The notes under the pieces were generated by a model, which saw nothing but the letters and a program-made list of their open reading frames with translations, was not told the DNA's origin and ran no database searches. From Humisphaera borealis (lineage in GTDB: Bacteria > Planctomycetota > Phycisphaerae > Tepidisphaerales > Tepidisphaeraceae): DNA of 64,000 bases. Position numbers and translations under genes: made by a program. The stretch spans positions 2,356,001 to 2,420,000 of the forward strand of contig NZ_CP063458.1 of the NCBI RefSeq assembly GCF_015169395.1, in the 5' to 3' direction. Position 1 is the stretch's first letter. Each line of letters starts with the position of its first letter. Shown here piece after piece: positions 1 to 64,000 of the stretch.

Positions 1-1
1 C

Positions 2-490
2 GAGATCGGGCCGGAGGCCGATGCAGGCCCGCAGGATCTCGACGGGAAGGACACCGCCGCTCTCGCCCCCTCTCCGAGAACTGCTCTACCCTCCAACAAC
101 ACAGACGGAACGCGGCGCGCTCGATCCCGGCCGGCGGCCAGACCAACGCCTATCGATGCGGGCGCGGCGTTCGAGCATGAAGTCATCGGTAACCCCGAAG
201 AATCCGGCGCCCTACCGGAGTTTTCCGCACTGCTGGGGATTGATTCGGCGCTGGCAGACATGGGTTTGGGCGACGATGCCCCACCGCAGCGGCCGCCATC
301 CGGAGAGCGGTTCCATCCGCATACGAGCGGGTCCGATATGTACTCGGCCCCTTCGGTCCCTCGTGACCAGATCCCCTGGTTTCGCGATCTGTCTTTTGTG
401 CCCCTGGTCGCCGGTTGGGCCAAGTGCCCCGGCTGTGGGACGGCGTTTCCCCTGCATCCTGCGGGCTCAGCCGGGCGGACAGGCGACTAG
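2..490 (+). CDS. C-terminal part of an unrecognised protein, cut by the window edge
   Basis: The frame is open from the left edge to a TAG at 488-490, giving at least 162 residues with GC-rich third positions, so I read it as the 3' end of a real gene. Most of the visible part is low-complexity and rich in Pro, Ala, Gly and Asp, as in a disordered linker. The end is more ordered: an aromatic stretch (IPWFRDLSFVPLVAGWA) leads into CPGCG, half of a zinc-ribbon-like knuckle. No second CxxC pair is visible. The start and any catalytic domain lie outside the window, so no function is proposed. Confidence 0.55.
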   Translation, partial: EIGPEADAGPQDLDGKDTAALAPSPRTALPSNNTDGTRRARSRPAARPTPIDAGAAFEHEVIGNPEESGALPEFSALLGIDSALADMGLGDDAPPQRPPSGERFHPHTSGSDMYSAPSVPRDQIPWFRDLSFVPLVAGWAKCPGCGTAFPLHPAGSAGRTGD

Positions 491-612
491 CGACGGTGCC
501 CGCCGACCAAAGTCACGCTCCGGACCGCCTGCATTCAAATCAATGATCTGCTATACTCTGCCGCATCGCGTCAATGACTGAATTCCGAGCCTTTTGATTA
601 CCTGGTGCCCAG

Positions 613-1953
613 ATGAAACGCATAACCCGCTTTGCGATCGGGTGGAGTCTTGCAGCGATGCCTGCCATGACGTTCGCCCAGGACGCCGAGAAGCAGGTGG
701 GCGTGGCGCAGGCGCGGATAAAGGTTGCCGCCGTCGTCGCCGACGCGAAGCCTGCAAAAGACGCAAACGAAGCCGGTGCGGAGGCCGCCAAGGCAAACCG
801 CCCCGACGAGAATTTCCTGCGCAGCCAGCGCACCCAGCGCGACAACGTCAAGAACCAGAACACCGGCGCGGTTGACGGCGGCGAAGCAACGCTGGAAGAC
901 CTTGTCCGGCTGTCGATGGACGGGGACCAGCTCCGGCTCGAAGCCGTCGGATCCACAGGTGCGCGCAGCCAGCGATATCGCGTAAAAGGCGCAGACGCGG
1001 TCGTTACCGTTACGCGGTCGGTGTCATCAGCAATCGCCGTCGGCAACGGCGTGGTACGGCCGCCCTCGACATCGGTAAGCCTGAACCGTTTCGACCTGAA
1101 CGTGAAGGACGACGAGACGATCTGGTCCACCAGCGCATCGCAGAGCAGCACCTACCTGTCGATTTCCGGTCAGAGCGTGCTGGGTCGCGTGTCGTTCTCA
1201 CAGAACAACTCGACCCGTCTGAACGCCGGGGCGATCCGAACACAACCTGTGCGCGTGACGGTCTACGAATGGCAGGCCGGTCCTCGGCAGAAGTCGGTGT
1301 TTACGGCCGGCGCGGATTCGATCGACAAACTTCGCGCCCAGCACCCGGCCGAGTTTCGTAAGTATGTCGTTCCCCTGTTCCGCAAGTTCTCGGACATGAG
1401 CTGGATGACGCCGGGCGCGTCCGACGCGTACGGCGTTTTCGGGGAAATTACGCCGGACCCGCAGATGGCGGCGCGGGTGCAGGCACTGCTGCCCGAACTC
1501 GATTCCGACTCGTTTGCGACGCGAGAGGCGGCGGCGCGGCAGCTCATGGAGCTCGGACCGGCCGGTGTGCTCGCGGCACTGCGGATGGAGCCGGCGTCCC
1601 TTTCCGACGAGCAGAAGGGGCAGCTCGGTCGACTGATTGCGGCCCACCGGCGGCGATATATCGCCAACCCCGACGAGGCACGCCGCGACCCCAACTTCCT
1701 TGCCGACTGCCTGGAACATCCCGATTTCGCAGTCCGCGAGGCGGCCAAGCTTTCGCTGGAAAAGGTGCTGAATAAGCCGCTTACCTTCGATCCGAAGCTG
1801 ACCGGCGACGCTCTGCAGGCGGCTGCCGACGATGTCCGCAAGCTGGTTCAGGAGTTGACCCCTGCGACCCAGCCGGCCGATCAACCGGCCGCCCCCGGTG
1901 CCGTTCCCGTTCCCGTTCCGGCCGTTATCGAGCAACGATTGCTGATTCGATGA
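613..1953 (+). CDS. Secreted protein with HEAT-like C-terminal region
   Basis: A 446-residue protein of unknown function. It begins with a signal peptide (basic MKR, hydrophobic stretch, likely cleavage after TFAQ), so it is exported. Residues about 95-200 look like a beta-rich domain. Residues about 290-400 have a helical pattern typical of HEAT-like repeats, with segments such as SFATREAAARQLMELGP and DFAVREAAKLSLEKVL. The tail is rich in Pro, Ala and Val. It ends 12 bp before the oppositely oriented acetyltransferase gene. HEAT-like repeats in planctomycete secreted proteins usually act as binding scaffolds; the partner is unknown. Confidence 0.8.
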   Translation: MKRITRFAIGWSLAAMPAMTFAQDAEKQVGVAQARIKVAAVVADAKPAKDANEAGAEAAKANRPDENFLRSQRTQRDNVKNQNTGAVDGGEATLEDLVRLSMDGDQLRLEAVGSTGARSQRYRVKGADAVVTVTRSVSSAIAVGNGVVRPPSTSVSLNRFDLNVKDDETIWSTSASQSSTYLSISGQSVLGRVSFSQNNSTRLNAGAIRTQPVRVTVYEWQAGPRQKSVFTAGADSIDKLRAQHPAEFRKYVVPLFRKFSDMSWMTPGASDAYGVFGEITPDPQMAARVQALLPELDSDSFATREAAARQLMELGPAGVLAALRMEPASLSDEQKGQLGRLIAAHRRRYIANPDEARRDPNFLADCLEHPDFAVREAAKLSLEKVLNKPLTFDPKLTGDALQAAADDVRKLVQELTPATQPADQPAAPGAVPVPVPAVIEQRLLIR

Positions 1954-1965
1954 TGGCCCTGATTC

Positions 1966-2484
1966 CTACTCCCCTTCAGGCACCCTGCGACCGTAAAGAT
2001 CGAGATAGAAATAGAGAAGGTCCTTGGCCTCGGTCTTGCGCGTTCGGCCGTGGCGGAACTGAAACTTCTCGAAGAGTTTGATCGCCGGGTCCCGATCCAT
2101 GTAGGTGTCGAGAATAATCCGCAGATAGTTGTTTTCCTGGCAGAACCGAACGGCCTGCTCCATGAGGGCAGTGCCAATACCGCGGCGTCGGAACTGTTCG
2201 TCCACGCGAAGTCTGCGGATTTCGGCCGTGCCCTCCTGATGCGTCAACACGCCCACCATGCCGACCACCAGTGGCACACCGGCGGCGTCGGGTACTTCGG
2301 CAACCCAGAATCGGCTGCCTTCGTCAGCCATGTAATGCGCGTCGATCGCGTCGATATCTGATCCGGCGTCGCCCTCGGCAATTCGCCCCCCGATCAGCCC
2401 CTCCAGAAACAACCGCTGACACGCCTGCCGGTCGGAGGCGCGATAGCTTCTTACCGTGATGGACAATTCGCCCGGGGTCTGCAT
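1966..2484 (-). CDS. GNAT-family N-acetyltransferase
   Basis: A 172-residue single-domain GNAT protein. Such enzymes move an acetyl group from acetyl-CoA to an amine. The acetyl-CoA loop is visible as RRRGIGTALMEQAVRF around residues 100-115, with the preceding beta strand AEIRRLRVDEQFR and a C-terminal strand with IKLFEKFQF. Length is normal for the family. The start at 2484 leaves a full N-terminal strand (ITVRSYRASDRQ). The substrate cannot be told from sequence. It is convergent with the upstream HEAT-like gene and lies about 50 bp downstream of the phosphoesterase gene on the same strand. Confidence 0.88.
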   Translation of the reverse strand: MQTPGELSITVRSYRASDRQACQRLFLEGLIGGRIAEGDAGSDIDAIDAHYMADEGSRFWVAEVPDAAGVPLVVGMVGVLTHQEGTAEIRRLRVDEQFRRRGIGTALMEQAVRFCQENNYLRIILDTYMDRDPAIKLFEKFQFRHGRTRKTEAKDLLYFYLDLYGRRVPEGE

Positions 2485-2533
2485 CCGCCACAGAGTGTAG
2501 CACGTGGGGCCGAAACTGAGCAGAGGATATCAG

Positions 2534-3031
2534 TCACACGCCAGCGGAAGCGACCTCGATCCAGCGTAGCTCGTCTGTTTCCAGGTTCAGTAAGGCGACG
2601 GATTTGACCGTAGCCCGGTGCAGCGCCCCCGGGTTGATGACGCGGACCCGGTCGAACCGCTGCTCGCCGGCAATATGGGTATGGCCGACCAGAAGGTAGT
2701 CATGCTCCTGCTCGGCCAGCACGAGCCGCAGGCGGGCGGCGTCGTCGCCGTGGGTGATCGCGATCTTCTTGCCACCCAGGTCCAGCGAGCCGTAGTTTTC
2801 AAGGCAGGAAACGCCGATCTGCCCGGCGTAACGACGAAGGGTGCTGCGGTCCCAATCAGTATTGCCGAAGACAAACCCCGAGGGTTCGCCGGCAAGGTGG
2901 TCAAGCACCTCTTCAGTTCCGACATCGCCGCAGTGAAGAAAGTAGGTCGCACCGGCGGCACGGAGGAGCCTCATCCCCTCCGCCATCGCGTGGACGCGTC
3001 CGTGAGTATCGCTGAGAATGCCGAGAAGCAT
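2534..3031 (-). CDS. YfcE/MJ0936-type metallophosphoesterase
   Basis: A 165-residue calcineurin-like phosphoesterase of the YfcE family, which hydrolyses phosphodiesters with two metal ions. All metal motifs are present in order: GILSDTHGR at the N-terminus, HCGDVGTEEV, FGNTDWD (the GN[HD] motif), ITHGDD and LVGHTHIAGEQRF. The upstream in-frame ATG at 3100 would add 23 unconserved residues before the first strand. The ATG at 3031 puts the family start MLLGILSDTHG at residue 1, so I chose it. The physiological substrate is unknown. Confidence 0.9.
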   Translation of the reverse strand: MLLGILSDTHGRVHAMAEGMRLLRAAGATYFLHCGDVGTEEVLDHLAGEPSGFVFGNTDWDRSTLRRYAGQIGVSCLENYGSLDLGGKKIAITHGDDAARLRLVLAEQEHDYLLVGHTHIAGEQRFDRVRVINPGALHRATVKSVALLNLETDELRWIEVASAGV

Positions 3032-3121
3032 GAGAAAGTCGATCGTTGACGGTTGATTGTCGGAAGGCCACGCAAGTCTCTTCGGCCATCGATGGTCCAC
3101 TTTCGACCATCGACGATCCGT

Positions 3122-4924
<1,803 letters not shown>

Positions 4925-5125
4925 GATCTGGATTCTGTCCGTCGTCGAGTGGCGAGTCAAAGGGTAAACCTGCATCTGGATCATTCGCCGTTCTCGATCC
5001 TTCGCTCTTCATACTTCAATCAAATCCGAGCCGCCTTGACCCTCCACGCCTCGCCCTCTAGCCTCCCCGGTTTCTGCCGGTGTCACGGATGTCGCCGGGC
5101 CTGATCGCTTTCTCGGAGACCTAAC

Positions 5126-8100
5126 TTGCTCGCATTCGGGCTCGTACTGCTGCTGTTTTTCTACTTCCTCTTGGTCGGGTCGGCAGCACTGCGCCAACTC
5201 CACGCACGCCGGGAGGCGACCCAGGACCTCCTGATGTCCCCCACCGTCGGGGCCATCTTTACCGTGGTTCCGCTCTTCGTGCTGAACAGGATGTTCTCGA
5301 TCCCCGTCGCGCACGGCGGGCCGGTCGTTGCGATCCTGGCGCTGGCGATTTCGATTTTCATCTATTGGCGAGGCCGCCGACCAACCACTTCCGCCGTATC
5401 AGCCACTGACGTGCCAGACTCGCCTGAAGGTGTCGCCCGCCTAGCTGCTTCGGGAGCGGCCATTCCCGCCGCAACCGCCGGCAACTGGAAGCGCGATCTC
5501 ATCGGCTACCTCCCCTTTCTGCTCATCCTTCTCGCGGGGGCACTCTCCGTCGGCAGGCCGATGCTCGACAACGGCTTCGACTGGCTGTCGTTCAGCAACG
5601 ACGACATGGCCAACTACGCGCTGGCCGGCGATCGGCTGCTGCGGCACGGCTTTGAAGAACTCCCGCCGCTGGAATCGCTCACCGAGGGCACCGAGTACGC
5701 CCAGAGCTATTGGTACTACCACGTGCCGATGATGGCCCGCAGCGGTGCTGAAATGATGCTCGCCTGGGTGTGCAGCCTGACCGGGCTCTCGTCCCACCAG
5801 GCGTTCATGCCCCTGATCGTCTGCTTCCACATCATGATGGCCGGCGCGGCGACCGCGATGATCTACACCTCGCCTGACCGCCGGCGTGCGGCCCTCTGTG
5901 CCTGCGTGCTGTCGGTCGCTTCCGCCCAGCTCGCGTTCGGCACCATCTACCAGTTGATCGCCCAGGACATTGGCCTCGCGGTCCTGTGCGTTAATGCCAG
6001 CATCCTGATCCGCGACTTCACCGGCCTTGCCCGGGGCACGCTGCTTCGCCATGGCATTCTCCTGGGCGTCACCGCGACCGGGCAGATGCTCATCTACCCC
6101 GAGGTCAATCCGTTCCTCGGCGTCTCGTTCTTCCTTTACCTCGCCTACCTGGCCCTGCGATCGCGGAAGAACCTCAAGCCACTTCTGCTCATGCTGGCTA
6201 TCGGCGTGGTCGTCGCGCTGATCGTCCTCAACAGTTACACGTATAACGTGCTGGCTTTCATGGTCGGGCAGAAGGAGCAGGGCGCTCGCAGCGACGACCC
6301 GGCGCTCACGCTGTTCCCGTTCTTCCTGATCCCCAGTGGGTTCGCCAATTTCTGGGGCCTGGTGCAGATCACATCCATGCCGCCGGAACCCGGCTTCAGC
6401 ATCACGATCGCCGTCGGCGCGTTGCTTCTGCTTCTGTCGGCTGTCGCGGCGATCTGGCTCACCTGGCGCAGTGGCGAACCGGCCGCGGCGCTGGCGCTGG
6501 TCAGCATCGTGCTGGCGGTCTACCTCTTCCGTTACAACTCGGGGTTCGGCCTCTACAAGCTCGCGATGTTCGCCCAGGCCTTCATCCTCCCGACGATCGC
6601 CCTGGCCTGGACACTACTGCTCGGCAAGTTCGACGTGAAACCGAAAGTCCGGCTGACCGTCTACCAGCTGCTGGTCGCCGCAGTCCTGGTGCTCGGGCTC
6701 TTGCTCCCGAATCTGCCCGAAGGCAAAACAATCGCGTGGGTCGCCGGCATTGGCATCGCAGCGCTCGCCGGGCTCTATGCCATTCGCCGGGTTCCTTCGC
6801 TCGTCTGGCTGATCCTGATCCTGGCGATTCCCAACCTTCGCCTACAGGGCTTCTATGTCCTTTACAGCCGCGACGAGGGCGGCGGCACGTTCAACGAAGT
6901 CCTGGGCGCGACGCGCGGCAAGGTCCTGCGCGAGTTCGTCCGCGAACTGGACCAGGCCCAGGCCGCCGGGTACGTCAACAAAGACACTCGCATCCTCTGC
7001 GATTCCTACAACATCTCGCTGACCAAGCTGCTGTCTGCCTACACCGCCGGGCGGGTGACGTCCTTCCCGGCCAGCCGGCTGACCGCGCACACGATGATTC
7101 CCAACGCCCCGCCCGAGGCCGCCCGCACCAAGTACAAGACGCAGGCCCGGAGCCTTTTCGAGCCGACCATCGCCCGGTCGCAGGAAGCACACTTCGAGTT
7201 CGATCCGGCGCATCCCGGCGGCGACTACTCGGCAAAGTTTTTCCTGTATGAACAAGGCGGCCGATCCGCCGACCCCACCCGCCCGCCGGACGACCCCAAC
7301 ACGCTCCTTGTCGCCGGCACGCGACAGATCAGCATGCTCAACCGCCGGCACTTCGGCGACGGCGACGGCAGCTTCGTCATGCGGCCAATCACCCAGGTGC
7401 AGAACCACCTGCTGTTCGTCGATTCGAACATGTCCGAGCCATACTACAAACCCGGCGACCCGTCCTTCATCTCGCTCTACCAACTGGAGCGAGACCCAGC
7501 GTTTTATGTCACGTCCACGATGGCCGGCGTTGGCCGTTACTTCCTCTTCGAGGTCATTAACCCTGAGCAGGAAGTCCGCCTGTTTCTCGACCTGACGATG
7601 TCGTTCAAAGGCGATTACCAGAACAAGTTGCCCAAGGCGTTTGCCGTCGGCACCGAACGCCAGCCGTTCGCAACCGTCGGCCGCGGAGCGTGCCGACTGG
7701 TGTCGCCGCCGATTAAACCCCAGCGCGTCCGCGGGCGGTCTTACGTCGGTATCGACCTGGGCGAGTTCGGGACGAAATTCTCCGTCGAACGCACCGGCTT
7801 CATGAAGCTCTACGGCATGAATGTCGGTCTCGACCGGCGGCTGCTGGTTGGGTTCGGCCGGGATATCTCACTCCTGGGCGAAGCCGAGTACCGCGCGTTC
7901 AATCCGCCTTCGACGATCTACATTTGGGGCAGCCCCGAAAGCCAGCTCCGCCATCCAGATGTCGAGTTCTCCGGTCTCTGCGAAGACGGCTGGATGTCGG
8001 AACACTCGTACGTCATTCTCGGGCAGAAGCTCGGCGAAACCCGGCTGGTCGTCCGCGGTTTCGTCGCCGACCTGGGCAATCCCGCATTCACCACCACGCC

Positions 8101-8365
8101 CACACTGCTCGTGGACGGCGTCCCGGTCCCGCTGATGGGAACCGTCGGCGAAAAGCCGTACAGCGGGTCGGTGGGTGTTGCCAATTTCAATCTCTACGCG
8201 GATGTTCCCGCGACCTCTGCCAACCGGCGGAAGGTCGAGCTGAAGTGGTCGGCCTATCAGCAGTTGCTCGGACTCGACAGCCGAAAGGCATCGGCCAAGA
8301 TCCAGGTCCTCGGGTTTCAAACGCCAGCGGCTGCCGCAACCGAGGCGCCCGCTACCGGGAAATGA
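5126..8365 (+). CDS. Large polytopic membrane protein, GT-C-glycosyltransferase-like
   Basis: A 1079-residue protein with about 13-15 predicted membrane helices in the first 590 residues, then about 490 residues without clear helices. It starts at a TTG, supported by GGAG seven bases upstream and by helix 1 (LAFGLVLLLFFYFLLVG) beginning at once; the first ATG would remove that helix. The first long outside loop holds FSNDDMANY (residues 156-164), an acidic pair placed as in GT-C glycosyltransferases. This suggests, but does not prove, transfer of sugars from a lipid carrier. The soluble tail is beta-rich. Its 3' end overlaps the convergent PA14 gene by 14 bp. Confidence 0.8.
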   Translation: MLAFGLVLLLFFYFLLVGSAALRQLHARREATQDLLMSPTVGAIFTVVPLFVLNRMFSIPVAHGGPVVAILALAISIFIYWRGRRPTTSAVSATDVPDSPEGVARLAASGAAIPAATAGNWKRDLIGYLPFLLILLAGALSVGRPMLDNGFDWLSFSNDDMANYALAGDRLLRHGFEELPPLESLTEGTEYAQSYWYYHVPMMARSGAEMMLAWVCSLTGLSSHQAFMPLIVCFHIMMAGAATAMIYTSPDRRRAALCACVLSVASAQLAFGTIYQLIAQDIGLAVLCVNASILIRDFTGLARGTLLRHGILLGVTATGQMLIYPEVNPFLGVSFFLYLAYLALRSRKNLKPLLLMLAIGVVVALIVLNSYTYNVLAFMVGQKEQGARSDDPALTLFPFFLIPSGFANFWGLVQITSMPPEPGFSITIAVGALLLLLSAVAAIWLTWRSGEPAAALALVSIVLAVYLFRYNSGFGLYKLAMFAQAFILPTIALAWTLLLGKFDVKPKVRLTVYQLLVAAVLVLGLLLPNLPEGKTIAWVAGIGIAALAGLYAIRRVPSLVWLILILAIPNLRLQGFYVLYSRDEGGGTFNEVLGATRGKVLREFVRELDQAQAAGYVNKDTRILCDSYNISLTKLLSAYTAGRVTSFPASRLTAHTMIPNAPPEAARTKYKTQARSLFEPTIARSQEAHFEFDPAHPGGDYSAKFFLYEQGGRSADPTRPPDDPNTLLVAGTRQISMLNRRHFGDGDGSFVMRPITQVQNHLLFVDSNMSEPYYKPGDPSFISLYQLERDPAFYVTSTMAGVGRYFLFEVINPEQEVRLFLDLTMSFKGDYQNKLPKAFAVGTERQPFATVGRGACRLVSPPIKPQRVRGRSYVGIDLGEFGTKFSVERTGFMKLYGMNVGLDRRLLVGFGRDISLLGEAEYRAFNPPSTIYIWGSPESQLRHPDVEFSGLCEDGWMSEHSYVILGQKLGETRLVVRGFVADLGNPAFTTTPTLLVDGVPVPLMGTVGEKPYSGSVGVANFNLYADVPATSANRRKVELKWSAYQQLLGLDSRKASAKIQVLGFQTPAAAATEAPATGK

Positions 8366-10805
8366 CACCCGGAATCGCGATCACCTCGTTTTCGTCGAAG
8401 GTGATCGACTTCTTTATCCCCTGGTCGTTGTAGATGATCTCCAGCTTCTTGCGTTTGCCCGGCGTGGGGTCGGACATCAGGTCGGTGTGGGTCGCGTTCA
8501 TCGGCTTGTTGTCGCGGACCATCACCCGCACGCGAACGGTGACATCCGCCCATTTGTTGCCCGGCCCGCCCCACCGTGCCGAGACGATCGACATCGCATT
8601 CCCGGCGACGGGTTTCCCACGCAGGATCAGGCCCATCGAATCGATATCTGCCGCGCCCCGCCCGCAGATGCCGACCACCGTGCGGCCGTCGCCGCCCAGC
8701 AGCGTTTCCTTTCCTCCAGTATTGCCGCCGACCCATTCCGATTCGTAGGTGTCGGCAAGCTTCAGCGATCCGTTCGGATTCACCCGGGCGAAGGTCACCT
8801 TGAACCCGTCAAGCCGCTGGCCGCCCTTGGCGGTGACGGACGCCACCGCATAGCCCGGCCGTGCAACCACCGACTGCGGCGACCCGCCAGGCGAGCCGTA
8901 CATCTGCCCGTCGGTCTGCTGGCCGATGGAATCCTGAAACACCGGCACGATCGACTTGATGATCGGGTGGGAATAGAACGAGCCGGTCGTAATGCGGAAC
9001 CCGGCGAGCGTGCCCATCGCGTCGGGCGCGACGCCGTCGTAAAACCCGCCGCCGAGACCACCCACCCGCGCCGTGCGGTCCAGCGGATCGGACATCAGCG
9101 AGCCGGCGGCGAGGTATTCTCCGCCGGCGCGGGCGTCGTGAAACAGGTACTGACCGCCGATCTCCTGATCGGTGAACTGCCCCGCCGACGTCCAGGTGAT
9201 CCGCACCATCGACTTGTCCCACCGGCTGTTGTAGTGGATGCGGATGTCGTGCAGTCCTTCCACCATCAGCACGTCAACGGTGGCTTTGTTTGTCGGATTG
9301 TCTGATCTCAGCACCATCATGCCGTCGATCCAGATGCGGATCGATTCCTTCACCTTGACGTTGAAGGTGTAGGTGCCGGTCCGCGGTGCCTTGATCATGC
9401 CCGTCCAGCGGACGCCGAAGATGTCGGGATCGACGTTGGGGTCGGGGAGTTTGCTCGAGAAATCGCCGACGATGACGGGATCGATCCGCACCCGCTGCCG
9501 AAGGCGCAGGCCGGGGTCGTGGAAGATCTCGGCGATCAGGCCCGGCTCGAGCTTGCGCATCGCCGCGACGGCCTGGGTGATTCGCACCTGAGGAGTGTTG
9601 CGGTCCTGGTCGGCGATCTGCGGTAGCAACTCGCGATACCAATAGGCCGCGCGGTCCATGACATGGGCGCGGCTGCCTGGCGCCTCGGCACTGGCGATCG
9701 TCCACCACCGGTCTGCCAGGGTCATGCGGTCATTGGCGGCCAGTGGCATGGCCAGGTCGGCCAGCGCGACCGCCTTGAGCTTCGGGTCGTCACAGTCGGT
9801 CAGGATCGGCAGGCCGCGCGACCAGTAGCCCTTGGAGAAACAGACATATTTCCCTGCCATCGTGCGCTGCGCCGGCGTAGCGGTGCCGGCGGCGATGGCA
9901 TCGAGCGCGGGCTTGGCCAGCGCGTGCTGCGCCTTTGTCGCCCGCATATCACCGGCGATCGTTCGCACCCGCCCTGCCAATACCGAATCCCGCGCCACCG
10001 CCCGCACCGCGCATTGTTCGGCGGCGAGTGTCAGTTTCTCGGCCAGGTCAAAGTCGTCTTCGCGCGTCGCCGCCTCGATGACGGGAATCGCCGCCGTCGC
10101 CAGCGCGTGGCCGTCGTGTGGAGTAATTGCCTTGGCGGCCATGTCGAGCACCATGGTGGACCTCAGCGACAGCTCGTCCACGGCGAAGCGATTCGCCACT
10201 CGATCGGCCATCCGCACGGCCAGTGGGGCATCGCCCGACAGGACAGCCACCTGCAGAGCGACCATCGCGGCGGCGTACCGTTCGGTCGCGCTTAGATCGG
10301 CGCCGCTGGAGGCGGCATCGATCTTGAGTGCCATGTTGCGGCGGGACATCCGGTCCTGCGCCGCCGTCAGCTCATTGGCGTAGAGCTTGTTGACTGCGAG
10401 GATGCCCCGGCTGGCCTCGGTCGGAACCGGCACCGGCAGCAACGCCTGCGTCGTGTCGGGGGCGACCGGAGGCGCGACTGGGATCGAGGGGCCAGGTGAT
10501 GGCGGGACGGTCGGCGGCGGATCGGATACCGGGGGTTTCGGCGTGGGGGGCGCTGGCGTCGGCGGCTTTGGCGTCGATGGCGTCACCACGCCCGGGACGG
10601 GTGTCCGCGCTGGAACCGGTGGCGCCGGAGGTCGCGATCGCTCGCGCACCGTGGGTTGCGTCGCCGGGGCATCGTCGAATCCACCGAAGTCGAAGATATG
10701 CGACGGCTTCTTCTCGGCATCCTGTGCCGCCAAAGGCACGACCGCCACGAAAGCCACGGCGAGAAGAACCACGCAAATGGATCGGGCGTTGATCATCTTC
10801 GGCAT
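8352..10805 (-). CDS. Exported PA14-domain protein with proline-rich linker
   Basis: An 817-residue protein. A signal peptide (AVAFVAVVPLAAQDAE) is followed at about residues 45-130 by a Pro/Thr/Val-rich linker and then a helical region. Residues about 418-550 form a PA14-type beta barrel, recognisable from WTGMIKAPRTGTYTFNVK and IRIWIDGMMVL; PA14 domains often bind carbohydrate. The remainder contains a beta-rich module with GFRITTGSFYSHPIIKS, seen in other planctomycete exported proteins. The ATG at 10805 has AAGGGG just upstream and precedes the signal peptide; the longer frame to 10910 does not look coding. It probably works outside the cytoplasm in polysaccharide binding (inference). Confidence 0.85.
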   Translation of the reverse strand: MPKMINARSICVVLLAVAFVAVVPLAAQDAEKKPSHIFDFGGFDDAPATQPTVRERSRPPAPPVPARTPVPGVVTPSTPKPPTPAPPTPKPPVSDPPPTVPPSPGPSIPVAPPVAPDTTQALLPVPVPTEASRGILAVNKLYANELTAAQDRMSRRNMALKIDAASSGADLSATERYAAAMVALQVAVLSGDAPLAVRMADRVANRFAVDELSLRSTMVLDMAAKAITPHDGHALATAAIPVIEAATREDDFDLAEKLTLAAEQCAVRAVARDSVLAGRVRTIAGDMRATKAQHALAKPALDAIAAGTATPAQRTMAGKYVCFSKGYWSRGLPILTDCDDPKLKAVALADLAMPLAANDRMTLADRWWTIASAEAPGSRAHVMDRAAYWYRELLPQIADQDRNTPQVRITQAVAAMRKLEPGLIAEIFHDPGLRLRQRVRIDPVIVGDFSSKLPDPNVDPDIFGVRWTGMIKAPRTGTYTFNVKVKESIRIWIDGMMVLRSDNPTNKATVDVLMVEGLHDIRIHYNSRWDKSMVRITWTSAGQFTDQEIGGQYLFHDARAGGEYLAAGSLMSDPLDRTARVGGLGGGFYDGVAPDAMGTLAGFRITTGSFYSHPIIKSIVPVFQDSIGQQTDGQMYGSPGGSPQSVVARPGYAVASVTAKGGQRLDGFKVTFARVNPNGSLKLADTYESEWVGGNTGGKETLLGGDGRTVVGICGRGAADIDSMGLILRGKPVAGNAMSIVSARWGGPGNKWADVTVRVRVMVRDNKPMNATHTDLMSDPTPGKRKKLEIIYNDQGIKKSITFDENEVIAIPGVISR

Positions 10806-11215
10806 TGCTATCCCCTTGAAGGAGTTGACTGGTGGCGCAATATAACGCAAGGCTGTAATCTGTTGCCACGGCCGGGGATTCACCAACGGAGCCGAAGCGA
10901 TCGTTCGCACTTCACGGCACTACAGTAGCCATTGGTCCACAGCCCGAGCCCGTTGCAACGCTGTTACGGGCCAGACTGACTCGGGATCGCCGGACCAGCC
11001 GCGCTACATCCGGCACGACAGGAACAACGGGTTATGGGGCCGCTCGGCTCGCTTCTCCGGGGAAAATCATGAGCGCCAACCGATCAACTCAACTTTCCCT
11101 TGCATGATGCGCCCATCCCACTAAACTCCCCACCGGCGAGAGAGGCGGTCGGCCCGGTTGACGGTGTGGCTGATCGGACCGGGCACGATCAAACGAGGAG
11201 ATCGGAACCGGCTGA
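10806..11215. other. Intergenic region between divergent genes
   Basis: About 410 bp separate the PA14 gene (minus strand) from the first amidoligase gene (plus strand), so promoters for both should lie here. I see no convincing consensus promoter, no conserved small ORF and no strong hairpin. A GAGGAG occurs at about 11193, rather far from the ATG at 11216. Confidence 0.6.
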
Positions 11216-12715
11216 ATGTTTCAAAACTACGAACTCGACGGGCTTTACGACGAAATGTTCGTCGAGCAGGGCAAACCGCGCGCACATTATGCGGCCGCTT
11301 CAGCTCGCTTGGAGGGTATGGGTCACGATGCCTTCCTCAAGCGCGTCGGCATGGCCGACCTCACCTTCCGCAATCAGGGCGTTACCTTCACCGTCTATAA
11401 GGACTCGGCCGGTGTCGAGAAGATCTTCCCCTTCGACCTGATCCCCCGCATCATCCCCGCCGACGAATGGACCAAGATCGAGAAGGGGCTGGTGCAACGA
11501 CTCGCGGCGCTCAATGCGTTCTGCCACGACATCTACCACGACCAGCGCATTCTGAAGGAAAAGGTCATTCCGCCGGAATTGATCTACGGCGCTAAGTTCT
11601 TCCGCCGAGAGATGTTCGGCGTCAACGTCCCGCGGAACACGTACATTCATATCTGCGGTACCGACCTGATCCGATCGAAAGAAGGCGAATACCTCGTCCT
11701 GGAAGACAACGGTCGCACGCCCAGCGGCGTGTCCTACGTGCTGGAAAACCGCACGGTGATGAAGCGCGTATTCCCGGCCCTGTTCAGCGCCTATCGCGTG
11801 CGGTCGATCGAGGACTACCCGTACAACCTGCTGCAAACCCTCCGGTACTCGGCCCCGAGCCATGCCCATGACCCGACGGTCGTCGTGCTCACGCCCGGCG
11901 TTTTCAACTCGGCGTACTTCGAGCACAGCTTCCTGGCCCGGCAGATGGGCGTGGAAGTGGTCGAAGGCCGCGACCTCGTCGTCGACAGCAACTTCGTCTA
12001 CATGCGGACGACGGCGGGCCTGAAACGGGTGGACGTGATTTATCGCCGGATCGACGACGACTTCATCGACCCGCTCACGTTCCGCCCGGACAGCGTGCTG
12101 GGCGTGCCCGGGCTGATGAACGCCTACCGCTGCGGCAACGTCGCGCTGGCCAACGCCTGCGGGACGGGCGTCGCCGACGACAAGGCGGTCTACCCCTACG
12201 TGCCGCGGATGATCAAGTTCTACCTCGGCCAGGAAGCGATCCTGCCGAACGTCAAAACCTACATCTGCGCCGAGGACGACGACCAGAAGTTCGTGCTGGC
12301 GAACCTCGACAAGCTGGTGGTGAAGGCGACCAACGAATCCGGCGGTTACGGCATGCTCATGGGCCACCAGGCGACCAAGGCCGAGCGGGCGGAGTTCGCC
12401 GAGAAGATCAAGGAAGACCCGCGTAACTACATCGCGCAGCCCATCGTGCAGCTCAGCCAGTGCCCCAGCTTCGTGGACGGAAAGTTCGAAGGGCGCCGGG
12501 TCGATCTTCGGCCGTACATCCTGTACGGGGAAAAGACGATCGTCATGCCCGGCGGCCTGACCCGCGTGGCGCTTCGCAAGGGCAGCCTGGTGGTGAACAG
12601 TTCTCAGGGAGGTGGGTCGAAGGACACGTGGGTACTGGAAGAGGGGGATACGCCCCCGCCGGCCCAGATGGCGGCGCTGCCCGCCGACGCGCGGCAGGTG
12701 CCCGTGGGTGTCTAA
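11216..12715 (+). CDS. Circularly permuted ATP-grasp protein, COG2308 (stand-alone)
   Basis: A 499-residue protein of the circularly permuted ATP-grasp type 2 family (formerly DUF404/DUF407). These are predicted amide- or peptide-bond-forming ligases that activate a carboxylate with ATP. Hallmarks present are [43 protein letters not shown] and the C-terminal [15 protein letters not shown]. Length is normal for the stand-alone form. The alpha-E gene follows 57 bp later and a transglutaminase-like gene after that, the usual three-gene order. The substrate has not been established for this family as far as I know. Confidence 0.92.
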
Positions 12716-12772
12716 CCAGTCCGATCGTGCCGAGCACCGAGTGCTCGGCGCTTGTTCCCCGGTATTCATCAA

Positions 12773-13807
12773 ATGACTCCTCTTCCTTCTACTGTCCTGG
12801 AGCCGGTCGATACGATCGCCCCGAAATTCCGGTCGCACCGGGCATCGCGTCCGATGCTCGCGCGCGACGCCGACTCGATGTACTGGATGAGCCGATACGT
12901 CGAGCGGTCCGAGCACGTTGCCCGGCTTCTGCTGGTGAACTCCAACCTGTTGATGGACGTTGGCGAGTTGGCGCCGACGCTCGAACAGAAGCAGTGGCAG
13001 GGCCTGCTGCAGATTCTGCGACTCGATCCGGAGCTGCCCCAGGGCGAGTCGTCGCTGTCGTCCCGCGTGGGCATGTTCCTGACGTTCGGCCACGACAACC
13101 CCAACAGCATTCTCAACTGCGTCACGCGGGCCCGCGAAAATGCCCGCGCGATTCGAGACAACATCTCGGCCGAGATGTGGGAGTCGATCAATACCCTCTA
13201 CTGGTCGCTCAAGAGCGACGACGCCCGCGCACACCTCGAAGAGTCGCCGGAAGAGTTTTACCGGCACATCATGACCGGCTCGATGCTCTTCCAGGGCCTG
13301 ACCGACCAGACGCTGGCGCACGACCAGGGGTGGCGATTCACGCAGCTCGGAAAGTACCTGGAGCGGGCTGACATCACCTGCCGGGTGATCGAGACGCGGT
13401 TTCACATTCTCCGCTCGGCCGACGGCGTCATTGCCGGCGCGCTGCGGAACATCTACTGGATGGCCGTCCTGCGGAGCTGCTGCGCGATCGAGTTTTATCG
13501 CCGGCAACACGTGGGCGACATGGACCCGATCAAGGTGGCGTCGTTCCTGATCCTGGAGCCCAACTTCCCGCGGAGCATCCGCTTCTCGGTGCAGCAGTCG
13601 TATCGGGCCATGAGCGCGATCCGGGCGGAGGTCAACCCGCTGGCGATCGACCCCGCCGAGCGCGTGCTGGGCCGCCTCAATGCCGACCTCGAATACGCCG
13701 AGGCCAACGAGATCATGGACGAAGGCCTGCCGAACTACCTGCTCCGTATCCAGAACGACCTGGCCGAGGCGGCGATCGCCATGCAGAAGAACTATTTCAT
13801 GTTCTAG
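12773..13807 (+). CDS. Alpha-E domain protein, COG2307 (stand-alone)
   Basis: A 344-residue, mostly helical alpha-E (DUF403) protein, almost always found beside or fused to the COG2308 ATP-grasp protein and predicted to act with it. The family opening is visible as MLARDADSMYWMSRYVERSEH, followed by conserved helical segments such as ISAEMWESINTLYW and FTQLGKYLERADITCRVI. Start choice is uncertain: TTG 12752, ATG 12773 and ATG 12854 are all in frame, and none has a strong ribosome site. ATG 12854 matches the usual family N-terminus best; 12773 is the first ATG. It ends NYFMF, like other members (N[YF]F). Confidence 0.88.
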   Translation: MTPLPSTVLEPVDTIAPKFRSHRASRPMLARDADSMYWMSRYVERSEHVARLLLVNSNLLMDVGELAPTLEQKQWQGLLQILRLDPELPQGESSLSSRVGMFLTFGHDNPNSILNCVTRARENARAIRDNISAEMWESINTLYWSLKSDDARAHLEESPEEFYRHIMTGSMLFQGLTDQTLAHDQGWRFTQLGKYLERADITCRVIETRFHILRSADGVIAGALRNIYWMAVLRSCCAIEFYRRQHVGDMDPIKVASFLILEPNFPRSIRFSVQQSYRAMSAIRAEVNPLAIDPAERVLGRLNADLEYAEANEIMDEGLPNYLLRIQNDLAEAAIAMQKNYFMF

Positions 13808-13904
13808 GAGAGTCGTCAGTCGTCGGTCGTCAGCGGTCAGAGAAGAAGGATGTGACTCATCTCTTTTCTGACTACTGACTACTGACTACCGACTACTGAA
13901 AAGT
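13808..13904. repeat. Short-period simple repeats between alpha-E and transglutaminase genes
   Basis: The gap holds GTCGTCAGTCGTCGGTCGTCAG and, about 50 bp later, its near inverse built of CTGACTACTGACTAC units. The two halves can pair as an imperfect long hairpin. It lies inside the presumed operon and could influence transcript stability or be a decayed mobile repeat. Confidence 0.6.
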
Positions 13905-14924
13905 ATGCTTCTCAAACTCATCCATCGCACCGAGCTGGACTACTCCGACTTGATCAGCGAGTCGGTCATCGAACTGCGCATGTCGCCGCGGCAGGAGCTG
14001 GACCAGCACCGGCTCTCGTTCACCCTGGCGATCGGCCCGGCCACGCCGGCGCTGAGCTACTTCGACTGGCTCGGCAACCTGGTCCATTCGTTCACGGTCA
14101 ACAGCTTTCACCGGCGGATCGAGATCGAAGCCACCAGCATTGTCGAGACCGACCGTCCGCGCCCGCAGGTGGAGAAGTTCTCCGATACCTGGCCGATCGA
14201 TCCGGCGCTGATCGATTACAAGTACTACGACTTTCTTCAGTTCGGCAACCCGGTCGTCGATTCGCCACAGCTCCGCGAACTGGCGGCGATGATCAACGCA
14301 CAGCCCGGCGACAGCCTGGGCGAAATCGCGCTGCGCTGCCTGCACCTGATCAATGACAAGTTCACCTACAAACAGGGCGTGACCAACTCGGCCAGCCCGA
14401 TTACAGAAATTCTTCAGCACGGCCAGGGCGTCTGCCAGGACTTCACGCACCTGATGATCGGGCTGGCGCGGGCGCTGCGGATTCCGGCGCGTTACGTGAG
14501 CGGCATCGTCCATCCCGACGCCCAGAAATACCGCGGTTTCACAGAGACCCACGCCTGGTGCGAACTGTTTATCCCGTCGGCCGGCTGGGTGGGGTTTGAC
14601 GTAGCCAACAACTGCATGGTGGGTGGCAACTTCGTCAAGGTCGCGATCGGTCGGAACTTCCTGGACGTGCCGCCCAATAAGGGCGTTTACAGGGGCAAGG
14701 CGGGCGAAAAGATCAGCGCCAGGGTCAGCAGCGAGGTGCTCCACGCCATCCCCGCCGACATGGCCGCCGAACGCGTCGAAGCGCTGACCGTCCCGACGTT
14801 TCCCACTGGCGTGGTCATTCACAGGGACATGATCAATCAGCAGCAGGAACAGCAGCAGCAAGGCGTCTATACCCAGCAGCAGATGCAGCAGCAGCAACAG
14901 GCGTATCGGAAGACGCTGAGGTGA
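13905..14924 (+). CDS. Transglutaminase-like cysteine protein with Gln-rich tail
   Basis: A 339-residue protein of the bacterial transglutaminase-like family (COG1305). The N-terminal bact_transglu_N beta domain covers about residues 1-100. The papain-like core follows with the triad Cys177 (GQGVCQDFTH), His216 (TETHAWCE) and Asp232 (GWVGFDVANN), so the enzyme should be active as a peptidase or acyltransferase. The last 30 or so residues are extraordinary: NQQQEQQQQ and TQQQMQQQQQ blocks. The family normally stops before this. It forms the third gene of the stand-alone amidoligase set and probably processes or crosslinks the peptide made by the ATP-grasp partner (inference). Confidence 0.92.
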   Translation: MLLKLIHRTELDYSDLISESVIELRMSPRQELDQHRLSFTLAIGPATPALSYFDWLGNLVHSFTVNSFHRRIEIEATSIVETDRPRPQVEKFSDTWPIDPALIDYKYYDFLQFGNPVVDSPQLRELAAMINAQPGDSLGEIALRCLHLINDKFTYKQGVTNSASPITEILQHGQGVCQDFTHLMIGLARALRIPARYVSGIVHPDAQKYRGFTETHAWCELFIPSAGWVGFDVANNCMVGGNFVKVAIGRNFLDVPPNKGVYRGKAGEKISARVSSEVLHAIPADMAAERVEALTVPTFPTGVVIHRDMINQQQEQQQQGVYTQQQMQQQQQAYRKTLR

Positions 14925-15131
14925 AAGTGCTGCGTGCCGCGACGAGGTACAGATTACCCATTCCTCCATCAGAGGCGTGGCACAAGGCACTTTTAACCTC
15001 CGGCTCATCTGATTGTGGCTCGCCAACAACCGGGGTATCGCTATACTTCGCCGCAACCAGCCGCGACTCGATATCGCAAGACTACCGCATCCCAGCACCC
15101 GCTTTAATCTCGACCACGAGCAAGACATCCC

Positions 15132-18100
15132 ATGGCCATTCGTGTTGCCCTGACTCACAGGACCCGCTATCGGTACCCCAAGCCCGTGTGGCTCTCGCCG
15201 CACGTCGTGCGCTTGCGCCCCGCGCCCCACTGCCGCACGCCGATCCTCAGCTACTCGTTGAAGGTCACGCCCTCCGATCACTTTGTGAACTGGCAGCAGG
15301 ACCCGTACAGCAACCGGCTGGCCCGGCTGGTGTTTCCGAAGAAGACCAAAGAGTTTGCGATCGAAGTCGATCTGGTCGCCGAACTGACGGTCATCAATCC
15401 GTTCGATTTCTTCGTTGATAAGTACGCTGAAGAGTTCCCCTTTACCTACGACGAGACCCTGCAGAAGGAGCTGGCGCCCTACCTCGCCGCCGCCCCGCTG
15501 ACACCGAAGCTGACGACCTTCGTCGAGGAAGCCCGCAAGTGCGCGGCGAAGGAAGACGGGAAGAACCCCCGCACGATCGATTTCCTGGTCGCGCTCAACT
15601 CCAAGATCCAGCACGCGGTTAAGTACCTGATCCGCCTGGAGCCCGGCGTGCAGACGCCGGAAGAAACCCTCGAAAAAGCCTGCGGCTCGTGCCGCGACAG
15701 CGCCTGGCTGATGGTGCAGGTGCTTCGCAACGTGGGGTTGGCGGCGAGGTTCGTGTCGGGCTACCTCATCCAGCTGACGCCGGACGTCAAATCGCTCGAC
15801 GGTCCCAGCGGCACGGCCGTTGACTTCACCGACCTGCACGCCTGGACCGAAGTCTACCTACCCGGCGCAGGGTGGATCGGCTTCGATGCCACCAGCGGCC
15901 TGCTCGCCGGCGAGGGCCACATCCCGCTCGCCTGCACCGCCGATCCCGTCACCGCCGCCGCCATCACCGGCTTCTTCTCGACCGACGACCAGGAGGTCAC
16001 CGAGGCCGACCCCGACGACCACGCGCTCCATGGGGGCGGCGGCGACGACGGCGACTTCGAGTTCCACATGTCGGTCACGCGAATCCACGAGGATCCGCGC
16101 GTCACCAAGCCCTACACCGACGAACAATGGGCCGCGATCGAAGCACTCGGCCACCAGGTCGATGCCGACCTGAAAAAGGCCGACGTCCGCCTGACCATGG
16201 GCGGTGAACCGACGTTCGTGTCGATCGACGACATGGACGGCCCGGAATGGAACACCACGGCCCTTGGGCCGATGAAGTACCAGCGCGCCAACGAGCTGCT
16301 CCGCCGGCTCCGCGACAAGTTCGCGCCCAACGGCCTGCTGCATCACGGGCAGGGCAAGTGGTACCCCGGCGAATCGCTCCCCCGCTGGTCGATGGGCATC
16401 TACTGGCGCAAGGACGGCGAGCCGATCTGGAAGAACAAGGCCCTCTTCGCCGACGAGCACAACAAGACCCGCGTCTACACCGACGAAGATGCCCGGGCGT
16501 TCATGCACGCGCTGGTCGAGCGGCTGGACATCTCCCCGCGATTCATTAATCCCGGCTTTGAAGACGTCTGGTACTACCTCTGGAAGGAACGCCGACTGCC
16601 CGTCAATGTCGACCCGTTCGACAGCAAGCTCGAGAACAAGGAAGACCGCCAGCGGCTGGCGAAGATCTTCGAGCAGGGGCTCGACAAGGTGGTCGGCTAT
16701 GCCCTGCCGCTCCGCCGCGATTACTACACCGATGGGACCGGTGCCTGGGTGTCTGGCGACTGGTTCTTCCGTCCCGAGCGCATGTACCTGATCCCCGGCG
16801 ATTCGCCGATGGGCTATCGGCTGCCGCTGGATTCGATTCCGTGGGTGGTCAAGAGCGACTACCCGTTTGTTCACGAGCTCGACCCCTGGGCCGAACGCAG
16901 CCCCCTGCCCTCGCGCGATGCGTTCAGCCGGCAGCGCTACCTGACGACCAGCGTGCGCGAAGGGACCAATCCGCTCGGGTTTCAGGAGCAGGTGCTCGGG
17001 CCCGCCGAGACGTTTGACGTTGGTCCGGAGTTCCGCATTGGATCGGGTGTCGGCGGTTCGGCCGGCAACGGCGGCATCGGTCGCGGGCCGGGAACCGGCT
17101 CCGGCACCGGCCCGGGATCGGCCGCCAATCGTGGCGAACCCCGCTTCCGCCGACCCGCACGGAGCGAAACCCCTCCGCTGCAACCGGTGGAAGGCGAATC
17201 CGCGCCATGGATCGTCCGCACCGCGCTGTGCACCGAAGTGCGCGGCGGCGTCCTCCGCGTGTTCATGCCGCCGCAGCGCTTCCTCGAAGACTATCTCGAG
17301 CTCGTCACGGCGGTCGAAGACACCGCCGAGGCGCTGCAGATGCCGGTCCTCCTCGAAGGCTACACCCCGCCTTACGACATCCGGCTGGCCCACATCAAGG
17401 TCACGCCCGACCCGGGCGTGATCGAGGTCAACACCCAGCCGACCGAAACCTGGGACGACCTGGTCAAGAACACCGAGATCCTTTACGAGGAAGCGCGCCT
17501 CAGCCGACTCGGCACCGAGAAGTTCATGCTCGACGGCCGGCACACCGGCACGGGCGGCGGCAACCACATTGTGGTCGGCAGTTCGATCCCGTCGGATTCG
17601 CCGTTCCTGCGCCGCCCCGACCTGCTCAAGAGCCTGATCGGCTACTGGCACAACCATCCGTCGCTGTCGTTCCTGTTCAGCGGCATGTTCGTCGGGCCGA
17701 CGAGCCAGGCACCACGCGTGGACGAGGCCCGCAACGACCAGGTCTACGAACTGGAAATCGCGTTCAAGCAGGTCCCCGACCACGGCACCATTCCGCCGTG
17801 GCTCGTTGACCGGATCTTCCGCAATCTCCTGATCGACTCGACGGGCAACACGCACCGTGCAGAGTTCTGCATCGACAAGCTCTACTCCCCCGACAGCGCG
17901 ACCGGACGCCTGGGGTTGCTCGAGATGCGGGCGTTCGAGATGCCGCCGCATGCCAGGATGAGCCTCACGCAGCACCTGCTGCTGCGGGCGCTGATCTCCA
18001 AGTTCTGGAAGCAGCCGTACACACACCGGCTCGTGCGGTGGAAGACCGAAATCCACGACCGCTTCCTGCTGCCGCACTTCGTGAAGCAGGACATGGAAGA

Positions 18101-18713
18101 CGTCATCGACGACCTGAACGAAGCCGGCTATCCGTTGCAGGACGAGTGGTTCGCCCCGCACATGGAGTTCCGCTTCCCGCACTACGGCTCGATCGAGCAA
18201 CGTGGCATCGTCCTGGACATCCGCCAGGCGATCGAACCCTGGAACGTGCTCGGCGAAGAAGGTGCCGCCGGCGGCACCGTGCGGTTCGTCGATTCGTCGG
18301 TCGAGCGCCTTGAGGTCAAGGTCACCGGCATGGTCGACTCGCGCCACACGATCGCCGTCAACGGCGTGCGCGTGCCGCTTCACCCGACGGGGCAGAACGG
18401 CCAGTTCGTTGCCGGCGTCCGCTACCGCGCCTGGCAGCCGCCCAGCTGCCTTCATCCGACCATCGGCGTCCATTCGCCGCTCATCTTTGACGTGATCGAC
18501 AACTGGGCCGGTCGCAGTATCGGCGGGTGCACGTACAACGTATCTCACCCCGGCGGCCGCAGTTACGACCGATTCCCGGTCAACGCGTACGAGGCCGAAA
18601 GCCGTCGGATCAGCCGGTTCTTCAAGTTCGGGCACACACCGGGCAAGATCCGGGTGATTGAGCCGACCGTCAGCAAGGAGTTCCCGTTCACGCTCGACCT
18701 GCGGCGGGTGTAG
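15132..18713 (+). CDS. Transglutaminase-like / DUF2126 fusion protein
   Basis: A 1193-residue two-part protein. Residues 1 to about 300 are a transglutaminase-like module with an N-terminal beta domain and triad Cys187 (CGSCRDSAW), His236 (TDLHAWTEVY) and Asp252 (GWIGFDATSG). Residues about 345-1190 are DUF2126 (COG4196), recognised by RLTMGGEPTFVSIDD, LLHHGQGKWYPGE and GTGGGNHIVVGSS; this part is thought to resemble amidoligases or glutamine-synthetase-like folds. A Gly/Pro-rich insert at about residues 635-700 looks disordered. The two parts are separate genes in many bacteria. It is followed 261 bp later by the ATP-grasp/alpha-E fusion, its usual partner. Confidence 0.92.
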   Translation: MAIRVALTHRTRYRYPKPVWLSPHVVRLRPAPHCRTPILSYSLKVTPSDHFVNWQQDPYSNRLARLVFPKKTKEFAIEVDLVAELTVINPFDFFVDKYAEEFPFTYDETLQKELAPYLAAAPLTPKLTTFVEEARKCAAKEDGKNPRTIDFLVALNSKIQHAVKYLIRLEPGVQTPEETLEKACGSCRDSAWLMVQVLRNVGLAARFVSGYLIQLTPDVKSLDGPSGTAVDFTDLHAWTEVYLPGAGWIGFDATSGLLAGEGHIPLACTADPVTAAAITGFFSTDDQEVTEADPDDHALHGGGGDDGDFEFHMSVTRIHEDPRVTKPYTDEQWAAIEALGHQVDADLKKADVRLTMGGEPTFVSIDDMDGPEWNTTALGPMKYQRANELLRRLRDKFAPNGLLHHGQGKWYPGESLPRWSMGIYWRKDGEPIWKNKALFADEHNKTRVYTDEDARAFMHALVERLDISPRFINPGFEDVWYYLWKERRLPVNVDPFDSKLENKEDRQRLAKIFEQGLDKVVGYALPLRRDYYTDGTGAWVSGDWFFRPERMYLIPGDSPMGYRLPLDSIPWVVKSDYPFVHELDPWAERSPLPSRDAFSRQRYLTTSVREGTNPLGFQEQVLGPAETFDVGPEFRIGSGVGGSAGNGGIGRGPGTGSGTGPGSAANRGEPRFRRPARSETPPLQPVEGESAPWIVRTALCTEVRGGVLRVFMPPQRFLEDYLELVTAVEDTAEALQMPVLLEGYTPPYDIRLAHIKVTPDPGVIEVNTQPTETWDDLVKNTEILYEEARLSRLGTEKFMLDGRHTGTGGGNHIVVGSSIPSDSPFLRRPDLLKSLIGYWHNHPSLSFLFSGMFVGPTSQAPRVDEARNDQVYELEIAFKQVPDHGTIPPWLVDRIFRNLLIDSTGNTHRAEFCIDKLYSPDSATGRLGLLEMRAFEMPPHARMSLTQHLLLRALISKFWKQPYTHRLVRWKTEIHDRFLLPHFVKQDMEDVIDDLNEAGYPLQDEWFAPHMEFRFPHYGSIEQRGIVLDIRQAIEPWNVLGEEGAAGGTVRFVDSSVERLEVKVTGMVDSRHTIAVNGVRVPLHPTGQNGQFVAGVRYRAWQPPSCLHPTIGVHSPLIFDVIDNWAGRSIGGCTYNVSHPGGRSYDRFPVNAYEAESRRISRFFKFGHTPGKIRVIEPTVSKEFPFTLDLRRV

Positions 18714-18974
18714 ACGATGCCCAGCCGAACGAGGGGCGGGCATTTCGGCCTGTCCCTCGGGCCCGGAGAGGTTGTCCGACCGCCGGGGCATTGATTGCGC
18801 GTGCCGATCAGCCCGGGCGGCTTTTGCGATTGTCAGATCGATATTGCATGATCGGTCGCAAATACCGCACCCTAGAACGGACGATGACGTATAACCGACA
18901 CGTTCCGATCAGGACTCGGGCGTGTACGACGCTCCCAAAGGTGAGTCACCGGCAAGGAAGCCATTCGCAACCTC

Positions 18975-21587
18975 ATGACCGTCGACGTCAAAGATCCCCC
19001 TCGCCCCGCGCCGCTGCCTCCGCCGCCCGCGCCCGGCTTCGCCGCCGGCTACGTGCCGCGCACTGCTAACGCCGACGAAATGGTCGAGGCCGACGGCTCG
19101 CTGCGTCCGCACTGGCGGATGTTCGTCAGCATGCTCGACGACATGGGCCGCGCCGAGGTCACCCGCCGCTGGGAGCAGGCTCGCCGGATCATTCGCGAGA
19201 ACGGCATCACCCATAACGTCTACGGCGATCCCAACGGCCTGGACCGCCCGTGGAACCTCGACCTCATTCCCCTGCTCATGCCCGCCGACCAGTGGCGGAC
19301 CGTCGGTCAGGGCCTTACCCAGCGGGCCAGGCTCCTCGACCGCCTGCTCGCCGACCTGTACGGCCCGGCCGAGTCCATCGCGCTGGGCCTGCTGCCACCC
19401 GAGCTGGTTTACGCCAACACCGGCTACCTCCGCCCGTGCCACGGCATTCGCCCGCCGAAGGATCGCTGGCTCCACCTGTACGCCGCCGACATCATCCGCG
19501 CCTCCAACGGGCAGTTCATGGTGCTGTCGGACCGCACCCAGGTCCCAAGCGGTGCCGGCTACACGCTTGAAAACCGCATCGTCCTCTCCCGCACGCTGCC
19601 GACCGCTTTCCGCCAGTGCAACGTCCAGCGCCTGGCCGCGTTCTTCATGACGCTGCGGCAGACGCTGGTGAACCTGGCCCCGGCCAACCGTGAAAACCCG
19701 CGAGTCGTCCTCCTCACGCCCGGCCCGTACAACGAAACCTACTTCGAGCACGCCTACCTCGCGCGCTACCTCGGCTACACGCTGGTCCAGGGCAACGACC
19801 TGACCGTCCGCGACGGCAAGGTGTTCCTTAAGACCCTCAGCGGCCTGCAGCGCGTCGATGTCATCTTCCGCCGCGTCGATGACGACTACTGCGACCCGCT
19901 GGAACTCTTCGGCGGATCGTTCCTGGGCGTGCCCGGCCTGATCGAAGCCGTCCGCGAAGGCACCGTCGCCGTCGCCAATGCCTTGGGCAGCGGCGTTCTG
20001 CAGGCGCCGGCAATCCTCTCGTTCCTTCCGCAACTCTGCCGGCATTTCCTCGGCGAAGAACTGCTGATGCCGTCGGTCCAGACCTGGTGGTGCGGCGACC
20101 CCAACTCGCTTTCCTACGTCCTGGACAACCTGTCCCGGCTTGTCGTCAAACCCGCCTATCCGACCCGCGGGTCCGACCCCGAGTTCGGCACCGAGATGAC
20201 GCGCGACCGGCTCGCCCAGCTCGCGTCGCGCATCCGCGCCCATCCCGACCGCTACGTCGCCCAGGAACAGATCGAAACGCACAACGCGCCGGTCCTCCTC
20301 AGCGATCAGGGCAGCGGACCGCACGTGCAGAGCCGCCGATTCGTCGTCCGCTCTTACCTCGTCGCCGACGGCAACGGCTACGACGTCATGCCAGGCGGGC
20401 TGACCCGCGTCACCGGCTCCACCGACACTCTGATCGTCTCGCTGCAACAGGGCGGCGGCAGCAAAGACACCTGGATTCTGTCCGACGGGCCCGTCGGCGA
20501 CCTGACGCTGCTGGCGTCGGCGTCGCAGCCGGTCGAGCTCAGTCGCGGCGGCGGCGACCTGCCCAGCCGTGTCGCCGATGACCTGTACTGGCTCGGCCGC
20601 TACGTCCAACGGGCCGAAAGCTACGTCCGCCTGACCCGCGCCATCTTCGGCCGGCTCACCGACCCCAGCGTCATCGAAAGCCCGACGACGATCGAAGCCC
20701 TGGTTCACGCCCTGCTGGGTCGCTCCAAGCTGGGTGTCGGCGGAAAGCCCGACCCCTCCTCCAACAGACGCCGACAGGGCGCACCCACCGACCGCGAACT
20801 GGTCGGCGAGGTCTTCAATGCCGCCGACCGCGCCGGGCTGCGGGCGACCATCCGCCACGTTCACGCGCTGGCCCGGGTGCTCCGCGACCGCATTTCCGCC
20901 GACGCCTGGCGCATCCTCCAGACGATCGAGCGCGACGTCGCCGACTTCAACGTCAATGTGGACGACGACCAAGTGCCCACCGTCCTGGAGCTGCTGAACA
21001 AGCTGATGAGCGGCTTCCTCGCCTTCGGCGGCGTGGCGGCCGAGTCGATGACCCGCGGCCAGAGCTGGCGCTTCCTCGACATGGGCGCACGCCTCGAACG
21101 CGCCGGCGCGATCGCCCGGCTGGTCAACCTGATGCTCGTCGAGGCCGACCCCGCCGAAGAGTCCAGCCTTCTCGATGCCGTCCTGGAAGTCGCCGACTGC
21201 TCGCTCACCTATCGCCGCCGGTATCTCACCCAGCTCGAGATGCCCGCGGTGGTCGATCTGCTGCTGGCCGACGAAACCAACCCGCGGGCCGTCGCGTTTC
21301 AGGTGGCGGCGATCGAAGAACACCTGCGTGCCCTGCCCCACGCCGCCGCCCATCCACGCCAGAACCCCGACCTGCAGGCGGCGATGCGGCTCCGCGGCCT
21401 GATCGGGCTGGCCGACATCCAGTCGGCGTGCGATCTCAACGCAAGTACCCGCCCGGGTCTGGAGAAGCTGCTGAAAGACGCGACCGAGCAGCTCGGCGCG
21501 ATCGCCGACGCCGTTAGCCAGAACTATTTCAGCCACGCGACGGTCAGCCGCAGGTTGATCGGCCCTGGCGAAGACCGGGTGGGCTGA
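18975..21587 (+). CDS. Circularly permuted ATP-grasp / alpha-E fusion (COG2308-COG2307)
   Basis: An 870-residue fusion. Residues about 25-500 are the permuted ATP-grasp domain with [37 protein letters not shown] and [12 protein letters not shown]. Residues about 515-860 are alpha-E, starting LPSRVADDLYWLGRYVQRAE and ending QNYFSHATVSRRL. The acidic-Asn pair of the stand-alone paralogue (LEDNGR) is SDRTQ here. The same domain order occurs as two genes at 11216-13807, so this locus holds both the separate and the fused version. The N-terminal 25 residues are Pro/Ala-rich. AAGGAAG lies about 14 bp before the ATG. Confidence 0.92.
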   Translation: MTVDVKDPPRPAPLPPPPAPGFAAGYVPRTANADEMVEADGSLRPHWRMFVSMLDDMGRAEVTRRWEQARRIIRENGITHNVYGDPNGLDRPWNLDLIPLLMPADQWRTVGQGLTQRARLLDRLLADLYGPAESIALGLLPPELVYANTGYLRPCHGIRPPKDRWLHLYAADIIRASNGQFMVLSDRTQVPSGAGYTLENRIVLSRTLPTAFRQCNVQRLAAFFMTLRQTLVNLAPANRENPRVVLLTPGPYNETYFEHAYLARYLGYTLVQGNDLTVRDGKVFLKTLSGLQRVDVIFRRVDDDYCDPLELFGGSFLGVPGLIEAVREGTVAVANALGSGVLQAPAILSFLPQLCRHFLGEELLMPSVQTWWCGDPNSLSYVLDNLSRLVVKPAYPTRGSDPEFGTEMTRDRLAQLASRIRAHPDRYVAQEQIETHNAPVLLSDQGSGPHVQSRRFVVRSYLVADGNGYDVMPGGLTRVTGSTDTLIVSLQQGGGSKDTWILSDGPVGDLTLLASASQPVELSRGGGDLPSRVADDLYWLGRYVQRAESYVRLTRAIFGRLTDPSVIESPTTIEALVHALLGRSKLGVGGKPDPSSNRRRQGAPTDRELVGEVFNAADRAGLRATIRHVHALARVLRDRISADAWRILQTIERDVADFNVNVDDDQVPTVLELLNKLMSGFLAFGGVAAESMTRGQSWRFLDMGARLERAGAIARLVNLMLVEADPAEESSLLDAVLEVADCSLTYRRRYLTQLEMPAVVDLLLADETNPRAVAFQVAAIEEHLRALPHAAAHPRQNPDLQAAMRLRGLIGLADIQSACDLNASTRPGLEKLLKDATEQLGAIADAVSQNYFSHATVSRRLIGPGEDRVG

Positions 21588-21640
21588 GGATTCCAGCGGG
21601 CTGAGATCGACCCACCGGCGATCCGACGCGCCGACTCTCT

Positions 21641-21713
21641 GGAAGAGCCGCGCACGCAGTAAGCGGACGTCAACGCTTAACCGCGCCACTCCCGCTTACT
21701 TCGTGCGCGGCTC
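21641..21713. repeat. Long hairpin repeat, copy 1
   Basis: Arms at 21645-21666 and 21692-21713 pair over 22 bp with one mismatch (core CGCACG.AGTAAGCGG against its inverse). A second copy lies at 21880-21943. It sits about 55 bp after the ATP-grasp/alpha-E gene and may also act as its transcription barrier, though no T-run follows the stem directly. Confidence 0.85.
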
Positions 21714-21737
21714 TTTCCGTAAATCGAACCCGCGATT

Positions 21738-22045
21738 GCCGAACGAACCCAACGCCGCATCGCCAAACGAACCCGAGCCGTCCATTCCAACCGCTGTCCG
21801 TGACACGGCTTTCCAAGCCGTGCGAGGTGGGTCACACGTCGTAAGGCACTCATCCTCTATGCGTCCGACGCTTTCAGGTGCCGCGCACGAAGTAAGCGGA
21901 CGTTGACGCAAAATCGCGCAATCCCGCTTACTTCGTGCGCGGCTCCTTCACACGCTCGCGTACCCCGGCATTGTCCTTCGCCGAACGAACCCAGCGCAAC
22001 GTTGCCGAACGAACCCGAGATCGCCAAACGAACCCAAGAGTCAGT
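21738..22045. repeat. Scattered CGAACGAACCC units
   Basis: The unit (G)CC(G/A)AACGAACCC recurs at least five times in two clusters, one after each copy of the long hairpin (about 21738-21775 and 21980-22035). Spacing is irregular, about 13-20 bp, so it is not a CRISPR. Also inside is a single GTGAC-headed palindrome at 21800-21835 (ACGGCTTTCCAAGCCGT). The region carries no believable gene. Confidence 0.7.
21880..21943. repeat. Long hairpin repeat, copy 2
   Basis: Arms at 21880-21899 and 21924-21943 are a perfect 20-bp inverted repeat and match copy 1 at 21645-21713. Each copy is followed by CGAACGAACCC units, so hairpin plus tail looks like a duplicated composite element of about 240 bp. Confidence 0.85.
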
Positions 22046-22232
22046 ACCCTTGCGTGCCGCCTGCCGCCGACCAGTCCACCAGATCTTGAAGCCGGCGCGT
22101 CGCCGACCCAGAGCCAAAACAAGAAAACCCGCCAATCCAGCCAGATTGGCGGCGATCCATGTTCGTATTATATTCGGTGCCCGTTCCAAGGAAAGAAAAA
22201 ACCGTTCGTCGGACTGCTAACGCAGAATCGAT

Positions 22233-22308
22233 GAACGCCAAGACGCAGAGACGCCAAGGACGCGATTCAGGGCGTCGCAATTCTTGGCGTCTCGGCGTCT
22301 TGGCGTTC
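22233..22308. repeat. Inverted repeat of the GCCAAGACGC type
   Basis: GAACGCCAAGACGCAGAGACG at 22233 is mirrored by CGTCTCGGCGTCTTGGCGTTC ending at 22308; the arms are about 26 bp with few mismatches. Repeats of this wording are familiar in intergenic DNA of many environmental bacteria. It lies downstream of the calpain-like gene (minus strand). Confidence 0.8.
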
Positions 22309-22476
22309 AATCCCGTTTCGGACGACGGCGATTTCATCATCCTGGTCAGACGTCTCGTGATGATCTGCGTAACAAGTCATCTGCGTTGACCCACCCGGCA
22401 ATCAACAAAGCCGGGGCGACCCCGCATGGAGGTCGTCCCGGAAGCACTTCCCAACCGGCTTTTCGATCACAAGGTG

Positions 22477-23919
22477 CTAGGCGTTGCCCGCGGAGACTCC
22501 GGCACAAACGTACATCGCTTCGTTCATCGTCAGGCCGATGTAACCGTCGTTGGCTCCCTGCTGAATCGGGCCGTCCTTCGCCCAGGGGTTGCGGAGCACC
22601 AGGATCGGCTGGCCGAACATGTCCTGGCTGAGGCCGGCGACCGAGTACGCATGCAACTCGACCGCGGGCGTGCCGCTGAAGGTGCCGATCTTGCCGGTAC
22701 CGAAGGTCACGATCTTGCCCTGCTGCGCTTTGGTCGCGATCCAGTTGAACATCGCCATCCCGTTGGCGAACGGGTTCATCCCGAACTTGTTCGCTTCGAT
22801 GTTCTTCACGCCGAGGTAGCCCATGCCTTCGTCGAGGAACCCGCCGTCGATCCGCTTGTAGCTGGCGAAACCATTGTTGGCGAAGTTGCCGCTCTTGGTG
22901 CGGAACATGGTGAGGGCCTTCTCCATGATCGCGACCCAGCTCGAGTTGCCGGCACCCAGGCGGCAGCCCATCAGTTGGCCGTCCTTGCCCATGGGCAGGT
23001 CGGCGTCCACGCGGACATACGCATCCGCCGCGCCGTTCTTCAACCGCACGGCAAACGTCCCGTCGCCGAGATCGACCACGCTCTGGCGGATGCGCTCGGC
23101 GTTCTTTGCGGCCACCGACGAGAGGGTGCTGATGAAGTAGCACGACCCGACGTTGCCCTGGCGGATGTCATCCGCGGCCGGGCCGGCGGCGGAGAACAGC
23201 GGCTGATTCTTCACGTTGATCGTGCCCACGGCGTTGTAGCCGGAGACATCCGAGTCGGCGAAGTTCTGGCCGAGCAGTTCTTTCGACGGCGTAACAGTCA
23301 CGGCCTTACCGCCGACCATGGTCTTATAGCTGACGAACGACGAGATCTTATGAACCGCGCCGACGCCGTTCTCGGCAGAGTCGGCATCGCTCACGGTGTC
23401 GGTGCTGTCGAGCCAGAAGCCGTCACGGCCGGCGCCGCCGGAGAGCATATCCGTGCTGCCGCCACCGATAGAGACGAGCGTGTCGTTGCCGTTGCCGCCG
23501 GCCAGGATGTCCTTGGCGCCACCGCCGCGGAGGAAGTCGTTGCCGTCGCCGCCGTTGAGGGTGGCGGGGACGGTGACGTTGGCGTCGACGATGATTCGGT
23601 CATTACCGCCGAGGGCGTTGACGACGATCTGCGAGACGGTCTTGGTGATGACGCCGACCAGTTTGCCTTCAGCGCTAACGGCGATTCCGCCGGTCGCGGT
23701 ACGGCTGAACTGAATGTTGTCGGCCTTGGCGCTGGCGGTGATCACGAGCGCCGGGGCGGTCGTGGCGGCGACGGGCTGAAGGGCGTAGGTCGCCGACATC
23801 AACTGACGGCCTTCGAGTTGTTCGAAGTGGCTGATGCTCTTGGTGGCCTTGGCGGCCTTGGTGGAGGTCTGGTGAGAGGTCTTGGACATCCGGAACGCAT
23901 TGACAAGTGAACGGAACAT
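22477..23919 (-). CDS. Exported calpain-like cysteine protease with RTX-type repeats
   Basis: A 480-residue protein. Residues 32-43 carry the planctomycete LEPR-XLL-type motif (FEQLEGRQLMSA). Residues about 105-170 hold glycine/aspartate calcium-binding repeats (GGDGNDFL, GGNGNDTL, GGAGRDGF). Residues about 250-470 form a calpain (C2) protease core with Cys260 (GNVGSCYFIS), His423 (VELHAYSVAG) and Asn444 (VLRNPWAKDG). All three catalytic residues are present, so activity, probably calcium-dependent and outside the cell, is likely. The start has GAGG seven bases upstream. The substrate is unknown. Confidence 0.9.
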   Translation of the reverse strand: MFRSLVNAFRMSKTSHQTSTKAAKATKSISHFEQLEGRQLMSATYALQPVAATTAPALVITASAKADNIQFSRTATGGIAVSAEGKLVGVITKTVSQIVVNALGGNDRIIVDANVTVPATLNGGDGNDFLRGGGAKDILAGGNGNDTLVSIGGGSTDMLSGGAGRDGFWLDSTDTVSDADSAENGVGAVHKISSFVSYKTMVGGKAVTVTPSKELLGQNFADSDVSGYNAVGTINVKNQPLFSAAGPAADDIRQGNVGSCYFISTLSSVAAKNAERIRQSVVDLGDGTFAVRLKNGAADAYVRVDADLPMGKDGQLMGCRLGAGNSSWVAIMEKALTMFRTKSGNFANNGFASYKRIDGGFLDEGMGYLGVKNIEANKFGMNPFANGMAMFNWIATKAQQGKIVTFGTGKIGTFSGTPAVELHAYSVAGLSQDMFGQPILVLRNPWAKDGPIQQGANDGYIGLTMNEAMYVCAGVSAGNA

Positions 23920-24451
23920 GGCGAATCCTCGAAAGTGGAAGTTTTCGAAAACGCCAGCTAGTCCAGGAACTCTGGTGCCTCACACGAGGCAGGCCGGCGG
24001 AATGCTTCAACACCAGAGGTTCGAGAAGGGCAGCGCGATCTGGCCGAAGGCCAGCGGCGGTAGAATTGGGGCCGGAAGCGGCCTTAATGAAATGACGCAA
24101 GCCAATATTTAATAGAGACTTATGTAATTATCGATGTGAACTGAATCCGATAGCCCCGAATGGGGCAGTAGGACGGCCATACTCGCCGACGCTTGCGTCC
24201 CCTGCGGCGTCAATCGTTCCGTGGCCGGGTGCGCCAGCCCTACAAGTCCTCCCGACCAAGGTTCTAAGTTTCGGGTCGGACAGCGCGTGCCGTTTATGTG
24301 ACCTTTCTCCGGCAGTTTTTCGAAACATTGCATTGCGTTACGTCAATATAAACAATATGCTCTATCCGGTTCCTGCGAATCGAGAGGTCTGTTACTGTAT
24401 CTCCTCGACAAAAAAGCGCACGGAATCGACCATCTCGGGTGCGGAGAAAAA
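23920..24451. other. Intergenic region between divergent genes
   Basis: About 530 bp between the calpain-like gene (minus) and the PEP-CTERM gene (plus). Both upstream regions must lie here. Composition is less GC-rich around 24100-24440, as expected for promoters, but I cannot single out one. The short frames inside show no coding character. Confidence 0.55.
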
Positions 24452-25150
24452 ATGCGATTCAAGATAACGTGCGGCATCGCGGCGATCGTGGGCTTGGCCC
24501 TTCCGATGTCCTCCCATGGTGCCCTCGTCAGCTGGGGTACCCCACAGTCGATCCCCAACGTCAATTCGGTGATCGCCAGCGCCGGCGTCACAGGGCTTGA
24601 CGGGGTAGATTTCGGGGACTCTGCAAGCGGATCGACCGTCGTCAACAACGGTTCTGTCAACGTCAACTTCACGCGCATGGGATTTGGTACGGGATCGACG
24701 GCTCTCGGCAATGGCATCAGCATTACGAGCAGCGGTTGGACATTGGATGACCCCAATTCCTTAAACTCGATCTTAATCACTTCATTTGGGCCCGTTCTCG
24801 ATACCAAAATGGGCACGAGTAACACCTCGGCCAGCGTTACCCTGTCGGGTCTGACCATCGGCACGCCGTATCAGGTGCAGATCTTCTCGTCGTCCGCGAC
24901 TGCCGATTCCTTCGATACCATGACCGTCTCCGGAAGTGCGGCTTTCGGTACTCATGCAGCCGGTGCTGGCAAGACCATTCAAGGGACATTCACCGCCAAC
25001 GCGACGACTCAGGCACTCAGCTTCACCGCCTCGGGCGGCGATACGCCTGCCATCAACGCCCTCACGATCGGCACCGTTCCGGAACCGTCCTCGGCGATTT
25101 TCGGTGGACTGGGTGTTGTTGGCCTGGTGTTGGGTCGCCGACGAAAATAA
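24452..25150 (+). CDS. PEP-CTERM sorted exoprotein
   Basis: A 232-residue secreted protein. A signal peptide occupies residues 1-23 (ending SSHGA). The middle is low in charge and rich in Ser, Thr, Gly and Asn, as usual for this class. The C-terminus is a complete PEP-CTERM signal: VPEPSSAIF, a hydrophobic stretch GGLGVVGLVLG, then RRRK. Such proteins are cut and handed to the envelope by an exosortase/archaeosortase-type enzyme, which should be encoded elsewhere because none is in the window. GGAG lies about six bases before the ATG. Confidence 0.9.
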   Translation: MRFKITCGIAAIVGLALPMSSHGALVSWGTPQSIPNVNSVIASAGVTGLDGVDFGDSASGSTVVNNGSVNVNFTRMGFGTGSTALGNGISITSSGWTLDDPNSLNSILITSFGPVLDTKMGTSNTSASVTLSGLTIGTPYQVQIFSSSATADSFDTMTVSGSAAFGTHAAGAGKTIQGTFTANATTQALSFTASGGDTPAINALTIGTVPEPSSAIFGGLGVVGLVLGRRRK

Positions 25151-25216
25151 GATCAAATCCACGGTTGTACCCGCATCCCTGCTGGTCGATGCGGCTCCAC
25201 CAGTGGCTAGCGTCGG

Positions 25217-25237
25217 CCGCCCTTTCGGGGCGGTTTT
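25217..25237 (+). terminator. Possible terminator of the PEP-CTERM gene
   Basis: CCGCCC (25217-25222) pairs with GGGCGG (25228-25233) around a TTTCG loop and is followed by TTTT. The stem is short and the T-run brief, so this is tentative. Confidence 0.45.
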
Positions 25238-25261
25238 GGGGTCGGCGTCGCCAGTGGCGGC

Positions 25262-25625
25262 CTAGCTGCTTTCGCCTTCGATCAGTTCATCAAAGTCTTG
25301 AAGCAGTTTCAGCAGTCCCTGCGCTTCCGGCACGTGGGAGTGGTAATCGTATTGCCGCATCGCCATGAGGCCGACCTGGCTATGGATTGGCAAGTGGTCG
25401 CTCCGGGCGGCCGCCCGTGCGTTGGGGAGGAAGACGCATTGGAGCCACAGCTCGAACGACGGCGCGTCCATGAACGAGCGGACTTCCCCAGCCTCGACGG
25501 CTTCCTGGAAATCGGGGGGGGACGTCGGACCAGTAGCCGATCCGCCGCAACTCCGCCTCGATCGCATCCAACTGCGACAGCGCGGCGATGCATTTCTCCG
25601 GAAGGTTTGGGCGTTCGGATGGCAT
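25262..25625 (-). pseudogene. yqcC: YqcC-family (DUF446) gene broken by a +1 in a C8 tract
   Basis: Two overlapping frames together give a full YqcC-like protein of about 120 residues. The first, from ATG 25625, reads LDAIEAELRRIGYWSDVPP, like the YqcC N-terminus. The second continues DFQEAVEAGEVRSFMDAPSF, then ELWLQCVFLPNARAA and ends in LLKLLQDFDELIEGE, matching the FMD..E.LQWV..P and L..LD.LF elements of E. coli YqcC. The frame changes in a run of eight G (25514-25521; C8 on the coding strand); seven would restore one open frame. This may be a sequencing error, a recent mutation or slippage. The role of the family is poorly known. Confidence 0.8.
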
Positions 25626-25794
25626 AGGGGGGTCAATACTACGGCCACTGAGAAAAGTCCCGACGCACGCGTCCTCGGGCTTCAAGACCGGTCGCAAAGA
25701 ACATGCCCACGGATCCCGTCGGGGTCGGCAGAGCCGGCCCCGATTGACCCGTGGGCATCGATTTCAGTCCGTCATGCGGTGCTGCAACGTTCCT

Positions 25795-27036
25795 CTACGC
25801 CGCCCCGGCCGTCTGCTTCTTTTCCTTCTTCGGCGGGCGCGGGTTCAGGGCGCGTTCGAGGTTGCGCATCGCCTGCTTGAGGCGGTGTTCGTTCTCGACC
25901 AGCGCGATGCGGACCCAGCCTTCGCCCTGTTCGCCGAAGGCGCGGCCGGGGGCCAGGGCAACCTCGGCGTCGTCCATCATGCGGAGGCAGAAGTCGATCG
26001 AATCCTCGTTCTTCTTGTAGTGCGCGGGGTTGATCTTCGCCCACACGAACATGCTCGCCATGGGCTTGGTGTACTCCCAGCCGAGCTTGTCGAGGCCGGC
26101 GCAGACGACGTCGCGGCGCTCCTGGTACATCTTGCTCTGGATGGCGGGCGTTTCCTTGCACTCGCGCATCGCGATGACGCTGGCGATCTGGATCGGGGCG
26201 AAGTGGCCGTAGTCGTAGTAGCCCTTGATGGTCGCGAGCGCCTTGATCATCTCCTTGTTGCCGCAGCAGAAGCCGACGCGCCAGCCGGCCATGTTGTAGC
26301 TCTTGGACATGGTCGTGAACTCGACGCCGATCTCCTTCGAGCCGGCGGCGGCCAGGAAGCTGGGCGCCTTGTAGCCGTCGAAGTTGATTTCGCCGTACGC
26401 GAAGTCGGAGATAATCATCACGCCATGCCGGCGGCACATTTCGATCGCCTTGTCCCAGAACCAGGGTTCGATCGTGATGCTGGTCGGGTTGTGCGGGTAG
26501 TTGAGGATCAGCAGCTTGGGCTTGGGGTAGATCTCGACGAAGACCTTTTCGATCCGGTCGAGGAAGGCCTGGTCGTTGCCCAGCGGCACGCGGATGACAT
26601 TGGCACCGGCCATCGCCGGGGCGTAAATGTGAATCGGGAAGGCGGGGTCGCCGACGACGATGGTGTCGCCGGGTCCGAGCATCGCGAGGCACAGGTGGCT
26701 GAAGCCTTCCTTGGAGCCGATGGTGGCGATGACTTCGGTCTCGGGGTCGAGTTCGACGCCGTACTTCTGCTTGTACTTCTTGGCGACTTCCTTGCGAATG
26801 CCGGCGATGCCGTTGCTGACCGAGTAGCGGTGGTTGCGGGGGTCGATCGCGGCTTCCTTGAGCTTGTCGACGACGACATCGGGGGTGGGGTCGGTCGGGT
26901 TGCCCATGCCCAGGTCGATGATGTCGACGCCGGCCACCCGCTTCTCGTACTTCATCTTGTTGATGCGGCCGAAAAGGTAAGGGGGAAGACGCTGAATACG
27001 GGGAGAGACGTCAATCTGAAACGGTTTGGTGCTCAT
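25795..27036 (-). CDS. Class I aminotransferase, AlaC-like
   Basis: A 413-residue PLP enzyme that resembles E. coli AlaC (alanine-pyruvate transaminase) and LL-diaminopimelate aminotransferases. Matches include DIIDLGMGNPTDPTPD, IATIGSKEGFSHL, NYPHNPTSI, SDFAYGEINFDGYKAPS and the PLP-lysine motif TMSKSYNMAGWRVGF with Lys245. The C-terminal SMFVWAKI and VRIALVENEHRLKQA are also as in AlaC. The tail is rich in Pro and Lys. It probably interconverts alanine and pyruvate; a glutamate- or diaminopimelate-linked role cannot be excluded from sequence alone. Confidence 0.9.
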   Translation of the reverse strand: MSTKPFQIDVSPRIQRLPPYLFGRINKMKYEKRVAGVDIIDLGMGNPTDPTPDVVVDKLKEAAIDPRNHRYSVSNGIAGIRKEVAKKYKQKYGVELDPETEVIATIGSKEGFSHLCLAMLGPGDTIVVGDPAFPIHIYAPAMAGANVIRVPLGNDQAFLDRIEKVFVEIYPKPKLLILNYPHNPTSITIEPWFWDKAIEMCRRHGVMIISDFAYGEINFDGYKAPSFLAAAGSKEIGVEFTTMSKSYNMAGWRVGFCCGNKEMIKALATIKGYYDYGHFAPIQIASVIAMRECKETPAIQSKMYQERRDVVCAGLDKLGWEYTKPMASMFVWAKINPAHYKKNEDSIDFCLRMMDDAEVALAPGRAFGEQGEGWVRIALVENEHRLKQAMRNLERALNPRPPKKEKKQTAGAA

Positions 27037-27112
27037 GGTGGTTGTGTTGTTTGGATTGGAAGGCCGAACGCCCCGGCAATCAAGGGGCGGAAGGAATAGG
27101 AAGGAAGAGGTA

Positions 27113-27172
27113 TGAATGCGGAATGCGGAATCATGCCTGGCTCTTCAGCATTCAGCATTCCGCATTCCGCAC
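27113..27172. repeat. Hairpin of GCGGAAT units
   Basis: GAATGCGGAATGCGGAAT at 27113-27131 pairs with ATTCCGCATTCCGCA at about 27155-27172. It lies between the PpiC-type gene and the aminotransferase gene, just before the former's stop codon on the other side. No T-run, so probably a repeat and not a terminator. Confidence 0.65.
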
Positions 27173-27188
27173 TTGATGAAGCTGCCCG

Positions 27189-28625
27189 TCACTTCGGGGA
27201 GCCCACCGGCCGCGTGGAGGGGCCGGCGGGCTTGGTCGCGGTCGCCGGCGGTGCGGCGGGTGCGGCTGCCGGCGGCGCTACGGGGACAGTTGTCGGGGCG
27301 GTTGCCGGGCCGTCGCCGAAGCTGGGCGCGGGACCGGCCTTGGGGCCGATCTGGCCGGGCGTTGCGCCGTCGGTGGCCCGGGTGGCTGCGCCGTTGGTCT
27401 TGGCGCGGTCCTTCTCCATGTCGGCCTTGGCCTTGTCGGCGGCGGCCTGCTGGTCTTCGAAGGACTTGATCTTCTGCTTGAACTGCCGTTCCAGCTCGGG
27501 ATCGTTAATCTTCATCGCCGTGCGCGCGACCTGGCCGATATCGGCCCGGATACGGGTGACGACCGCCTGGGTAACACGTTCGGTCAAATCACGCCGCAGG
27601 CCGGGCGCGACATCCTCAAACTTCACCACCCTGGGCTGAATGCGGTGCTCGGCCTTGATGATGTGGTAGCTGCCTTCCCATTCGACAACGTCCGACACCT
27701 GGCCGTCCTTGAGGGAAAACGCGACGTCCTTGAAGTTCTGCGGCAGTCGTGCGTCTTCGCGGCCGAAGGGAGGCAGTTCTCCGCCCAGGGCCGCCGTGGT
27801 CGGATTGGTGCTCAGATCGCGGGCGACCTGCTCGAACGGCTGCCCCTCCTTCAGACGGCGCAGGACCTCGGTCGTGTCCTGAGGCCGCTTGAGCTGGATG
27901 TGCCTGGCCTTGATCTGCTCGTTAAACCGGATCGCGAACTCCCGGCGGACGTCCTCTTCCTTGATCTGGTTGGCGACCTGCGGCTCGGCAACCTTGCGCA
28001 GGTAGACGTTGGTCGTCAGCACCAGGTCCAGCTCGGACGGCGAAATCCGCTGCTGTTCGAGAAACTGCTTGAGGAGCAGATCGCGATCGGACAGCTTCTG
28101 CTTCTCGAGCTGCTCGACTTTTTCGGTTTTCTTGGCACTTTTGGCGGCGGCGATCATCGTGTCCAGCCGCTCGTCGTTCTCGCTGAAGAGCTTGGTCAGC
28201 GTGGCGTCCCGCTCGGCGGAGATGTCGGCCTCGGTGACGCGAATGCCCGCGCGCTCCGCCAGCCCCTTGGCCAGTTCCAACTGCACCACCACCAGCAGCA
28301 TGTTCAGGCCGTGGGCTTCAATGAGCGGCTTGAGGACCTGATCCATCGTCACGTGACGCTGAAACCGGCCGTCACTGATCGTGGCGACAATGCGATCGGA
28401 AGCGTAGGGCGAGGGGGCGGCGGCGACATCGGTCGGCGAGCCGGCGGCATCGGCACCCTTGCCCGTGGGGGCACCGTTAGCGGTCAGCGACAGTGGCTTC
28501 TCGCCGGGCGGCGGAGGGGGCGATACCGACGGGGACGCACAGCCGGCCATTGCGGCCAGAACCAGACACCATCGCACAGGCGAAGCCTCCGACCGGCCGA
28601 CACGTTTGTTCAAGGGAAACTCCAT
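27189..28625 (-). CDS. PpiC-type (parvulin) peptidyl-prolyl isomerase lipoprotein
   Basis: A 478-residue SurA/PrsA-like chaperone. The N-terminus after MEFPLNKR is a hydrophobic signal ending AAMAGC, a plausible though non-ideal lipobox, followed by Pro-rich sequence. Residues about 75-250 are helical SurA-N-like. The parvulin domain follows at about residues 250-350 (ARHIQLKRP, ALGGELPPFGRED, FSLKDGQVSDVVEWEGSYHII). The last 80 residues are Ala/Pro/Thr-rich and disordered. The start at 28625 has AGGCGG nine bases upstream; the longer frame to 28697 lacks a signal sequence at its own start. It should fold exported proteins in the periplasm. Confidence 0.88.
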   Translation of the reverse strand: MEFPLNKRVGRSEASPVRWCLVLAAMAGCASPSVSPPPPPGEKPLSLTANGAPTGKGADAAGSPTDVAAAPSPYASDRIVATISDGRFQRHVTMDQVLKPLIEAHGLNMLLVVVQLELAKGLAERAGIRVTEADISAERDATLTKLFSENDERLDTMIAAAKSAKKTEKVEQLEKQKLSDRDLLLKQFLEQQRISPSELDLVLTTNVYLRKVAEPQVANQIKEEDVRREFAIRFNEQIKARHIQLKRPQDTTEVLRRLKEGQPFEQVARDLSTNPTTAALGGELPPFGREDARLPQNFKDVAFSLKDGQVSDVVEWEGSYHIIKAEHRIQPRVVKFEDVAPGLRRDLTERVTQAVVTRIRADIGQVARTAMKINDPELERQFKQKIKSFEDQQAAADKAKADMEKDRAKTNGAATRATDGATPGQIGPKAGPAPSFGDGPATAPTTVPVAPPAAAPAAPPATATKPAGPSTRPVGSPK

Positions 28626-28740
28626 GGAAAACATCCGCCTGCTGCCCCAAAATCGGGCAAAGCCCTTCAGTATCGAAGGGGTCTGGAAAGGTGTCAAGCC
28701 AAGTTTGGGAAGTGTAGGCGACTCAAACCCGCAAAATCAT

Positions 28741-28825
28741 GGCATGGGCATGTACCCGTGCCCGTGCGGACTCGCGCGGCCAATCGGACGCCTGGAACAC
28801 GGGCATGAGTACATGCCCATGCCAC
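28741..28825. repeat. REP-doublet-like element, GTGGCATGGGCA type (copy a)
   Basis: The outer arms GGCATGGGCATGTAC (28741-28755) and GTACATGCCCATGCC (28809-28823) are exact inverse complements. Each arm has a second inner palindromic part (CCCGTGCCCGTG, CACGGGCATGAG). It fills the gap between the PpiC-type and DUF1080 genes. Copies with the same outline lie at 38034 and 42897. Confidence 0.85.
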
Positions 28826-28830
28826 AAGCG

Positions 28831-29604
28831 CTACTTCCCCGCTTCCAGCTTCCGCACCTTGACCGACTTGATCCCCGACGTCGTCTGCCACGACGCCAGT
28901 CCCAGCGGCGTGGACTGATCGATGTCGCCGCGAATGCTCACCTTCTTGTCCTTGATGCTGACGTTGACCACTTCCTTGGCGTCGATCCAGGCGGTGATGT
29001 TCTCGGGCTCTACACGCACCTTGAACGTGTAGAACTTCCCCTTCTCGAACTTTTCGTAAACCGTCGTCTCGTTGTGGGCGGCGTCTTCGTCGTCGAGGCT
29101 GGAAATGCCGACCACCGCCCCGCCCCACCCGCCGGTGACCAGCGTGGCGAACGTGTCGTTGACGGGGAAGGTAATCCCGCAGAAGAAGTCGACGCCGTCG
29201 ATTCGCTTGGCGACGACTTCGATCTCGTAGTTGGTCTTGGGGAGGGCTTCGCCCTTCCAGGTGACGCCGGTCAGGCCTTCGCCGGAGGGGAGGATGATCA
29301 GGCCGTCTTCGACCGCCGGGTCGCCTTTACCGGCGTAGTCGGCGACCTTCCAGTGGGTGAGGGTCTTGCCGTCGAAAAGGTCTTTCCACGCTGCGGCGGC
29401 TTCGGTCTTCTGCGTGGCCGGGGCGGCGGCCGAGGGCTTGGTGGCCGCACCCGCTGCCGGCTTGGTGGCCGGGGCAGTCGTCGGCGCGGCGCAACAGTCG
29501 TGACAACAATCGGCGGACCCGTCCTTGGTCGAACACCCGGCGGCAAAGCCGAGCGACAGCAACAGAGCGAACCCGGCGCGAGAAGCGGTCTTGGCGATTG
29601 GCAT
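28831..29604 (-). CDS. DUF1080 (3-keto-disaccharide hydrolase-like) lipoprotein
   Basis: A 257-residue lipoprotein. The signal peptide ends LGFAAGC, a good lipobox, and is followed by a Cys-rich stretch (DCCHDCC) and an Ala/Thr/Pro linker. Residues about 72-255 are the DUF1080 concanavalin-like domain: WKDLFDGKTLTHWKV, EVVAKRIDGVDFFCG, GGWGGAVVGISS and YTFKVRVEPENITAWID. Family members are linked to hydrolysis or binding of sugars. ATG 29604 has AAAGGA at good spacing; the longer frame to 29730 does not begin with a signal peptide. The pair of CC motifs is unusual and may bind metal or form disulfides. Confidence 0.9.
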   Translation of the reverse strand: MPIAKTASRAGFALLLSLGFAAGCSTKDGSADCCHDCCAAPTTAPATKPAAGAATKPSAAAPATQKTEAAAAWKDLFDGKTLTHWKVADYAGKGDPAVEDGLIILPSGEGLTGVTWKGEALPKTNYEIEVVAKRIDGVDFFCGITFPVNDTFATLVTGGWGGAVVGISSLDDEDAAHNETTVYEKFEKGKFYTFKVRVEPENITAWIDAKEVVNVSIKDKKVSIRGDIDQSTPLGLASWQTTSGIKSVKVRKLEAGK

Positions 29605-29754
29605 GGCGGTTCCTTTGCGAAGTGTACGAAGGCGCGACGACCCGTAGCAGTCTAACCGTGCGGGGTCGGCGTTCAAAAGGAGACGCGTCGAAGCGACGTC
29701 GCGTTGCCCTCTTGGCTTCTGCAATGTCATCGCATCGAGGCCTGAAGGGCCGAC

Positions 29755-29905
29755 GTTCGATAGCCCAGCCCAACGGGCTGGGTTTTCGATGGTGGATTGC
29801 GAAAAGCCCTGAAAGGGCGTGGTAAGCGTACGGACTACTTCGGCCCTTCAGGCCTGTTCCGAAGCGTCCGTCGGAAACCCAGCCCGATGGGCTGGGCTAT
29901 CGAAC
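29755..29905. repeat. Paired-hairpin element, GATAGCCCAGCCC type
   Basis: Arms of 31 bp at 29755-29785 and 29875-29905 are inverse complements with one mismatch. Each arm is itself a palindrome (CCCAGCCC..CGGGCTGGG). Further palindromes (GGCCTGAAGGGCC, GCCCTGAAAGGGC) flank and fill it. It lies between metF and the DUF1080 gene. Confidence 0.88.
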
Positions 29906-29954
29906 TGCGGCCCTATGGGCCTGTCATTCCGGGGGCAAGACCCTCTCATCGCGA

Positions 29955-30830
29955 TTACACCGCGCCCGATGCCCGCAGGCGCTTCACGATATCCACCGTC
30001 GCCTTGCTCTTGTTCAGCGTGTAGTAGTGCAGCCCGTCGATCCCCTGCTTGAGCAGGTCGGCGCACTGCTGGGTCGCGTAGTCGATGCCGTACTGGTAGA
30101 CCGCCTCGGGGTCGGCTTCCAGGCTTTCCAGCTTCTGCAAAAGCGGGTGTGGAATCTTCGCACCGCACATGCTCACGAACCGCTTGATCTGCGCGACATT
30201 CGTGATCGGCATGATGCCGGCGACGATCGGCACCTTGATACCCATCCGCCTGGCTTCGTCGCGAAAGTGGTAGAAGTCGGCGTTATCGAAGAACAACTGC
30301 GTGATGATGACATTCGCGCCGGCGTCCACCTTCTGCTTGAGGTGCTCGAGGTCGCGCGAGCGGTTCAGGCACTGGGGGTGCCCTTCCGGATAGCCGGCGA
30401 CGCCGATGCAGAAGTTGTGCCGACCGGCGACGTAACCCACCAGTTCGTTGGCGTAGCCGAAGCCGCCTTCGGTCTTGGTGAAGGTCGTCTGCCCCACCTG
30501 GGGATCGCCTCGCAGCGCCAGCACATTGCGAATGCCGCCGGCCCAGAGGTCGTCCAGCACCGAGCCGATCTGGTCGGCGGTGTGGCCGACGCAGGTCAAA
30601 TGGGCCATGGCGCGGATGCCAATGTCGCGCTGAATGCGGACGACCAGGTCGACCGTTTTCTCCCGCGTCGATCCGCCGGCCCCGTAAGTGACCGAGACGT
30701 AGCTCGGCTGGAGCGGGCGCAGCTCTTCAATGGTGGCGAAAAGCGATTGGAAGCCCGCATCGGTCTTCGGGGGGAAGAACTCGAACGAGACAATAGGCTT
30801 ACCGTGGCCGGCGACTTCATCAATCCGCAT
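29955..30830 (-). CDS. metF: Methylenetetrahydrofolate reductase
   Basis: A 291-residue FAD-dependent TIM-barrel enzyme that reduces 5,10-methylene-THF to 5-methyl-THF for methionine synthesis. Hallmarks are SFEFFPPKTD with catalytic Glu17, YVSVTYGAGGSTREKT, AHLTCVGHT, IRNVLALRGDP, AGYPEGHP, DAGANVIITQLFFD and the C-terminal HYYTLNKS. Length matches bacterial MetF. The start at 30830 puts the first strand in the usual place; the frame extends to 31028 but the extra 66 residues are not MetF-like. I see no methionine-related riboswitch upstream. Confidence 0.96.
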   Translation of the reverse strand: MRIDEVAGHGKPIVSFEFFPPKTDAGFQSLFATIEELRPLQPSYVSVTYGAGGSTREKTVDLVVRIQRDIGIRAMAHLTCVGHTADQIGSVLDDLWAGGIRNVLALRGDPQVGQTTFTKTEGGFGYANELVGYVAGRHNFCIGVAGYPEGHPQCLNRSRDLEHLKQKVDAGANVIITQLFFDNADFYHFRDEARRMGIKVPIVAGIMPITNVAQIKRFVSMCGAKIPHPLLQKLESLEADPEAVYQYGIDYATQQCADLLKQGIDGLHYYTLNKSKATVDIVKRLRASGAV

Positions 30831-31219
30831 GGTGTGCGTGGTTATAGGGAACGGCAGGGGCAAAATCCAACGACCCGAGACGTGTGATCCGTCGATCCTT
30901 GCGAAACACACAGAAGTCCAACACGCCCGATTCGGCGATCGGTCCATCGGAATGGCGTCTTCGCGACACGCCCGACGACAGATCGGCGTTGAAACGGAAG
31001 TTGCATTAAGGATGCGCTTACGTTGCAAGCGTGGTCATCGGACGCTGTCGATCACTCGGCACGTTTCTGCATGAAAAACGGTTCCTCGCGCGGTCGAGGC
31101 ACTTGGGTTGCGAAGGTACCTGCGTCGTCCAATGACGGCGCGGGTGAAGTGTCGCCATGTGAAGTCGGCAGCCCGAATGACCTAAATCGAGCGACTACAA
31201 CGGAGCTCGAGGAAACGGA

Positions 31220-32035
31220 ATGACTCGAATGAAGACGTACATTTTGAAAGCAGCGATTGTTTCGGCGTTGGTAACGACGCCACTCCTGGCGCAAAACCAA
31301 CCGGCGGCACGGGACGCCCAGCCGACGCCGCGCCCCCAGGCCCAGCCGTTACAGCCGGCGGGCGAGAACCCGCAGCAGAACGGTCCGACGGGCGAACGGT
31401 CCCCCACCCCCGCTGACCGCGCCGCCGAGGATCGCGGCGCCGATCGCAACGCGTCGAGCCGTATGGATCCGAAGGTGATGTCGCAGGAGTTCGTCCGGCA
31501 CGCCTCCAGTGCGAACCAGTTTGAAATCGAGCTGGGTCAACTGGCGCAGGAACGCGCCCAGCGGGCTGAAGTGAAGGCATTTGCCCGTGATCTGGTCGCG
31601 GCGCATCAGAAAGCGCAGCAGTCGCTGGAACAGGCCGCCAAGACCAGCAACCTGGACGTCTCCAAGGAACTCACCCCGGTGCACCAGGCCAAGCTGACCA
31701 TGTTCCGTGCCAAGCGTGGCGCGGAGTTCGACAAGGCGTACACCTACGGCATGGTCGGCGGACATTCCGAAGCCGCGCTCTGGTACCGCGACGGCGCCAA
31801 TGAACTTCAGGATCCCGCCGTGAAGCAGTACGCCGCCGCAACACTGCCGGCGATCCGCGAGCATCTGCAGACGGCCAAGCAGTTGGCCGGCGACGACAGT
31901 GCCGCGATGCCAGCAAGCAGCGTGCAGAAGGGTCAGTCACGGCAGGAAGGGAAGACTCCCGGCCGCCGTGACGGTGACGCGGTTGTCCCGAGCCGTACCG
32001 ACGGCACGCCGACCGAATCGCCAAAGAAGGACTGA
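31220..32035 (+). CDS. Exported DUF4142 protein
   Basis: A 271-residue protein with a signal peptide (TYILKAAIVSALVTTPLLAQ). Residues about 30-85 are a Pro/Gln/Ala linker. Residues about 88-225 are the DUF4142 four-helix ferritin-like domain: MSQEFVRHASSANQFEIELG, RAEVKAFARDLVAAHQKA and YTYGMVGGHSEAALWYRDG. The tail is charged and disordered. DUF4142 proteins are periplasmic and of unclear role; stress or envelope functions have been proposed. Either ATG 31220 or ATG 31229 may be used. A strong terminator follows. Confidence 0.9.
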   Translation: MTRMKTYILKAAIVSALVTTPLLAQNQPAARDAQPTPRPQAQPLQPAGENPQQNGPTGERSPTPADRAAEDRGADRNASSRMDPKVMSQEFVRHASSANQFEIELGQLAQERAQRAEVKAFARDLVAAHQKAQQSLEQAAKTSNLDVSKELTPVHQAKLTMFRAKRGAEFDKAYTYGMVGGHSEAALWYRDGANELQDPAVKQYAAATLPAIREHLQTAKQLAGDDSAAMPASSVQKGQSRQEGKTPGRRDGDAVVPSRTDGTPTESPKKD

Positions 32036-32091
32036 TCCGATCCAAGGGCGCCCTGTAAAGAGCGTCTTCGCGGGACCACTACTTAGTTAGG

Positions 32092-32126
32092 ACGCCACGA
32101 CATCTCACGATGTCGTGGCGTTCTTC
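32092..32126 (+). terminator. Rho-independent terminator after the DUF4142 gene
   Basis: ACGCCACGACATC (32092-32104) and GATGTCGTGGCGT (32109-32121) form a perfect 13-bp stem with a four-base loop, followed by TCTTCATT. The T-run is short but the stem is very strong, and on the other strand it faces the 3' end of the pseudopilin gene, so it may work both ways. Confidence 0.85.
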
Positions 32127-32171
32127 ATTGCTGCGTGAACTTTCATATCGGTGGTACGCCCAGGTCAGGCG

Positions 32172-32870
32172 TTACCGCGAGTCAAGTATTGTCCAGATCT
32201 GATCCTGATACGGATTGGCCGCCGTCGAGGGAGACGTGGGGCAAGCCTTCAAAGGCGTTTCAAACGAAGCCCGCGAGACCCATGACCCCGAGAAATCGCC
32301 GTAAAGCACGTTGACGCCCTCCCGATGCCGCAGATCGACCCGCTGCGGCGTGGCGGTGAGATCGGCGAGAATCGCCTTGGTGCCGAACGAAGCCAGCGTC
32401 GGCATGAAGCCGCCGACCAGGTGCACCTCGTCGACGATCTGATGGTCCGGGCGAAAGGCATAGCCGGCAAAAACGTTTCGAGTGGGCTCGGCTTTTGGGG
32501 GCCATGGGTTCAGTTCCGAACCGAGGTTCGACTGCGGATCCTCGTTCGACGGACAGAAGAACGCCTGCGGCGGGTCCATCTTTTTGTTCATATAAAGCAC
32601 GCCGAAGAGGCAGAACTTCTGCGCGGTCCCCGAGTAAACCATGCTGTTGAACTGCTTGAAGCCGGCCCGGTAGCCGATCGGAACCCGGCCGGCGTTGTTC
32701 TGCCCGTACATCTGCACGACCTGGCCGACCTGCCGCAAGTTGGACAGGCAGACGGCCCGGCGGCCGGACTCGCGAGCCCGTCCCAGTACCGGCAGGAGCA
32801 AGCCCAGCAGTACCGCGACGATCCCGACGACCACAAGTAGTTCGACCAACGCCAGGCCACGGTTTCGCAT
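32172..32870 (-). CDS. Type II/IV pseudopilin-like protein
   Basis: A 232-residue protein with a class III prepilin leader: MRNRG followed by LALVELLVVVGIVAVLLG, with Glu at position +5 after the Gly, and then LPVLGRARESGRRAVCLSNL, the usual planctomycete pattern. The signal should be cut and methylated by a prepilin peptidase. The C-terminal REGVNVLYGDFSGSW resembles the H-X9-DG pseudopilin signature. Such proteins are very numerous in planctomycetes and are linked to type II secretion or surface appendages. The FTLVEL wording is replaced by LALVEL. Confidence 0.88.
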   Translation of the reverse strand: MRNRGLALVELLVVVGIVAVLLGLLLPVLGRARESGRRAVCLSNLRQVGQVVQMYGQNNAGRVPIGYRAGFKQFNSMVYSGTAQKFCLFGVLYMNKKMDPPQAFFCPSNEDPQSNLGSELNPWPPKAEPTRNVFAGYAFRPDHQIVDEVHLVGGFMPTLASFGTKAILADLTATPQRVDLRHREGVNVLYGDFSGSWVSRASFETPLKACPTSPSTAANPYQDQIWTILDSR

Positions 32871-32982
32871 CGTCCGGCGATACTATCCGGAGCCGTCACG
32901 ACTCGACGACGTCAAAACCGGGCAGGATTCGCACCGCAGGCGGCAGGCCGCGATAAATGGCGAGACATTGCGCCAAGGGCAT

Positions 32983-33825
32983 TCACGGCTTAAGCGCGGC
33001 CTGGCGGCGCTCGGCGGCGCGATCGAGCCAGTCCCGCAGCGCCTCCGAACTTTCCGGCGTCAGCAGTCGCTCCAGATCATCGAGCGACGTCCGCAGCCGG
33101 CCGATCGCCGCCGCCAGGTTCTGCCGGTTGTCCAGGAAGATGTCGCGCCAAAGCCCCCCGTCGCCGCCGGCGATCCGCGTCGCATCGAGAAACCCCTTGC
33201 CGACGAGATCCAACGCGGCGTCTTCCTGCATCGTCACCAGTGCCGCCGCGATTGCATGAGGCAGATGGCTGACATCGCAGATCAGCCGGTCGTGCTCCGC
33301 CGGCGAGCACCGCTTGAGCCGCATCCCCAGCCCGCGCCAGAAACCTTCCACAGCTTCGAGTGCCTCGCGATCGGTCGCGTCCGTGGGTGTCGTGATACAG
33401 ACGGCGTTGCGAAACAGATCGCTCTGCGCGAACTGCACGCCACGCTTCTCGCTGCCAGCCATCGGATGACTGCCGACGAACCGAATGCCGGGGTGGCGTT
33501 CCTCGGAAAGTCGAACGATGGATGCCTTGGTGCTGCCGACGTCGGTGACGACCGCCCGATCGGCAAGAAAAGGCGCGATCCGGTCGAGCATCTCGCCCAG
33601 CAGGCTGACAGGTGTGCAAAGAACGACCAGGTCGGCGTCGCGAACCGCGGCGGCGGGATCGTCGTACCCTTCGTCGATAGCGCCTAGCGCCAGCGCGGCA
33701 TCCAGGGTGGCCCGCCGATGGCCATAACCAATTACACGGCAGTCGCTTGCGACCGATTTGACGGCCAGTCCGAGCGACCCGCCGAGCAGGCCGACCCCAA
33801 GAACGCTTAAGCGCTTCGGTTGCAT
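32983..33825 (-). CDS. tyrA: Prephenate/arogenate dehydrogenase
   Basis: A 280-residue monofunctional TyrA that oxidatively decarboxylates prephenate (or arogenate) for tyrosine synthesis. Visible features: the Rossmann loop GVGLLGGSLG at residues about 9-18, DVGSTKASIV, the signature FVGSHPMAGSEKRG, DVSHLPHAIAAAL and the C-terminal GGDGGLWRDIFLDNR. There is no chorismate mutase or ACT domain. ATG 33825 places MQPKRLSVLGVG at the start; the open frame continues upstream to 34221 without any family similarity. NAD or NADP use is not clear from the sequence. Confidence 0.95.
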   Translation of the reverse strand: MQPKRLSVLGVGLLGGSLGLAVKSVASDCRVIGYGHRRATLDAALALGAIDEGYDDPAAAVRDADLVVLCTPVSLLGEMLDRIAPFLADRAVVTDVGSTKASIVRLSEERHPGIRFVGSHPMAGSEKRGVQFAQSDLFRNAVCITTPTDATDREALEAVEGFWRGLGMRLKRCSPAEHDRLICDVSHLPHAIAAALVTMQEDAALDLVGKGFLDATRIAGGDGGLWRDIFLDNRQNLAAAIGRLRTSLDDLERLLTPESSEALRDWLDRAAERRQAALKP

Positions 33826-34214
33826 GAGCCCGATAATACAGGAGGTTGAAAGCTCCCGCGACACGGTCGTCCCGGCTTGACCGCCGGGAACCCGGGGTTG
33901 ACGACAGGGACCTGCTTGCTTGATGCCGAGGCCTCTGTTGTCTAGGCTATCGCCCCATTGGATGGTCGAACCAACTATCCGGGGCTCCTGTGATTCCATC
34001 CGCATCGCCGCCAAGGGTGGCCGTGCGGATATGAGCAAGATCCTTAAGGTGTGGTTAGCCTCGGGTAAACAAGCAGACGGGTCTCGACTCGTTTGAATGT
34101 TCCCGGACGTGACAGGCTGACCACCGGCGCGAGATGACCGGACGGACGTTACGTCCGGACGATCACGCCGAAGTCCAAGGCGGCTGTTCGATTTGAAACA
34201 GCCGACGATCCACC
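33826..34214. other. Intergenic region between tyrA and accA
   Basis: About 390 bp between divergent genes. It must contain both promoters. I find no clear consensus pair, no long hairpin and no convincing ORF. Confidence 0.55.
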
Positions 34215-35297
34215 ATGACACAAACGCTTTCGTCGTTGGATTCCAGCACCGCGGCCGGTTCGGCGGGTGCCACGCACACCAACGGTCAGGTCGCCGCCAA
34301 CGGCAAACCCGTCCTGCGGCACGTCCTGGGTTTCGAGACCCCCATCGCCAAGCTCGAACAGCAGATCGTCGAGCTCGAAGCGATGCAGGCGTCGAAGCAG
34401 ACGGACTACTCGAAGGAGATCCGTCAGCTCCGCGAGAACTACACGTCGCTGCTCCGCAAGACTTACGAAAACTTGTCGCCCTGGGAAACGGTGCAGGTCG
34501 CCCGTCATCCCCAGCGGCCGCTGTTCAAGGATTATGTCGAGATCGTCTGCCGCGAGTTCCGTGAACTGCACGGCGACCGCCGCTACGGCGACGACCCGGC
34601 GATCATGTGCGGCTTGGCCCGCATGGCCGGCCACAAAGTGATGCTGATCGGCCATCACAAGGGCCGCGACACGAAGGAAAAGGTCCGCTGTTCGTTCGGC
34701 CTGGCCCACCCCGAAGGCTACCGCAAGGCACTTCGCTGCATGAAACTCGCCGAGAAGTTCGGCCTGCCGGTCGTCTGCCTGATCGACACCGCCGGCGCCT
34801 ATCCCGGCATCGGTGCCGAAGAGCGCGGACAGGCCGAGAGCATCGCGAAGAACCTGATGGAGATGAGCCGGCTCAAGACGCCGATCGTCGCCGTCATCAC
34901 CGGTGAAGGCGGCTCCGGCGGCGCGCTGGGTATTGGCGTCGCCGACCGCGTGGCGATGATGGAACACGCTTGGTACTCGGTCATCAGCCCCGAAGGCTGC
35001 AGCGGCATTCTGTGGAAGGGCAACGAAAACGCCCCCGATGCCGCCGCCGCACTCAAGCTCACCAGCCGCGACCTCAAGCAGCTCGGCGTGATCGACACGG
35101 TCGTGCAGGAGCCGCTCGGCGGCGCCCACCGCGACCCACACACCGCCGCCCGCAACCTCGAACAGTTCCTCGCCAAGACGCTCCGCGAACTGCGGAAGCT
35201 CAAGACCGAAAAGCTGCTCGATCAGCGGTACGAGAAGTTCCGCAACCTGGGGCAGTTTGTCGAAACCGGCGGCCGCAGCGCCAAAGCCGCAGGGTAG
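34215..35297 (+). CDS. accA: Acetyl-CoA carboxylase carboxyltransferase subunit alpha
   Basis: A 360-residue AccA. With AccD it moves CO2 from carboxybiotin to acetyl-CoA, making malonyl-CoA for fatty acid synthesis in the cytoplasm. Typical sequence includes FETPIAKLEQQIVELE, RPLFKDYVEIVCREFRELHG, GHHKGRDTKEKVRCSFG, LIDTAGAYPGIGAEERGQAE, TGEGGSGGALGIGVADRV and SVISPEGCSGILWK. The first 35 residues, rich in Ser, Thr and Ala, extend beyond usual AccA and may be disordered. accD is not in the window. A paired-hairpin repeat starts five bases after the stop. Confidence 0.96.
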   Translation: MTQTLSSLDSSTAAGSAGATHTNGQVAANGKPVLRHVLGFETPIAKLEQQIVELEAMQASKQTDYSKEIRQLRENYTSLLRKTYENLSPWETVQVARHPQRPLFKDYVEIVCREFRELHGDRRYGDDPAIMCGLARMAGHKVMLIGHHKGRDTKEKVRCSFGLAHPEGYRKALRCMKLAEKFGLPVVCLIDTAGAYPGIGAEERGQAESIAKNLMEMSRLKTPIVAVITGEGGSGGALGIGVADRVAMMEHAWYSVISPEGCSGILWKGNENAPDAAAALKLTSRDLKQLGVIDTVVQEPLGGAHRDPHTAARNLEQFLAKTLRELRKLKTEKLLDQRYEKFRNLGQFVETGGRSAKAAG

Positions 35298-35301
35298 CAG
35301 C

Positions 35302-35546
35302 GTAGGGTCCGCCTCGGCGGACGCGTCGCGCCCGTTCGCCGTGGAAGCCGCCGATCGCTTCGCGGTTTCGCGCCGTGTTGACGTCGAAGTACAACCATCG
35401 GGGGGGGGGAAATCGTACCTATCCGAGAAAACCGCGAGAGGTATACACAGACCCTTCGCGAAACCGCGAAGCGAGCGGCGACAGCCACGGCGATTGAGGG
35501 ACAACAGGTGTCCAACGTCAACCGCGTCCGCCAAGGCGGACCCTAC
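35302..35546. repeat. REP-doublet-like element, GTAGGGTCCGCC type, long form
   Basis: GTAGGGTCCGCCTCGGCGGA at 35302 onward (arm to 35325) and its inverse ending CGGACCCTAC at 35523-35546 pair over 24 bp with one mismatch; each arm is also a hairpin. The 200-bp interior holds CGCGGTTTCGCG-type palindromes and a run of ten G (35400-35409). It occupies nearly the whole gap between accA and the RTX-like gene. A shorter relative is at 52221-52313 and a single arm at 36549-36572. Confidence 0.87.
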
Positions 35547-35605
35547 ATTTGATCGCTTTGACCTAGCGTCAGCTCATTGTTTCACGACCAGGGAGGGAGT
35601 CTCAC

Positions 35606-36532
35606 ATGTCACCGTTCGAAGCGCTTGAAGACCGTCGATTGATGTCTGTCTCGCTGGAGCCAACCACCCGCGTGCTGACGCTGGTCGGCGGGTATATCCA
35701 TGCCGAGGTCGTGAAGGGCAGCCTGAAGGTGGCGGTCACTGATGCCGGCTCGACGAAGACCGCAACCTTCCTCGCCTCGAAGATCAAGCGGCTTGTCGCC
35801 ATCAACGACTCCACCGGGTCGTTCAACGACACGATCATCAAACCGAGCGTGTTCATCCCTGCCGAGATCTTCGCCCCACTCACTCCAGATTCCACCACGC
35901 AGGGCGGCAGTGGCGCAGACACCATTCACGTGCGAGGACTGAACTCGGTGGTTCACGGCGGCGCCGGCGGCGACACGTTCCGTCTCTACGACGCGCCCGG
36001 CTCCCTCCCGGATGATCCGACCTCTGATGGATCGGCCATCTACGGGGAGGGCGGCAACGATCGCATCATCGTCCTCGGGGGCGCACCCCAGGAGAACGGC
36101 TATGACGGCGGCACAGGCAATGACCTGATCGACTACTCCAGCGGCCTGTCCGGCCTGCTCTTGCGCAACGGCGGATTGAGTGGGAACTACGAGCTCGACG
36201 AAGCCAGCCAGCCCTTCGTGCTTGGCAGCTTCGGCGCTGACACGCTGTCGGGCATCGAGTCTTTCGTCGGCACGCAGGGCGACGACTACCTCTACGGCAA
36301 CCAGCGCGGCAATACCATCGATGGCCAATCAGGTAACGACCAGATTCGCGGCGGCGGCGGAAACGACACTCTGATCGGCGGTCCCGGCCGTGATGCCCTT
36401 TTCGGCGACGCCGGAAACGACCGCCTGTTCGCCCGCGACGGCGAGATTGATTTCCTGTCCGGCGGAACCGGTGTAGATGACGCCCGCCGAGACGCTTCGG
36501 ACGTGCTGGCCAGTATTGAGCGCACGCGGTAA
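35606..36532 (+). CDS. RTX-type calcium-binding repeat protein with LEPR-XLL-like motif
   Basis: A 308-residue protein that opens directly with FEALEDRRLMS (residues 4-14), the motif found near the start of many planctomycete exported proteins. Residues about 15-100 are beta-rich. From about residue 105 on there are RTX/haemolysin-type nonapeptide repeats: GGAGGDTFRLYD, GEGGNDRIIVLG, GGTGNDLIDYS, GQSGNDQIRGGGGNDTLIGG and GDAGNDRLFA. These should form a calcium-filled beta-roll outside the cell. No enzyme domain is seen. GGAGGGAG lies seven or so bases before the ATG; no classical signal peptide is encoded from this start. Confidence 0.88.
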   Translation: MSPFEALEDRRLMSVSLEPTTRVLTLVGGYIHAEVVKGSLKVAVTDAGSTKTATFLASKIKRLVAINDSTGSFNDTIIKPSVFIPAEIFAPLTPDSTTQGGSGADTIHVRGLNSVVHGGAGGDTFRLYDAPGSLPDDPTSDGSAIYGEGGNDRIIVLGGAPQENGYDGGTGNDLIDYSSGLSGLLLRNGGLSGNYELDEASQPFVLGSFGADTLSGIESFVGTQGDDYLYGNQRGNTIDGQSGNDQIRGGGGNDTLIGGPGRDALFGDAGNDRLFARDGEIDFLSGGTGVDDARRDASDVLASIERTR

Positions 36533-36548
36533 GAGGCGTCGCTACCGC

Positions 36549-36572
36549 CGCGTCCGCCAAGGCGGACCCTAC
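36549..36572. repeat. Single REP-like arm overlapping the sulfatase stop codon
   Basis: CGCGTCCGCCAAGGCGGACC followed by CTAC is identical to the right arm of the element at 35302-35546. Its last bases supply the TAG stop (minus strand, 36569-36571) of the sulfatase gene. Confidence 0.85.
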
Positions 36573-37993
36573 TTTCCGAACTGTTTCCAGTAGAGTTCCT
36601 TGAACGTATTCACCGCCGGCCCCTTGCCTTCGTGCTCTTCGTTCACCATCAGCGGCAGCGTTTCCGCCCACCACTTGTCGTAAAACGCCTCCATCTCTTT
36701 CACGACCTCGGGGTGATCGGCGATCACGTTCTTTTCCTGGCCGGGGTCGGCTTTGACGTCGAATAGCTCCCAGTTCTTCTGTCCGCCTTTGCCGACGCTG
36801 ACGAGTTGAAACCGCGTGTTGCGGATACTCATGCCGGCGTACTTGCTATCGGCGGCTTTGCCCTTCTGCCAGCGGCCGACGTGCGTCACCAGCATGCGGT
36901 CGGACCAGTCGGCCGACGGGTTCTCAAGCAGCGGCACCAGGCTCCGTCCATTGATTTGCGACCTGGCCTTGTCCGACAGCGGTGCACCGGCGATCTCAGC
37001 GATCGTGGGGAAAAAATCGATGTGCGCCGCCAGCGCCGGAACGTCGGCCGGCTTAAGCTGCGCCGGCCAGTGCCAGATGCTGAACGCCCGCGTCCCGCCA
37101 AGGTAAGGCGTTCCCTTCTGGCCGCGCATGCCGGCGTTGAACACCTTCGTGCCGGCCGTCCCGCCGTTGTCGTTGATCATGATGACAAGCGTCTCGCGGT
37201 CGATCTTCATCTCGGCGAGCCGAGCCATCAACCGGCCGACGTTGTCGTCGATGTTCGAGATCATGCCGAAGTACTTGGCGACATTCGGCGGCACCTTGCC
37301 GGTGTACTTCGCTTCGTCTTCCGGCCGGGCATCGAGCGGGGCGTGCGGCGCGTTGGTCGCGATCCACGCGAGGAAGGGCTGCTTCCCGTTGACGCTTTCC
37401 ACCCATTTCGTCGCCTGCCCGAAGAACACGTCGGTGCAGTAGCCGGTGGTTTTTTCGAACTTGCTGTTGTGAAGGATCGCGGGGTTGAAGTACTTGTTGC
37501 CTGGCGCATCGCCGCACGAGCCGGGGTAGCTCTGGCCGATGCCGCCGGCCCCGTGGATGAACATTTCGTCGAAGCCGCGTTTCGTCGGCCAGCGGTCGGG
37601 CTCGTCGCCGAGATGCCACTTGCCGAAGATGCCGGTGGTGTAGCCGGCCGCCTTCAGTGTTTCGGCGAGCGTGACCGACTCGGGATTCAGCCGTTCGCGC
37701 TCGTTGATGGTGTGGGTGATGCCGTTGCGGAACTCATGCCGACCGGTGAGCAGTGCCGACCGCGTCGGCGCGCACGTCGGGCTGACGTGAAAGTCGCTGA
37801 AACGGACGGCTTCGGCATAAAGCTTGTCGATGTTCGGCGTCTTGAGGATCGGGTTGCCCGTCGCGGACAGATCCGCGTACCCCTGGTCATCCGTAATGAT
37901 GAAGATGATGTTGGGCTTCTTGCCGGCGATATCGGCAAATGCCGGACCGGCGGCGATCAAGGTCACGATCAGTGCGGACAGCAGCTTCAGCAT
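36569..37993 (-). CDS. Secreted arylsulfatase-type sulfatase
   Basis: A 474-residue sulfatase. A signal peptide covers residues 1-20 (LIVTLIAAGPAFA). The core starts KPNIIFIITDDQGYADL with metal-binding Asp35-Asp36. The formylglycine motif is SPTCAPTRSALLTGRH, C-x-P-x-R with Cys74, so it needs a formylglycine-generating enzyme encoded elsewhere. Other blocks are GIFGKWHLGDE and IMINDNGGT. It removes sulfate esters, probably from polysaccharides, in the periplasm. ATG 37993 follows GAGGAAT; the frame extends to 38119 but that part crosses a repeat. The stop codon is provided by a REP-like arm. Confidence 0.94.
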   Translation of the reverse strand: MLKLLSALIVTLIAAGPAFADIAGKKPNIIFIITDDQGYADLSATGNPILKTPNIDKLYAEAVRFSDFHVSPTCAPTRSALLTGRHEFRNGITHTINERERLNPESVTLAETLKAAGYTTGIFGKWHLGDEPDRWPTKRGFDEMFIHGAGGIGQSYPGSCGDAPGNKYFNPAILHNSKFEKTTGYCTDVFFGQATKWVESVNGKQPFLAWIATNAPHAPLDARPEDEAKYTGKVPPNVAKYFGMISNIDDNVGRLMARLAEMKIDRETLVIMINDNGGTAGTKVFNAGMRGQKGTPYLGGTRAFSIWHWPAQLKPADVPALAAHIDFFPTIAEIAGAPLSDKARSQINGRSLVPLLENPSADWSDRMLVTHVGRWQKGKAADSKYAGMSIRNTRFQLVSVGKGGQKNWELFDVKADPGQEKNVIADHPEVVKEMEAFYDKWWAETLPLMVNEEHEGKGPAVNTFKELYWKQFGK

Positions 37994-38033
37994 ATTCCTC
38001 GCCTCGTTGATTGGATTGTTGCAGCCTGATTCT

Positions 38034-38120
38034 GGTGGCATGGGCAAGCGTACTCGCTTGCCCGTGTGGACGTGGTCCGACGTTCGACACGGGTAACGGC
38101 GTACCGTTACCCATGCCACC
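38034..38120. repeat. REP-doublet-like element, GTGGCATGGGCA type (copy b)
   Basis: GGTGGCATGGG (38034-38044) is mirrored by CCCATGCCACC (38110-38120). The left arm folds on itself as GGGCAAGCG..CGCTTGCCC and the right arm as GGGTAACGGC..CCGTTACCC. The stem interiors differ between arms while the ends are kept, a compensatory pattern. It lies upstream of the sulfatase gene. Confidence 0.87.
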
Positions 38121-38179
38121 CGATTCCACCTCCGCGCCGTGACAATCCTGTGGCTTCGTGCGGATATGAACGACCTCGC

Positions 38180-39157
38180 CTACCTCTTATTCCGCGGCAC
38201 GCCTGCTTTCTCGAACGCCGCCGACATGGCCTTATACGACGCCGTCGCGGCGGCGATGGCGTCGTAGCCGGGCGCTTTCCAGATCTGACTGCTCACTTCG
38301 CAGTTCACGTCGCCGGTGTAGCCGCCGGCGTGGAGCGTCTTGACCACCGTCGCATTATCCGTCTGGCCGGTTTCGCCGGGCAGCTTAAAGACCGCCTTGC
38401 CCTTCTCGAAGACGACGTCTTTCACGGCGACGAACGAGGTGTACGGAAGCGACTCTTTCACCGTGCCTTCGATCGTAACCGGCTTGCCGTCGGCATCTTT
38501 CAGATCGTCACGCTGGGCGTAGTGCGACCAGTCGTACACCATCGACAGGTACCGCGGCTGGGCAGCGTGATTCAGCAGGCGAATCATCCTGGCCGGGCTG
38601 TCGACGGCGTTCATCCGGTGCGGCTTAACCGCCATCGGAACGCCCGCCTGCTTCGCGATGGACGCATAGTCCGACAGCCGACGGGCGAAGGAATCCATGA
38701 GGTCGTCGAGCTTGCCCGCCGCGCCACCCATCACGGTCTCCACGATTGGTGGCGATTGGGGCGACAACTGTGCCGACAGCTCGCACACCCGCTTCAGACG
38801 TTCGAGGTTGGCCGCGAACGTTTTGTCGTCCACATGGAGCGGCAGGTTCTCCATGAGCGCCACCAGCCGCAGCCCGCTATCGCCGATCGTCGACGCGAGG
38901 TCTTTGCGAGCAGCAGGCGAGAGGGACGCCGGGTCGCCGTGGAAATCGGGCAGGCAGCAGAGTTCGACCGCGTCGAAGCCGATCTTGGCGACCGCTTTGA
39001 CGGCCTCGATCGCGGTCAGGGTCTTCATGCCGTAAGTGCTGAAGCCGAGCGTCATCCCTGCGGGTTTCGAGGGCGTGGCCGCAGACGCCCGAAATACCGG
39101 CAATGTTGCAGCGGCTGCGGCCAGGAAGGTTCGACGTGAGAGGCGAGGTGATCTCAT
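38180..39157 (-). CDS. Tat-exported sugar-phosphate isomerase/epimerase-like protein
   Basis: A 325-residue protein with a twin-arginine signal (SRRTFLAAAAATLPV), so it is exported folded. The rest is a xylose-isomerase-like TIM barrel (AP-endonuclease family 2 fold): GFSTYGMKTLTAIEAVKAV, IGFDAVELCCLPDFHGDPA, LSMVYDWSHYAQR and CEVSSQIWKAPGYDAIAAA. Such proteins isomerise or epimerise sugars or inositols, but the metal ligands are only partly recognisable to me and the substrate is unknown. The start at 39157 is fixed by the Tat signal. The neighbour on the same strand is a sulfatase, which fits carbohydrate breakdown. Confidence 0.88.
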   Translation of the reverse strand: MRSPRLSRRTFLAAAAATLPVFRASAATPSKPAGMTLGFSTYGMKTLTAIEAVKAVAKIGFDAVELCCLPDFHGDPASLSPAARKDLASTIGDSGLRLVALMENLPLHVDDKTFAANLERLKRVCELSAQLSPQSPPIVETVMGGAAGKLDDLMDSFARRLSDYASIAKQAGVPMAVKPHRMNAVDSPARMIRLLNHAAQPRYLSMVYDWSHYAQRDDLKDADGKPVTIEGTVKESLPYTSFVAVKDVVFEKGKAVFKLPGETGQTDNATVVKTLHAGGYTGDVNCEVSSQIWKAPGYDAIAAATASYKAMSAAFEKAGVPRNKR

Positions 39158-39199
39158 ATTTGAATCTTGGCTAATCACGCAAACTGAGAGTCTTTCTAC

Positions 39200-39371
39200 A
39201 CGCCGGGTCTGAGCGGTACTCCGCGAAGACCCGGATTCTTCGACGATTCCGGCATTCTGCGCTGCGACGACACGATTGATTCTTGACGGCAACGACTCGC
39301 ATATTCCGACTGCCTGGACGAGGTCACGCTCGGAATCCGGGCCATCGCGGAGTACCGCTCAGACCCGGCGT
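39200..39371. repeat. 172-bp element bounded by a 27-bp perfect inverted repeat
   Basis: ACGCCGGGTCTGAGCGGTAC (arm 39200-39226) is mirrored exactly at 39345-39371. Inside, CCCGGATT and GGAATCCGGG extend the pairing imperfectly. It lies between the Tat-exported gene and the stop of the cytochrome gene. It could be a small non-autonomous mobile element (MITE-like); I see no clear flanking duplication. Confidence 0.85.
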
Positions 39372-39387
39372 ATTTGAAATCGCTCTG

Positions 39388-40866
39388 TCACCGCTCGCGC
39401 GACGCGACCAGCGCGGTGCAAGCCGCCTTCAACTCGGCTTCGTTGAGCAATCCGTCCTTGTCGGCGTCAAAGTGAGCCAACGCGTGTTCGATGTCCTTTT
39501 CCTTCGACGGGTCGGCTTTCATCAACTCGGCGCGGGACAGCTTCTGATCCTTGTTCGTATCGTGGCGGGCCATCAGGTCGCGGGCGAGGCTCACACCGGC
39601 TTCGGCAGGCTGAACCGGTGCCGGCACGAAATCCATCACGATTGCCCCCATCTCGTCGGTCGTCCCTTCGCCAAAGCGAACGCGTTTGGGCGGATTCGAC
39701 GGTTGCGATGGGTTCTCGGCCGAGTTGTCGAACGTCCAGACACATTCGACCATCGTCCCCGCCGGCAGGCGGACCGGCGTTTTGCATTGGTAGTAGCCCT
39801 GCCAGCGGAAGTCCCAGTCGGCGATCGTCAGCAGGTTGATCTTTTTTCCGCCGGGCAGGGTCGCCGTCGCGGTGCAGGTTCGGCCGATCAGGTGCATGTG
39901 GGGGAAGAAGCCGATGACATCGACATCCTGCGTGACCGCCTTCTCGGACCGAAGCGTGAAGTCCTTCTGTCCGGGGGCGATATCGACGTTGCGGTTCATC
40001 ATGACGAACGGAATCAGCGCGCCCTTCGGCGGTTCGTCGGTCAGATACAGGCCTATCGACGACTGCTCGACCTCCGCCTTGCCGCTGGGGTGCAGGTGAA
40101 GTTGCACCAGCAGATCGCACCCCTGAGGCCAAGCCATCGCGTAGCCATCGGGCAGGGGAAGCGGGTCTTTTCCCGGCACCCAGATACCCGGCGAGCCTGG
40201 CATGCGGTCGCCGGGGGCATTCAGGCCACTCTTGAAGCCGGGCCCGTGGCCCTTGGGCTCGGCGGCGAGCTTCTTGGCGATCGCTTCCCGCTTCATCGTG
40301 CTCAGGACCGCGTGATGAACCACCGTGCGATTACCCGGCCGAAACTCGGCGGCGCGGACGAACTTGCCCTTCGGAATCTCGACGGGGATCACAAACGAGC
40401 GGTAGATGTCGGGCCCGTCGGCCGGCACGGCGTAGGGCTCGGGCATGGTCAATACGAGGTCGGGCGGACCGTTGCGCCAGCCATCGGCAAAGACCGGTTG
40501 CGGCGGGCTGTCCTTCGGATCGCCTTCCACACACCCGGCGGCGACCCAATCGCTGATAAGCTTGATCTGGCCGTCGGTCAGCCGTCGCTCGCCGACAAAA
40601 TGCACCTCGCCCGGCGACGCCTTCCAGGGCGGCATTGCCCGCGAAGCCGTCAGGTCCGCCACCTGCGTCGCCCGGCGTTTGACGTCGGCGTACTGAAGAA
40701 GCGGAAACGGCGCCGCTTCGCCGGGCCGATGACACGCGGCACAATTGTCGAGGATGATTGGCGCAATGTCGCGGTGGTAGGTGGGCGCGGACACTGCGTG
40801 CGTCTGAGCGATCAGAACGAACGCGACCGCGGCAGACAGCAGATGTACGAGTGAGTTGTTCGGCAT
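39388..40866 (-). CDS. Exported cytochrome c / copper-monooxygenase-like / EF-hand protein
   Basis: A 492-residue exported protein with three parts. After a signal peptide (about 1-26) comes a small cytochrome c domain with the haem site CAACH (residues 42-46). Residues about 130-400 resemble the copper type II ascorbate-dependent monooxygenase fold, with histidine sets VVHHAV, LHLHPSG and FPHMHLIG in the expected order. Residues about 420-490 hold two EF-hands, DTNKDQKLSRAEL and DADKDGLLNEAEL. The substrate is unknown. The order haem, copper, calcium suggests a periplasmic redox enzyme whose electrons enter through the cytochrome (inference). Confidence 0.88.
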   Translation of the reverse strand: MPNNSLVHLLSAAVAFVLIAQTHAVSAPTYHRDIAPIILDNCAACHRPGEAAPFPLLQYADVKRRATQVADLTASRAMPPWKASPGEVHFVGERRLTDGQIKLISDWVAAGCVEGDPKDSPPQPVFADGWRNGPPDLVLTMPEPYAVPADGPDIYRSFVIPVEIPKGKFVRAAEFRPGNRTVVHHAVLSTMKREAIAKKLAAEPKGHGPGFKSGLNAPGDRMPGSPGIWVPGKDPLPLPDGYAMAWPQGCDLLVQLHLHPSGKAEVEQSSIGLYLTDEPPKGALIPFVMMNRNVDIAPGQKDFTLRSEKAVTQDVDVIGFFPHMHLIGRTCTATATLPGGKKINLLTIADWDFRWQGYYQCKTPVRLPAGTMVECVWTFDNSAENPSQPSNPPKRVRFGEGTTDEMGAIVMDFVPAPVQPAEAGVSLARDLMARHDTNKDQKLSRAELMKADPSKEKDIEHALAHFDADKDGLLNEAELKAACTALVASRER

Positions 40867-40991
40867 CCGGCGTCCTTCAGAGTTGGGTCGGGCCTTGGAT
40901 CGCAGAACATTCTACCACGACGCCGGGGGCTTCATCGCGTCGTAAAGCAGGTGTTCTCGTCCAGTGCGGTAACCGTTCAGTCCGGTTTTCT

Positions 40992-41156
40992 GGTGGGGCA
41001 GGCATTCTTGCCTGCCGCGAGCCCGCGATGCCGGCATTCCTGCCGGCTTGAGCGGGATCGCAGCCGGACTTCGGTGACCGTTGTTTCGCATGACCTCAAC
41101 CGGGCAAGAATGCCCGGTCGAGGTCATGCGAGGCAGGCAAGAATGCCTGCCCCACC
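40992..41156. repeat. REP-doublet-like element, GTGGGGCAGGCA type, with nested hairpins
   Basis: The 25-bp arms 40992-41016 and 41132-41156 are perfect inverse complements, and each folds on itself (GGCAGGCA..TGCCTGCC). The interior contains GCCGGCATTCCTGCCGGC and a nested hairpin 41089-41128 (CATGACCTC..GAGGTCATG around CCGGGCAAGAATGCCCGG). It precedes the NfeD protease gene. The rest of 40867-41299 shows no gene. Confidence 0.88.
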
Positions 41157-41299
41157 ATGAAAGTAGGACTGAACGGTTACCCGGTGCGCCGGAGAAATCC
41201 GAAGCCCCAGCGGGGCGATTCAGTCTTCTGTTGTTTGAACTCGCATGGTTCAAAACGTTTGCCACGCTTATAATCCGCCGCTCCGGGCGGACCTACGAT

Positions 41300-42886
41300 A
41301 TGCTTTACCAACGAGGCGTCATCGTGCAGCAGTACCGCATTCACATTCTCGCGCTTTTCGCCCTGATCGCTTCGGCGGTGGTTCTGAACGCGCGCGGGGA
41401 ATCGCCTTCCACCCGGCCCGGTACCGCTGTCGCCTTGCCTGATGCGCCGACGCCGGCCGCCGTCATTCACATTAACGGCACCATCGACGACTTCACCGCC
41501 AGCCAACTCAAGGTTCGGTTTGGTCGTGCCAAGGCAGACGGCGCGAAGGTGGTCATCCTGTCGATTGAGACGTACGGCGGCCTGGTCACGTCGGGCCTGG
41601 ACATCTCGCGGTTTCTTAAAAACCAGCAGGATGTAAAGGTGATCGCGTTCGTGAACTCCAAGGCGATCTCGGCCGGGGCGATGATCGCGCTGGCCTGCAA
41701 CGAGATCGTCATGACGCCCAGCGGCACGCTCGGCGACTGTGCGCCGATTCAGGTCGGCCCCAACGGCGAAGCGGTTTCGATGGAACCTACCGAACGCAGC
41801 AAAGCCGAGAGCCCCGTGCTGTCGGATTTCCGCGAAAGCGCGCAGCGTAACGGCTACGACCCCCTGCTGGCCGTCTGCATGGTGTCGCTGCCCTACTCCG
41901 CGTATTGGATCGAAAACACGAGCGGCCAGCGCAAGTTCGTCGATGCGAACGACTACAAAACGCTCACCGCCAATGGCGACTGGAAGCCGGTCGCCGGCGA
42001 AGCCAACCCCGTTGACGGCCCGGAGACGTTGCTGACGCTTCACACCGAGCAGGCCGTCCGCTATGGCGTGGCCCGCGGCATCGCCACCAGCGCCGACGAC
42101 CTGGCCCGCCAGGCGAACCTGACGATCGTCGCCCGTTACGAGAACGGCTTCGGCCCGCAACTGATCGCGGTGCTCAGCTCGTCGATCACGCGGACACTGC
42201 TCATCGTCATTTTCTTCAATGCGCTGCTCGTCGCCCTCAAAACACCGGGCACCGGCGGGGCCGAGGCGATCGCGCTCATCAGCCTGTCGGTCCTGGTCGG
42301 CGTGCCCCTGCTCACCGGCTACGCCGAGTGGGGCGAGATCCTCATGATCATCGCCGGCATCGCATTGATCGCTTTCGAGATCTTCGTCTTCCCCGGGCAC
42401 TTCGTGTCGCTCATCGTCGGCGGATTGCTCGTGCTGGGCGGATTGATGCTGACCTTCGTCGGCGACGTCTGGCAGATTCCAGGCGGGTGGAGCATGCCCA
42501 AGAACTGGGACGCTTTGCAGACTTCGATCCACGTGACCGTGCTCGGACTGGTCTGCAGCGTGGTCCTTGCCAGCCTGCTACGGTCGTACCTGCCGAGCTT
42601 GCCCTACTTCAACAAGCTGATCCTGCCGCTACCCGACGGCGTGAAGAGCTCGACGGAAGAGCCCGCCGTCGCGTCCGACGCGGCGGAGACGGACCGCTGG
42701 CCATTCGTCGGCACGGTCGGCACGGCCGCGAGCGACCTGAAGCCCGGCGGTTCGGCACGCTTCCCCTATGGCGACGACAGCCGGGTGTCATCGGTGGTGT
42801 CGATCGACGGCTACGTGCCGGCGGGTTCGAAGCTGATCGTGCAGGAAGTCAGAGGCAACCAGGTGGTCGTCCGGGCGGTCGGGTAA
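41300..42886 (+). CDS. NfeD-type membrane serine protease (ClpP-class)
   Basis: A 528-residue membrane protein of the long NfeD class. A signal/anchor (HILALFALIASAVVL) precedes a ClpP/SppA-like protease domain, residues about 55-270, with nucleophile Ser124 (KAISAGAMIAL) and likely general base Lys168 (RSKAESPV), 44 residues apart, close to the spacing known for the P. horikoshii homologue. Four to five membrane helices follow (about 290-445), and residues about 455-528 form the NfeD OB-fold (GTVGTAASDLKPGGSARF). It should cleave membrane-bound partners of the flotillin encoded downstream. A GTG at 41324 with GAGGCG upstream is an alternative start. Confidence 0.92.
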   Translation: MLYQRGVIVQQYRIHILALFALIASAVVLNARGESPSTRPGTAVALPDAPTPAAVIHINGTIDDFTASQLKVRFGRAKADGAKVVILSIETYGGLVTSGLDISRFLKNQQDVKVIAFVNSKAISAGAMIALACNEIVMTPSGTLGDCAPIQVGPNGEAVSMEPTERSKAESPVLSDFRESAQRNGYDPLLAVCMVSLPYSAYWIENTSGQRKFVDANDYKTLTANGDWKPVAGEANPVDGPETLLTLHTEQAVRYGVARGIATSADDLARQANLTIVARYENGFGPQLIAVLSSSITRTLLIVIFFNALLVALKTPGTGGAEAIALISLSVLVGVPLLTGYAEWGEILMIIAGIALIAFEIFVFPGHFVSLIVGGLLVLGGLMLTFVGDVWQIPGGWSMPKNWDALQTSIHVTVLGLVCSVVLASLLRSYLPSLPYFNKLILPLPDGVKSSTEEPAVASDAAETDRWPFVGTVGTAASDLKPGGSARFPYGDDSRVSSVVSIDGYVPAGSKLIVQEVRGNQVVVRAVG

Positions 42887-42896
42887 TCGAGACTTT

Positions 42897-42972
42897 GTGG
42901 CATGGGCAAGTATTCTTGCCCGTGTCTGCGATCTCGACCGATCGCACGGGCATGAGTACATGCCCTCGCCAC
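42897..42972. repeat. REP-doublet-like element, GTGGCATGGGCA type (copy c)
   Basis: GTGGCATGGGCAAGTATTCT opens the left arm and CATGCCCTCGCCAC closes the right. Left arm folds as GGGCAAG..CTTGCCC. It fills the gap between the two nfeD genes and stops 14 bp before the second start codon. Confidence 0.85.
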
Positions 42973-42986
42973 AGAACGAGTATGCC

Positions 42987-43454
42987 ATGGAATCTCTTCT
43001 GATCCCCATCATCCTGTTCTCGATCGGAGCGGTCCTGATCGCGCTGGAGCTGTTCCTTCCCGGCGGCGTGCTTGGCGCGTTCGGCGGGCTGGCGATCGTC
43101 GCGGGTGTGGTGCTCTGCTTCTTCTACTCCGTCAACGCCGGCGCAGTGGCGATGGTGGCGCTGCTCATCCTCGGTCCGCTGGCCGGCTGGCTCTGGGTGA
43201 GCAATGCCCATCGGCTGCCGGGCGCGCGGTCGCTGTTCCTGAGCGGCACCGCCGACAACCGGCCCGCGACCCTGGTCGAGCCCCTTCGCATGGGACAACT
43301 GGGCATCGCCACCAGCGAACTGCGCCCCGGCGGGACCTGCGAGTTCGACGGCCAGCGCGTTCCCGCCCACAGCGAAGAAGGCATTGTCCCCGCGGGCTCG
43401 ACCGTCCGCGTGGTGGCTTTCGAAGACGGACGGGCTACAGTGCGGCCGGCTTAA
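42987..43454 (+). CDS. nfeD: Short NfeD protein (membrane anchor plus OB-fold)
   Basis: A 155-residue NfeD without protease domain. Two or three helices (LLIPIILFSIGAVLIALELF, GGLAIVAGVVLCFFY, GAVAMVALLILGPLAGWLW) lead to an OB-fold at about residues 90-155 with LRMGQLGIATSELRPGGTCE and GSTVRVVAFEDGRATVRPA. Short NfeD proteins are regularly encoded beside FloA/flotillin genes and are thought to bind them. The start at ATG 42987 follows the repeat; the in-frame codons from 42897 lie inside the repeat and are not coding. Confidence 0.92.
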   Translation: MESLLIPIILFSIGAVLIALELFLPGGVLGAFGGLAIVAGVVLCFFYSVNAGAVAMVALLILGPLAGWLWVSNAHRLPGARSLFLSGTADNRPATLVEPLRMGQLGIATSELRPGGTCEFDGQRVPAHSEEGIVPAGSTVRVVAFEDGRATVRPA

Positions 43455-43622
43455 AGAGACCGATTGAAGGACGAAGATTTAGGAATGAAGACCGCGATTC
43501 TTCCTCCAACATTCGCCGGTCGTCCGGTGAACACAGCTCGCGACTGAATCGACAACGAATCGAATCACGCTGAATCCGGCGGGCATTGCCCGCACTACCG
43601 CCTTGGGAAAGGAACATTGAAC

Positions 43623-44642
43623 ATGCACATTCTCGCTGAAGAAGGGTTCCAGTTCGGAACCGTCGTTGCCGTCTTTGTCGGCATTGTCATCCTCATTTTG
43701 CTGGCCGTTCTCGGCCAGTTCATGGGCATTTACATCCGAGCGATGGTCAGCGGAGCGCGAGTCAGCCTGCTCGATCTGCTGGGCATGCGGCTGCGAAAGG
43801 TGAACGCCAACGCGATCGTTAACGCCCGCATCCAGGCTCTGCGCGCTGGGCTGAATGTGACCACGCCGGAAATGGAATCGCACGTGCTCGCCGGCGGCGA
43901 CGTTCAGCGCGTTATCCTGGCGATGATCGCCGCGAACAAGGCCAACATCGAACTGCCCTGGCGTGTGGCGACGGGCATCGACCTGGCCGGGCGTGATATC
44001 CTCGACGCCGTCCAGACGAGCGTGAACCCCAAGGTGATCGACGTGCCCAACCCCGCGATGGGCCGCAGCACGATCGACGCCGTGGCCAAGAACGGCATTC
44101 AGCTCAAGGTCAAAGCCCGCGTGACGGTGCGGACGAACATCAATCAGCTCGTCGGTGGCGCCACCGAAGAGACGATCATCGCTCGCGTCGGTGAAGGCAT
44201 CGTGACGAGCATCGGCTCGGCGATCGACCACAGCGACGTGCTGGAAAACCCCGACCACATCTCCAAGGCCGTGCTCGCCAAGGGCCTGGACGCGAACACC
44301 GCGTTCACGATCCTGTCGATCGATATCGCCGATATCGATGTCGGTGAGAACATCGGTGCCAAGCTGCAGGCCGACAAGGCCGAGGCCGATAAGAAAACCG
44401 CGCAGGCCGAAGCCGAAAAGCGTCGCGCCATGGCCATCGCACAGGAGCAGGAAAACATCGCCGAGCAGGCGAAGAACCGCGCGCTGGTGGTGCTCGCCGA
44501 AGCCGAAGTGCCGCGGGCAATGGCCGAGGCCTTCCGCAGCGGCAACCTGGGCATCATGGACTACTACAAGATGAAGAACATGCAGGCCGATACCGGCATG
44601 CGCGAGGCAATCGCCAATCCCGGCGACGGCGTAAAGGGTTGA
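43623..44642 (+). CDS. floA: Flotillin-like protein FloA
   Basis: A 339-residue flotillin-like (UPF0365/YqfA) protein that scaffolds functional membrane microdomains. A membrane segment ([21 protein letters not shown]) is followed by the conserved domain ([47 protein letters not shown]) and the SPFH-like part ([21 protein letters not shown]). A coiled coil rich in Ala, Glu and Lys ([18 protein letters not shown]) spans about residues 245-300. The NfeD-NfeD-FloA order is classical. ATG 43623 has AAAGGA nine bases upstream; a TTG six bases earlier is too close to it. Confidence 0.96.
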
Positions 44643-44648
44643 TCTCGC

Positions 44649-44719
44649 GTGGCACGGCCCTTCCGGCCGTGATCCGCTCCGGTGGATCGATAAGCACTCG
44701 GGCAAGACGCCCGCGCCAC
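44649..44719. repeat. REP-doublet-like element, GTGGCACGGCC type
   Basis: GTGGCACGGCCCTTCCGGCC starts the left arm (palindrome CACGGCC..GGCCGTG). The right arm is CACTCGGGCAAGACGCCCG closing GCGCCAC, and a middle stem GATCC..GGATC separates them. The element begins seven bases after the floA stop and ends ten bases before the next start codon. Confidence 0.8.
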
Positions 44720-44729
44720 AGGACCAGTC

Positions 44730-45140
44730 ATGTTCGACTTCATCGTCAAGGCGATCGAGAAAGCCACCCGCGAAGCGCTGGAGCGCAACCGCCTGGCCAA
44801 CGGCGGTCCGCCGCCATTTGACCCGCGATTGCAGGCCGGCGATGTGCCACAGCGAGTTGGCGAGACGTCGCAGCGGGTCGTGTTGCAGGCATCGGAGCCG
44901 CCGGCGCGGAAGCCGCCGAGAAAACCGAAGAAGCCGAAATCCCAGAAGCCGGCCAATGCTCCGCCGCCCCTGCGTCAGCGTGTGCAAAGCCAGGCTGCGG
45001 CGGCCCGTGGCGATGCGACGCGGCCGGCATCTGCCAGCGCACAGACCATCGCGAATTGGGCGCAGCCTCGGACCCTGCGGGCGCAGTTCATCCTGACCGA
45101 GATCCTCAAACCGCCTCTGTCGATGCGGGAGCCACGGTGA
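44730..45140 (+). CDS. Unrecognised FloA-operon protein A with C-terminal QFILTE motif
   Basis: A 136-residue protein I do not recognise. The N-terminus (FDFIVKAIEKATREALERNR) is an amphipathic helix. The middle is basic and proline-rich (ARKPPRKPKKPKSQKP), probably disordered. The end, IANWAQPRTLRAQFILTEIL followed by KPPLSMR, is shared with protein B, whose start codon overlaps this stop (GTGA, 45137-45140). No membrane segment is visible. Position directly after floA and before B suggests a soluble partner of the NfeD/FloA complex (inference). There is no strong ribosome site, as a repeat ends ten bases before the ATG. Confidence 0.82.
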   Translation: MFDFIVKAIEKATREALERNRLANGGPPPFDPRLQAGDVPQRVGETSQRVVLQASEPPARKPPRKPKKPKSQKPANAPPPLRQRVQSQAAAARGDATRPASASAQTIANWAQPRTLRAQFILTEILKPPLSMREPR

Positions 45141-45937
45141 CTGTGTTGACCCTTGCCGACATCTTCGCCGCCAGTGCCTTGCTGACCGGTTCCGTGCCAG
45201 CCGCTTCAGTGTTGGCACGGTCATCGGAGACGGACTACGTCCAGCTCGTGTTCTTTGCGATCGTCGGGGTGATCTGGATCATCAGTGCGATCGTCAAGGC
45301 GGCCGGCAAGCAGGGGAAGACGACGCAGCAAACCTGGACGGGAGACGAGTGGCAGCCGGGCAGTCCGGACGGTGCACCACCGGTTTCAGCCCCCCCGCCG
45401 ACAGTCCCGCCGACGGCGTATGTTCCTCCACCGGCGTACGTCCCCCCGCCGACGCCGGTGACTCGACCGTCGCCACTCTCTACGAAGCAGGAAGCGCCGG
45501 CGTTTCGCGGTCAACAGGCGCAGGTCGTTGTCCCCCCGGAATGGCTGGGACAGGCCCGGCCTGCCGTGCAGCCTCCGCCGTTGCAGCCGGCGCCTTATGT
45601 CGTGCCGTACGCGCCGCCACCGGTCCCGCAGCAGGCGTATGTTCCGCCGCCCAGGCCCTCCGTCGCCCCGGCCCCGGTTGAATCGGTGTCGGCCGCGCAG
45701 CCGGCGTGGGGGAAGGTCGTTACCGGATACGAAACGGCGCGGGCGATCACAGCCGCCCCGGCACAAGCGAAGCAGGCGAAGCAGACACAGCAGCGCGAGG
45801 GAAAGGCCGCTTCGACGACACAGCAGCTCGACGCCGCCGCCATCCGCCGGTGGATGACGCCGTCGGTGATGAAGCAGCAGTTCATCCTGACCGAGATGTT
45901 TGATCCACCGCCGAGTGCGCGGCCGGAGCGACAATAG
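45137..45937 (+). CDS. Unrecognised FloA-operon protein B, membrane-anchored, QFILTE motif
   Basis: A 266-residue protein I do not recognise. I place the start at GTG 45137, which overlaps the stop of protein A by four bases and implies translational coupling; the frame also runs upstream to 45056 inside A. An N-terminal hydrophobic stretch (LADIFAASALLTGSV) and a clear membrane helix (VQLVFFAIVGVIWIISAIV, about residues 37-55) are followed by a long Pro/Val/Ala-rich linker (PPAYVPPPTPV). The end is IRRWMTPSVMKQQFILTEMF with DPPPSAR, matching protein A. It looks like a membrane-tethered version of A with an extended stalk. Confidence 0.82.
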   Translation: MTVLTLADIFAASALLTGSVPAASVLARSSETDYVQLVFFAIVGVIWIISAIVKAAGKQGKTTQQTWTGDEWQPGSPDGAPPVSAPPPTVPPTAYVPPPAYVPPPTPVTRPSPLSTKQEAPAFRGQQAQVVVPPEWLGQARPAVQPPPLQPAPYVVPYAPPPVPQQAYVPPPRPSVAPAPVESVSAAQPAWGKVVTGYETARAITAAPAQAKQAKQTQQREGKAASTTQQLDAAAIRRWMTPSVMKQQFILTEMFDPPPSARPERQ

Positions 45938-45968
45938 CGTCACCCGGGTTACGGGGAGGGGATGAGCG

Positions 45969-46391
45969 TCAGTGCACGTCAAACCCGACCGACTTGCCCT
46001 CTTTGCTCTCTCCCAGATAGCTGATGAAGATCTCATCCCCCTCGGCAATGTCCCGGCGGGCGTAGATTTCCAGGATGTCGGGGGAGTGGCGCTCGACGCG
46101 CGCATTGGGGTCGTGCGCGTGGTTGTAGATCGAGGCATACCCCAGCGCCAGCGCCACATAATCGCGCTTGGTCATCCCTTCCCACTCGAAGACGTACCAT
46201 GAGATGAATGTCGCCCGGCGGCTGATCTCGTTGTCGCCGAACACTTGCTGTTTGGGGATGAGCAACACCGGCACGCGCTCGATCAGCGTTCCTTCGGCGA
46301 TTGGCTTTAAGGCAAAAACACCTCGCCCGCCCTTGCCTCGGTTGTCGGCACGGCGGACTTCGATCAGGTCGGTTTGGCGGCAAAGGTGCAT
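45969..46391 (-). CDS. SET-domain protein
   Basis: A 140-residue protein consisting only of a SET domain, the fold of S-adenosylmethionine-dependent lysine methyltransferases. Motifs are GRGVFALKPIAEGTLIE at the start, the pseudoknot YNHAHDPNARVE (NH..PN) and GDEIFISYLGE with the catalytic-type Tyr. No post-SET cysteines are present. Bacterial SET proteins of this small type occur in several phyla; targets are mostly unknown, with ribosomal or DNA-binding proteins possible. It is convergent with protein B, 31 bp away. Confidence 0.9.
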   Translation of the reverse strand: MHLCRQTDLIEVRRADNRGKGGRGVFALKPIAEGTLIERVPVLLIPKQQVFGDNEISRRATFISWYVFEWEGMTKRDYVALALGYASIYNHAHDPNARVERHSPDILEIYARRDIAEGDEIFISYLGESKEGKSVGFDVH

Positions 46392-46596
46392 GGCGGCAGC
46401 ATCCTACCGTAACCACGGCATCCGCAGGTCGATCGCCACGCTACACGACATCGAGCGAACGAAACCCCTCTGGTACCACGGGTCGGCGCATCTTCCATAA
46501 GCACGCAACGACACCGTCGCCCTGTCGGTAACTGACTAATGCCGGTCGACACTTCGCCGCCGTCGCAAGCTCGTTCACCTCAACGCACGGACCGCT

Positions 46597-49500
46597 ATGA
46601 ATCGACGTCTCGTTCTCGCCGGATGGATTGTCGGATGCTCGGCGCTCACAGTTCTGGCCGCGTCGCTGGCGGTTCTTCGCGCGGCCGAGCCTGCGGCCGC
46701 GCCCGTCGCGCCGGCGGCCGAGCAGCCGGCCTGGCATCGCTGCTTCCTGCGGGTGCAGGCCAACATGGTGACACCGGCCGAGAAGGATCTGTACCGCGAT
46801 TCCGTCACGCTCAGCCTCGCCGGCATCGCCGGGCCCTATCGGGTTTACCTGAACGGCCAACTTATCGCCGAAGGCGACGGCATTCCCGATGAGCCGCGCC
46901 GGCGGTTCAAGGTCCCCAAGGGCATCCTGCAGAAGACGGTCTTTAATGTGCTCGCGATCCGGATCGACGGCAAAGCCGCCGCGAGCGGCATCAGGCAGCC
47001 GCCAATTCTCGCCGGGTACTTCGACGAAGTGATCATGGACCGCCCGTGGGACGTCATTCGCGGCGAACTGGCGGCCGACGACGCGCGGCTCAAGCCCGTC
47101 GCCGAGCAGCCGAAGGTCGCCAGCTACATCGAGACCGATTTCCGACAGTCGTCCACGCCGCTCAATCAGAACGCCGAGACCATGCCCGGGCGAAGGCTTT
47201 CTCCCGCAGAGTCATTGAAGCTGATGAAGCCGGCAGACGGGCTGGCGATCGACCTGCTGATGGCCGAGCCGCTGGTCGCGCAGCCCACGCACATCAGCTT
47301 CGACGAACGCGGCCGCATGTGGGTGTCGCAGTACCGCCAGTACCCCTACCCGGCGGGCATCAAGATGATCAGCCGGGACAAGTACTACCGCTCGCGGTTC
47401 GACCGCGTCCCGCCGGCCCCGCCGAACCACGACAAGGGACGCGACATCATTTCCGTCCACGAAAGCACGAAACGCGACGGCGTCTTCGACAAGAACAAGG
47501 TGGTGCTCGAAGGGCTGAACATGGCCAACGCCGCCGTCTACGGCAAGGGCGGCATCTGGGTGATGCACACGCCCTACCTGCTGTTCTATCCCGATGCTGA
47601 CGGCGACGACATTCCCGACCGCGATCCGGAAGTGCGACTCGCCGGCTTCGGGCTGGAAGACACGCACTCGGTCGCCAACGGCCTGGCGTGGGGGCCGGAC
47701 GGCTGGCTGTATGGCGGTCAGGGGAGCACAACCACCAGCCGCATCACCCGGCCCGATGTCGATCCCCCGGGCACACCCGGCGTTTACTTCGAAGGGTGCA
47801 TGGTCTGGCGGTATCACCCGACGAAGAAGATCTACGAAATATTCGCCGAAGGCGGCGGCAACACCTTCGGCCTCGACTTCGACGCCGAGGGACGCGTCTA
47901 TTCCGGCCATAACGGCGGCGTGACGCACGGCTGGCACTTCGTGCAGGACGGCATCTACCTCAAGCAAGGCGTCGACCCCGGCAAGTTCGGTCCGCCGGCC
48001 AACCCGTTCACCTTCGGCCAGCTGCCGATGATGAAATCGCGTAACCCGATCCCCCGCTTCACCCACGACATCGCGATGTTCGAAGGTACCGCGCTGCCCG
48101 AGGCGTATCTTGGCAAGTTGATGGGCGCCGACCCGCTGCACCGCACGATTGTGTCCGCCGAGCGCTACCCGATCGGCTCGACGTTCGAGACCAGCACCAG
48201 CGGCACGCCGCTGGCGTGCGACGACATCGCGTTTCGCCCCGTCTTTCTCGCCAATGCCCCCGACGGCAGCCTGTACATTGCCGACTTCTACGAAGAGTTC
48301 ATCGCCCACGGGCAGAACTATCAGGGGCAGATCGACCCGACGACCGGCCGGATTTACCGGTTGCGCGGCAAGAAATCGACGCTGATCACAGACGTCAACC
48401 TGGCATCCAAGCCGACAACGATGCTGACCGGCTTTCTTTCCCACCCCAACCGCTGGCATCGGCAGACCGCGGCGCGGGTACTCGGGGAGCGGGCGACGAA
48501 GGGCGATCGCTCGGCGACTATCTTCCTGAAGGCGCTCCTCAAGCAACCAAACACACACCCGGCGTTGGAAGCCCTCTGGGCACTGCAACAGTCCGACGCG
48601 CTCGACGAGCTGACGAACATCGCCGCGTTGAACCACCAGGCCGCACCGGTACGGGCCTGGGCGGTGCGGCTGCCCGGTGATGCCAAAACACTGTCGCCGA
48701 CGATGCTGGCGGCAATCAACAAGCTGGCGATGGTAGAGACCGACGCCGAGGTGCGTGCCCAGATCGCCTCCACCGCGCGGCGTTTGCCGGTCGATCAGGC
48801 GCTCACGCTCGTCGCGACGCTGATCAAGCGGGACGACGACGCGAAAGATGCGTTCATCCCCCTGCTCTGTTGGTGGACGATCGAATCACACCTCGACAAG
48901 CATCGCGATGCCGTGCTGGCACTGCTGAAAGAACCCAGCGCCTGGAACCCCGCGCCGGTGAAGGAAATCCTGCTGCCCCGCATCATGCGCCGTTTCGCGG
49001 CCAAGGGGACACGGAGCGACTTCCTTGCCTGCGCCTCGCTCCTGGACGCCGCGCCACAGGACGATCATCGCAAACGCCTGATCGCCGGGTTTGAAGAGGC
49101 GTTCACTGGCCGGGCGTTGCCGGCATTGCCAACGGAACTGGCAGTGGCGCTGAGCAAATCCGGTCATGCCTCACCGGCATTGCGTGTCCGCCTCGGCGAA
49201 CCGGCGGCGATCGACGCGGCTTTGAAGCTTGCCAGCGACCCGGCCGCGAAACTGCCGGACCGACTCACCATGGTCACGCTCTTCGGCGAAGTGGACGAGC
49301 CGCGGTCCGTCCCGGTACTGACGGCGATTCTGAAAGGTGCCAAGCAGCCGATCGAACTGCGAAAAGCAGCGATCGGATCGCTGCTGCGGTACGGCGACGC
49401 GGCGATCGGCACGGAGATCGCCTCGCTGTACGTCGAACTTCCCGCCGAGTTGCGCCCGTCGGCGATCAATCTGCTCGCCAGCCGGGCGGCATCGTCGGTC

Positions 49501-50115
49501 GAGTTGTTGAAACTGGTCGAGGCCGGGAAGGTGAAGGTGGCAGACGTGCCGGCCGACATGGCGACACGACTGAAGTCACATCCGGAAGCAAAAATTGCCG
49601 ACGCAGCCAAACGGCTGTTCTCCAACGAGGTCACCCCCGACCAGGCCGCCCGCCGTGCCGAGGCCGATCGAATCCGCAAAGTCGTCGCCGCCGCCCCCGG
49701 CGACCCGTACAAGGGCGAGCCCCTGTTCCTGCAGCGGTGCGGCGTCTGCCACACCCTGTTCTTCAAGGGCGGCAAGATCGGCCCCGACCTCACGTCCTAC
49801 CAGCGCGACGACCTGGGCACGATGCTCACCAGCATCCTGGAGCCCAGCGCCGAGATTCGCGAAGGATTCCGCAACTACAGCGTGAAGACGAAGGACGGCC
49901 GCGAGCTCAGCGGCTTTCTCACCGACAGCGACACCGCGATCGTCGCGATCCGCGGGTTCGACGGGCAGGACGTCCGCATCGCCCGCGCAGATCTGGTGGA
50001 ACTCAAGCCGATGGAAGCCAGCCTGATGCCCGAAGGCCTGCTCGGCGGCATGACCGACCAGGAAGTGCGCGACCTGTTCGCGTACCTGCGAATCCCGCAG
50101 CCGATCACGAAGTAG
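46597..50115 (+). CDS. PVC-type exported dehydrogenase with HEAT-like region and cytochrome c domain
   Basis: A 1172-residue exported protein of a type abundant in planctomycetes and verrucomicrobia. After a signal peptide (SALTVLAASLAVLRAAE) comes a small beta domain (about 45-140). A membrane-bound-dehydrogenase-like beta-propeller follows at about 200-590 (FDERGRMWVSQYRQYPYPAG, YGKGGIWVMHTPYLLFYPD, NGLAWGPDGWLYGGQGS). A long HEAT-like helical region spans about 610-1020. The C-terminal haem-binding domain (about 1030-1170) has CGVCH at 1048-1052 and IGPDLTSY. It probably oxidises a sugar or alcohol and passes electrons to the haem; the substrate is unknown. Confidence 0.92.
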   Translation: MNRRLVLAGWIVGCSALTVLAASLAVLRAAEPAAAPVAPAAEQPAWHRCFLRVQANMVTPAEKDLYRDSVTLSLAGIAGPYRVYLNGQLIAEGDGIPDEPRRRFKVPKGILQKTVFNVLAIRIDGKAAASGIRQPPILAGYFDEVIMDRPWDVIRGELAADDARLKPVAEQPKVASYIETDFRQSSTPLNQNAETMPGRRLSPAESLKLMKPADGLAIDLLMAEPLVAQPTHISFDERGRMWVSQYRQYPYPAGIKMISRDKYYRSRFDRVPPAPPNHDKGRDIISVHESTKRDGVFDKNKVVLEGLNMANAAVYGKGGIWVMHTPYLLFYPDADGDDIPDRDPEVRLAGFGLEDTHSVANGLAWGPDGWLYGGQGSTTTSRITRPDVDPPGTPGVYFEGCMVWRYHPTKKIYEIFAEGGGNTFGLDFDAEGRVYSGHNGGVTHGWHFVQDGIYLKQGVDPGKFGPPANPFTFGQLPMMKSRNPIPRFTHDIAMFEGTALPEAYLGKLMGADPLHRTIVSAERYPIGSTFETSTSGTPLACDDIAFRPVFLANAPDGSLYIADFYEEFIAHGQNYQGQIDPTTGRIYRLRGKKSTLITDVNLASKPTTMLTGFLSHPNRWHRQTAARVLGERATKGDRSATIFLKALLKQPNTHPALEALWALQQSDALDELTNIAALNHQAAPVRAWAVRLPGDAKTLSPTMLAAINKLAMVETDAEVRAQIASTARRLPVDQALTLVATLIKRDDDAKDAFIPLLCWWTIESHLDKHRDAVLALLKEPSAWNPAPVKEILLPRIMRRFAAKGTRSDFLACASLLDAAPQDDHRKRLIAGFEEAFTGRALPALPTELAVALSKSGHASPALRVRLGEPAAIDAALKLASDPAAKLPDRLTMVTLFGEVDEPRSVPVLTAILKGAKQPIELRKAAIGSLLRYGDAAIGTEIASLYVELPAELRPSAINLLASRAASSVELLKLVEAGKVKVADVPADMATRLKSHPEAKIADAAKRLFSNEVTPDQAARRAEADRIRKVVAAAPGDPYKGEPLFLQRCGVCHTLFFKGGKIGPDLTSYQRDDLGTMLTSILEPSAEIREGFRNYSVKTKDGRELSGFLTDSDTAIVAIRGFDGQDVRIARADLVELKPMEASLMPEGLLGGMTDQEVRDLFAYLRIPQPITK

Positions 50116-50341
50116 ACAACACGCGGTACGACGGCCTGCCCGGACCATTCACGACTGAGCACACGGCGTTCACGCAGAATAAGACAAAGAGACTGGTGAA
50201 CGACTCGAGCGATTCGCTCGACTCGCAGGCTGTGCCGATCGCATTCGGGCAGACGCTCCGGGATTTCTCCGTGTTCTCAGTGCCCTGCGTGGTGGTCGTG
50301 CATGTTCCGGGCGAGGTCTGCAGAGTTGCGTACCGAGAGAC

Positions 50342-50382
50342 AAAAAAAAGAGGCCCGCAGGCGTGGGTGAGACCTGCGGGCC
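50342..50382 (-). terminator. Rho-independent terminator of the Nfu-N gene
   Basis: Read on the minus strand, GGCCCGCAGG (50382-50373) pairs with CCTGCGGGCC (50361-50352), an 10-bp GC-rich stem, followed by a run of T (A run at 50342-50349 on the plus strand). It lies about 120 bp beyond the stop of the gene at 50505-50792. The remainder of 50116-50504 carries no gene. Confidence 0.88.
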
Positions 50383-50504
50383 CAGGAGGGAAGAAAACTT
50401 CGCCTCTGCGTACTGTGGTTGTTTCGCCGCACCAGACCGCACTTACGCGTCAATCGATGCGAATTGTTGTTTTTGACATTCTGACAAGCCGACCCGCCGA
50501 GCCG

Positions 50505-50792
50505 CTATGTGTTGTTCCCGCGTACGGTCTGATCCTCCGCCAAGATCCGCCGGGCCTTACGAGAAATATCGGCCCAGCGAGCTTCGGAACTTTTGCTGAT
50601 GGTCACAAAATCGTGCAACATCAGCAAACCGACAACGCCCGGAATCGACATGAGCCGCTGGGCCAGCGGGTTCTTCGAGGCGGCCTCTTCCGTTCTGAAA
50701 CTCAGCGGGACGTCACTGATCGCCCGGTCGAGTAAGATCTTTTTGGCGTTCGGGTTCGGTGTTTCCTGTACCGCCACTACATTAAACGCCAT
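50505..50792 (-). CDS. Nfu N-terminal-domain protein
   Basis: A 95-residue protein equal to the N-terminal domain of Nfu iron-sulfur scaffold proteins: VQETPNPNAKKILLDRA, NPLAQRLMSIPGVVGLLM and HDFVTISKSSEARWADI. The C-terminal NifU-type domain with CxxC is absent, so it cannot hold a cluster in the known way. Stand-alone Nfu-N proteins occur in several phyla and their role is unsettled; protein-protein contact in cluster delivery is one idea. ATG 50792 has GAGGG five bases upstream. It is divergent from rplM and has its own terminator. Confidence 0.88.
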   Translation of the reverse strand: MAFNVVAVQETPNPNAKKILLDRAISDVPLSFRTEEAASKNPLAQRLMSIPGVVGLLMLHDFVTISKSSEARWADISRKARRILAEDQTVRGNNT

Positions 50793-50968
50793 CCGGACCC
50801 TCAAGGTTCAACCGGACTATACCAACTGAGAAAATCGACGTCATCGCGTGGAGTGGATATTTTTCCAAATCAAGCGTGTTGTCAATGAATGCCCTCGGTA
50901 GCGACAACTCCATTGAGTAACTTGGGTTACCATCGGCGACAGGGAAATTTCCCGGGTAGCGACCTGTC

Positions 50969-50996
50969 TTGACACGATCCGTTCAATCGGTACAGT
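50969..50996 (+). promoter_or_regulatory. Sigma-70-type promoter of rplM-rpsI
   Basis: TTGACA (50969-50974), a perfect -35 box, is separated by 16 bases from TACAGT (50991-50996), a fair -10 box. Transcription should start near 51003, giving a leader of about 170 bases before the rplM ATG. It is the best promoter match I find in the window. Confidence 0.75.
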
Positions 50997-51004
50997 ACGT
51001 GGCT

Positions 51005-51047
51005 CTTCCCACCAGTAAGCCGTTGGGGCTTCGGCGGGAAGTTTTTT
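51005..51047 (+). terminator. Terminator-like hairpin in the rplM leader (possible attenuator)
   Basis: CTTCCC (51005-51010) pairs with GGGAAG (51036-51041); an inner stem AAGCC (51017-51021) with GGCTT (51027-51031) stacks inside; six T follow (51042-51047). It lies right after the predicted transcription start and upstream of rplM, and the gene on its other side is divergent, so it is not ending an upstream gene. Confidence 0.65.
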
Positions 51048-51172
51048 ATTCGACCCGTTTACGCCTGCCCAAACCCCTTCGTTTCGGGGTTGCGACGTCG
51101 ATCACCGGCACTTGCCATGTGAGGCTTAGTGCGGTGCAGCGGTGGCGGCGGTGGAAGAGGAAGCTGAATCCG

Positions 51173-51607
51173 ATGAGCACGTATATGCCCAAGCCCGGCG
51201 AAGTCACTGCCAACTGGCACGTGGTTGACGCTTCGGGGATGGTCCTGGGTCGGCTGGCGTCGAAAGTCGCCCTCCTGCTCCAAGGCAAGCACAAGGCCAC
51301 CTACACCCCGCACGTTGATGGTGGCGACTTCGTCATCATCGTCAACGCGCAGAAGATCACCGTCACCGGCCGCAAGGCCGAAGTGATCCAGTACGACACT
51401 TACTCCCGCCATCCCGGCGGTCGTATGACGTACTCCTACCGGACCATGCTCGAGAAGCACCCTGAAAAGCTGATCGAACTGGCCGTCCGTCGCATGCTCC
51501 CCAAGAGCAAGATGGGCCGTAACATCCTGAGCAAGCTCAAGATCTATCGCGACGACAAGCACCCGCACTCGGCCCAGCAGCCCAAGGCGCTGAAGCTGGC
51601 GATCTAA
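51173..51607 (+). CDS. rplM: Large ribosomal subunit protein uL13
   Basis: A 144-residue L13. Family sequence is clear: WHVVDASGMVLGRLASKVA, LLQGKHKATYTPHVDGGDF, YDTYSRHPGGRMTYSYRT and LAVRRMLPKSKMGRNILSKL. It binds 23S rRNA early in assembly. ATG 51173 is the right start: it has GAGGAAG upstream and matches the family length; the frame upstream to 50969 runs through the promoter and leader. rpsI follows after 87 bp, the standard pair. Expression is probably controlled through the long leader. Confidence 0.97.
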   Translation: MSTYMPKPGEVTANWHVVDASGMVLGRLASKVALLLQGKHKATYTPHVDGGDFVIIVNAQKITVTGRKAEVIQYDTYSRHPGGRMTYSYRTMLEKHPEKLIELAVRRMLPKSKMGRNILSKLKIYRDDKHPHSAQQPKALKLAI

Positions 51608-51694
51608 GAAAAAGGCAAATCAAAGCCATTGAAGCCAATGTTCATGGCCTGCGAGTAAGAAACTGACGTTCGAAAGCCAAACGCTGACCTCATC

Positions 51695-52144
51695 ATGACC
51701 ACCGAATCCGCACCCGTCGCCACCGAAACGACCACCACCCCGGCCCCCCAGGGCAAGCAGACGTTCGTCTGGGGCGTAGGTCGCCGCAAGTCCGCCGTCG
51801 CCCGCGTGCGGGTTGCCGTCGGAACCGGCAAGATCACCATCAACGGCCGCGAGCTCAACGACTTCTTCACCGGCGAGCGCGACCGCAAGGGTATCTTCGG
51901 CCCGCTCGAAGTCACCAGCACCGGTGGCAAGCTCGACATCCACGCCCGCTGCACCGGCGGCGGCGCCACCGGCCAGGCCGGCGCGGTCATCATGGGCCTG
52001 GCCCGTGCCCTGCTCAAGTACGACAACACCACCGAAGCGGCCCTCCGCAGCGGCGGGTTCCTCACCCGTGACAGCCGTATGAAGGAACGTAAGAAGTACG
52101 GCCAGCGCGGTGCCCGTCGTCGGTTCCAGTTCTCCAAGCGATAA
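51695..52144 (+). CDS. rpsI: Small ribosomal subunit protein uS9
   Basis: A 149-residue S9. The core begins VWGVGRRKSAVARVRVAVG and continues with ITINGRELNDFF, GGGATGQAGAVIMGLARAL and the basic tail KKYGQRGARRRFQFSKR, which reaches the decoding centre in known ribosomes. The first 22 residues, rich in Thr, Ala and Pro, are an extra disordered extension. Second gene of the rplM-rpsI operon, followed by a strong terminator. Confidence 0.97.
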   Translation: MTTESAPVATETTTTPAPQGKQTFVWGVGRRKSAVARVRVAVGTGKITINGRELNDFFTGERDRKGIFGPLEVTSTGGKLDIHARCTGGGATGQAGAVIMGLARALLKYDNTTEAALRSGGFLTRDSRMKERKKYGQRGARRRFQFSKR

Positions 52145-52173
52145 TCGCCACGGGAACCAAAACGAGATTCGAA

Positions 52174-52203
52174 GGGCACGGCCGGCTGGCCGTGCCCTTT
52201 TTC
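52174..52203 (+). terminator. Rho-independent terminator of rplM-rpsI
   Basis: GGGCACGGCCGGCTGGCCGT plus GCCC forms a stem of about 10 bp (GGGCACGGCC with GGCCGTGCCC) and is followed by six T. It begins 30 bases after the rpsI stop. Confidence 0.93.
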
Positions 52204-52220
52204 GTTATGTTGTTTCCAAA

Positions 52221-52313
52221 GTAGGGTCCGCCTTGGCGGACGCGAGAGTCGCGGCAGCCCGGCAAAGCAACATCGCAAGAATTGCGTTTCGCGTCCGCCA
52301 AGGCGGACCCAAC
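52221..52313. repeat. REP-doublet-like element, GTAGGGTCCGCC type, short form
   Basis: GTAGGGTCCGCCTTGGCGGA (arm 52221-52245) and its inverse at 52289-52310 pair perfectly over 22 bp; the outer CTAC has become CAAC. Each arm is also a hairpin. It is the short relative of the element at 35302-35546 and lies between the rpsI terminator and the PaiB-like gene. Confidence 0.87.
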
Positions 52314-52342
52314 TTCAAGAGCCAGTTTGCGGGAGACATCGG

Positions 52343-52969
52343 ATGTACATCCCAACCGCATTCGCCGAAACCCGCATCGACGTCCTGCAGAATGTCATCC
52401 GTGACTTCCCCTTCGCGACGCTGATTACGACAACCGAGGCTCCTCTCCCGACGATCAGCCATCTGCCGTTGATCCTGGATTCCCGGCGGTCTGAGAATGG
52501 CGTCGTGATCGGGCATCTCGCGCGGGTGAATCCCCATGCCGCCGCTCTGTCCCAAGGCCGCCCGACGGTAGCCGTCTTTCACGGCCCTCATGCGTACGTT
52601 TCACCCGCGTGGTATCGGACCTCACCGGCGGTTCCGACATGGAACTACGTCGCGGTGCACGCGTCAGGGGTTCCGCAGGTGGTCGCCGATCCGATGCGGG
52701 TCCGGGAGATCCTGCTGCAAACGACGGCGGCTTTCGAGGCTCCCGATTCCAGCTATCAAGCCGCCGACCTGCCGGCCACATTCCTAGCGACCATGGCGCA
52801 GGCGGTTGTCGCTTTTGAGATGCCGATCGACCGGATCGAGGGGAAGTTCAAGCTGAGCCAAAATCGCTCCGCCGCCGACCAGGAAGCCGTGTTTGCCACT
52901 CTAAACGGCGGTGATGCCATGGGTAAGGCGATCGCGAATCTCATGCCAAAGCGACCCGCCAGGACGTAA
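52343..52969 (+). CDS. PaiB-type FMN-binding-fold protein
   Basis: A 208-residue protein of the PaiB (FMN_bind_2) family with a split-barrel flavin-reductase-like fold. Typical segments are MYIPTAFAETR, FPFATLITT, TISHLPLILD, GHLARVNPHA, AVFHGPHAYVSPAWY, VPTWNYVAVHASG and the C-terminal KFKLSQNRS. In Bacillus, PaiB works with PaiA as a negative regulator of sporulation and protease genes. Here no PaiA-like acetyltransferase is adjacent, so the role is open. A repeat ends 29 bases upstream. Confidence 0.92.
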   Translation: MYIPTAFAETRIDVLQNVIRDFPFATLITTTEAPLPTISHLPLILDSRRSENGVVIGHLARVNPHAAALSQGRPTVAVFHGPHAYVSPAWYRTSPAVPTWNYVAVHASGVPQVVADPMRVREILLQTTAAFEAPDSSYQAADLPATFLATMAQAVVAFEMPIDRIEGKFKLSQNRSAADQEAVFATLNGGDAMGKAIANLMPKRPART

Positions 52970-53037
52970 GATCGGAGCGGGTACGGACATCTATCCGTGG
53001 ATCCGGGTCGTGGTCCCCCGTTGGAGGCTGCAATCGC

Positions 53038-53553
53038 ATGAAACGCGACAGCGAACAATTCCTGGCCCTGCTGACCGCCTGCCAGTCGTCCGTCTATGCC
53101 TACATCGTGTCGCTGCTGCCCAACCGGCAGCAGGCGGACGACATCCTTCAGGAGACCAACATGGTCTGCTGGAGGAAGGGAGACGAGTTCCAGGAAGGCA
53201 CGAGTTTCGTCGCCTGGGCGTGCCAGATCGCGTACTTCAACGTGCTCAGCTATCGCCGCCGCCGCAGCCGCGACAAGCACACCTTCGGCGACGATCTGTT
53301 CGACTACCTCGCCGAGCGGCAGTGCGAACGGATCGACGCGGTGGAAGACCGCCAGCAGGCGCTTCGGCGGTGCTTGGAGAAGCTCCCCAGCAAGCAACGC
53401 GAGTTGATCGAGGCCCGGTATCAGCCCGGTGCATCGGTCCGCCGAATGGCGGGCGAGCGAGAGACGACCGAAGGCGCGTTGTCGCAGTCCCTGTACCGCA
53501 TCCGGGCAACGCTGCTGGACTGCATCAAGCGGAACATGCCGGCGACGGAATAA
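53038..53553 (+). CDS. ECF-type RNA polymerase sigma factor
   Basis: A 171-residue sigma factor of the planctomycete/verrucomicrobial ECF type. Region 2 is visible at about residues 10-75 (YIVSLLPNRQQADDILQETN, FVAWACQIAYFNVLSYRRRR) and region 4 at about 110-165 (LPSKQRELIEARYQPGASV, GALSQSLYRIRATLLDCI). The FecR-domain protein encoded 92 bp downstream is very probably its membrane regulator. A hairpin repeat separates the two genes and may lower expression of the second. Confidence 0.93.
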   Translation: MKRDSEQFLALLTACQSSVYAYIVSLLPNRQQADDILQETNMVCWRKGDEFQEGTSFVAWACQIAYFNVLSYRRRRSRDKHTFGDDLFDYLAERQCERIDAVEDRQQALRRCLEKLPSKQRELIEARYQPGASVRRMAGERETTEGALSQSLYRIRATLLDCIKRNMPATE

Positions 53554-53555
53554 GA

Positions 53556-53615
53556 GTAGGGTGGGCGTACTCGCCCACGCCCCTGCGCTAGCGTGGGCGG
53601 GTACGCCCACCCTAC
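53556..53615. repeat. REP-doublet-like element, GTAGGGTGGGCG type
   Basis: GTAGGGTGGGCGTAC (53556-53570) is mirrored by GTACGCCCACCCTAC (53601-53615). Each arm folds on itself (GTGGGCG..CGCCCAC). It begins two bases after the sigma-factor stop and ends 30 bases before the FecR start. Confidence 0.88.
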
Positions 53616-53645
53616 GGACTCAGCATTCTTTAAAACGGGTTCGTT

Positions 53646-55613
53646 ATGTCAGAACGAGATTCCAAACTTCGTGAGGTCGTCGAGCTCGCCTCGCGGCTCA
53701 TGGACGAGCAGATCACCGACGCCGAGCACCAGAAGCTCGAGCAGATGCTCTTCGGCGACCCTGAAGCGTGCGAGCTGTACCTGAATGTCACCACCCTGCA
53801 CGCCCACCTGACGCGCGAACTAGGCGGCACGGCCGCTCCGTTGAAGCTCGAACCGCAAGGCGTTCCGACGATCGTCCACCCCGCCGCATCCAACCGGTTT
53901 CGATTCCCCTGGGGCGTTGCCCGCTATTCCGTCGCCGCCTGCGTGCTGCTCTTTGCCGGCGTCGTGTCCGTGATGGCGTTTATCGGCAAGGCCAATCCGA
54001 CCGGTGCCTGCGCGACGCTGGTCGAACTCCGCGACGTGGCCTGGGCCGAATGCAGCCAGCCCCGAACGCCGGGTGATCGACTCGAACCCCAGACGATCGG
54101 CCTGATTCGCGGCACGGCGGTCATCCGCTTTGACGGTGGCGCGACGGCAACCCTGTCCGGCCCTTCGGAACTGCTGATCGAATCCCGCAAATCGGCCGAG
54201 CTCAAAGGCGGCAGTGTTCTGGTTCGCGCCGAAAAAGAGTCCGGCGGCTTCACACTTCGCACGGCGGCGAGCGACTTTGTCGATCTCGGCACGGAGTTCG
54301 GCGTCGCGATCAACGCCGACGCTTCCAGTGAAATCCACGTGTTCCAGGGCGTCGTCATCGCCCGGCCAAGAGCTAGCGATGTCGTGCTGCCGATTCTCGG
54401 CAACGAGGCCGGCCGTATCGAGCCCGATCGCGGCGATATCGTTTCGATCGAAGCGAATATCGCCCGGTTCACCGGCGTCACCACGCCGCTCTCGACCACC
54501 CGCCCCGCCGTCGCGTCGATGACGCGAGCGCCCGGCCCCCTGCCGCCGGAGGCGCGCATCATCTTCATCGGAGATCGCGCGACCGACCTGGAAACGCACC
54601 TGCTGCTGATCAATCAGGCGTTCCGTCGCATTTTCCCCGACGGCGACCGGCCGCGAATCTACAACGCCGGCATCTCCATGCCGCTGTCATTCGAGGAAGC
54701 CGACATCCGCAAGCACGTGCTGTCGTACCAGCCGACGCACGCGGTCATCGAGTTCGGCCCGGAGATCGCCGCCAGCGCGTCGCGCCGCTCGGTCGATAAG
54801 TTCGAGAGCGATGTCCGCCACCTGATCGACCGGCTGCTCGAAGAAGGGATCGACCCGATCATCGCGACCGGTTTCCGCCTGGGTGAACGCCAGGCGCAGT
54901 GCCAGGGCGTGCTGGACGACTACAACCAGGTGCTGCGACGACTGGCGGCGGCACGCGGCTGCCGGTTGGCCGATGTCGATGCTCATTTCCGATCGCTCGA
55001 GAAGTACAAACTGTCGCTGGTCGCCCCGAATGGCGCGGTCCCAACGTTCACCGGCAGCCGAGAAATGGCGACCGTGCTGCTGAACGCCATGGGCTTCGTC
55101 GGAGCCAAGCCCGACCGCACGCTGCAGCTGTCCCTGCTGCCGGGGGTTGTCACGCAGTGGACGTACCGGGCCAAGCCCGCAAGCGATCGGCTCGACGAAG
55201 CCAAGCTGGACCGTCTGCCGAACGAAGGTTGGACGTCGCTGGTCCTTCCCCAGCCGGACGACAAGTTCTGCTCCCGGCTGCCCGATCTTTCGCACCTGTG
55301 CAACTACCGGGATCGCTCGCGGGGGTTCGCCACCAATCTGCCGCACTCGCCCGACCAGTGGATCGAAGCCGCGGCGACCATCGAAAGCTCTGAGGACATC
55401 ACCACATTCCTGAACCTCGGCAGCTCGGTCCAGACCGCCTGGCTGAACGGATCAAAGGTGTACGACGGCGTGGGCAGGCCCAATCGCGGCTCGCACGCCG
55501 GTGCCGAGCGCATTCCGGTGAACGTCCGAGCAGGCCCGAACCATTTGGTCATCGAGACGACCGGCGGGTTCTTCGTCAGCGTGACGGACGAGTTTGACTG
55601 GGCGGTGCAGTAG
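53646..55613 (+). CDS. FecR-domain membrane protein with degenerate SGNH-like domain
   Basis: A 655-residue protein. Residues 1-60 form a helical cytoplasmic region typical of planctomycete anti-sigma-like FecR proteins (LASRLMDEQITDAEHQKLEQ). A membrane helix spans about 92-113. The FecR domain covers about 115-270 (LIRGTAVIRFDGGATATLSG, FVDLGTEFGVAINADAS). Residues about 303-485 resemble an SGNH/GDSL hydrolase, but the nucleophile block reads FIGDRATD (Arg311 for Ser) and the last block NGAVPTFTGS (Asn462, Val465 for Asp and His). The tail is a beta sandwich. It likely senses a ligand outside and controls the sigma factor encoded upstream. Confidence 0.87.
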   Translation: MSERDSKLREVVELASRLMDEQITDAEHQKLEQMLFGDPEACELYLNVTTLHAHLTRELGGTAAPLKLEPQGVPTIVHPAASNRFRFPWGVARYSVAACVLLFAGVVSVMAFIGKANPTGACATLVELRDVAWAECSQPRTPGDRLEPQTIGLIRGTAVIRFDGGATATLSGPSELLIESRKSAELKGGSVLVRAEKESGGFTLRTAASDFVDLGTEFGVAINADASSEIHVFQGVVIARPRASDVVLPILGNEAGRIEPDRGDIVSIEANIARFTGVTTPLSTTRPAVASMTRAPGPLPPEARIIFIGDRATDLETHLLLINQAFRRIFPDGDRPRIYNAGISMPLSFEEADIRKHVLSYQPTHAVIEFGPEIAASASRRSVDKFESDVRHLIDRLLEEGIDPIIATGFRLGERQAQCQGVLDDYNQVLRRLAAARGCRLADVDAHFRSLEKYKLSLVAPNGAVPTFTGSREMATVLLNAMGFVGAKPDRTLQLSLLPGVVTQWTYRAKPASDRLDEAKLDRLPNEGWTSLVLPQPDDKFCSRLPDLSHLCNYRDRSRGFATNLPHSPDQWIEAAATIESSEDITTFLNLGSSVQTAWLNGSKVYDGVGRPNRGSHAGAERIPVNVRAGPNHLVIETTGGFFVSVTDEFDWAVQ

Positions 55614-55777
55614 AGACGGCCATCGACCGCTGGACGCACGCCCGCCGTTCGTCGCCTTACAACAAGACACTTCCCCTGCCGGTACCCACCGTTACAATGC
55701 CGTCTCAACCCGACCGGGAGAGGTCCATGTGCCCTTTCGGAAGCTGCGGGTCGATATCCGGCGTAGGAGGCCTCTCG

Positions 55778-56875
55778 ATGAAACTGCTCTCTATGAAATC
55801 TCTCGCTGCCGCCGCCCTGTCGGCAGCCGTTCTGGTTCCGCTGGCCGGTCGTGCCCTGGCGCACGAGTCGCTCGACCATCTCAAGCCCGCACCGGCCGAT
55901 GCCCTCTCCGTCACCGAGGCGGTCAAGAGCGGATCCGGCGCGAACGTCTACGAATCGGTCCCCATGTGGTGCCAGATGCCCGACGCCCGCAAGACCGTCG
56001 GCGCGACCCACGGCGGCATCGTGGTCGATAAGAAGGGCAACATCTACTTCTCCATGGACGGCCCGGCCGACGGTCCTGGCATCCTGGTCTACTCGCCGGA
56101 TGGCAAGTTCCTCCGCGGCATGGTCGGCAAGGAGTTCCTCGGCTGTCACGGCCTGTGCATCAACGAGGAGAACGGCGAAGAGTTCATCTACGCCGCCCAC
56201 CTCAAGGGCAAACAGGGCGTCAAGTTCAAGCTCGACGGCACCGTGGTCTGGAAGCTGCCGATCCCCAAGGAATCCGGCAAGTACGATGACCCCAAGGGCA
56301 AGGCCTACAGCCCGACGGGCATTGCGGTCGCTCCGAACGGCGACGTGTACATCGTTGACGGATATGGCGCCCAGTGGGTTCACCAGTGGGACAAGAACCA
56401 GAAGTACATCCGCACCTTCGGCGGGCCGGGCAAGGAACCGGGCAAGTTCAACACCTGCCACGGCATTGGCTTGGATACCCGCAGCGGCAAGCCGCTGCTG
56501 CTGATCTGCGACCGCGCCAACGACCGGCTCCAGCACTTCGATCTCGACGGCAAGTTCGTCGCGGTCATCACCGAAGGGCTGCGTAAGCCCTGCTCGGTGT
56601 CGTTCCACGGCAAACGCGTCGCGATCGCCGAACTGCAGGGTCGCGTCGCGATCATCGACGAGACGAACAAGGTCGTCTCCGCGCTCGGCGACAACCCGGA
56701 CAAGGCGCAGTGGGCCAAGTTCGGCGTCAAGCCCGAGGAAATGAAAGAAGGCATCTTCACCGCGCCGCACGGCGTTTCGTTCGACGCCGAGGGCAACCTG
56801 TACGTGATGGACTGGAATCAGTCAGGTCGCGTCAGCAAGTTGAACTGGATCAAGCAGACGGCGGCGGCAAGGTAA
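55778..56875 (+). CDS. Exported NHL/six-bladed beta-propeller protein
   Basis: A 365-residue protein with a signal peptide (AAALSAAVLVPLAGRALA). The rest is an NHL-type propeller with repeats such as GGIVVDKKGNIYFSMDG, GIAVAPNGDVYIVDGYG, GIGLDTRSGKPLLLICDRAN and GVSFDAEGNLYVMDWNQSGR. Cysteines (WCQMPDA, LGCHGLC, NTCHGIG) occur in pairs and might bridge blades. It is related to peptidylglycine-lyase-like and SMP-30-like propellers, but catalytic residues are unassigned. The start is ATG 55778 with a perfect AGGAGG seven bases upstream; the frame to 55697 is not coding. Confidence 0.88.
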   Translation: MKLLSMKSLAAAALSAAVLVPLAGRALAHESLDHLKPAPADALSVTEAVKSGSGANVYESVPMWCQMPDARKTVGATHGGIVVDKKGNIYFSMDGPADGPGILVYSPDGKFLRGMVGKEFLGCHGLCINEENGEEFIYAAHLKGKQGVKFKLDGTVVWKLPIPKESGKYDDPKGKAYSPTGIAVAPNGDVYIVDGYGAQWVHQWDKNQKYIRTFGGPGKEPGKFNTCHGIGLDTRSGKPLLLICDRANDRLQHFDLDGKFVAVITEGLRKPCSVSFHGKRVAIAELQGRVAIIDETNKVVSALGDNPDKAQWAKFGVKPEEMKEGIFTAPHGVSFDAEGNLYVMDWNQSGRVSKLNWIKQTAAAR

Positions 56876-56903
56876 ACACCTTGCGAAGCCCGAGTGCATC
56901 AAA

Positions 56904-56939
56904 CAGAACGCCCGACTCCAACCCGAGTCGGGCGTTCTG
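56904..56939. terminator. Perfect 15-bp hairpin after the propeller gene
   Basis: CAGAACGCCCGACTC (56904-56918) and GAGTCGGGCGTTCTG (56925-56939) pair exactly around a six-base loop, 29 bases after the stop. No T-run follows, so termination would need help or the hairpin protects the 3' end. Confidence 0.6.
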
Positions 56940-57033
56940 GCATTGATGGGGCACGCGGCTGCGATGAGATCGCCTTCACGGCACGATCTTCGCGACAGGC
57001 GGCGGAGAACCATTTCTGAAAGGGTCAACCGCC

Positions 57034-57198
57034 ATGAACAACGTCCCGGAAACTGTCGAAGCAACACCCGAGGAAATCGCCCCGCAACTACGCCGCCGCC
57101 ATGGTGCGGTCGGCAAAGCGATTATTGTCTGGCTGGTCACGGGCAGCGCGCTTGCCGGATTGGGCGCGTACCTTCTGTTCGGTTCGATGGGCTGCTGA
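57034..57198 (+). CDS. Small single-span membrane protein
   Basis: A 54-residue ORF from ATG 57034 to TGA 57196, with AAAGGG about ten bases upstream. It has an acidic, Pro/Glu/Thr-rich start (VPETVEATPEEIAPQ), a basic patch RRRHGAVGK and a C-terminal helix IIVWLVTGSALAGLGAYLLF ending GSMGC. The basic residues before the helix predict the N-terminus in the cytoplasm. It is not similar to anything I recognise. Coding is plausible from codon bias but not proven. Confidence 0.55.
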   Translation: MNNVPETVEATPEEIAPQLRRRHGAVGKAIIVWLVTGSALAGLGAYLLFGSMGC

Positions 57199-57383
57199 TG
57201 CGGGTCGGCGCAAGCGACAATTCGCCGCAGCAGTGCGACTGGCGTCGTGACAAGACGTTCATCTGGGAATGCAGCCGAGCTTGAACGCACCCCGATCGGG
57301 CGCAAAGATGGCGCATAGGTTATCCTCAGCAAACTTGGGGGCCTTTTGCGGTCCCTGCTCGTCCCTGAGGATGGCCCATCGGT

Positions 57384-58136
57384 ATGGCGGTCGCGGCAGA
57401 TATCTTCACCACGTTCACCCCATTCGGCGGTGTTCATCTGCTCGTTGTCGCCATCATCCTGGCCTTATCGGCATGGGCGGTGCGGCACAGGGCTTCACTC
57501 ACTGCCGAGCCCGCACGGCTCAAGTTCGATAAAACCCTCGTCGTGGCCGGCTTTCTGCTGGTCGTTGCAAACCAAGCGACGGAACTGGTTCCCTGGCGAT
57601 TTGAGCTCAATCGATCGCTGCCGATTCATATCTGCGACCTTGTCGGCCTGGCCGCCCCCCTGGCGATTCTGACCCACCACCGCGTCTGGCGGGCGATGCT
57701 GTTTTACTGGGGCATTGGCCTCAGTACGCAGGCGCTGATCACGCCAGAGCTTCAGGTGGGGCTAGGCGGCTTTACCTTCTGGGTGTTCTGGATCCCCCAC
57801 GGCATGATCATCATGCTGGCGATCTACGACCTGCTGGTCTTCCGCTACCGACCCACTTGGCGCGACTACGGCATCGCACTGATAACGCTGATGATCTACG
57901 TCGCCGTGGTGTTGCCGATCGACCTGTGGCTGGACGTCAACTACGGCTTTGTCGGCAAGGGGACGCCGGGACAGGTCAGCGTGATCGACTTTCTCGGCCC
58001 GTGGCCCCAGCGGCTCGTCAAGCTCTGCGTCGGCGTGATCGTCTTCCTGGCGACACTGACACTGCCGTTCGTGCTGGCCCGACGCCTGCGGCAGGCACGC
58101 CCGGAAGGGCTGATCGCCGAAGCCTCCCCGCCTTGA
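57384..58136 (+). CDS. YwaF/TIGR02206-type integral membrane protein
   Basis: A 250-residue protein with about seven membrane helices, matching the YwaF (TIGR02206, TMEM164-like) family. The signature LPIHICDLVGLAAPLAIL lies in helix 3, and FWIPHGMIIMLAIYDLLVFRYR is in the middle. His and Cys of the signature are as in the family, whose eukaryotic member TMEM164 has been described as a cysteine acyltransferase; bacterial function is unknown. The C-terminal tail is short and basic. Confidence 0.88.
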   Translation: MAVAADIFTTFTPFGGVHLLVVAIILALSAWAVRHRASLTAEPARLKFDKTLVVAGFLLVVANQATELVPWRFELNRSLPIHICDLVGLAAPLAILTHHRVWRAMLFYWGIGLSTQALITPELQVGLGGFTFWVFWIPHGMIIMLAIYDLLVFRYRPTWRDYGIALITLMIYVAVVLPIDLWLDVNYGFVGKGTPGQVSVIDFLGPWPQRLVKLCVGVIVFLATLTLPFVLARRLRQARPEGLIAEASPP

Positions 58137-58154
58137 CGCCATCTCAGCTTGGAC

Positions 58155-59249
58155 TCAGTTACCCGCCGGCTTGACGTTGGTGAGGATGTAAACGTTGTCC
58201 TGGAAGTCGCCGTTCTGGAACCCGTCGATCGCGTAATCCATCGTCATGAAGTAGGTGTTCGCCAGCACATTGCCGAAGTGGTCGCGCAGCGGGAAGAAGC
58301 GGACTTGGTGGCCGCCGTGCTTCTGGACAGTGTTGAGCTTGTCGTCGCTGTAAGAGTTGTCGATCCGGAAGCCGAAGACATTGCTGCCCGGACCGAACGT
58401 CGCCGTCGCCGGCTCGTTGGGAAGCCCCTTCTTATATGGCAGGAAAGACTGCCCGGCCAGGCCGTCGGTGGTCAGGACGGTCTTCAGGATCTTGTCGGTC
58501 TTGTTGAAGTATTTGACCACGATATCGATGCCCACTGTCTTGAACGAAGAGAGGTGTCGTACCCGTACGACCTTGCTCGGGTCAGCCGCCGACCAGTAGG
58601 CACTGACGACTTCTTCGCCGTAGTACTTGGGGGCGTCATCGGGCTGAGACAGCGTCGGGATCTTGGTGGAGTTGATGTTGGTCTTGAAGTCGCCGATGAG
58701 GTTGACGATCGTCTGGAGATTCGGCTCCTCGTTGCGCTCGGAGTCTTCCTGGAACCAGCCGGCAAGGCCTTCAGTGTAGGTCAGGTTGTTGGGGTCGTTG
58801 GTCTTGAACGTCATCGACCCGATCCAGGCACCGGCCTGCGTCTGGTTGGTGGTCGCCATCGTCTGGTTGTAGGTGAACGCCGGTGTTGCGGTCGCCGTGA
58901 ACTGGACGGACAGGTGGATGAACTTTCCCGGGGCGATGGAGCTGGGCGGGAGCCCCAGAATGCGGAACGGGCCGGTGATCTTTACATCGCTGAAGCGAAG
59001 CGTCTGGTCCCCGGTGTTGGTCAGCTTGAGGGTGCCGCGTTCTTTGACGTAGTTGCCCAGGTCCACGTTCGTGTTCCGGATGCGGTTGAAGATCATCCGC
59101 TCGAAACCGGGGAGAACGTCGAGATTTTCCACCTGCAGTGATGCGGCAAAAAGCCGGCGCGACTCCAGGGGCTCGACCATCGCCGTCAAACCACTGGCAG
59201 GCACCTCTACCGCGTACTTTCGACCCTGCAGGCCATGCCCAACTGCCAT
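58155..59249 (-). CDS. Exported protein with LEPR-XLL-like motif and Ig-like domain
   Basis: A 364-residue protein. Residues 26-34 hold the planctomycete motif VEPLESRRLFAAS. An Ig-like/ASH-type beta domain follows at about residues 55-150 (GTLKLTNTGDQTLRFSDVKI, IAPGKFIHLSVQF). The C-terminal half is beta-rich with SYSDDKLNTVQKHGGHQVRF and FMTMDYAIDGFQNGDFQDN, typical of a carbohydrate-binding or adhesive module, but I cannot name a family. ATG 59249 places the motif about 26 residues in, as in other members. It is convergent with the YwaF-like gene, 18 bp away. Confidence 0.8.
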   Translation of the reverse strand: MAVGHGLQGRKYAVEVPASGLTAMVEPLESRRLFAASLQVENLDVLPGFERMIFNRIRNTNVDLGNYVKERGTLKLTNTGDQTLRFSDVKITGPFRILGLPPSSIAPGKFIHLSVQFTATATPAFTYNQTMATTNQTQAGAWIGSMTFKTNDPNNLTYTEGLAGWFQEDSERNEEPNLQTIVNLIGDFKTNINSTKIPTLSQPDDAPKYYGEEVVSAYWSAADPSKVVRVRHLSSFKTVGIDIVVKYFNKTDKILKTVLTTDGLAGQSFLPYKKGLPNEPATATFGPGSNVFGFRIDNSYSDDKLNTVQKHGGHQVRFFPLRDHFGNVLANTYFMTMDYAIDGFQNGDFQDNVYILTNVKPAGN

Positions 59250-59506
59250 CGTCTTAACTCCAAACGGGTTACAAAAAGCACCGCCGCCGCCGCGGGAATC
59301 GGTACGAGGGCAATAATACCTCATCGAGTTCCCCGAGGATTGCAAAAAACCTCATGGATTCACCGAAGTCTCGTCCGCCGCCATCATCAGGCGTGCGACA
59401 ACCATCTGGACCGAAGCACATTGGAACCGGTAGAGCCCGTGTTATAGTGGAAGCGGCAACACATCTTGTTCTGTCGCATCGGTTTAGGCGCAAAGGGAGT
59501 CGAAAA

Positions 59507-60316
59507 ATGAGGACGGCAGCATCAGCGAAAGAAGGTCGGGCGTCGGCTCGCCATGGTTTCACCCTGGTCGAACTGCTGGTGGTCATCGGCATCATCGCAC
59601 TGCTGATCTCGATCCTGCTCCCCTCCCTGGCCAAAGCGCGCGAGCAGGGGAACAAGCTCAAGTGCATGAATAACCTTCGCCAACTCGGCATGGCATTCAC
59701 GATGTATGCCAACGAGAACAAGGACTATTACCCCGCGGCGGCGGTCTGGGCGACCTCGACGCGAGAGGAAGACTGGATCTGGTTCGAGGAGATCACCCAC
59801 CCCGGCCGTCCCGTGCTGGACCTCAAACAGTCCCGCATCGTCCCGCACCTGGGCGGCAACTTCACCCCGGAACTGTTCCGCTGCCCTTCAGATGACGTCA
59901 GCGCCCACACGCTTCAGAACGCGGTCAGTGGCGTCTACCGCTATAGCTACGTGATGAACAGCAAGTTCGACTCCGTCGCCAAGTGGTACGCCAACAAGAA
60001 AAACGAGACCATCAAGCGGAGCCAGATCCGCAATCCGTCAGACAAGGTATTGCTGGTCGAGGAAGACGAGAACTCGATCAACGACGGCAACTGGAATCCC
60101 GGTACCGGCACGGCGGCGATCACCGGTCCGGGGGCTCGCGACCTGCTGGCGATCCGTCACGACCAGCCGGTCACCGGCGTTGCCGACAAGCGCGACCAGG
60201 ACTTCCTGACTCACCCGCACGGTGGCAAGCGCGGCAACGCCGCGTTCGTGGACGGCCATGCCGAATTCATCAGTCGCCAGGTCGCCCACGATCCTTCACG
60301 AACTGAAGTCCGCTGA
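59507..60316 (+). CDS. Pseudopilin with FTLVEL signal and H-X9-DG-like end
   Basis: A 269-residue pseudopilin. The leader [17 protein letters not shown] precedes the prepilin cleavage and N-methylation motif [20 protein letters not shown], then [20 protein letters not shown]. The C-terminus shows [19 protein letters not shown], the H-X9-DG-type block common in planctomycetes. It should be processed by a prepilin peptidase and joined to a type II secretion-like pseudopilus. ATG 59507 has AAGGGAG eight bases upstream; the frame to 59354 is not coding. Confidence 0.92.
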
Positions 60317-60432
60317 CCCACAGCGTTTGTCCCCGTATTTCTCCCGGCCGCGATCGCCCCATCGGCGAAGCGGGGTGTTTGGTTTGCCTTTGAAGCTTGT
60401 GCTGTACGTCGGCCAAGCCTAGCTTCTGCGGC

Positions 60433-63171
60433 ATGCACCCGCTCAAGCCCGCGACCGATCGTGCCCACGACGTCCTCCACGCCGAGCGTTCATCCCTCGA
60501 TGCGATCTTTCAGCCGCGCAGCATCGCCGTTGTCGGCGCGACCGAAGCGCCCAACTCCGTCGGTCGTACACTGCTCTGGAATCTGATTGGCAATCCTTTC
60601 GGCGGCACCGTTTACCCCGTCAATCCCAAGCGGTCGAGCGTGCTCGGCATCCGTGCCTATCCGACCGTCGCCGACCTGCCCGAAAAAGTTGACCTGGCGG
60701 TCGTCGTTACGCCGGCACCTGCGGTGCCGGGCGTGATCGGGCAGTGCGCCGATGCGGGTGTGAAAGCGGCGATCGTCATCTCGGCCGGTTTCAAGGAAAT
60801 GGGCCCCGACGGAGCCGCCCTGGAACGCCAGGTTCTCGCCGAAGCCCGTCGCGGCCGGATGCGGCTGATCGGCCCAAACTGCCTGGGCGTGATGAACCCG
60901 CTCACGGGCCTGAACGCCACCTTTGCCGCCGGCATGGCCCGGCCGGGGAACGTCGCATTCCTGTCGCAAAGCGGCGCGCTCCTGACGGCAATCCTCGACT
61001 GGAGCCAGAAGGAGTTGGTCGGGTTCAGCGGTTTTGTCTCGACTGGCTCCATGCTCGACGTCGGCTGGGGCGATCTGATCGACTACTTCGGCAGCGACCC
61101 GCGCACCCAGAGCATCCTGATCTACATGGAATCCATCGGCGACGCCCGGGCATTCCTGTCGGCGGCGCGGGAAGTGGCACTCAGCAAGCCGATCATCGTC
61201 ATCAAGGCCGGCCGCACCGAGCAGGCCGCCAAGGCCGCCGCCAGCCATACGGGATCGCTCACGGGGTCGGATGAAGTCCTCAATGCCGCCTTCCGCCGCA
61301 GCGGTGTTCTGCGCGTGCAGAACATCGCCGACCTGTTCTATATGGCCGAGGTCCTGGCCAAGCAGCCACGCCCCAGGGGGCCGCGGTTGACGATCGTAAC
61401 CAATGCCGGCGGGCCGGGCGTGCTGGCGACCGATGCGCTGATCGAAGCCGGCGGCCAGCTCGCGCCGCTCGCCGACACCACGATCACCGCGTTCAACGAG
61501 CTGCTGCCGCCGCATTGGAGCCACAACAACCCGGTCGACATCCTCGGCGACGCCGGCCCCGATCGTTACGCCAAGGCATTGGAAATCGCCGCAGCCGATC
61601 CCAATTCCGACGGCATGCTGGTCATCCTCACGCCTCAGGACATGACCGATGCCACACTGACCGCCGAGGCACTGAAGAAGCACGCGAAGATCGAAGGTAA
61701 GCCGGTGCTGGCCAGTTGGATGGGCGGCCCGACGACGCAGGCCGGCGTGGCGATCCTCAACACCGCCGGCATCCCCACGTTCGACTTCCCCGACACCGCC
61801 GCCCGCGCCTTCCATTACATGTGGCGGTACACCTACCACCTGCGGGGACTGTACGAAACGCCGATGCTCGACGACGAGACCGACCATCTCGATCGCGCCA
61901 CCGCCGATGCCGTCATCTCCGGTGCCAGCGCCGCGGGCATCACGCTGCTGGACGAGTTCGACAGCAAACGGCTGCTCTCGGCGTACGGTATTCCCACGGT
62001 CCGGACGGCCGTCGCTCGCACCCACGACGAAGCCCTGACCGCCGCCGCATCGATTGGATACCCGGTCGTACTGAAGCTCTACAGTAAGACGATCACCCAC
62101 AAGTCGGATGTCGACGGTGTGAGGCTCAACCTCCAGAACGCGGACGCCGTGTTGTCGGCATTCGATGGCATCGAGGCGGCAGTACGCCAGAAGTCTGGCC
62201 CGGGTCACTTTCAGGGCGTCACGGTCCAGTCGATGGTCAAGACGATCGACGGCTACGAACTGATCGTCGGCAGCAGCATCGACCCGCAGTTCGGACCGGT
62301 CCTGCTGTTCGGCACCGGGGGCACACTGGTGGAAGTCTTCAAGGATCGCGCCCTGGGCCTGCCGCCACTGAATGCGACCCTTGCCCGGCGGATGATGGAA
62401 CAAACGCGGATCCTGACCGCGCTCAAGGGCGTGCGAGGCCGCAAGCCGATCGACCTTCTGGCTCTAGAACAGTTGCTCGTCCGGTTCGGGCAGCTCGTGA
62501 TCGAGCAGCCCTGGATTAAGGAAATCGACATCAATCCGCTGGTGGCATCGCCGGACGGCTTGGTCGCACTCGACGCCCGGGTCGTGCTTCACCACAACTC
62601 GACGCCTCCCGATCGCCTCCCACGGCCGGCGATCCGGCCTTACCCGCGTCAGTACGCCAGCCCCTGGACGATGAAGGACGGCACGCCGGTCGTCATCCGC
62701 CCGATCCGCCCGGAGGACGAGCCGCTGCTGGTCCGCTTCCACCAGACACTGTCGGACCGAAGTGTGCAGTTGCGCTACTTCCACGCGATGAAGTTGTCGG
62801 CCCGCACCGCCCACGACCGGCTGACACGTGTCTGCTTCAACGACTACGACCGCGAGATCGCGTTGGTCGCCGAGCGGTCGGACGTCGAAACCGGCCTGCG
62901 TGAGATCCTCGGCGTTGCCCGGCTCAGCAAGGTTCCCCACAGCAGCGAAGGAGAGTTCGCGCTGCTCATCAGCGACCAGTGGCAGAACCGGGGGTTGGGC
63001 CGGGAACTACTCAGCCGAATCCTCCGCATCGCCCGCGACGAAAAGCTCGGCCGGGTGACGGCGGATATCATGCGGGAGAACACCGAGATGCAGCGTGTCT
63101 GCGAGAAAGTCGGCTTCACGTTGACGGCCGACCTGGAGGAAGGCGTCGTCCGGGCGGCGATTCAGCTGTAG
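60433..63171 (+). CDS. ADP-forming acyl-CoA synthetase fused to a GNAT acetyltransferase
   Basis: A 912-residue fusion. Order: CoA-binding Rossmann domain (about 25-150, [17 protein letters not shown]), succinyl-CoA-synthetase-like domain (about 165-480) with phospho-acceptor His272 in [15 protein letters not shown]-grasp domain (about 490-715, [19 protein letters not shown]), then a GNAT domain (about 755-912, [17 protein letters not shown]). This is the arrangement of Pat-type protein lysine acetyltransferases. In Pat enzymes the synthetase part is inactive, but here the active-site His is kept, so real ligase activity is possible. ATG 60433 is preferred over a TTG at 60397. Confidence 0.93.
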
Positions 63172-63270
63172 AGATTGAGCATTGACGATCGATGTCTATT
63201 CACCCGGCCGCCCTGAATAGCAGTAGCACCGCAGGTGCACCTTCGGTGCGACCGCTCCTCGGGCGCGGGA

Positions 63271-63495
63271 TCAGCCGGCGATCACCTCGGTCACCTGACC
63301 CATCAGGAAGGTGACTGTCGCGAGCTTGCCAGGTTCGAGCGGCGACTTCACGGCGTGGACCGGAACGCGGACGAGGTGGTCGCTCCGATCCTCGACGTGT
63401 GTCATGTGCACTTCGAAATACTGGTCGCCATGGATTGTGAACGGCCGAGCGCCGTTCACGGTCACTTTCCAGGTTCCGATCATGGGAAGTTGCAT
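63271..63495 (-). CDS. Unrecognised small protein coupled to the PhyH gene
   Basis: A 74-residue protein, almost all beta-strand by pattern (GTWKVTVNGARPFTIHGDQY, HLVRVPVHAVKSPLEPGK, ATVTFLMGQVTEVIAG). No family is recognised. Its ATG is nine bases after the stop of the PhyH gene, and GAGGAG overlaps that stop, so the two are translated together. It is probably cytoplasmic. A small beta-barrel or OB-like fold is possible but not shown. Confidence 0.75.
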   Translation of the reverse strand: MQLPMIGTWKVTVNGARPFTIHGDQYFEVHMTHVEDRSDHLVRVPVHAVKSPLEPGKLATVTFLMGQVTEVIAG

Positions 63496-63504
63496 TCAGT
63501 CTCC

Positions 63505-64000
63505 TCAGCCCTGGTGCCATTGAAGGCCATGGGGCAAATCTTCGGACGACCACTCAATGTGGACCACCCGGCGATGCCCAGGCTCCGTCGCCGGTGACGA
63601 CGCGTGCAGGATGAGCGGCCGCATCAGTACCGCCCCGCCGGCCGGCAGCACGCACGATACGGGCATCACACGCGATCGCCAGTCCTCAATCTGCTCCGGC
63701 GAGAGCGTCCCGTGCCGATGCGAGCCGGGCAAAACCCGCAGCGGACCGTTCGATGCCTGGCAATCATCCAGGTGTAAACGAAGCGTCAGCATCGATTCGA
63801 GCAGTCGAACCGGCGGCTGCACATGGACCACACCGGCCTTGACCGACCAGGGTCCGAAACCGGGAACATCCATTCGCTCGCGTACCGCAATCGAAAGGTC
63901 CTGATGCCAGGGCACCTTCCAGTTCGATTCGGGGGTCTTGTCGAACAGGATCGCCCGTACAGGCAAAGCCTTGCCGCCGATCGCCGACTCAACGAGGGAT
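63505..64000 (-). CDS. Phytanoyl-CoA dioxygenase (PhyH)-family protein, cut by the right edge
   Basis: The C-terminal 164 residues of an Fe(II)/2-oxoglutarate dioxygenase-like protein; the frame is open to the window edge. Seen are the first iron ligands in KVPWHQDLSIAV (HxD), the segment TLRLHLDDCQASNGPLRVLP, PGSHRHGTLS and the distal block RPLILHASSPA with the third His, followed by HRRVVHIEWSS with the 2-oxoglutarate Arg. All ligands appear present, so it is likely active. The substrate is unknown. It is the first gene of at least a two-gene unit with the small protein downstream. Confidence 0.9.
   Translation of the reverse strand, partial: SLVESAIGGKALPVRAILFDKTPESNWKVPWHQDLSIAVRERMDVPGFGPWSVKAGVVHVQPPVRLLESMLTLRLHLDDCQASNGPLRVLPGSHRHGTLSPEQIEDWRSRVMPVSCVLPAGGAVLMRPLILHASSPATEPGHRRVVHIEWSSEDLPHGLQWHQG

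Follow-up and report, generated by a model that had tools for sequence, protein, structure and literature searches.

A C-terminal peptide co-inherited with FloA marks two adjacent proteins of the Humisphaera borealis floA locus

The two genes that follow floA in the 64,000-nucleotide stretch of Humisphaera borealis DNA analysed here (the window) are tandem paralogues of a FloA-operon family, which we define by its C-terminal peptide, the tail. This family is widespread, has no Pfam or NCBIfam model and was previously unnamed. The tail gene is co-inherited with FloA and is essentially never found in FloA-lacking genomes. A common ending of the two proteins had been noticed in a sequence-only reading of this DNA; the pattern is real, and much wider than that reading had it.

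The floA locus and its two tail proteins

The genome with the window consists of one contig of 7.19 Mb. The locus extends over positions 41081-45937 of the window on the + strand, with the gene order NfeD1b, short NfeD, FloA, protein A and protein B:

41081-42886, + strand: nfeD1b, with a ClpP-like Ser-Lys protease domain, a membrane domain and an OB domain (PF25145, E 3.4e-28; PF24961, E 4e-14)
42960-43454, + strand: short nfeD, with membrane helices and an OB-fold 'partner-binding' domain (PF01957, E 1.8e-10; OB-type strands in the structure model)
43617-44642, + strand: floA, flotillin-like SPFH protein (PF12127, E 5.5e-146)
44730-45140, + strand: protein A, 136 aa, ATG start, no TM helix; same-genus orthologue in L004/L097
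45084-45137, + strand: C-terminal tail of protein A, QFILTEILKPPLSMREPR (tail profile; read-through model pLDDT)
45137-45937, + strand: protein B, 266 aa, GTG start, TM helix and Pro-rich linker
45239-45295, + strand: predicted single TM helix of protein B (hydropathy peak 2.95; positive charges after the helix)
45878-45934, + strand: C-terminal tail of protein B, QFILTEMFDPPPSARPERQ (tail profile; A-B BLASTP)

The nfeD1b ORF has 601 aa from a TTG start, and its real start is probably further inside; the catalytic Ser of its AISAGA motif was present in 95/98 aligned homologues. FloA scored above the cut-off of the NCBIfam model PRK13665. The sequence-only reading had placed A and B directly after nfeD-nfeD-floA with a GTGA overlap, and its coordinates are exact: Pfam supports all three upstream genes, 87 bp separate the floA stop from the protein A start, and the tetranucleotide at 45137-45140 is the exact overlap of the protein A stop with the protein B start. 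A longer TTG frame for protein B, from 45056, is also listed among the ORFs. From 42960 to 45137 of the window, NfeD, FloA and protein A share one reading frame, and in-frame floA-tail pairs also occur at many other loci. A SET-domain protein is encoded convergently with protein B (45969-46391, - strand; PF00856, E 9e-15).

The ending that had been described for both proteins, W..P..(L/M)..QFILTE(I/M)..PP.S.R, was recovered by two-sequence BLASTP (47% identity over 30 residues, E 5e-6), with E, P and R conserved in the last ~25 residues (QFILTEILKPPLSMR in A and QFILTEMFDPPPSAR in B). Across the whole 7.19-Mb genome the tail profile (A2) matched only two places, proteins A and B. The described difference between the two also holds, with one predicted TM helix and a proline-rich linker in B and no predicted TM helix in A (best 17-residue hydropathy 0.75); by the positive-inside rule, the C-terminus of B is predicted to be cytosolic. 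An IVKA string pointed out near the start of A and after the helix of B does occur in the two proteins, at residues 5-8 of A and 52-55 of B, but as a shared family motif it was rejected: its positions read LIIRAIEA and VGAAAKGL in the same-genus relative (L004), so it is not kept in the sister species, whereas the tail is.

Neither the two proteins nor the tail profile nor members from other phyla gave a meaningful match in Pfam, NCBIfam or PDB sequences, in agreement with the earlier statement that no named family covers the pair. At E <= 1, neither protein matched the NfeD family (PF01957, PF25145, PF24961), its OB-fold or its membrane domain, or an SPFH or flotillin domain in Pfam and NCBIfam. 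Weak matches, for instance to DUF2842, PP0621, ZipA and Borealin, were discarded, as they look like TM, composition or chance matches.

The tail as a family signature

Relatives with the same end were found in the same taxonomic family by a search with protein A. A first tail profile, built from 12 rows, was run on 150 genomes of the class, in which FloA was also searched; among the matches listed, 73 adjoin floA (<3 kb downstream, same strand) and include nearly all the strong ones, while 32 do not. A search of planctomycete genomes for the tail beside floA had been proposed in the sequence-only reading, and the refined profile was applied to 120 floA neighbourhoods of the class (Phycisphaerae). 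The tail was found at the C-terminus of the next ORF in 92/120 of them, and at least 20 of the remaining 28 genomes have a motif match elsewhere or at a contig edge. The 7,885 control ORFs taken from these loci gave a best E of 0.32, in a match that was not C-terminal, which places the tail far above chance.

These counts already refute the reading in which low-complexity ORFs of GC-rich DNA share a chance or repeat-derived end, a reading to which we give practically no credence. The linkers are indeed low-complexity and Pro-rich, but the control ORFs were negative, and many phyla, among them the Bacillota with their AT-richer codons, show this end at the same position; the E value reaches down to 1e-22 for one genome.

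The tail consensus is LR.A(I/V)(I/V)L.E(I/L)(L/F).PP.(A/S)LR, with E conserved at 98%, P at 97% and R at 95%, and the strongest constraint on the family is on the last ~18 residues. A tail variant, EIL.RP.(R)W or similar in place of EIL.PP.ALR, was observed in Pirellulales/Planctomycetia-type genomes (L283, L291, L298, L310 and L312). A role as a general sorting tag carried by many proteins was rejected for the tail, given that most tail genomes have one match; the window genome has two, and so does the distant family f85, with an independent TAIL-TAIL tandem.

Co-inheritance with FloA in Planctomycetota

Presence and absence were counted in 294 genomes of the phylum at a tail threshold of E <= 0.01. 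Of the genomes with the tail, 164 also have FloA and 3 lack it (Fisher 2e-22). Those three are incomplete assemblies (72-79% complete), with the tail at a contig edge in at least two. Phylum-wide, 82/103 placeable tail matches lie <=4.5 kb downstream of floA, at a median of 593 bp, and the commonest arrangement was NfeD1b-NfeD-FloA-TAIL (71/140 loci). NfeD proteins co-occur with nearly all the tails.

The tail tracks floA both in position and in presence/absence, which bears out the earlier suggestion that A and B extend the FloA/NfeD system. Occurrences of the motif at places unrelated to floA were examined as well, and that suggestion stands, the displaced Phycisphaerae genes being in FloA-bearing genomes.

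Protein architecture

The usual form of the protein is predicted to consist of one N-out/C-in TM helix, a variable low-complexity linker and the conserved C-terminal peptide of ~18 residues. One strong TM segment, typically near the N-terminus, was found in 104/127 members and none in 23/127. The tail is predicted to be cytosolic because positive charge follows the helix in 98/104 TM-bearing members. The single N-out/C-in helix, predicted for B and not for A, is common in the family but does not define it; the constant of the family is the tail, not the anchor.

The TM-less exceptions are of two kinds: A-type copies, whose start is amphipathic, and a group drawn mainly from family f5 that has a conserved soluble helical module. 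In this f5-type group the module DP.QLA..IL.G..SI..LA.EQARRRAA replaces the TM segment at the N-terminus and the tail is kept; loci with it, mostly of f5, include L100, L108, L114, L121, L126, L131, L141, L144, L157 and L161. The A/B pair itself is a tandem duplication kept in the genus; in the sister species each copy has its own orthologue.

Distribution in other phyla and the yqfB slot of Bacillota

The family is wider than the planctomycetes. A survey of FloA loci from named genomes outside that group revealed a tail gene behind floA in Desulfobacterota, Verrucomicrobiota, Spirochaetota, Hydrogenedentota and a Peptococcaceae, and one was also found in anammox planctomycetes; KSB1 and Chlamydiae have weak or diverged tail forms. 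Whole-genome searches of these other-phylum genomes gave one tail match each, nearly throughout. FloA is present in Bacteroidota, where neither the FloA loci nor whole-genome searches yielded a tail gene.

Among 119 Bacillota genomes, 84 of them FloA-positive, the tail was found in 39, all with FloA, and in none without it (Fisher 5e-8). The matches lie 115-1120 bp behind floA in 39/40 cases, the exception being a genome with its floA at a contig end; where one genome carries two floA genes, each is followed by a tail. Another 20 floA loci of Bacillota were read, largely from threshold-negative genomes; an ORF of this kind occupies the next slot in 20/20, nearly always with a TM helix and a linker and mostly with a diverged tail. 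A 54-residue version that is almost the tail alone, with no TM segment and no long linker, lies directly behind floA in two Bacillota loci (L349, 1109-1270, and L350).

In four loci (L351, L357, L358 and L366) the family member lies between floA and a yqfC-like gene, which is the position of B. subtilis YqfB; in L357 and L366 this next gene belongs to the YabP family (PF07873). The B. subtilis operon has the order yqeZ-yqfA-yqfB-yqfC-yqfD, where yqfA is floA, and is regulated by sigma-W (PMC3498285; PMC8144471), and yqeZ-floA-yqfB is known for sublancin resistance (PMC8144471). The comparison with B. subtilis YqfB is by gene position, in the slot behind floA and before the yqfC/YabP-family gene, and suggests a possible reason for the three genes of the yqeZ-floA-yqfB operon. 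The E. coli protein of the same name is an unrelated ASCH-domain amidohydrolase (PMC6972931).

Proposed docking on FloA and alternative readings of the tail

We lean, by a modest degree, towards the view that the membrane-anchored tail protein docks on cytosolic FloA via its C-terminal peptide. The anchor would keep the protein at the membrane, the linker would serve as a flexible cytosolic tether, and the terminal helix-Pro-Pro-ALR peptide would dock on the cytosolic part of FloA (the SPFH cage or its coiled-coil). Anchored in this way, the protein could keep the FloA-NfeD assembly in place, position it or regulate it, or could deliver membrane clients to it. After the duplication in the genus, copy B would have retained the TM anchor, and copy A would have lost it and become a basic soluble binder of the same site.

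Since NfeD, FloA and A are in one frame, their natural read-through could be folded as a single AlphaFold2 chain, together with 45 other read-through rows. The tail helices of the window model had pLDDT values of about 69-85, with about 82-85 for the tail of A, and the preceding linker <50. In a Desulfobacteraceae FloA+tail read-through without NfeD, the tail helix reached 86-89, against about 41 in the linker. A confident tail helix beside a disordered linker is the picture expected of docking, but a self-folded helix may suffice to produce it, and high pLDDT can stem from a conserved amphipathic helix alone. Comparison of the model structures with the PDB matched the SPFH and OB parts and gave nothing bearing on the tail. 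Mutual information between FloA and the tail showed no clear rise above permutations, and may track clades. The Bacteroidota, which carry FloA without a tail protein, are a counterpoint to the docking reading.

FloA, rather than NfeD1b, is favoured as the constant partner by three sets of genomes: the f50 lineage has NfeD1b, lacks FloA and has no clear tail; lineage f67 keeps FloA and the tail despite a protease-dead NfeD1b; and family f47 has floA-tail pairs with no detected adjacent NfeD (L230-L233). In f67 the catalytic Ser of NfeD1b is lost, SAGA being changed to HGAA or QGAA (L330, 1293-3416; L331, 1313-3412), and NfeD1b and the short NfeD appear to be fused into a single ORF that has two OB domains. 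Loss of NfeD1b from this lineage was considered and rejected in favour of the protease-dead form.

It is unlikely, though worth weighing, that the tail docks instead on the OB fold of NfeD (the short NfeD or the NfeD1b C-terminus), in which case the protein would be an NfeD adaptor linked to FloA only through the NfeD-FloA partnership. NfeD is in the same operon at most loci, with the full NfeD1b-NfeD-FloA-TAIL order in about half (71/140), and Pfam labels the OB fold a partner-binding domain. In the cryo-EM structure of S. aureus FloA-NfeD the OB domain is on the cytosolic side (PMC11222466). However, the f47 pairs and the f50 lineage are at odds with this reading, and the tail helix is also confident in the model without NfeD.

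Far less probable is a role of the tail as substrate or regulator of the NfeD1b Ser-Lys protease, in the manner of the hydrophobic C-terminal stretch of archaeal stomatin. In PH1511 this stretch is cut by PH1510 at VIVL|MLPM (PMC3795559), a site that A(I/V)(I/V)L..(I/L)L.PP loosely resembles; NfeD1b is in the same operon, and its dyad is kept in about 95/98. But the predicted cytosolic location of the tail conflicts with a protease domain that, we infer, follows an N-terminal secretion-type segment. Moreover, f67 retains the tail with the NfeD1b Ser changed to H or Q, and the motif ends a few residues from the C-terminus, which leaves little to release. The tail location and f67 likewise disfavour the processing site for the Ser-Lys protease that the sequence-only reading had offered.

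Like NfeD, these proteins would be membrane-anchored FloA partners of the same operon. Unlike NfeD, A and B have no OB fold and no PF01957, PF25145 or PF24961 domain; their TM helix is single or absent, and they consist of a disordered linker ending in a peptide. The FtsZ C-terminal peptide and the SSB C-terminal tip also follow the plan of a disordered linker that ends in a short conserved docking peptide. The likeness is in architecture only and no membership is claimed, as the sequences and partners are other ones. A 2009 survey of SPFH proteins places a third gene of unknown function in the Thermus SPFH5 (FloA) operon, beside FloA and NfeD (PMC2636767). Compared by description, that gene is presented, in the part of the survey concerned with it, without a tail motif or family.

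Relocated tail genes and the heme-type ABC ATPase

In Phycisphaerae lineages where floA has no such neighbour, the tail gene is elsewhere and FloA is still in the genome. At 11/14 off-floA tail loci the gene lies directly behind an ABC ATPase gene, and the other 3 are contig ends. Seven of these ATPases were scanned, and their best NCBIfam model was the heme ATPase PRK13548, below its cut-off. Several Phycisphaerae lineages have the gene beside a heme-type ABC ATPase and not beside floA, so FloA may not be the sole partner. This neighbourhood is a lead towards heme or iron-chelate import, not proof of it. FloA is needed by a heme permease of S. aureus, IsdF, for which FhuC supplies the energy (PMC10147376).

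The tail protein could accordingly be read as a metal-chelate or heme uptake adaptor that ties flotillin microdomains to an ABC importer of the FecCDE/HmuV type, with the copies next to floA serving importers encoded elsewhere; we hold this to be improbable. The ATPase neighbours with PRK13548 as best model and the dependence of IsdF on FloA (PMC10147376) speak for it. On the other side, one relocation shared by related orders may account for these loci, and no importer gene was spotted around floA in the window.

Work on B. subtilis and S. aureus has treated FloA-NfeD microdomains as two-component systems. We tentatively propose, with rather less than even confidence in the whole, that the tail protein is a third core component of bacterial flotillin microdomains, a membrane-tethered adaptor whose tail peptide plugs into the FloA assembly, and that it has been re-used in some lineages to link FloA with a heme or iron-chelate ABC importer. 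A third protein that is strictly co-inherited with FloA, and whose C-terminal peptide is short and mutable, would offer a direct handle on how the FloA assembly is anchored or fed with clients, and the tail profile could name presently unnamed proteins across many phyla.

The loci with the tail gene directly behind a heme/FecE-type ABC ATPase gene are L064-L069 and L071-L076. At some of them, genes for a FecCD permease and a binding protein lie upstream, with a gene for a macro-domain protein or a biotin carboxylase on the downstream side.
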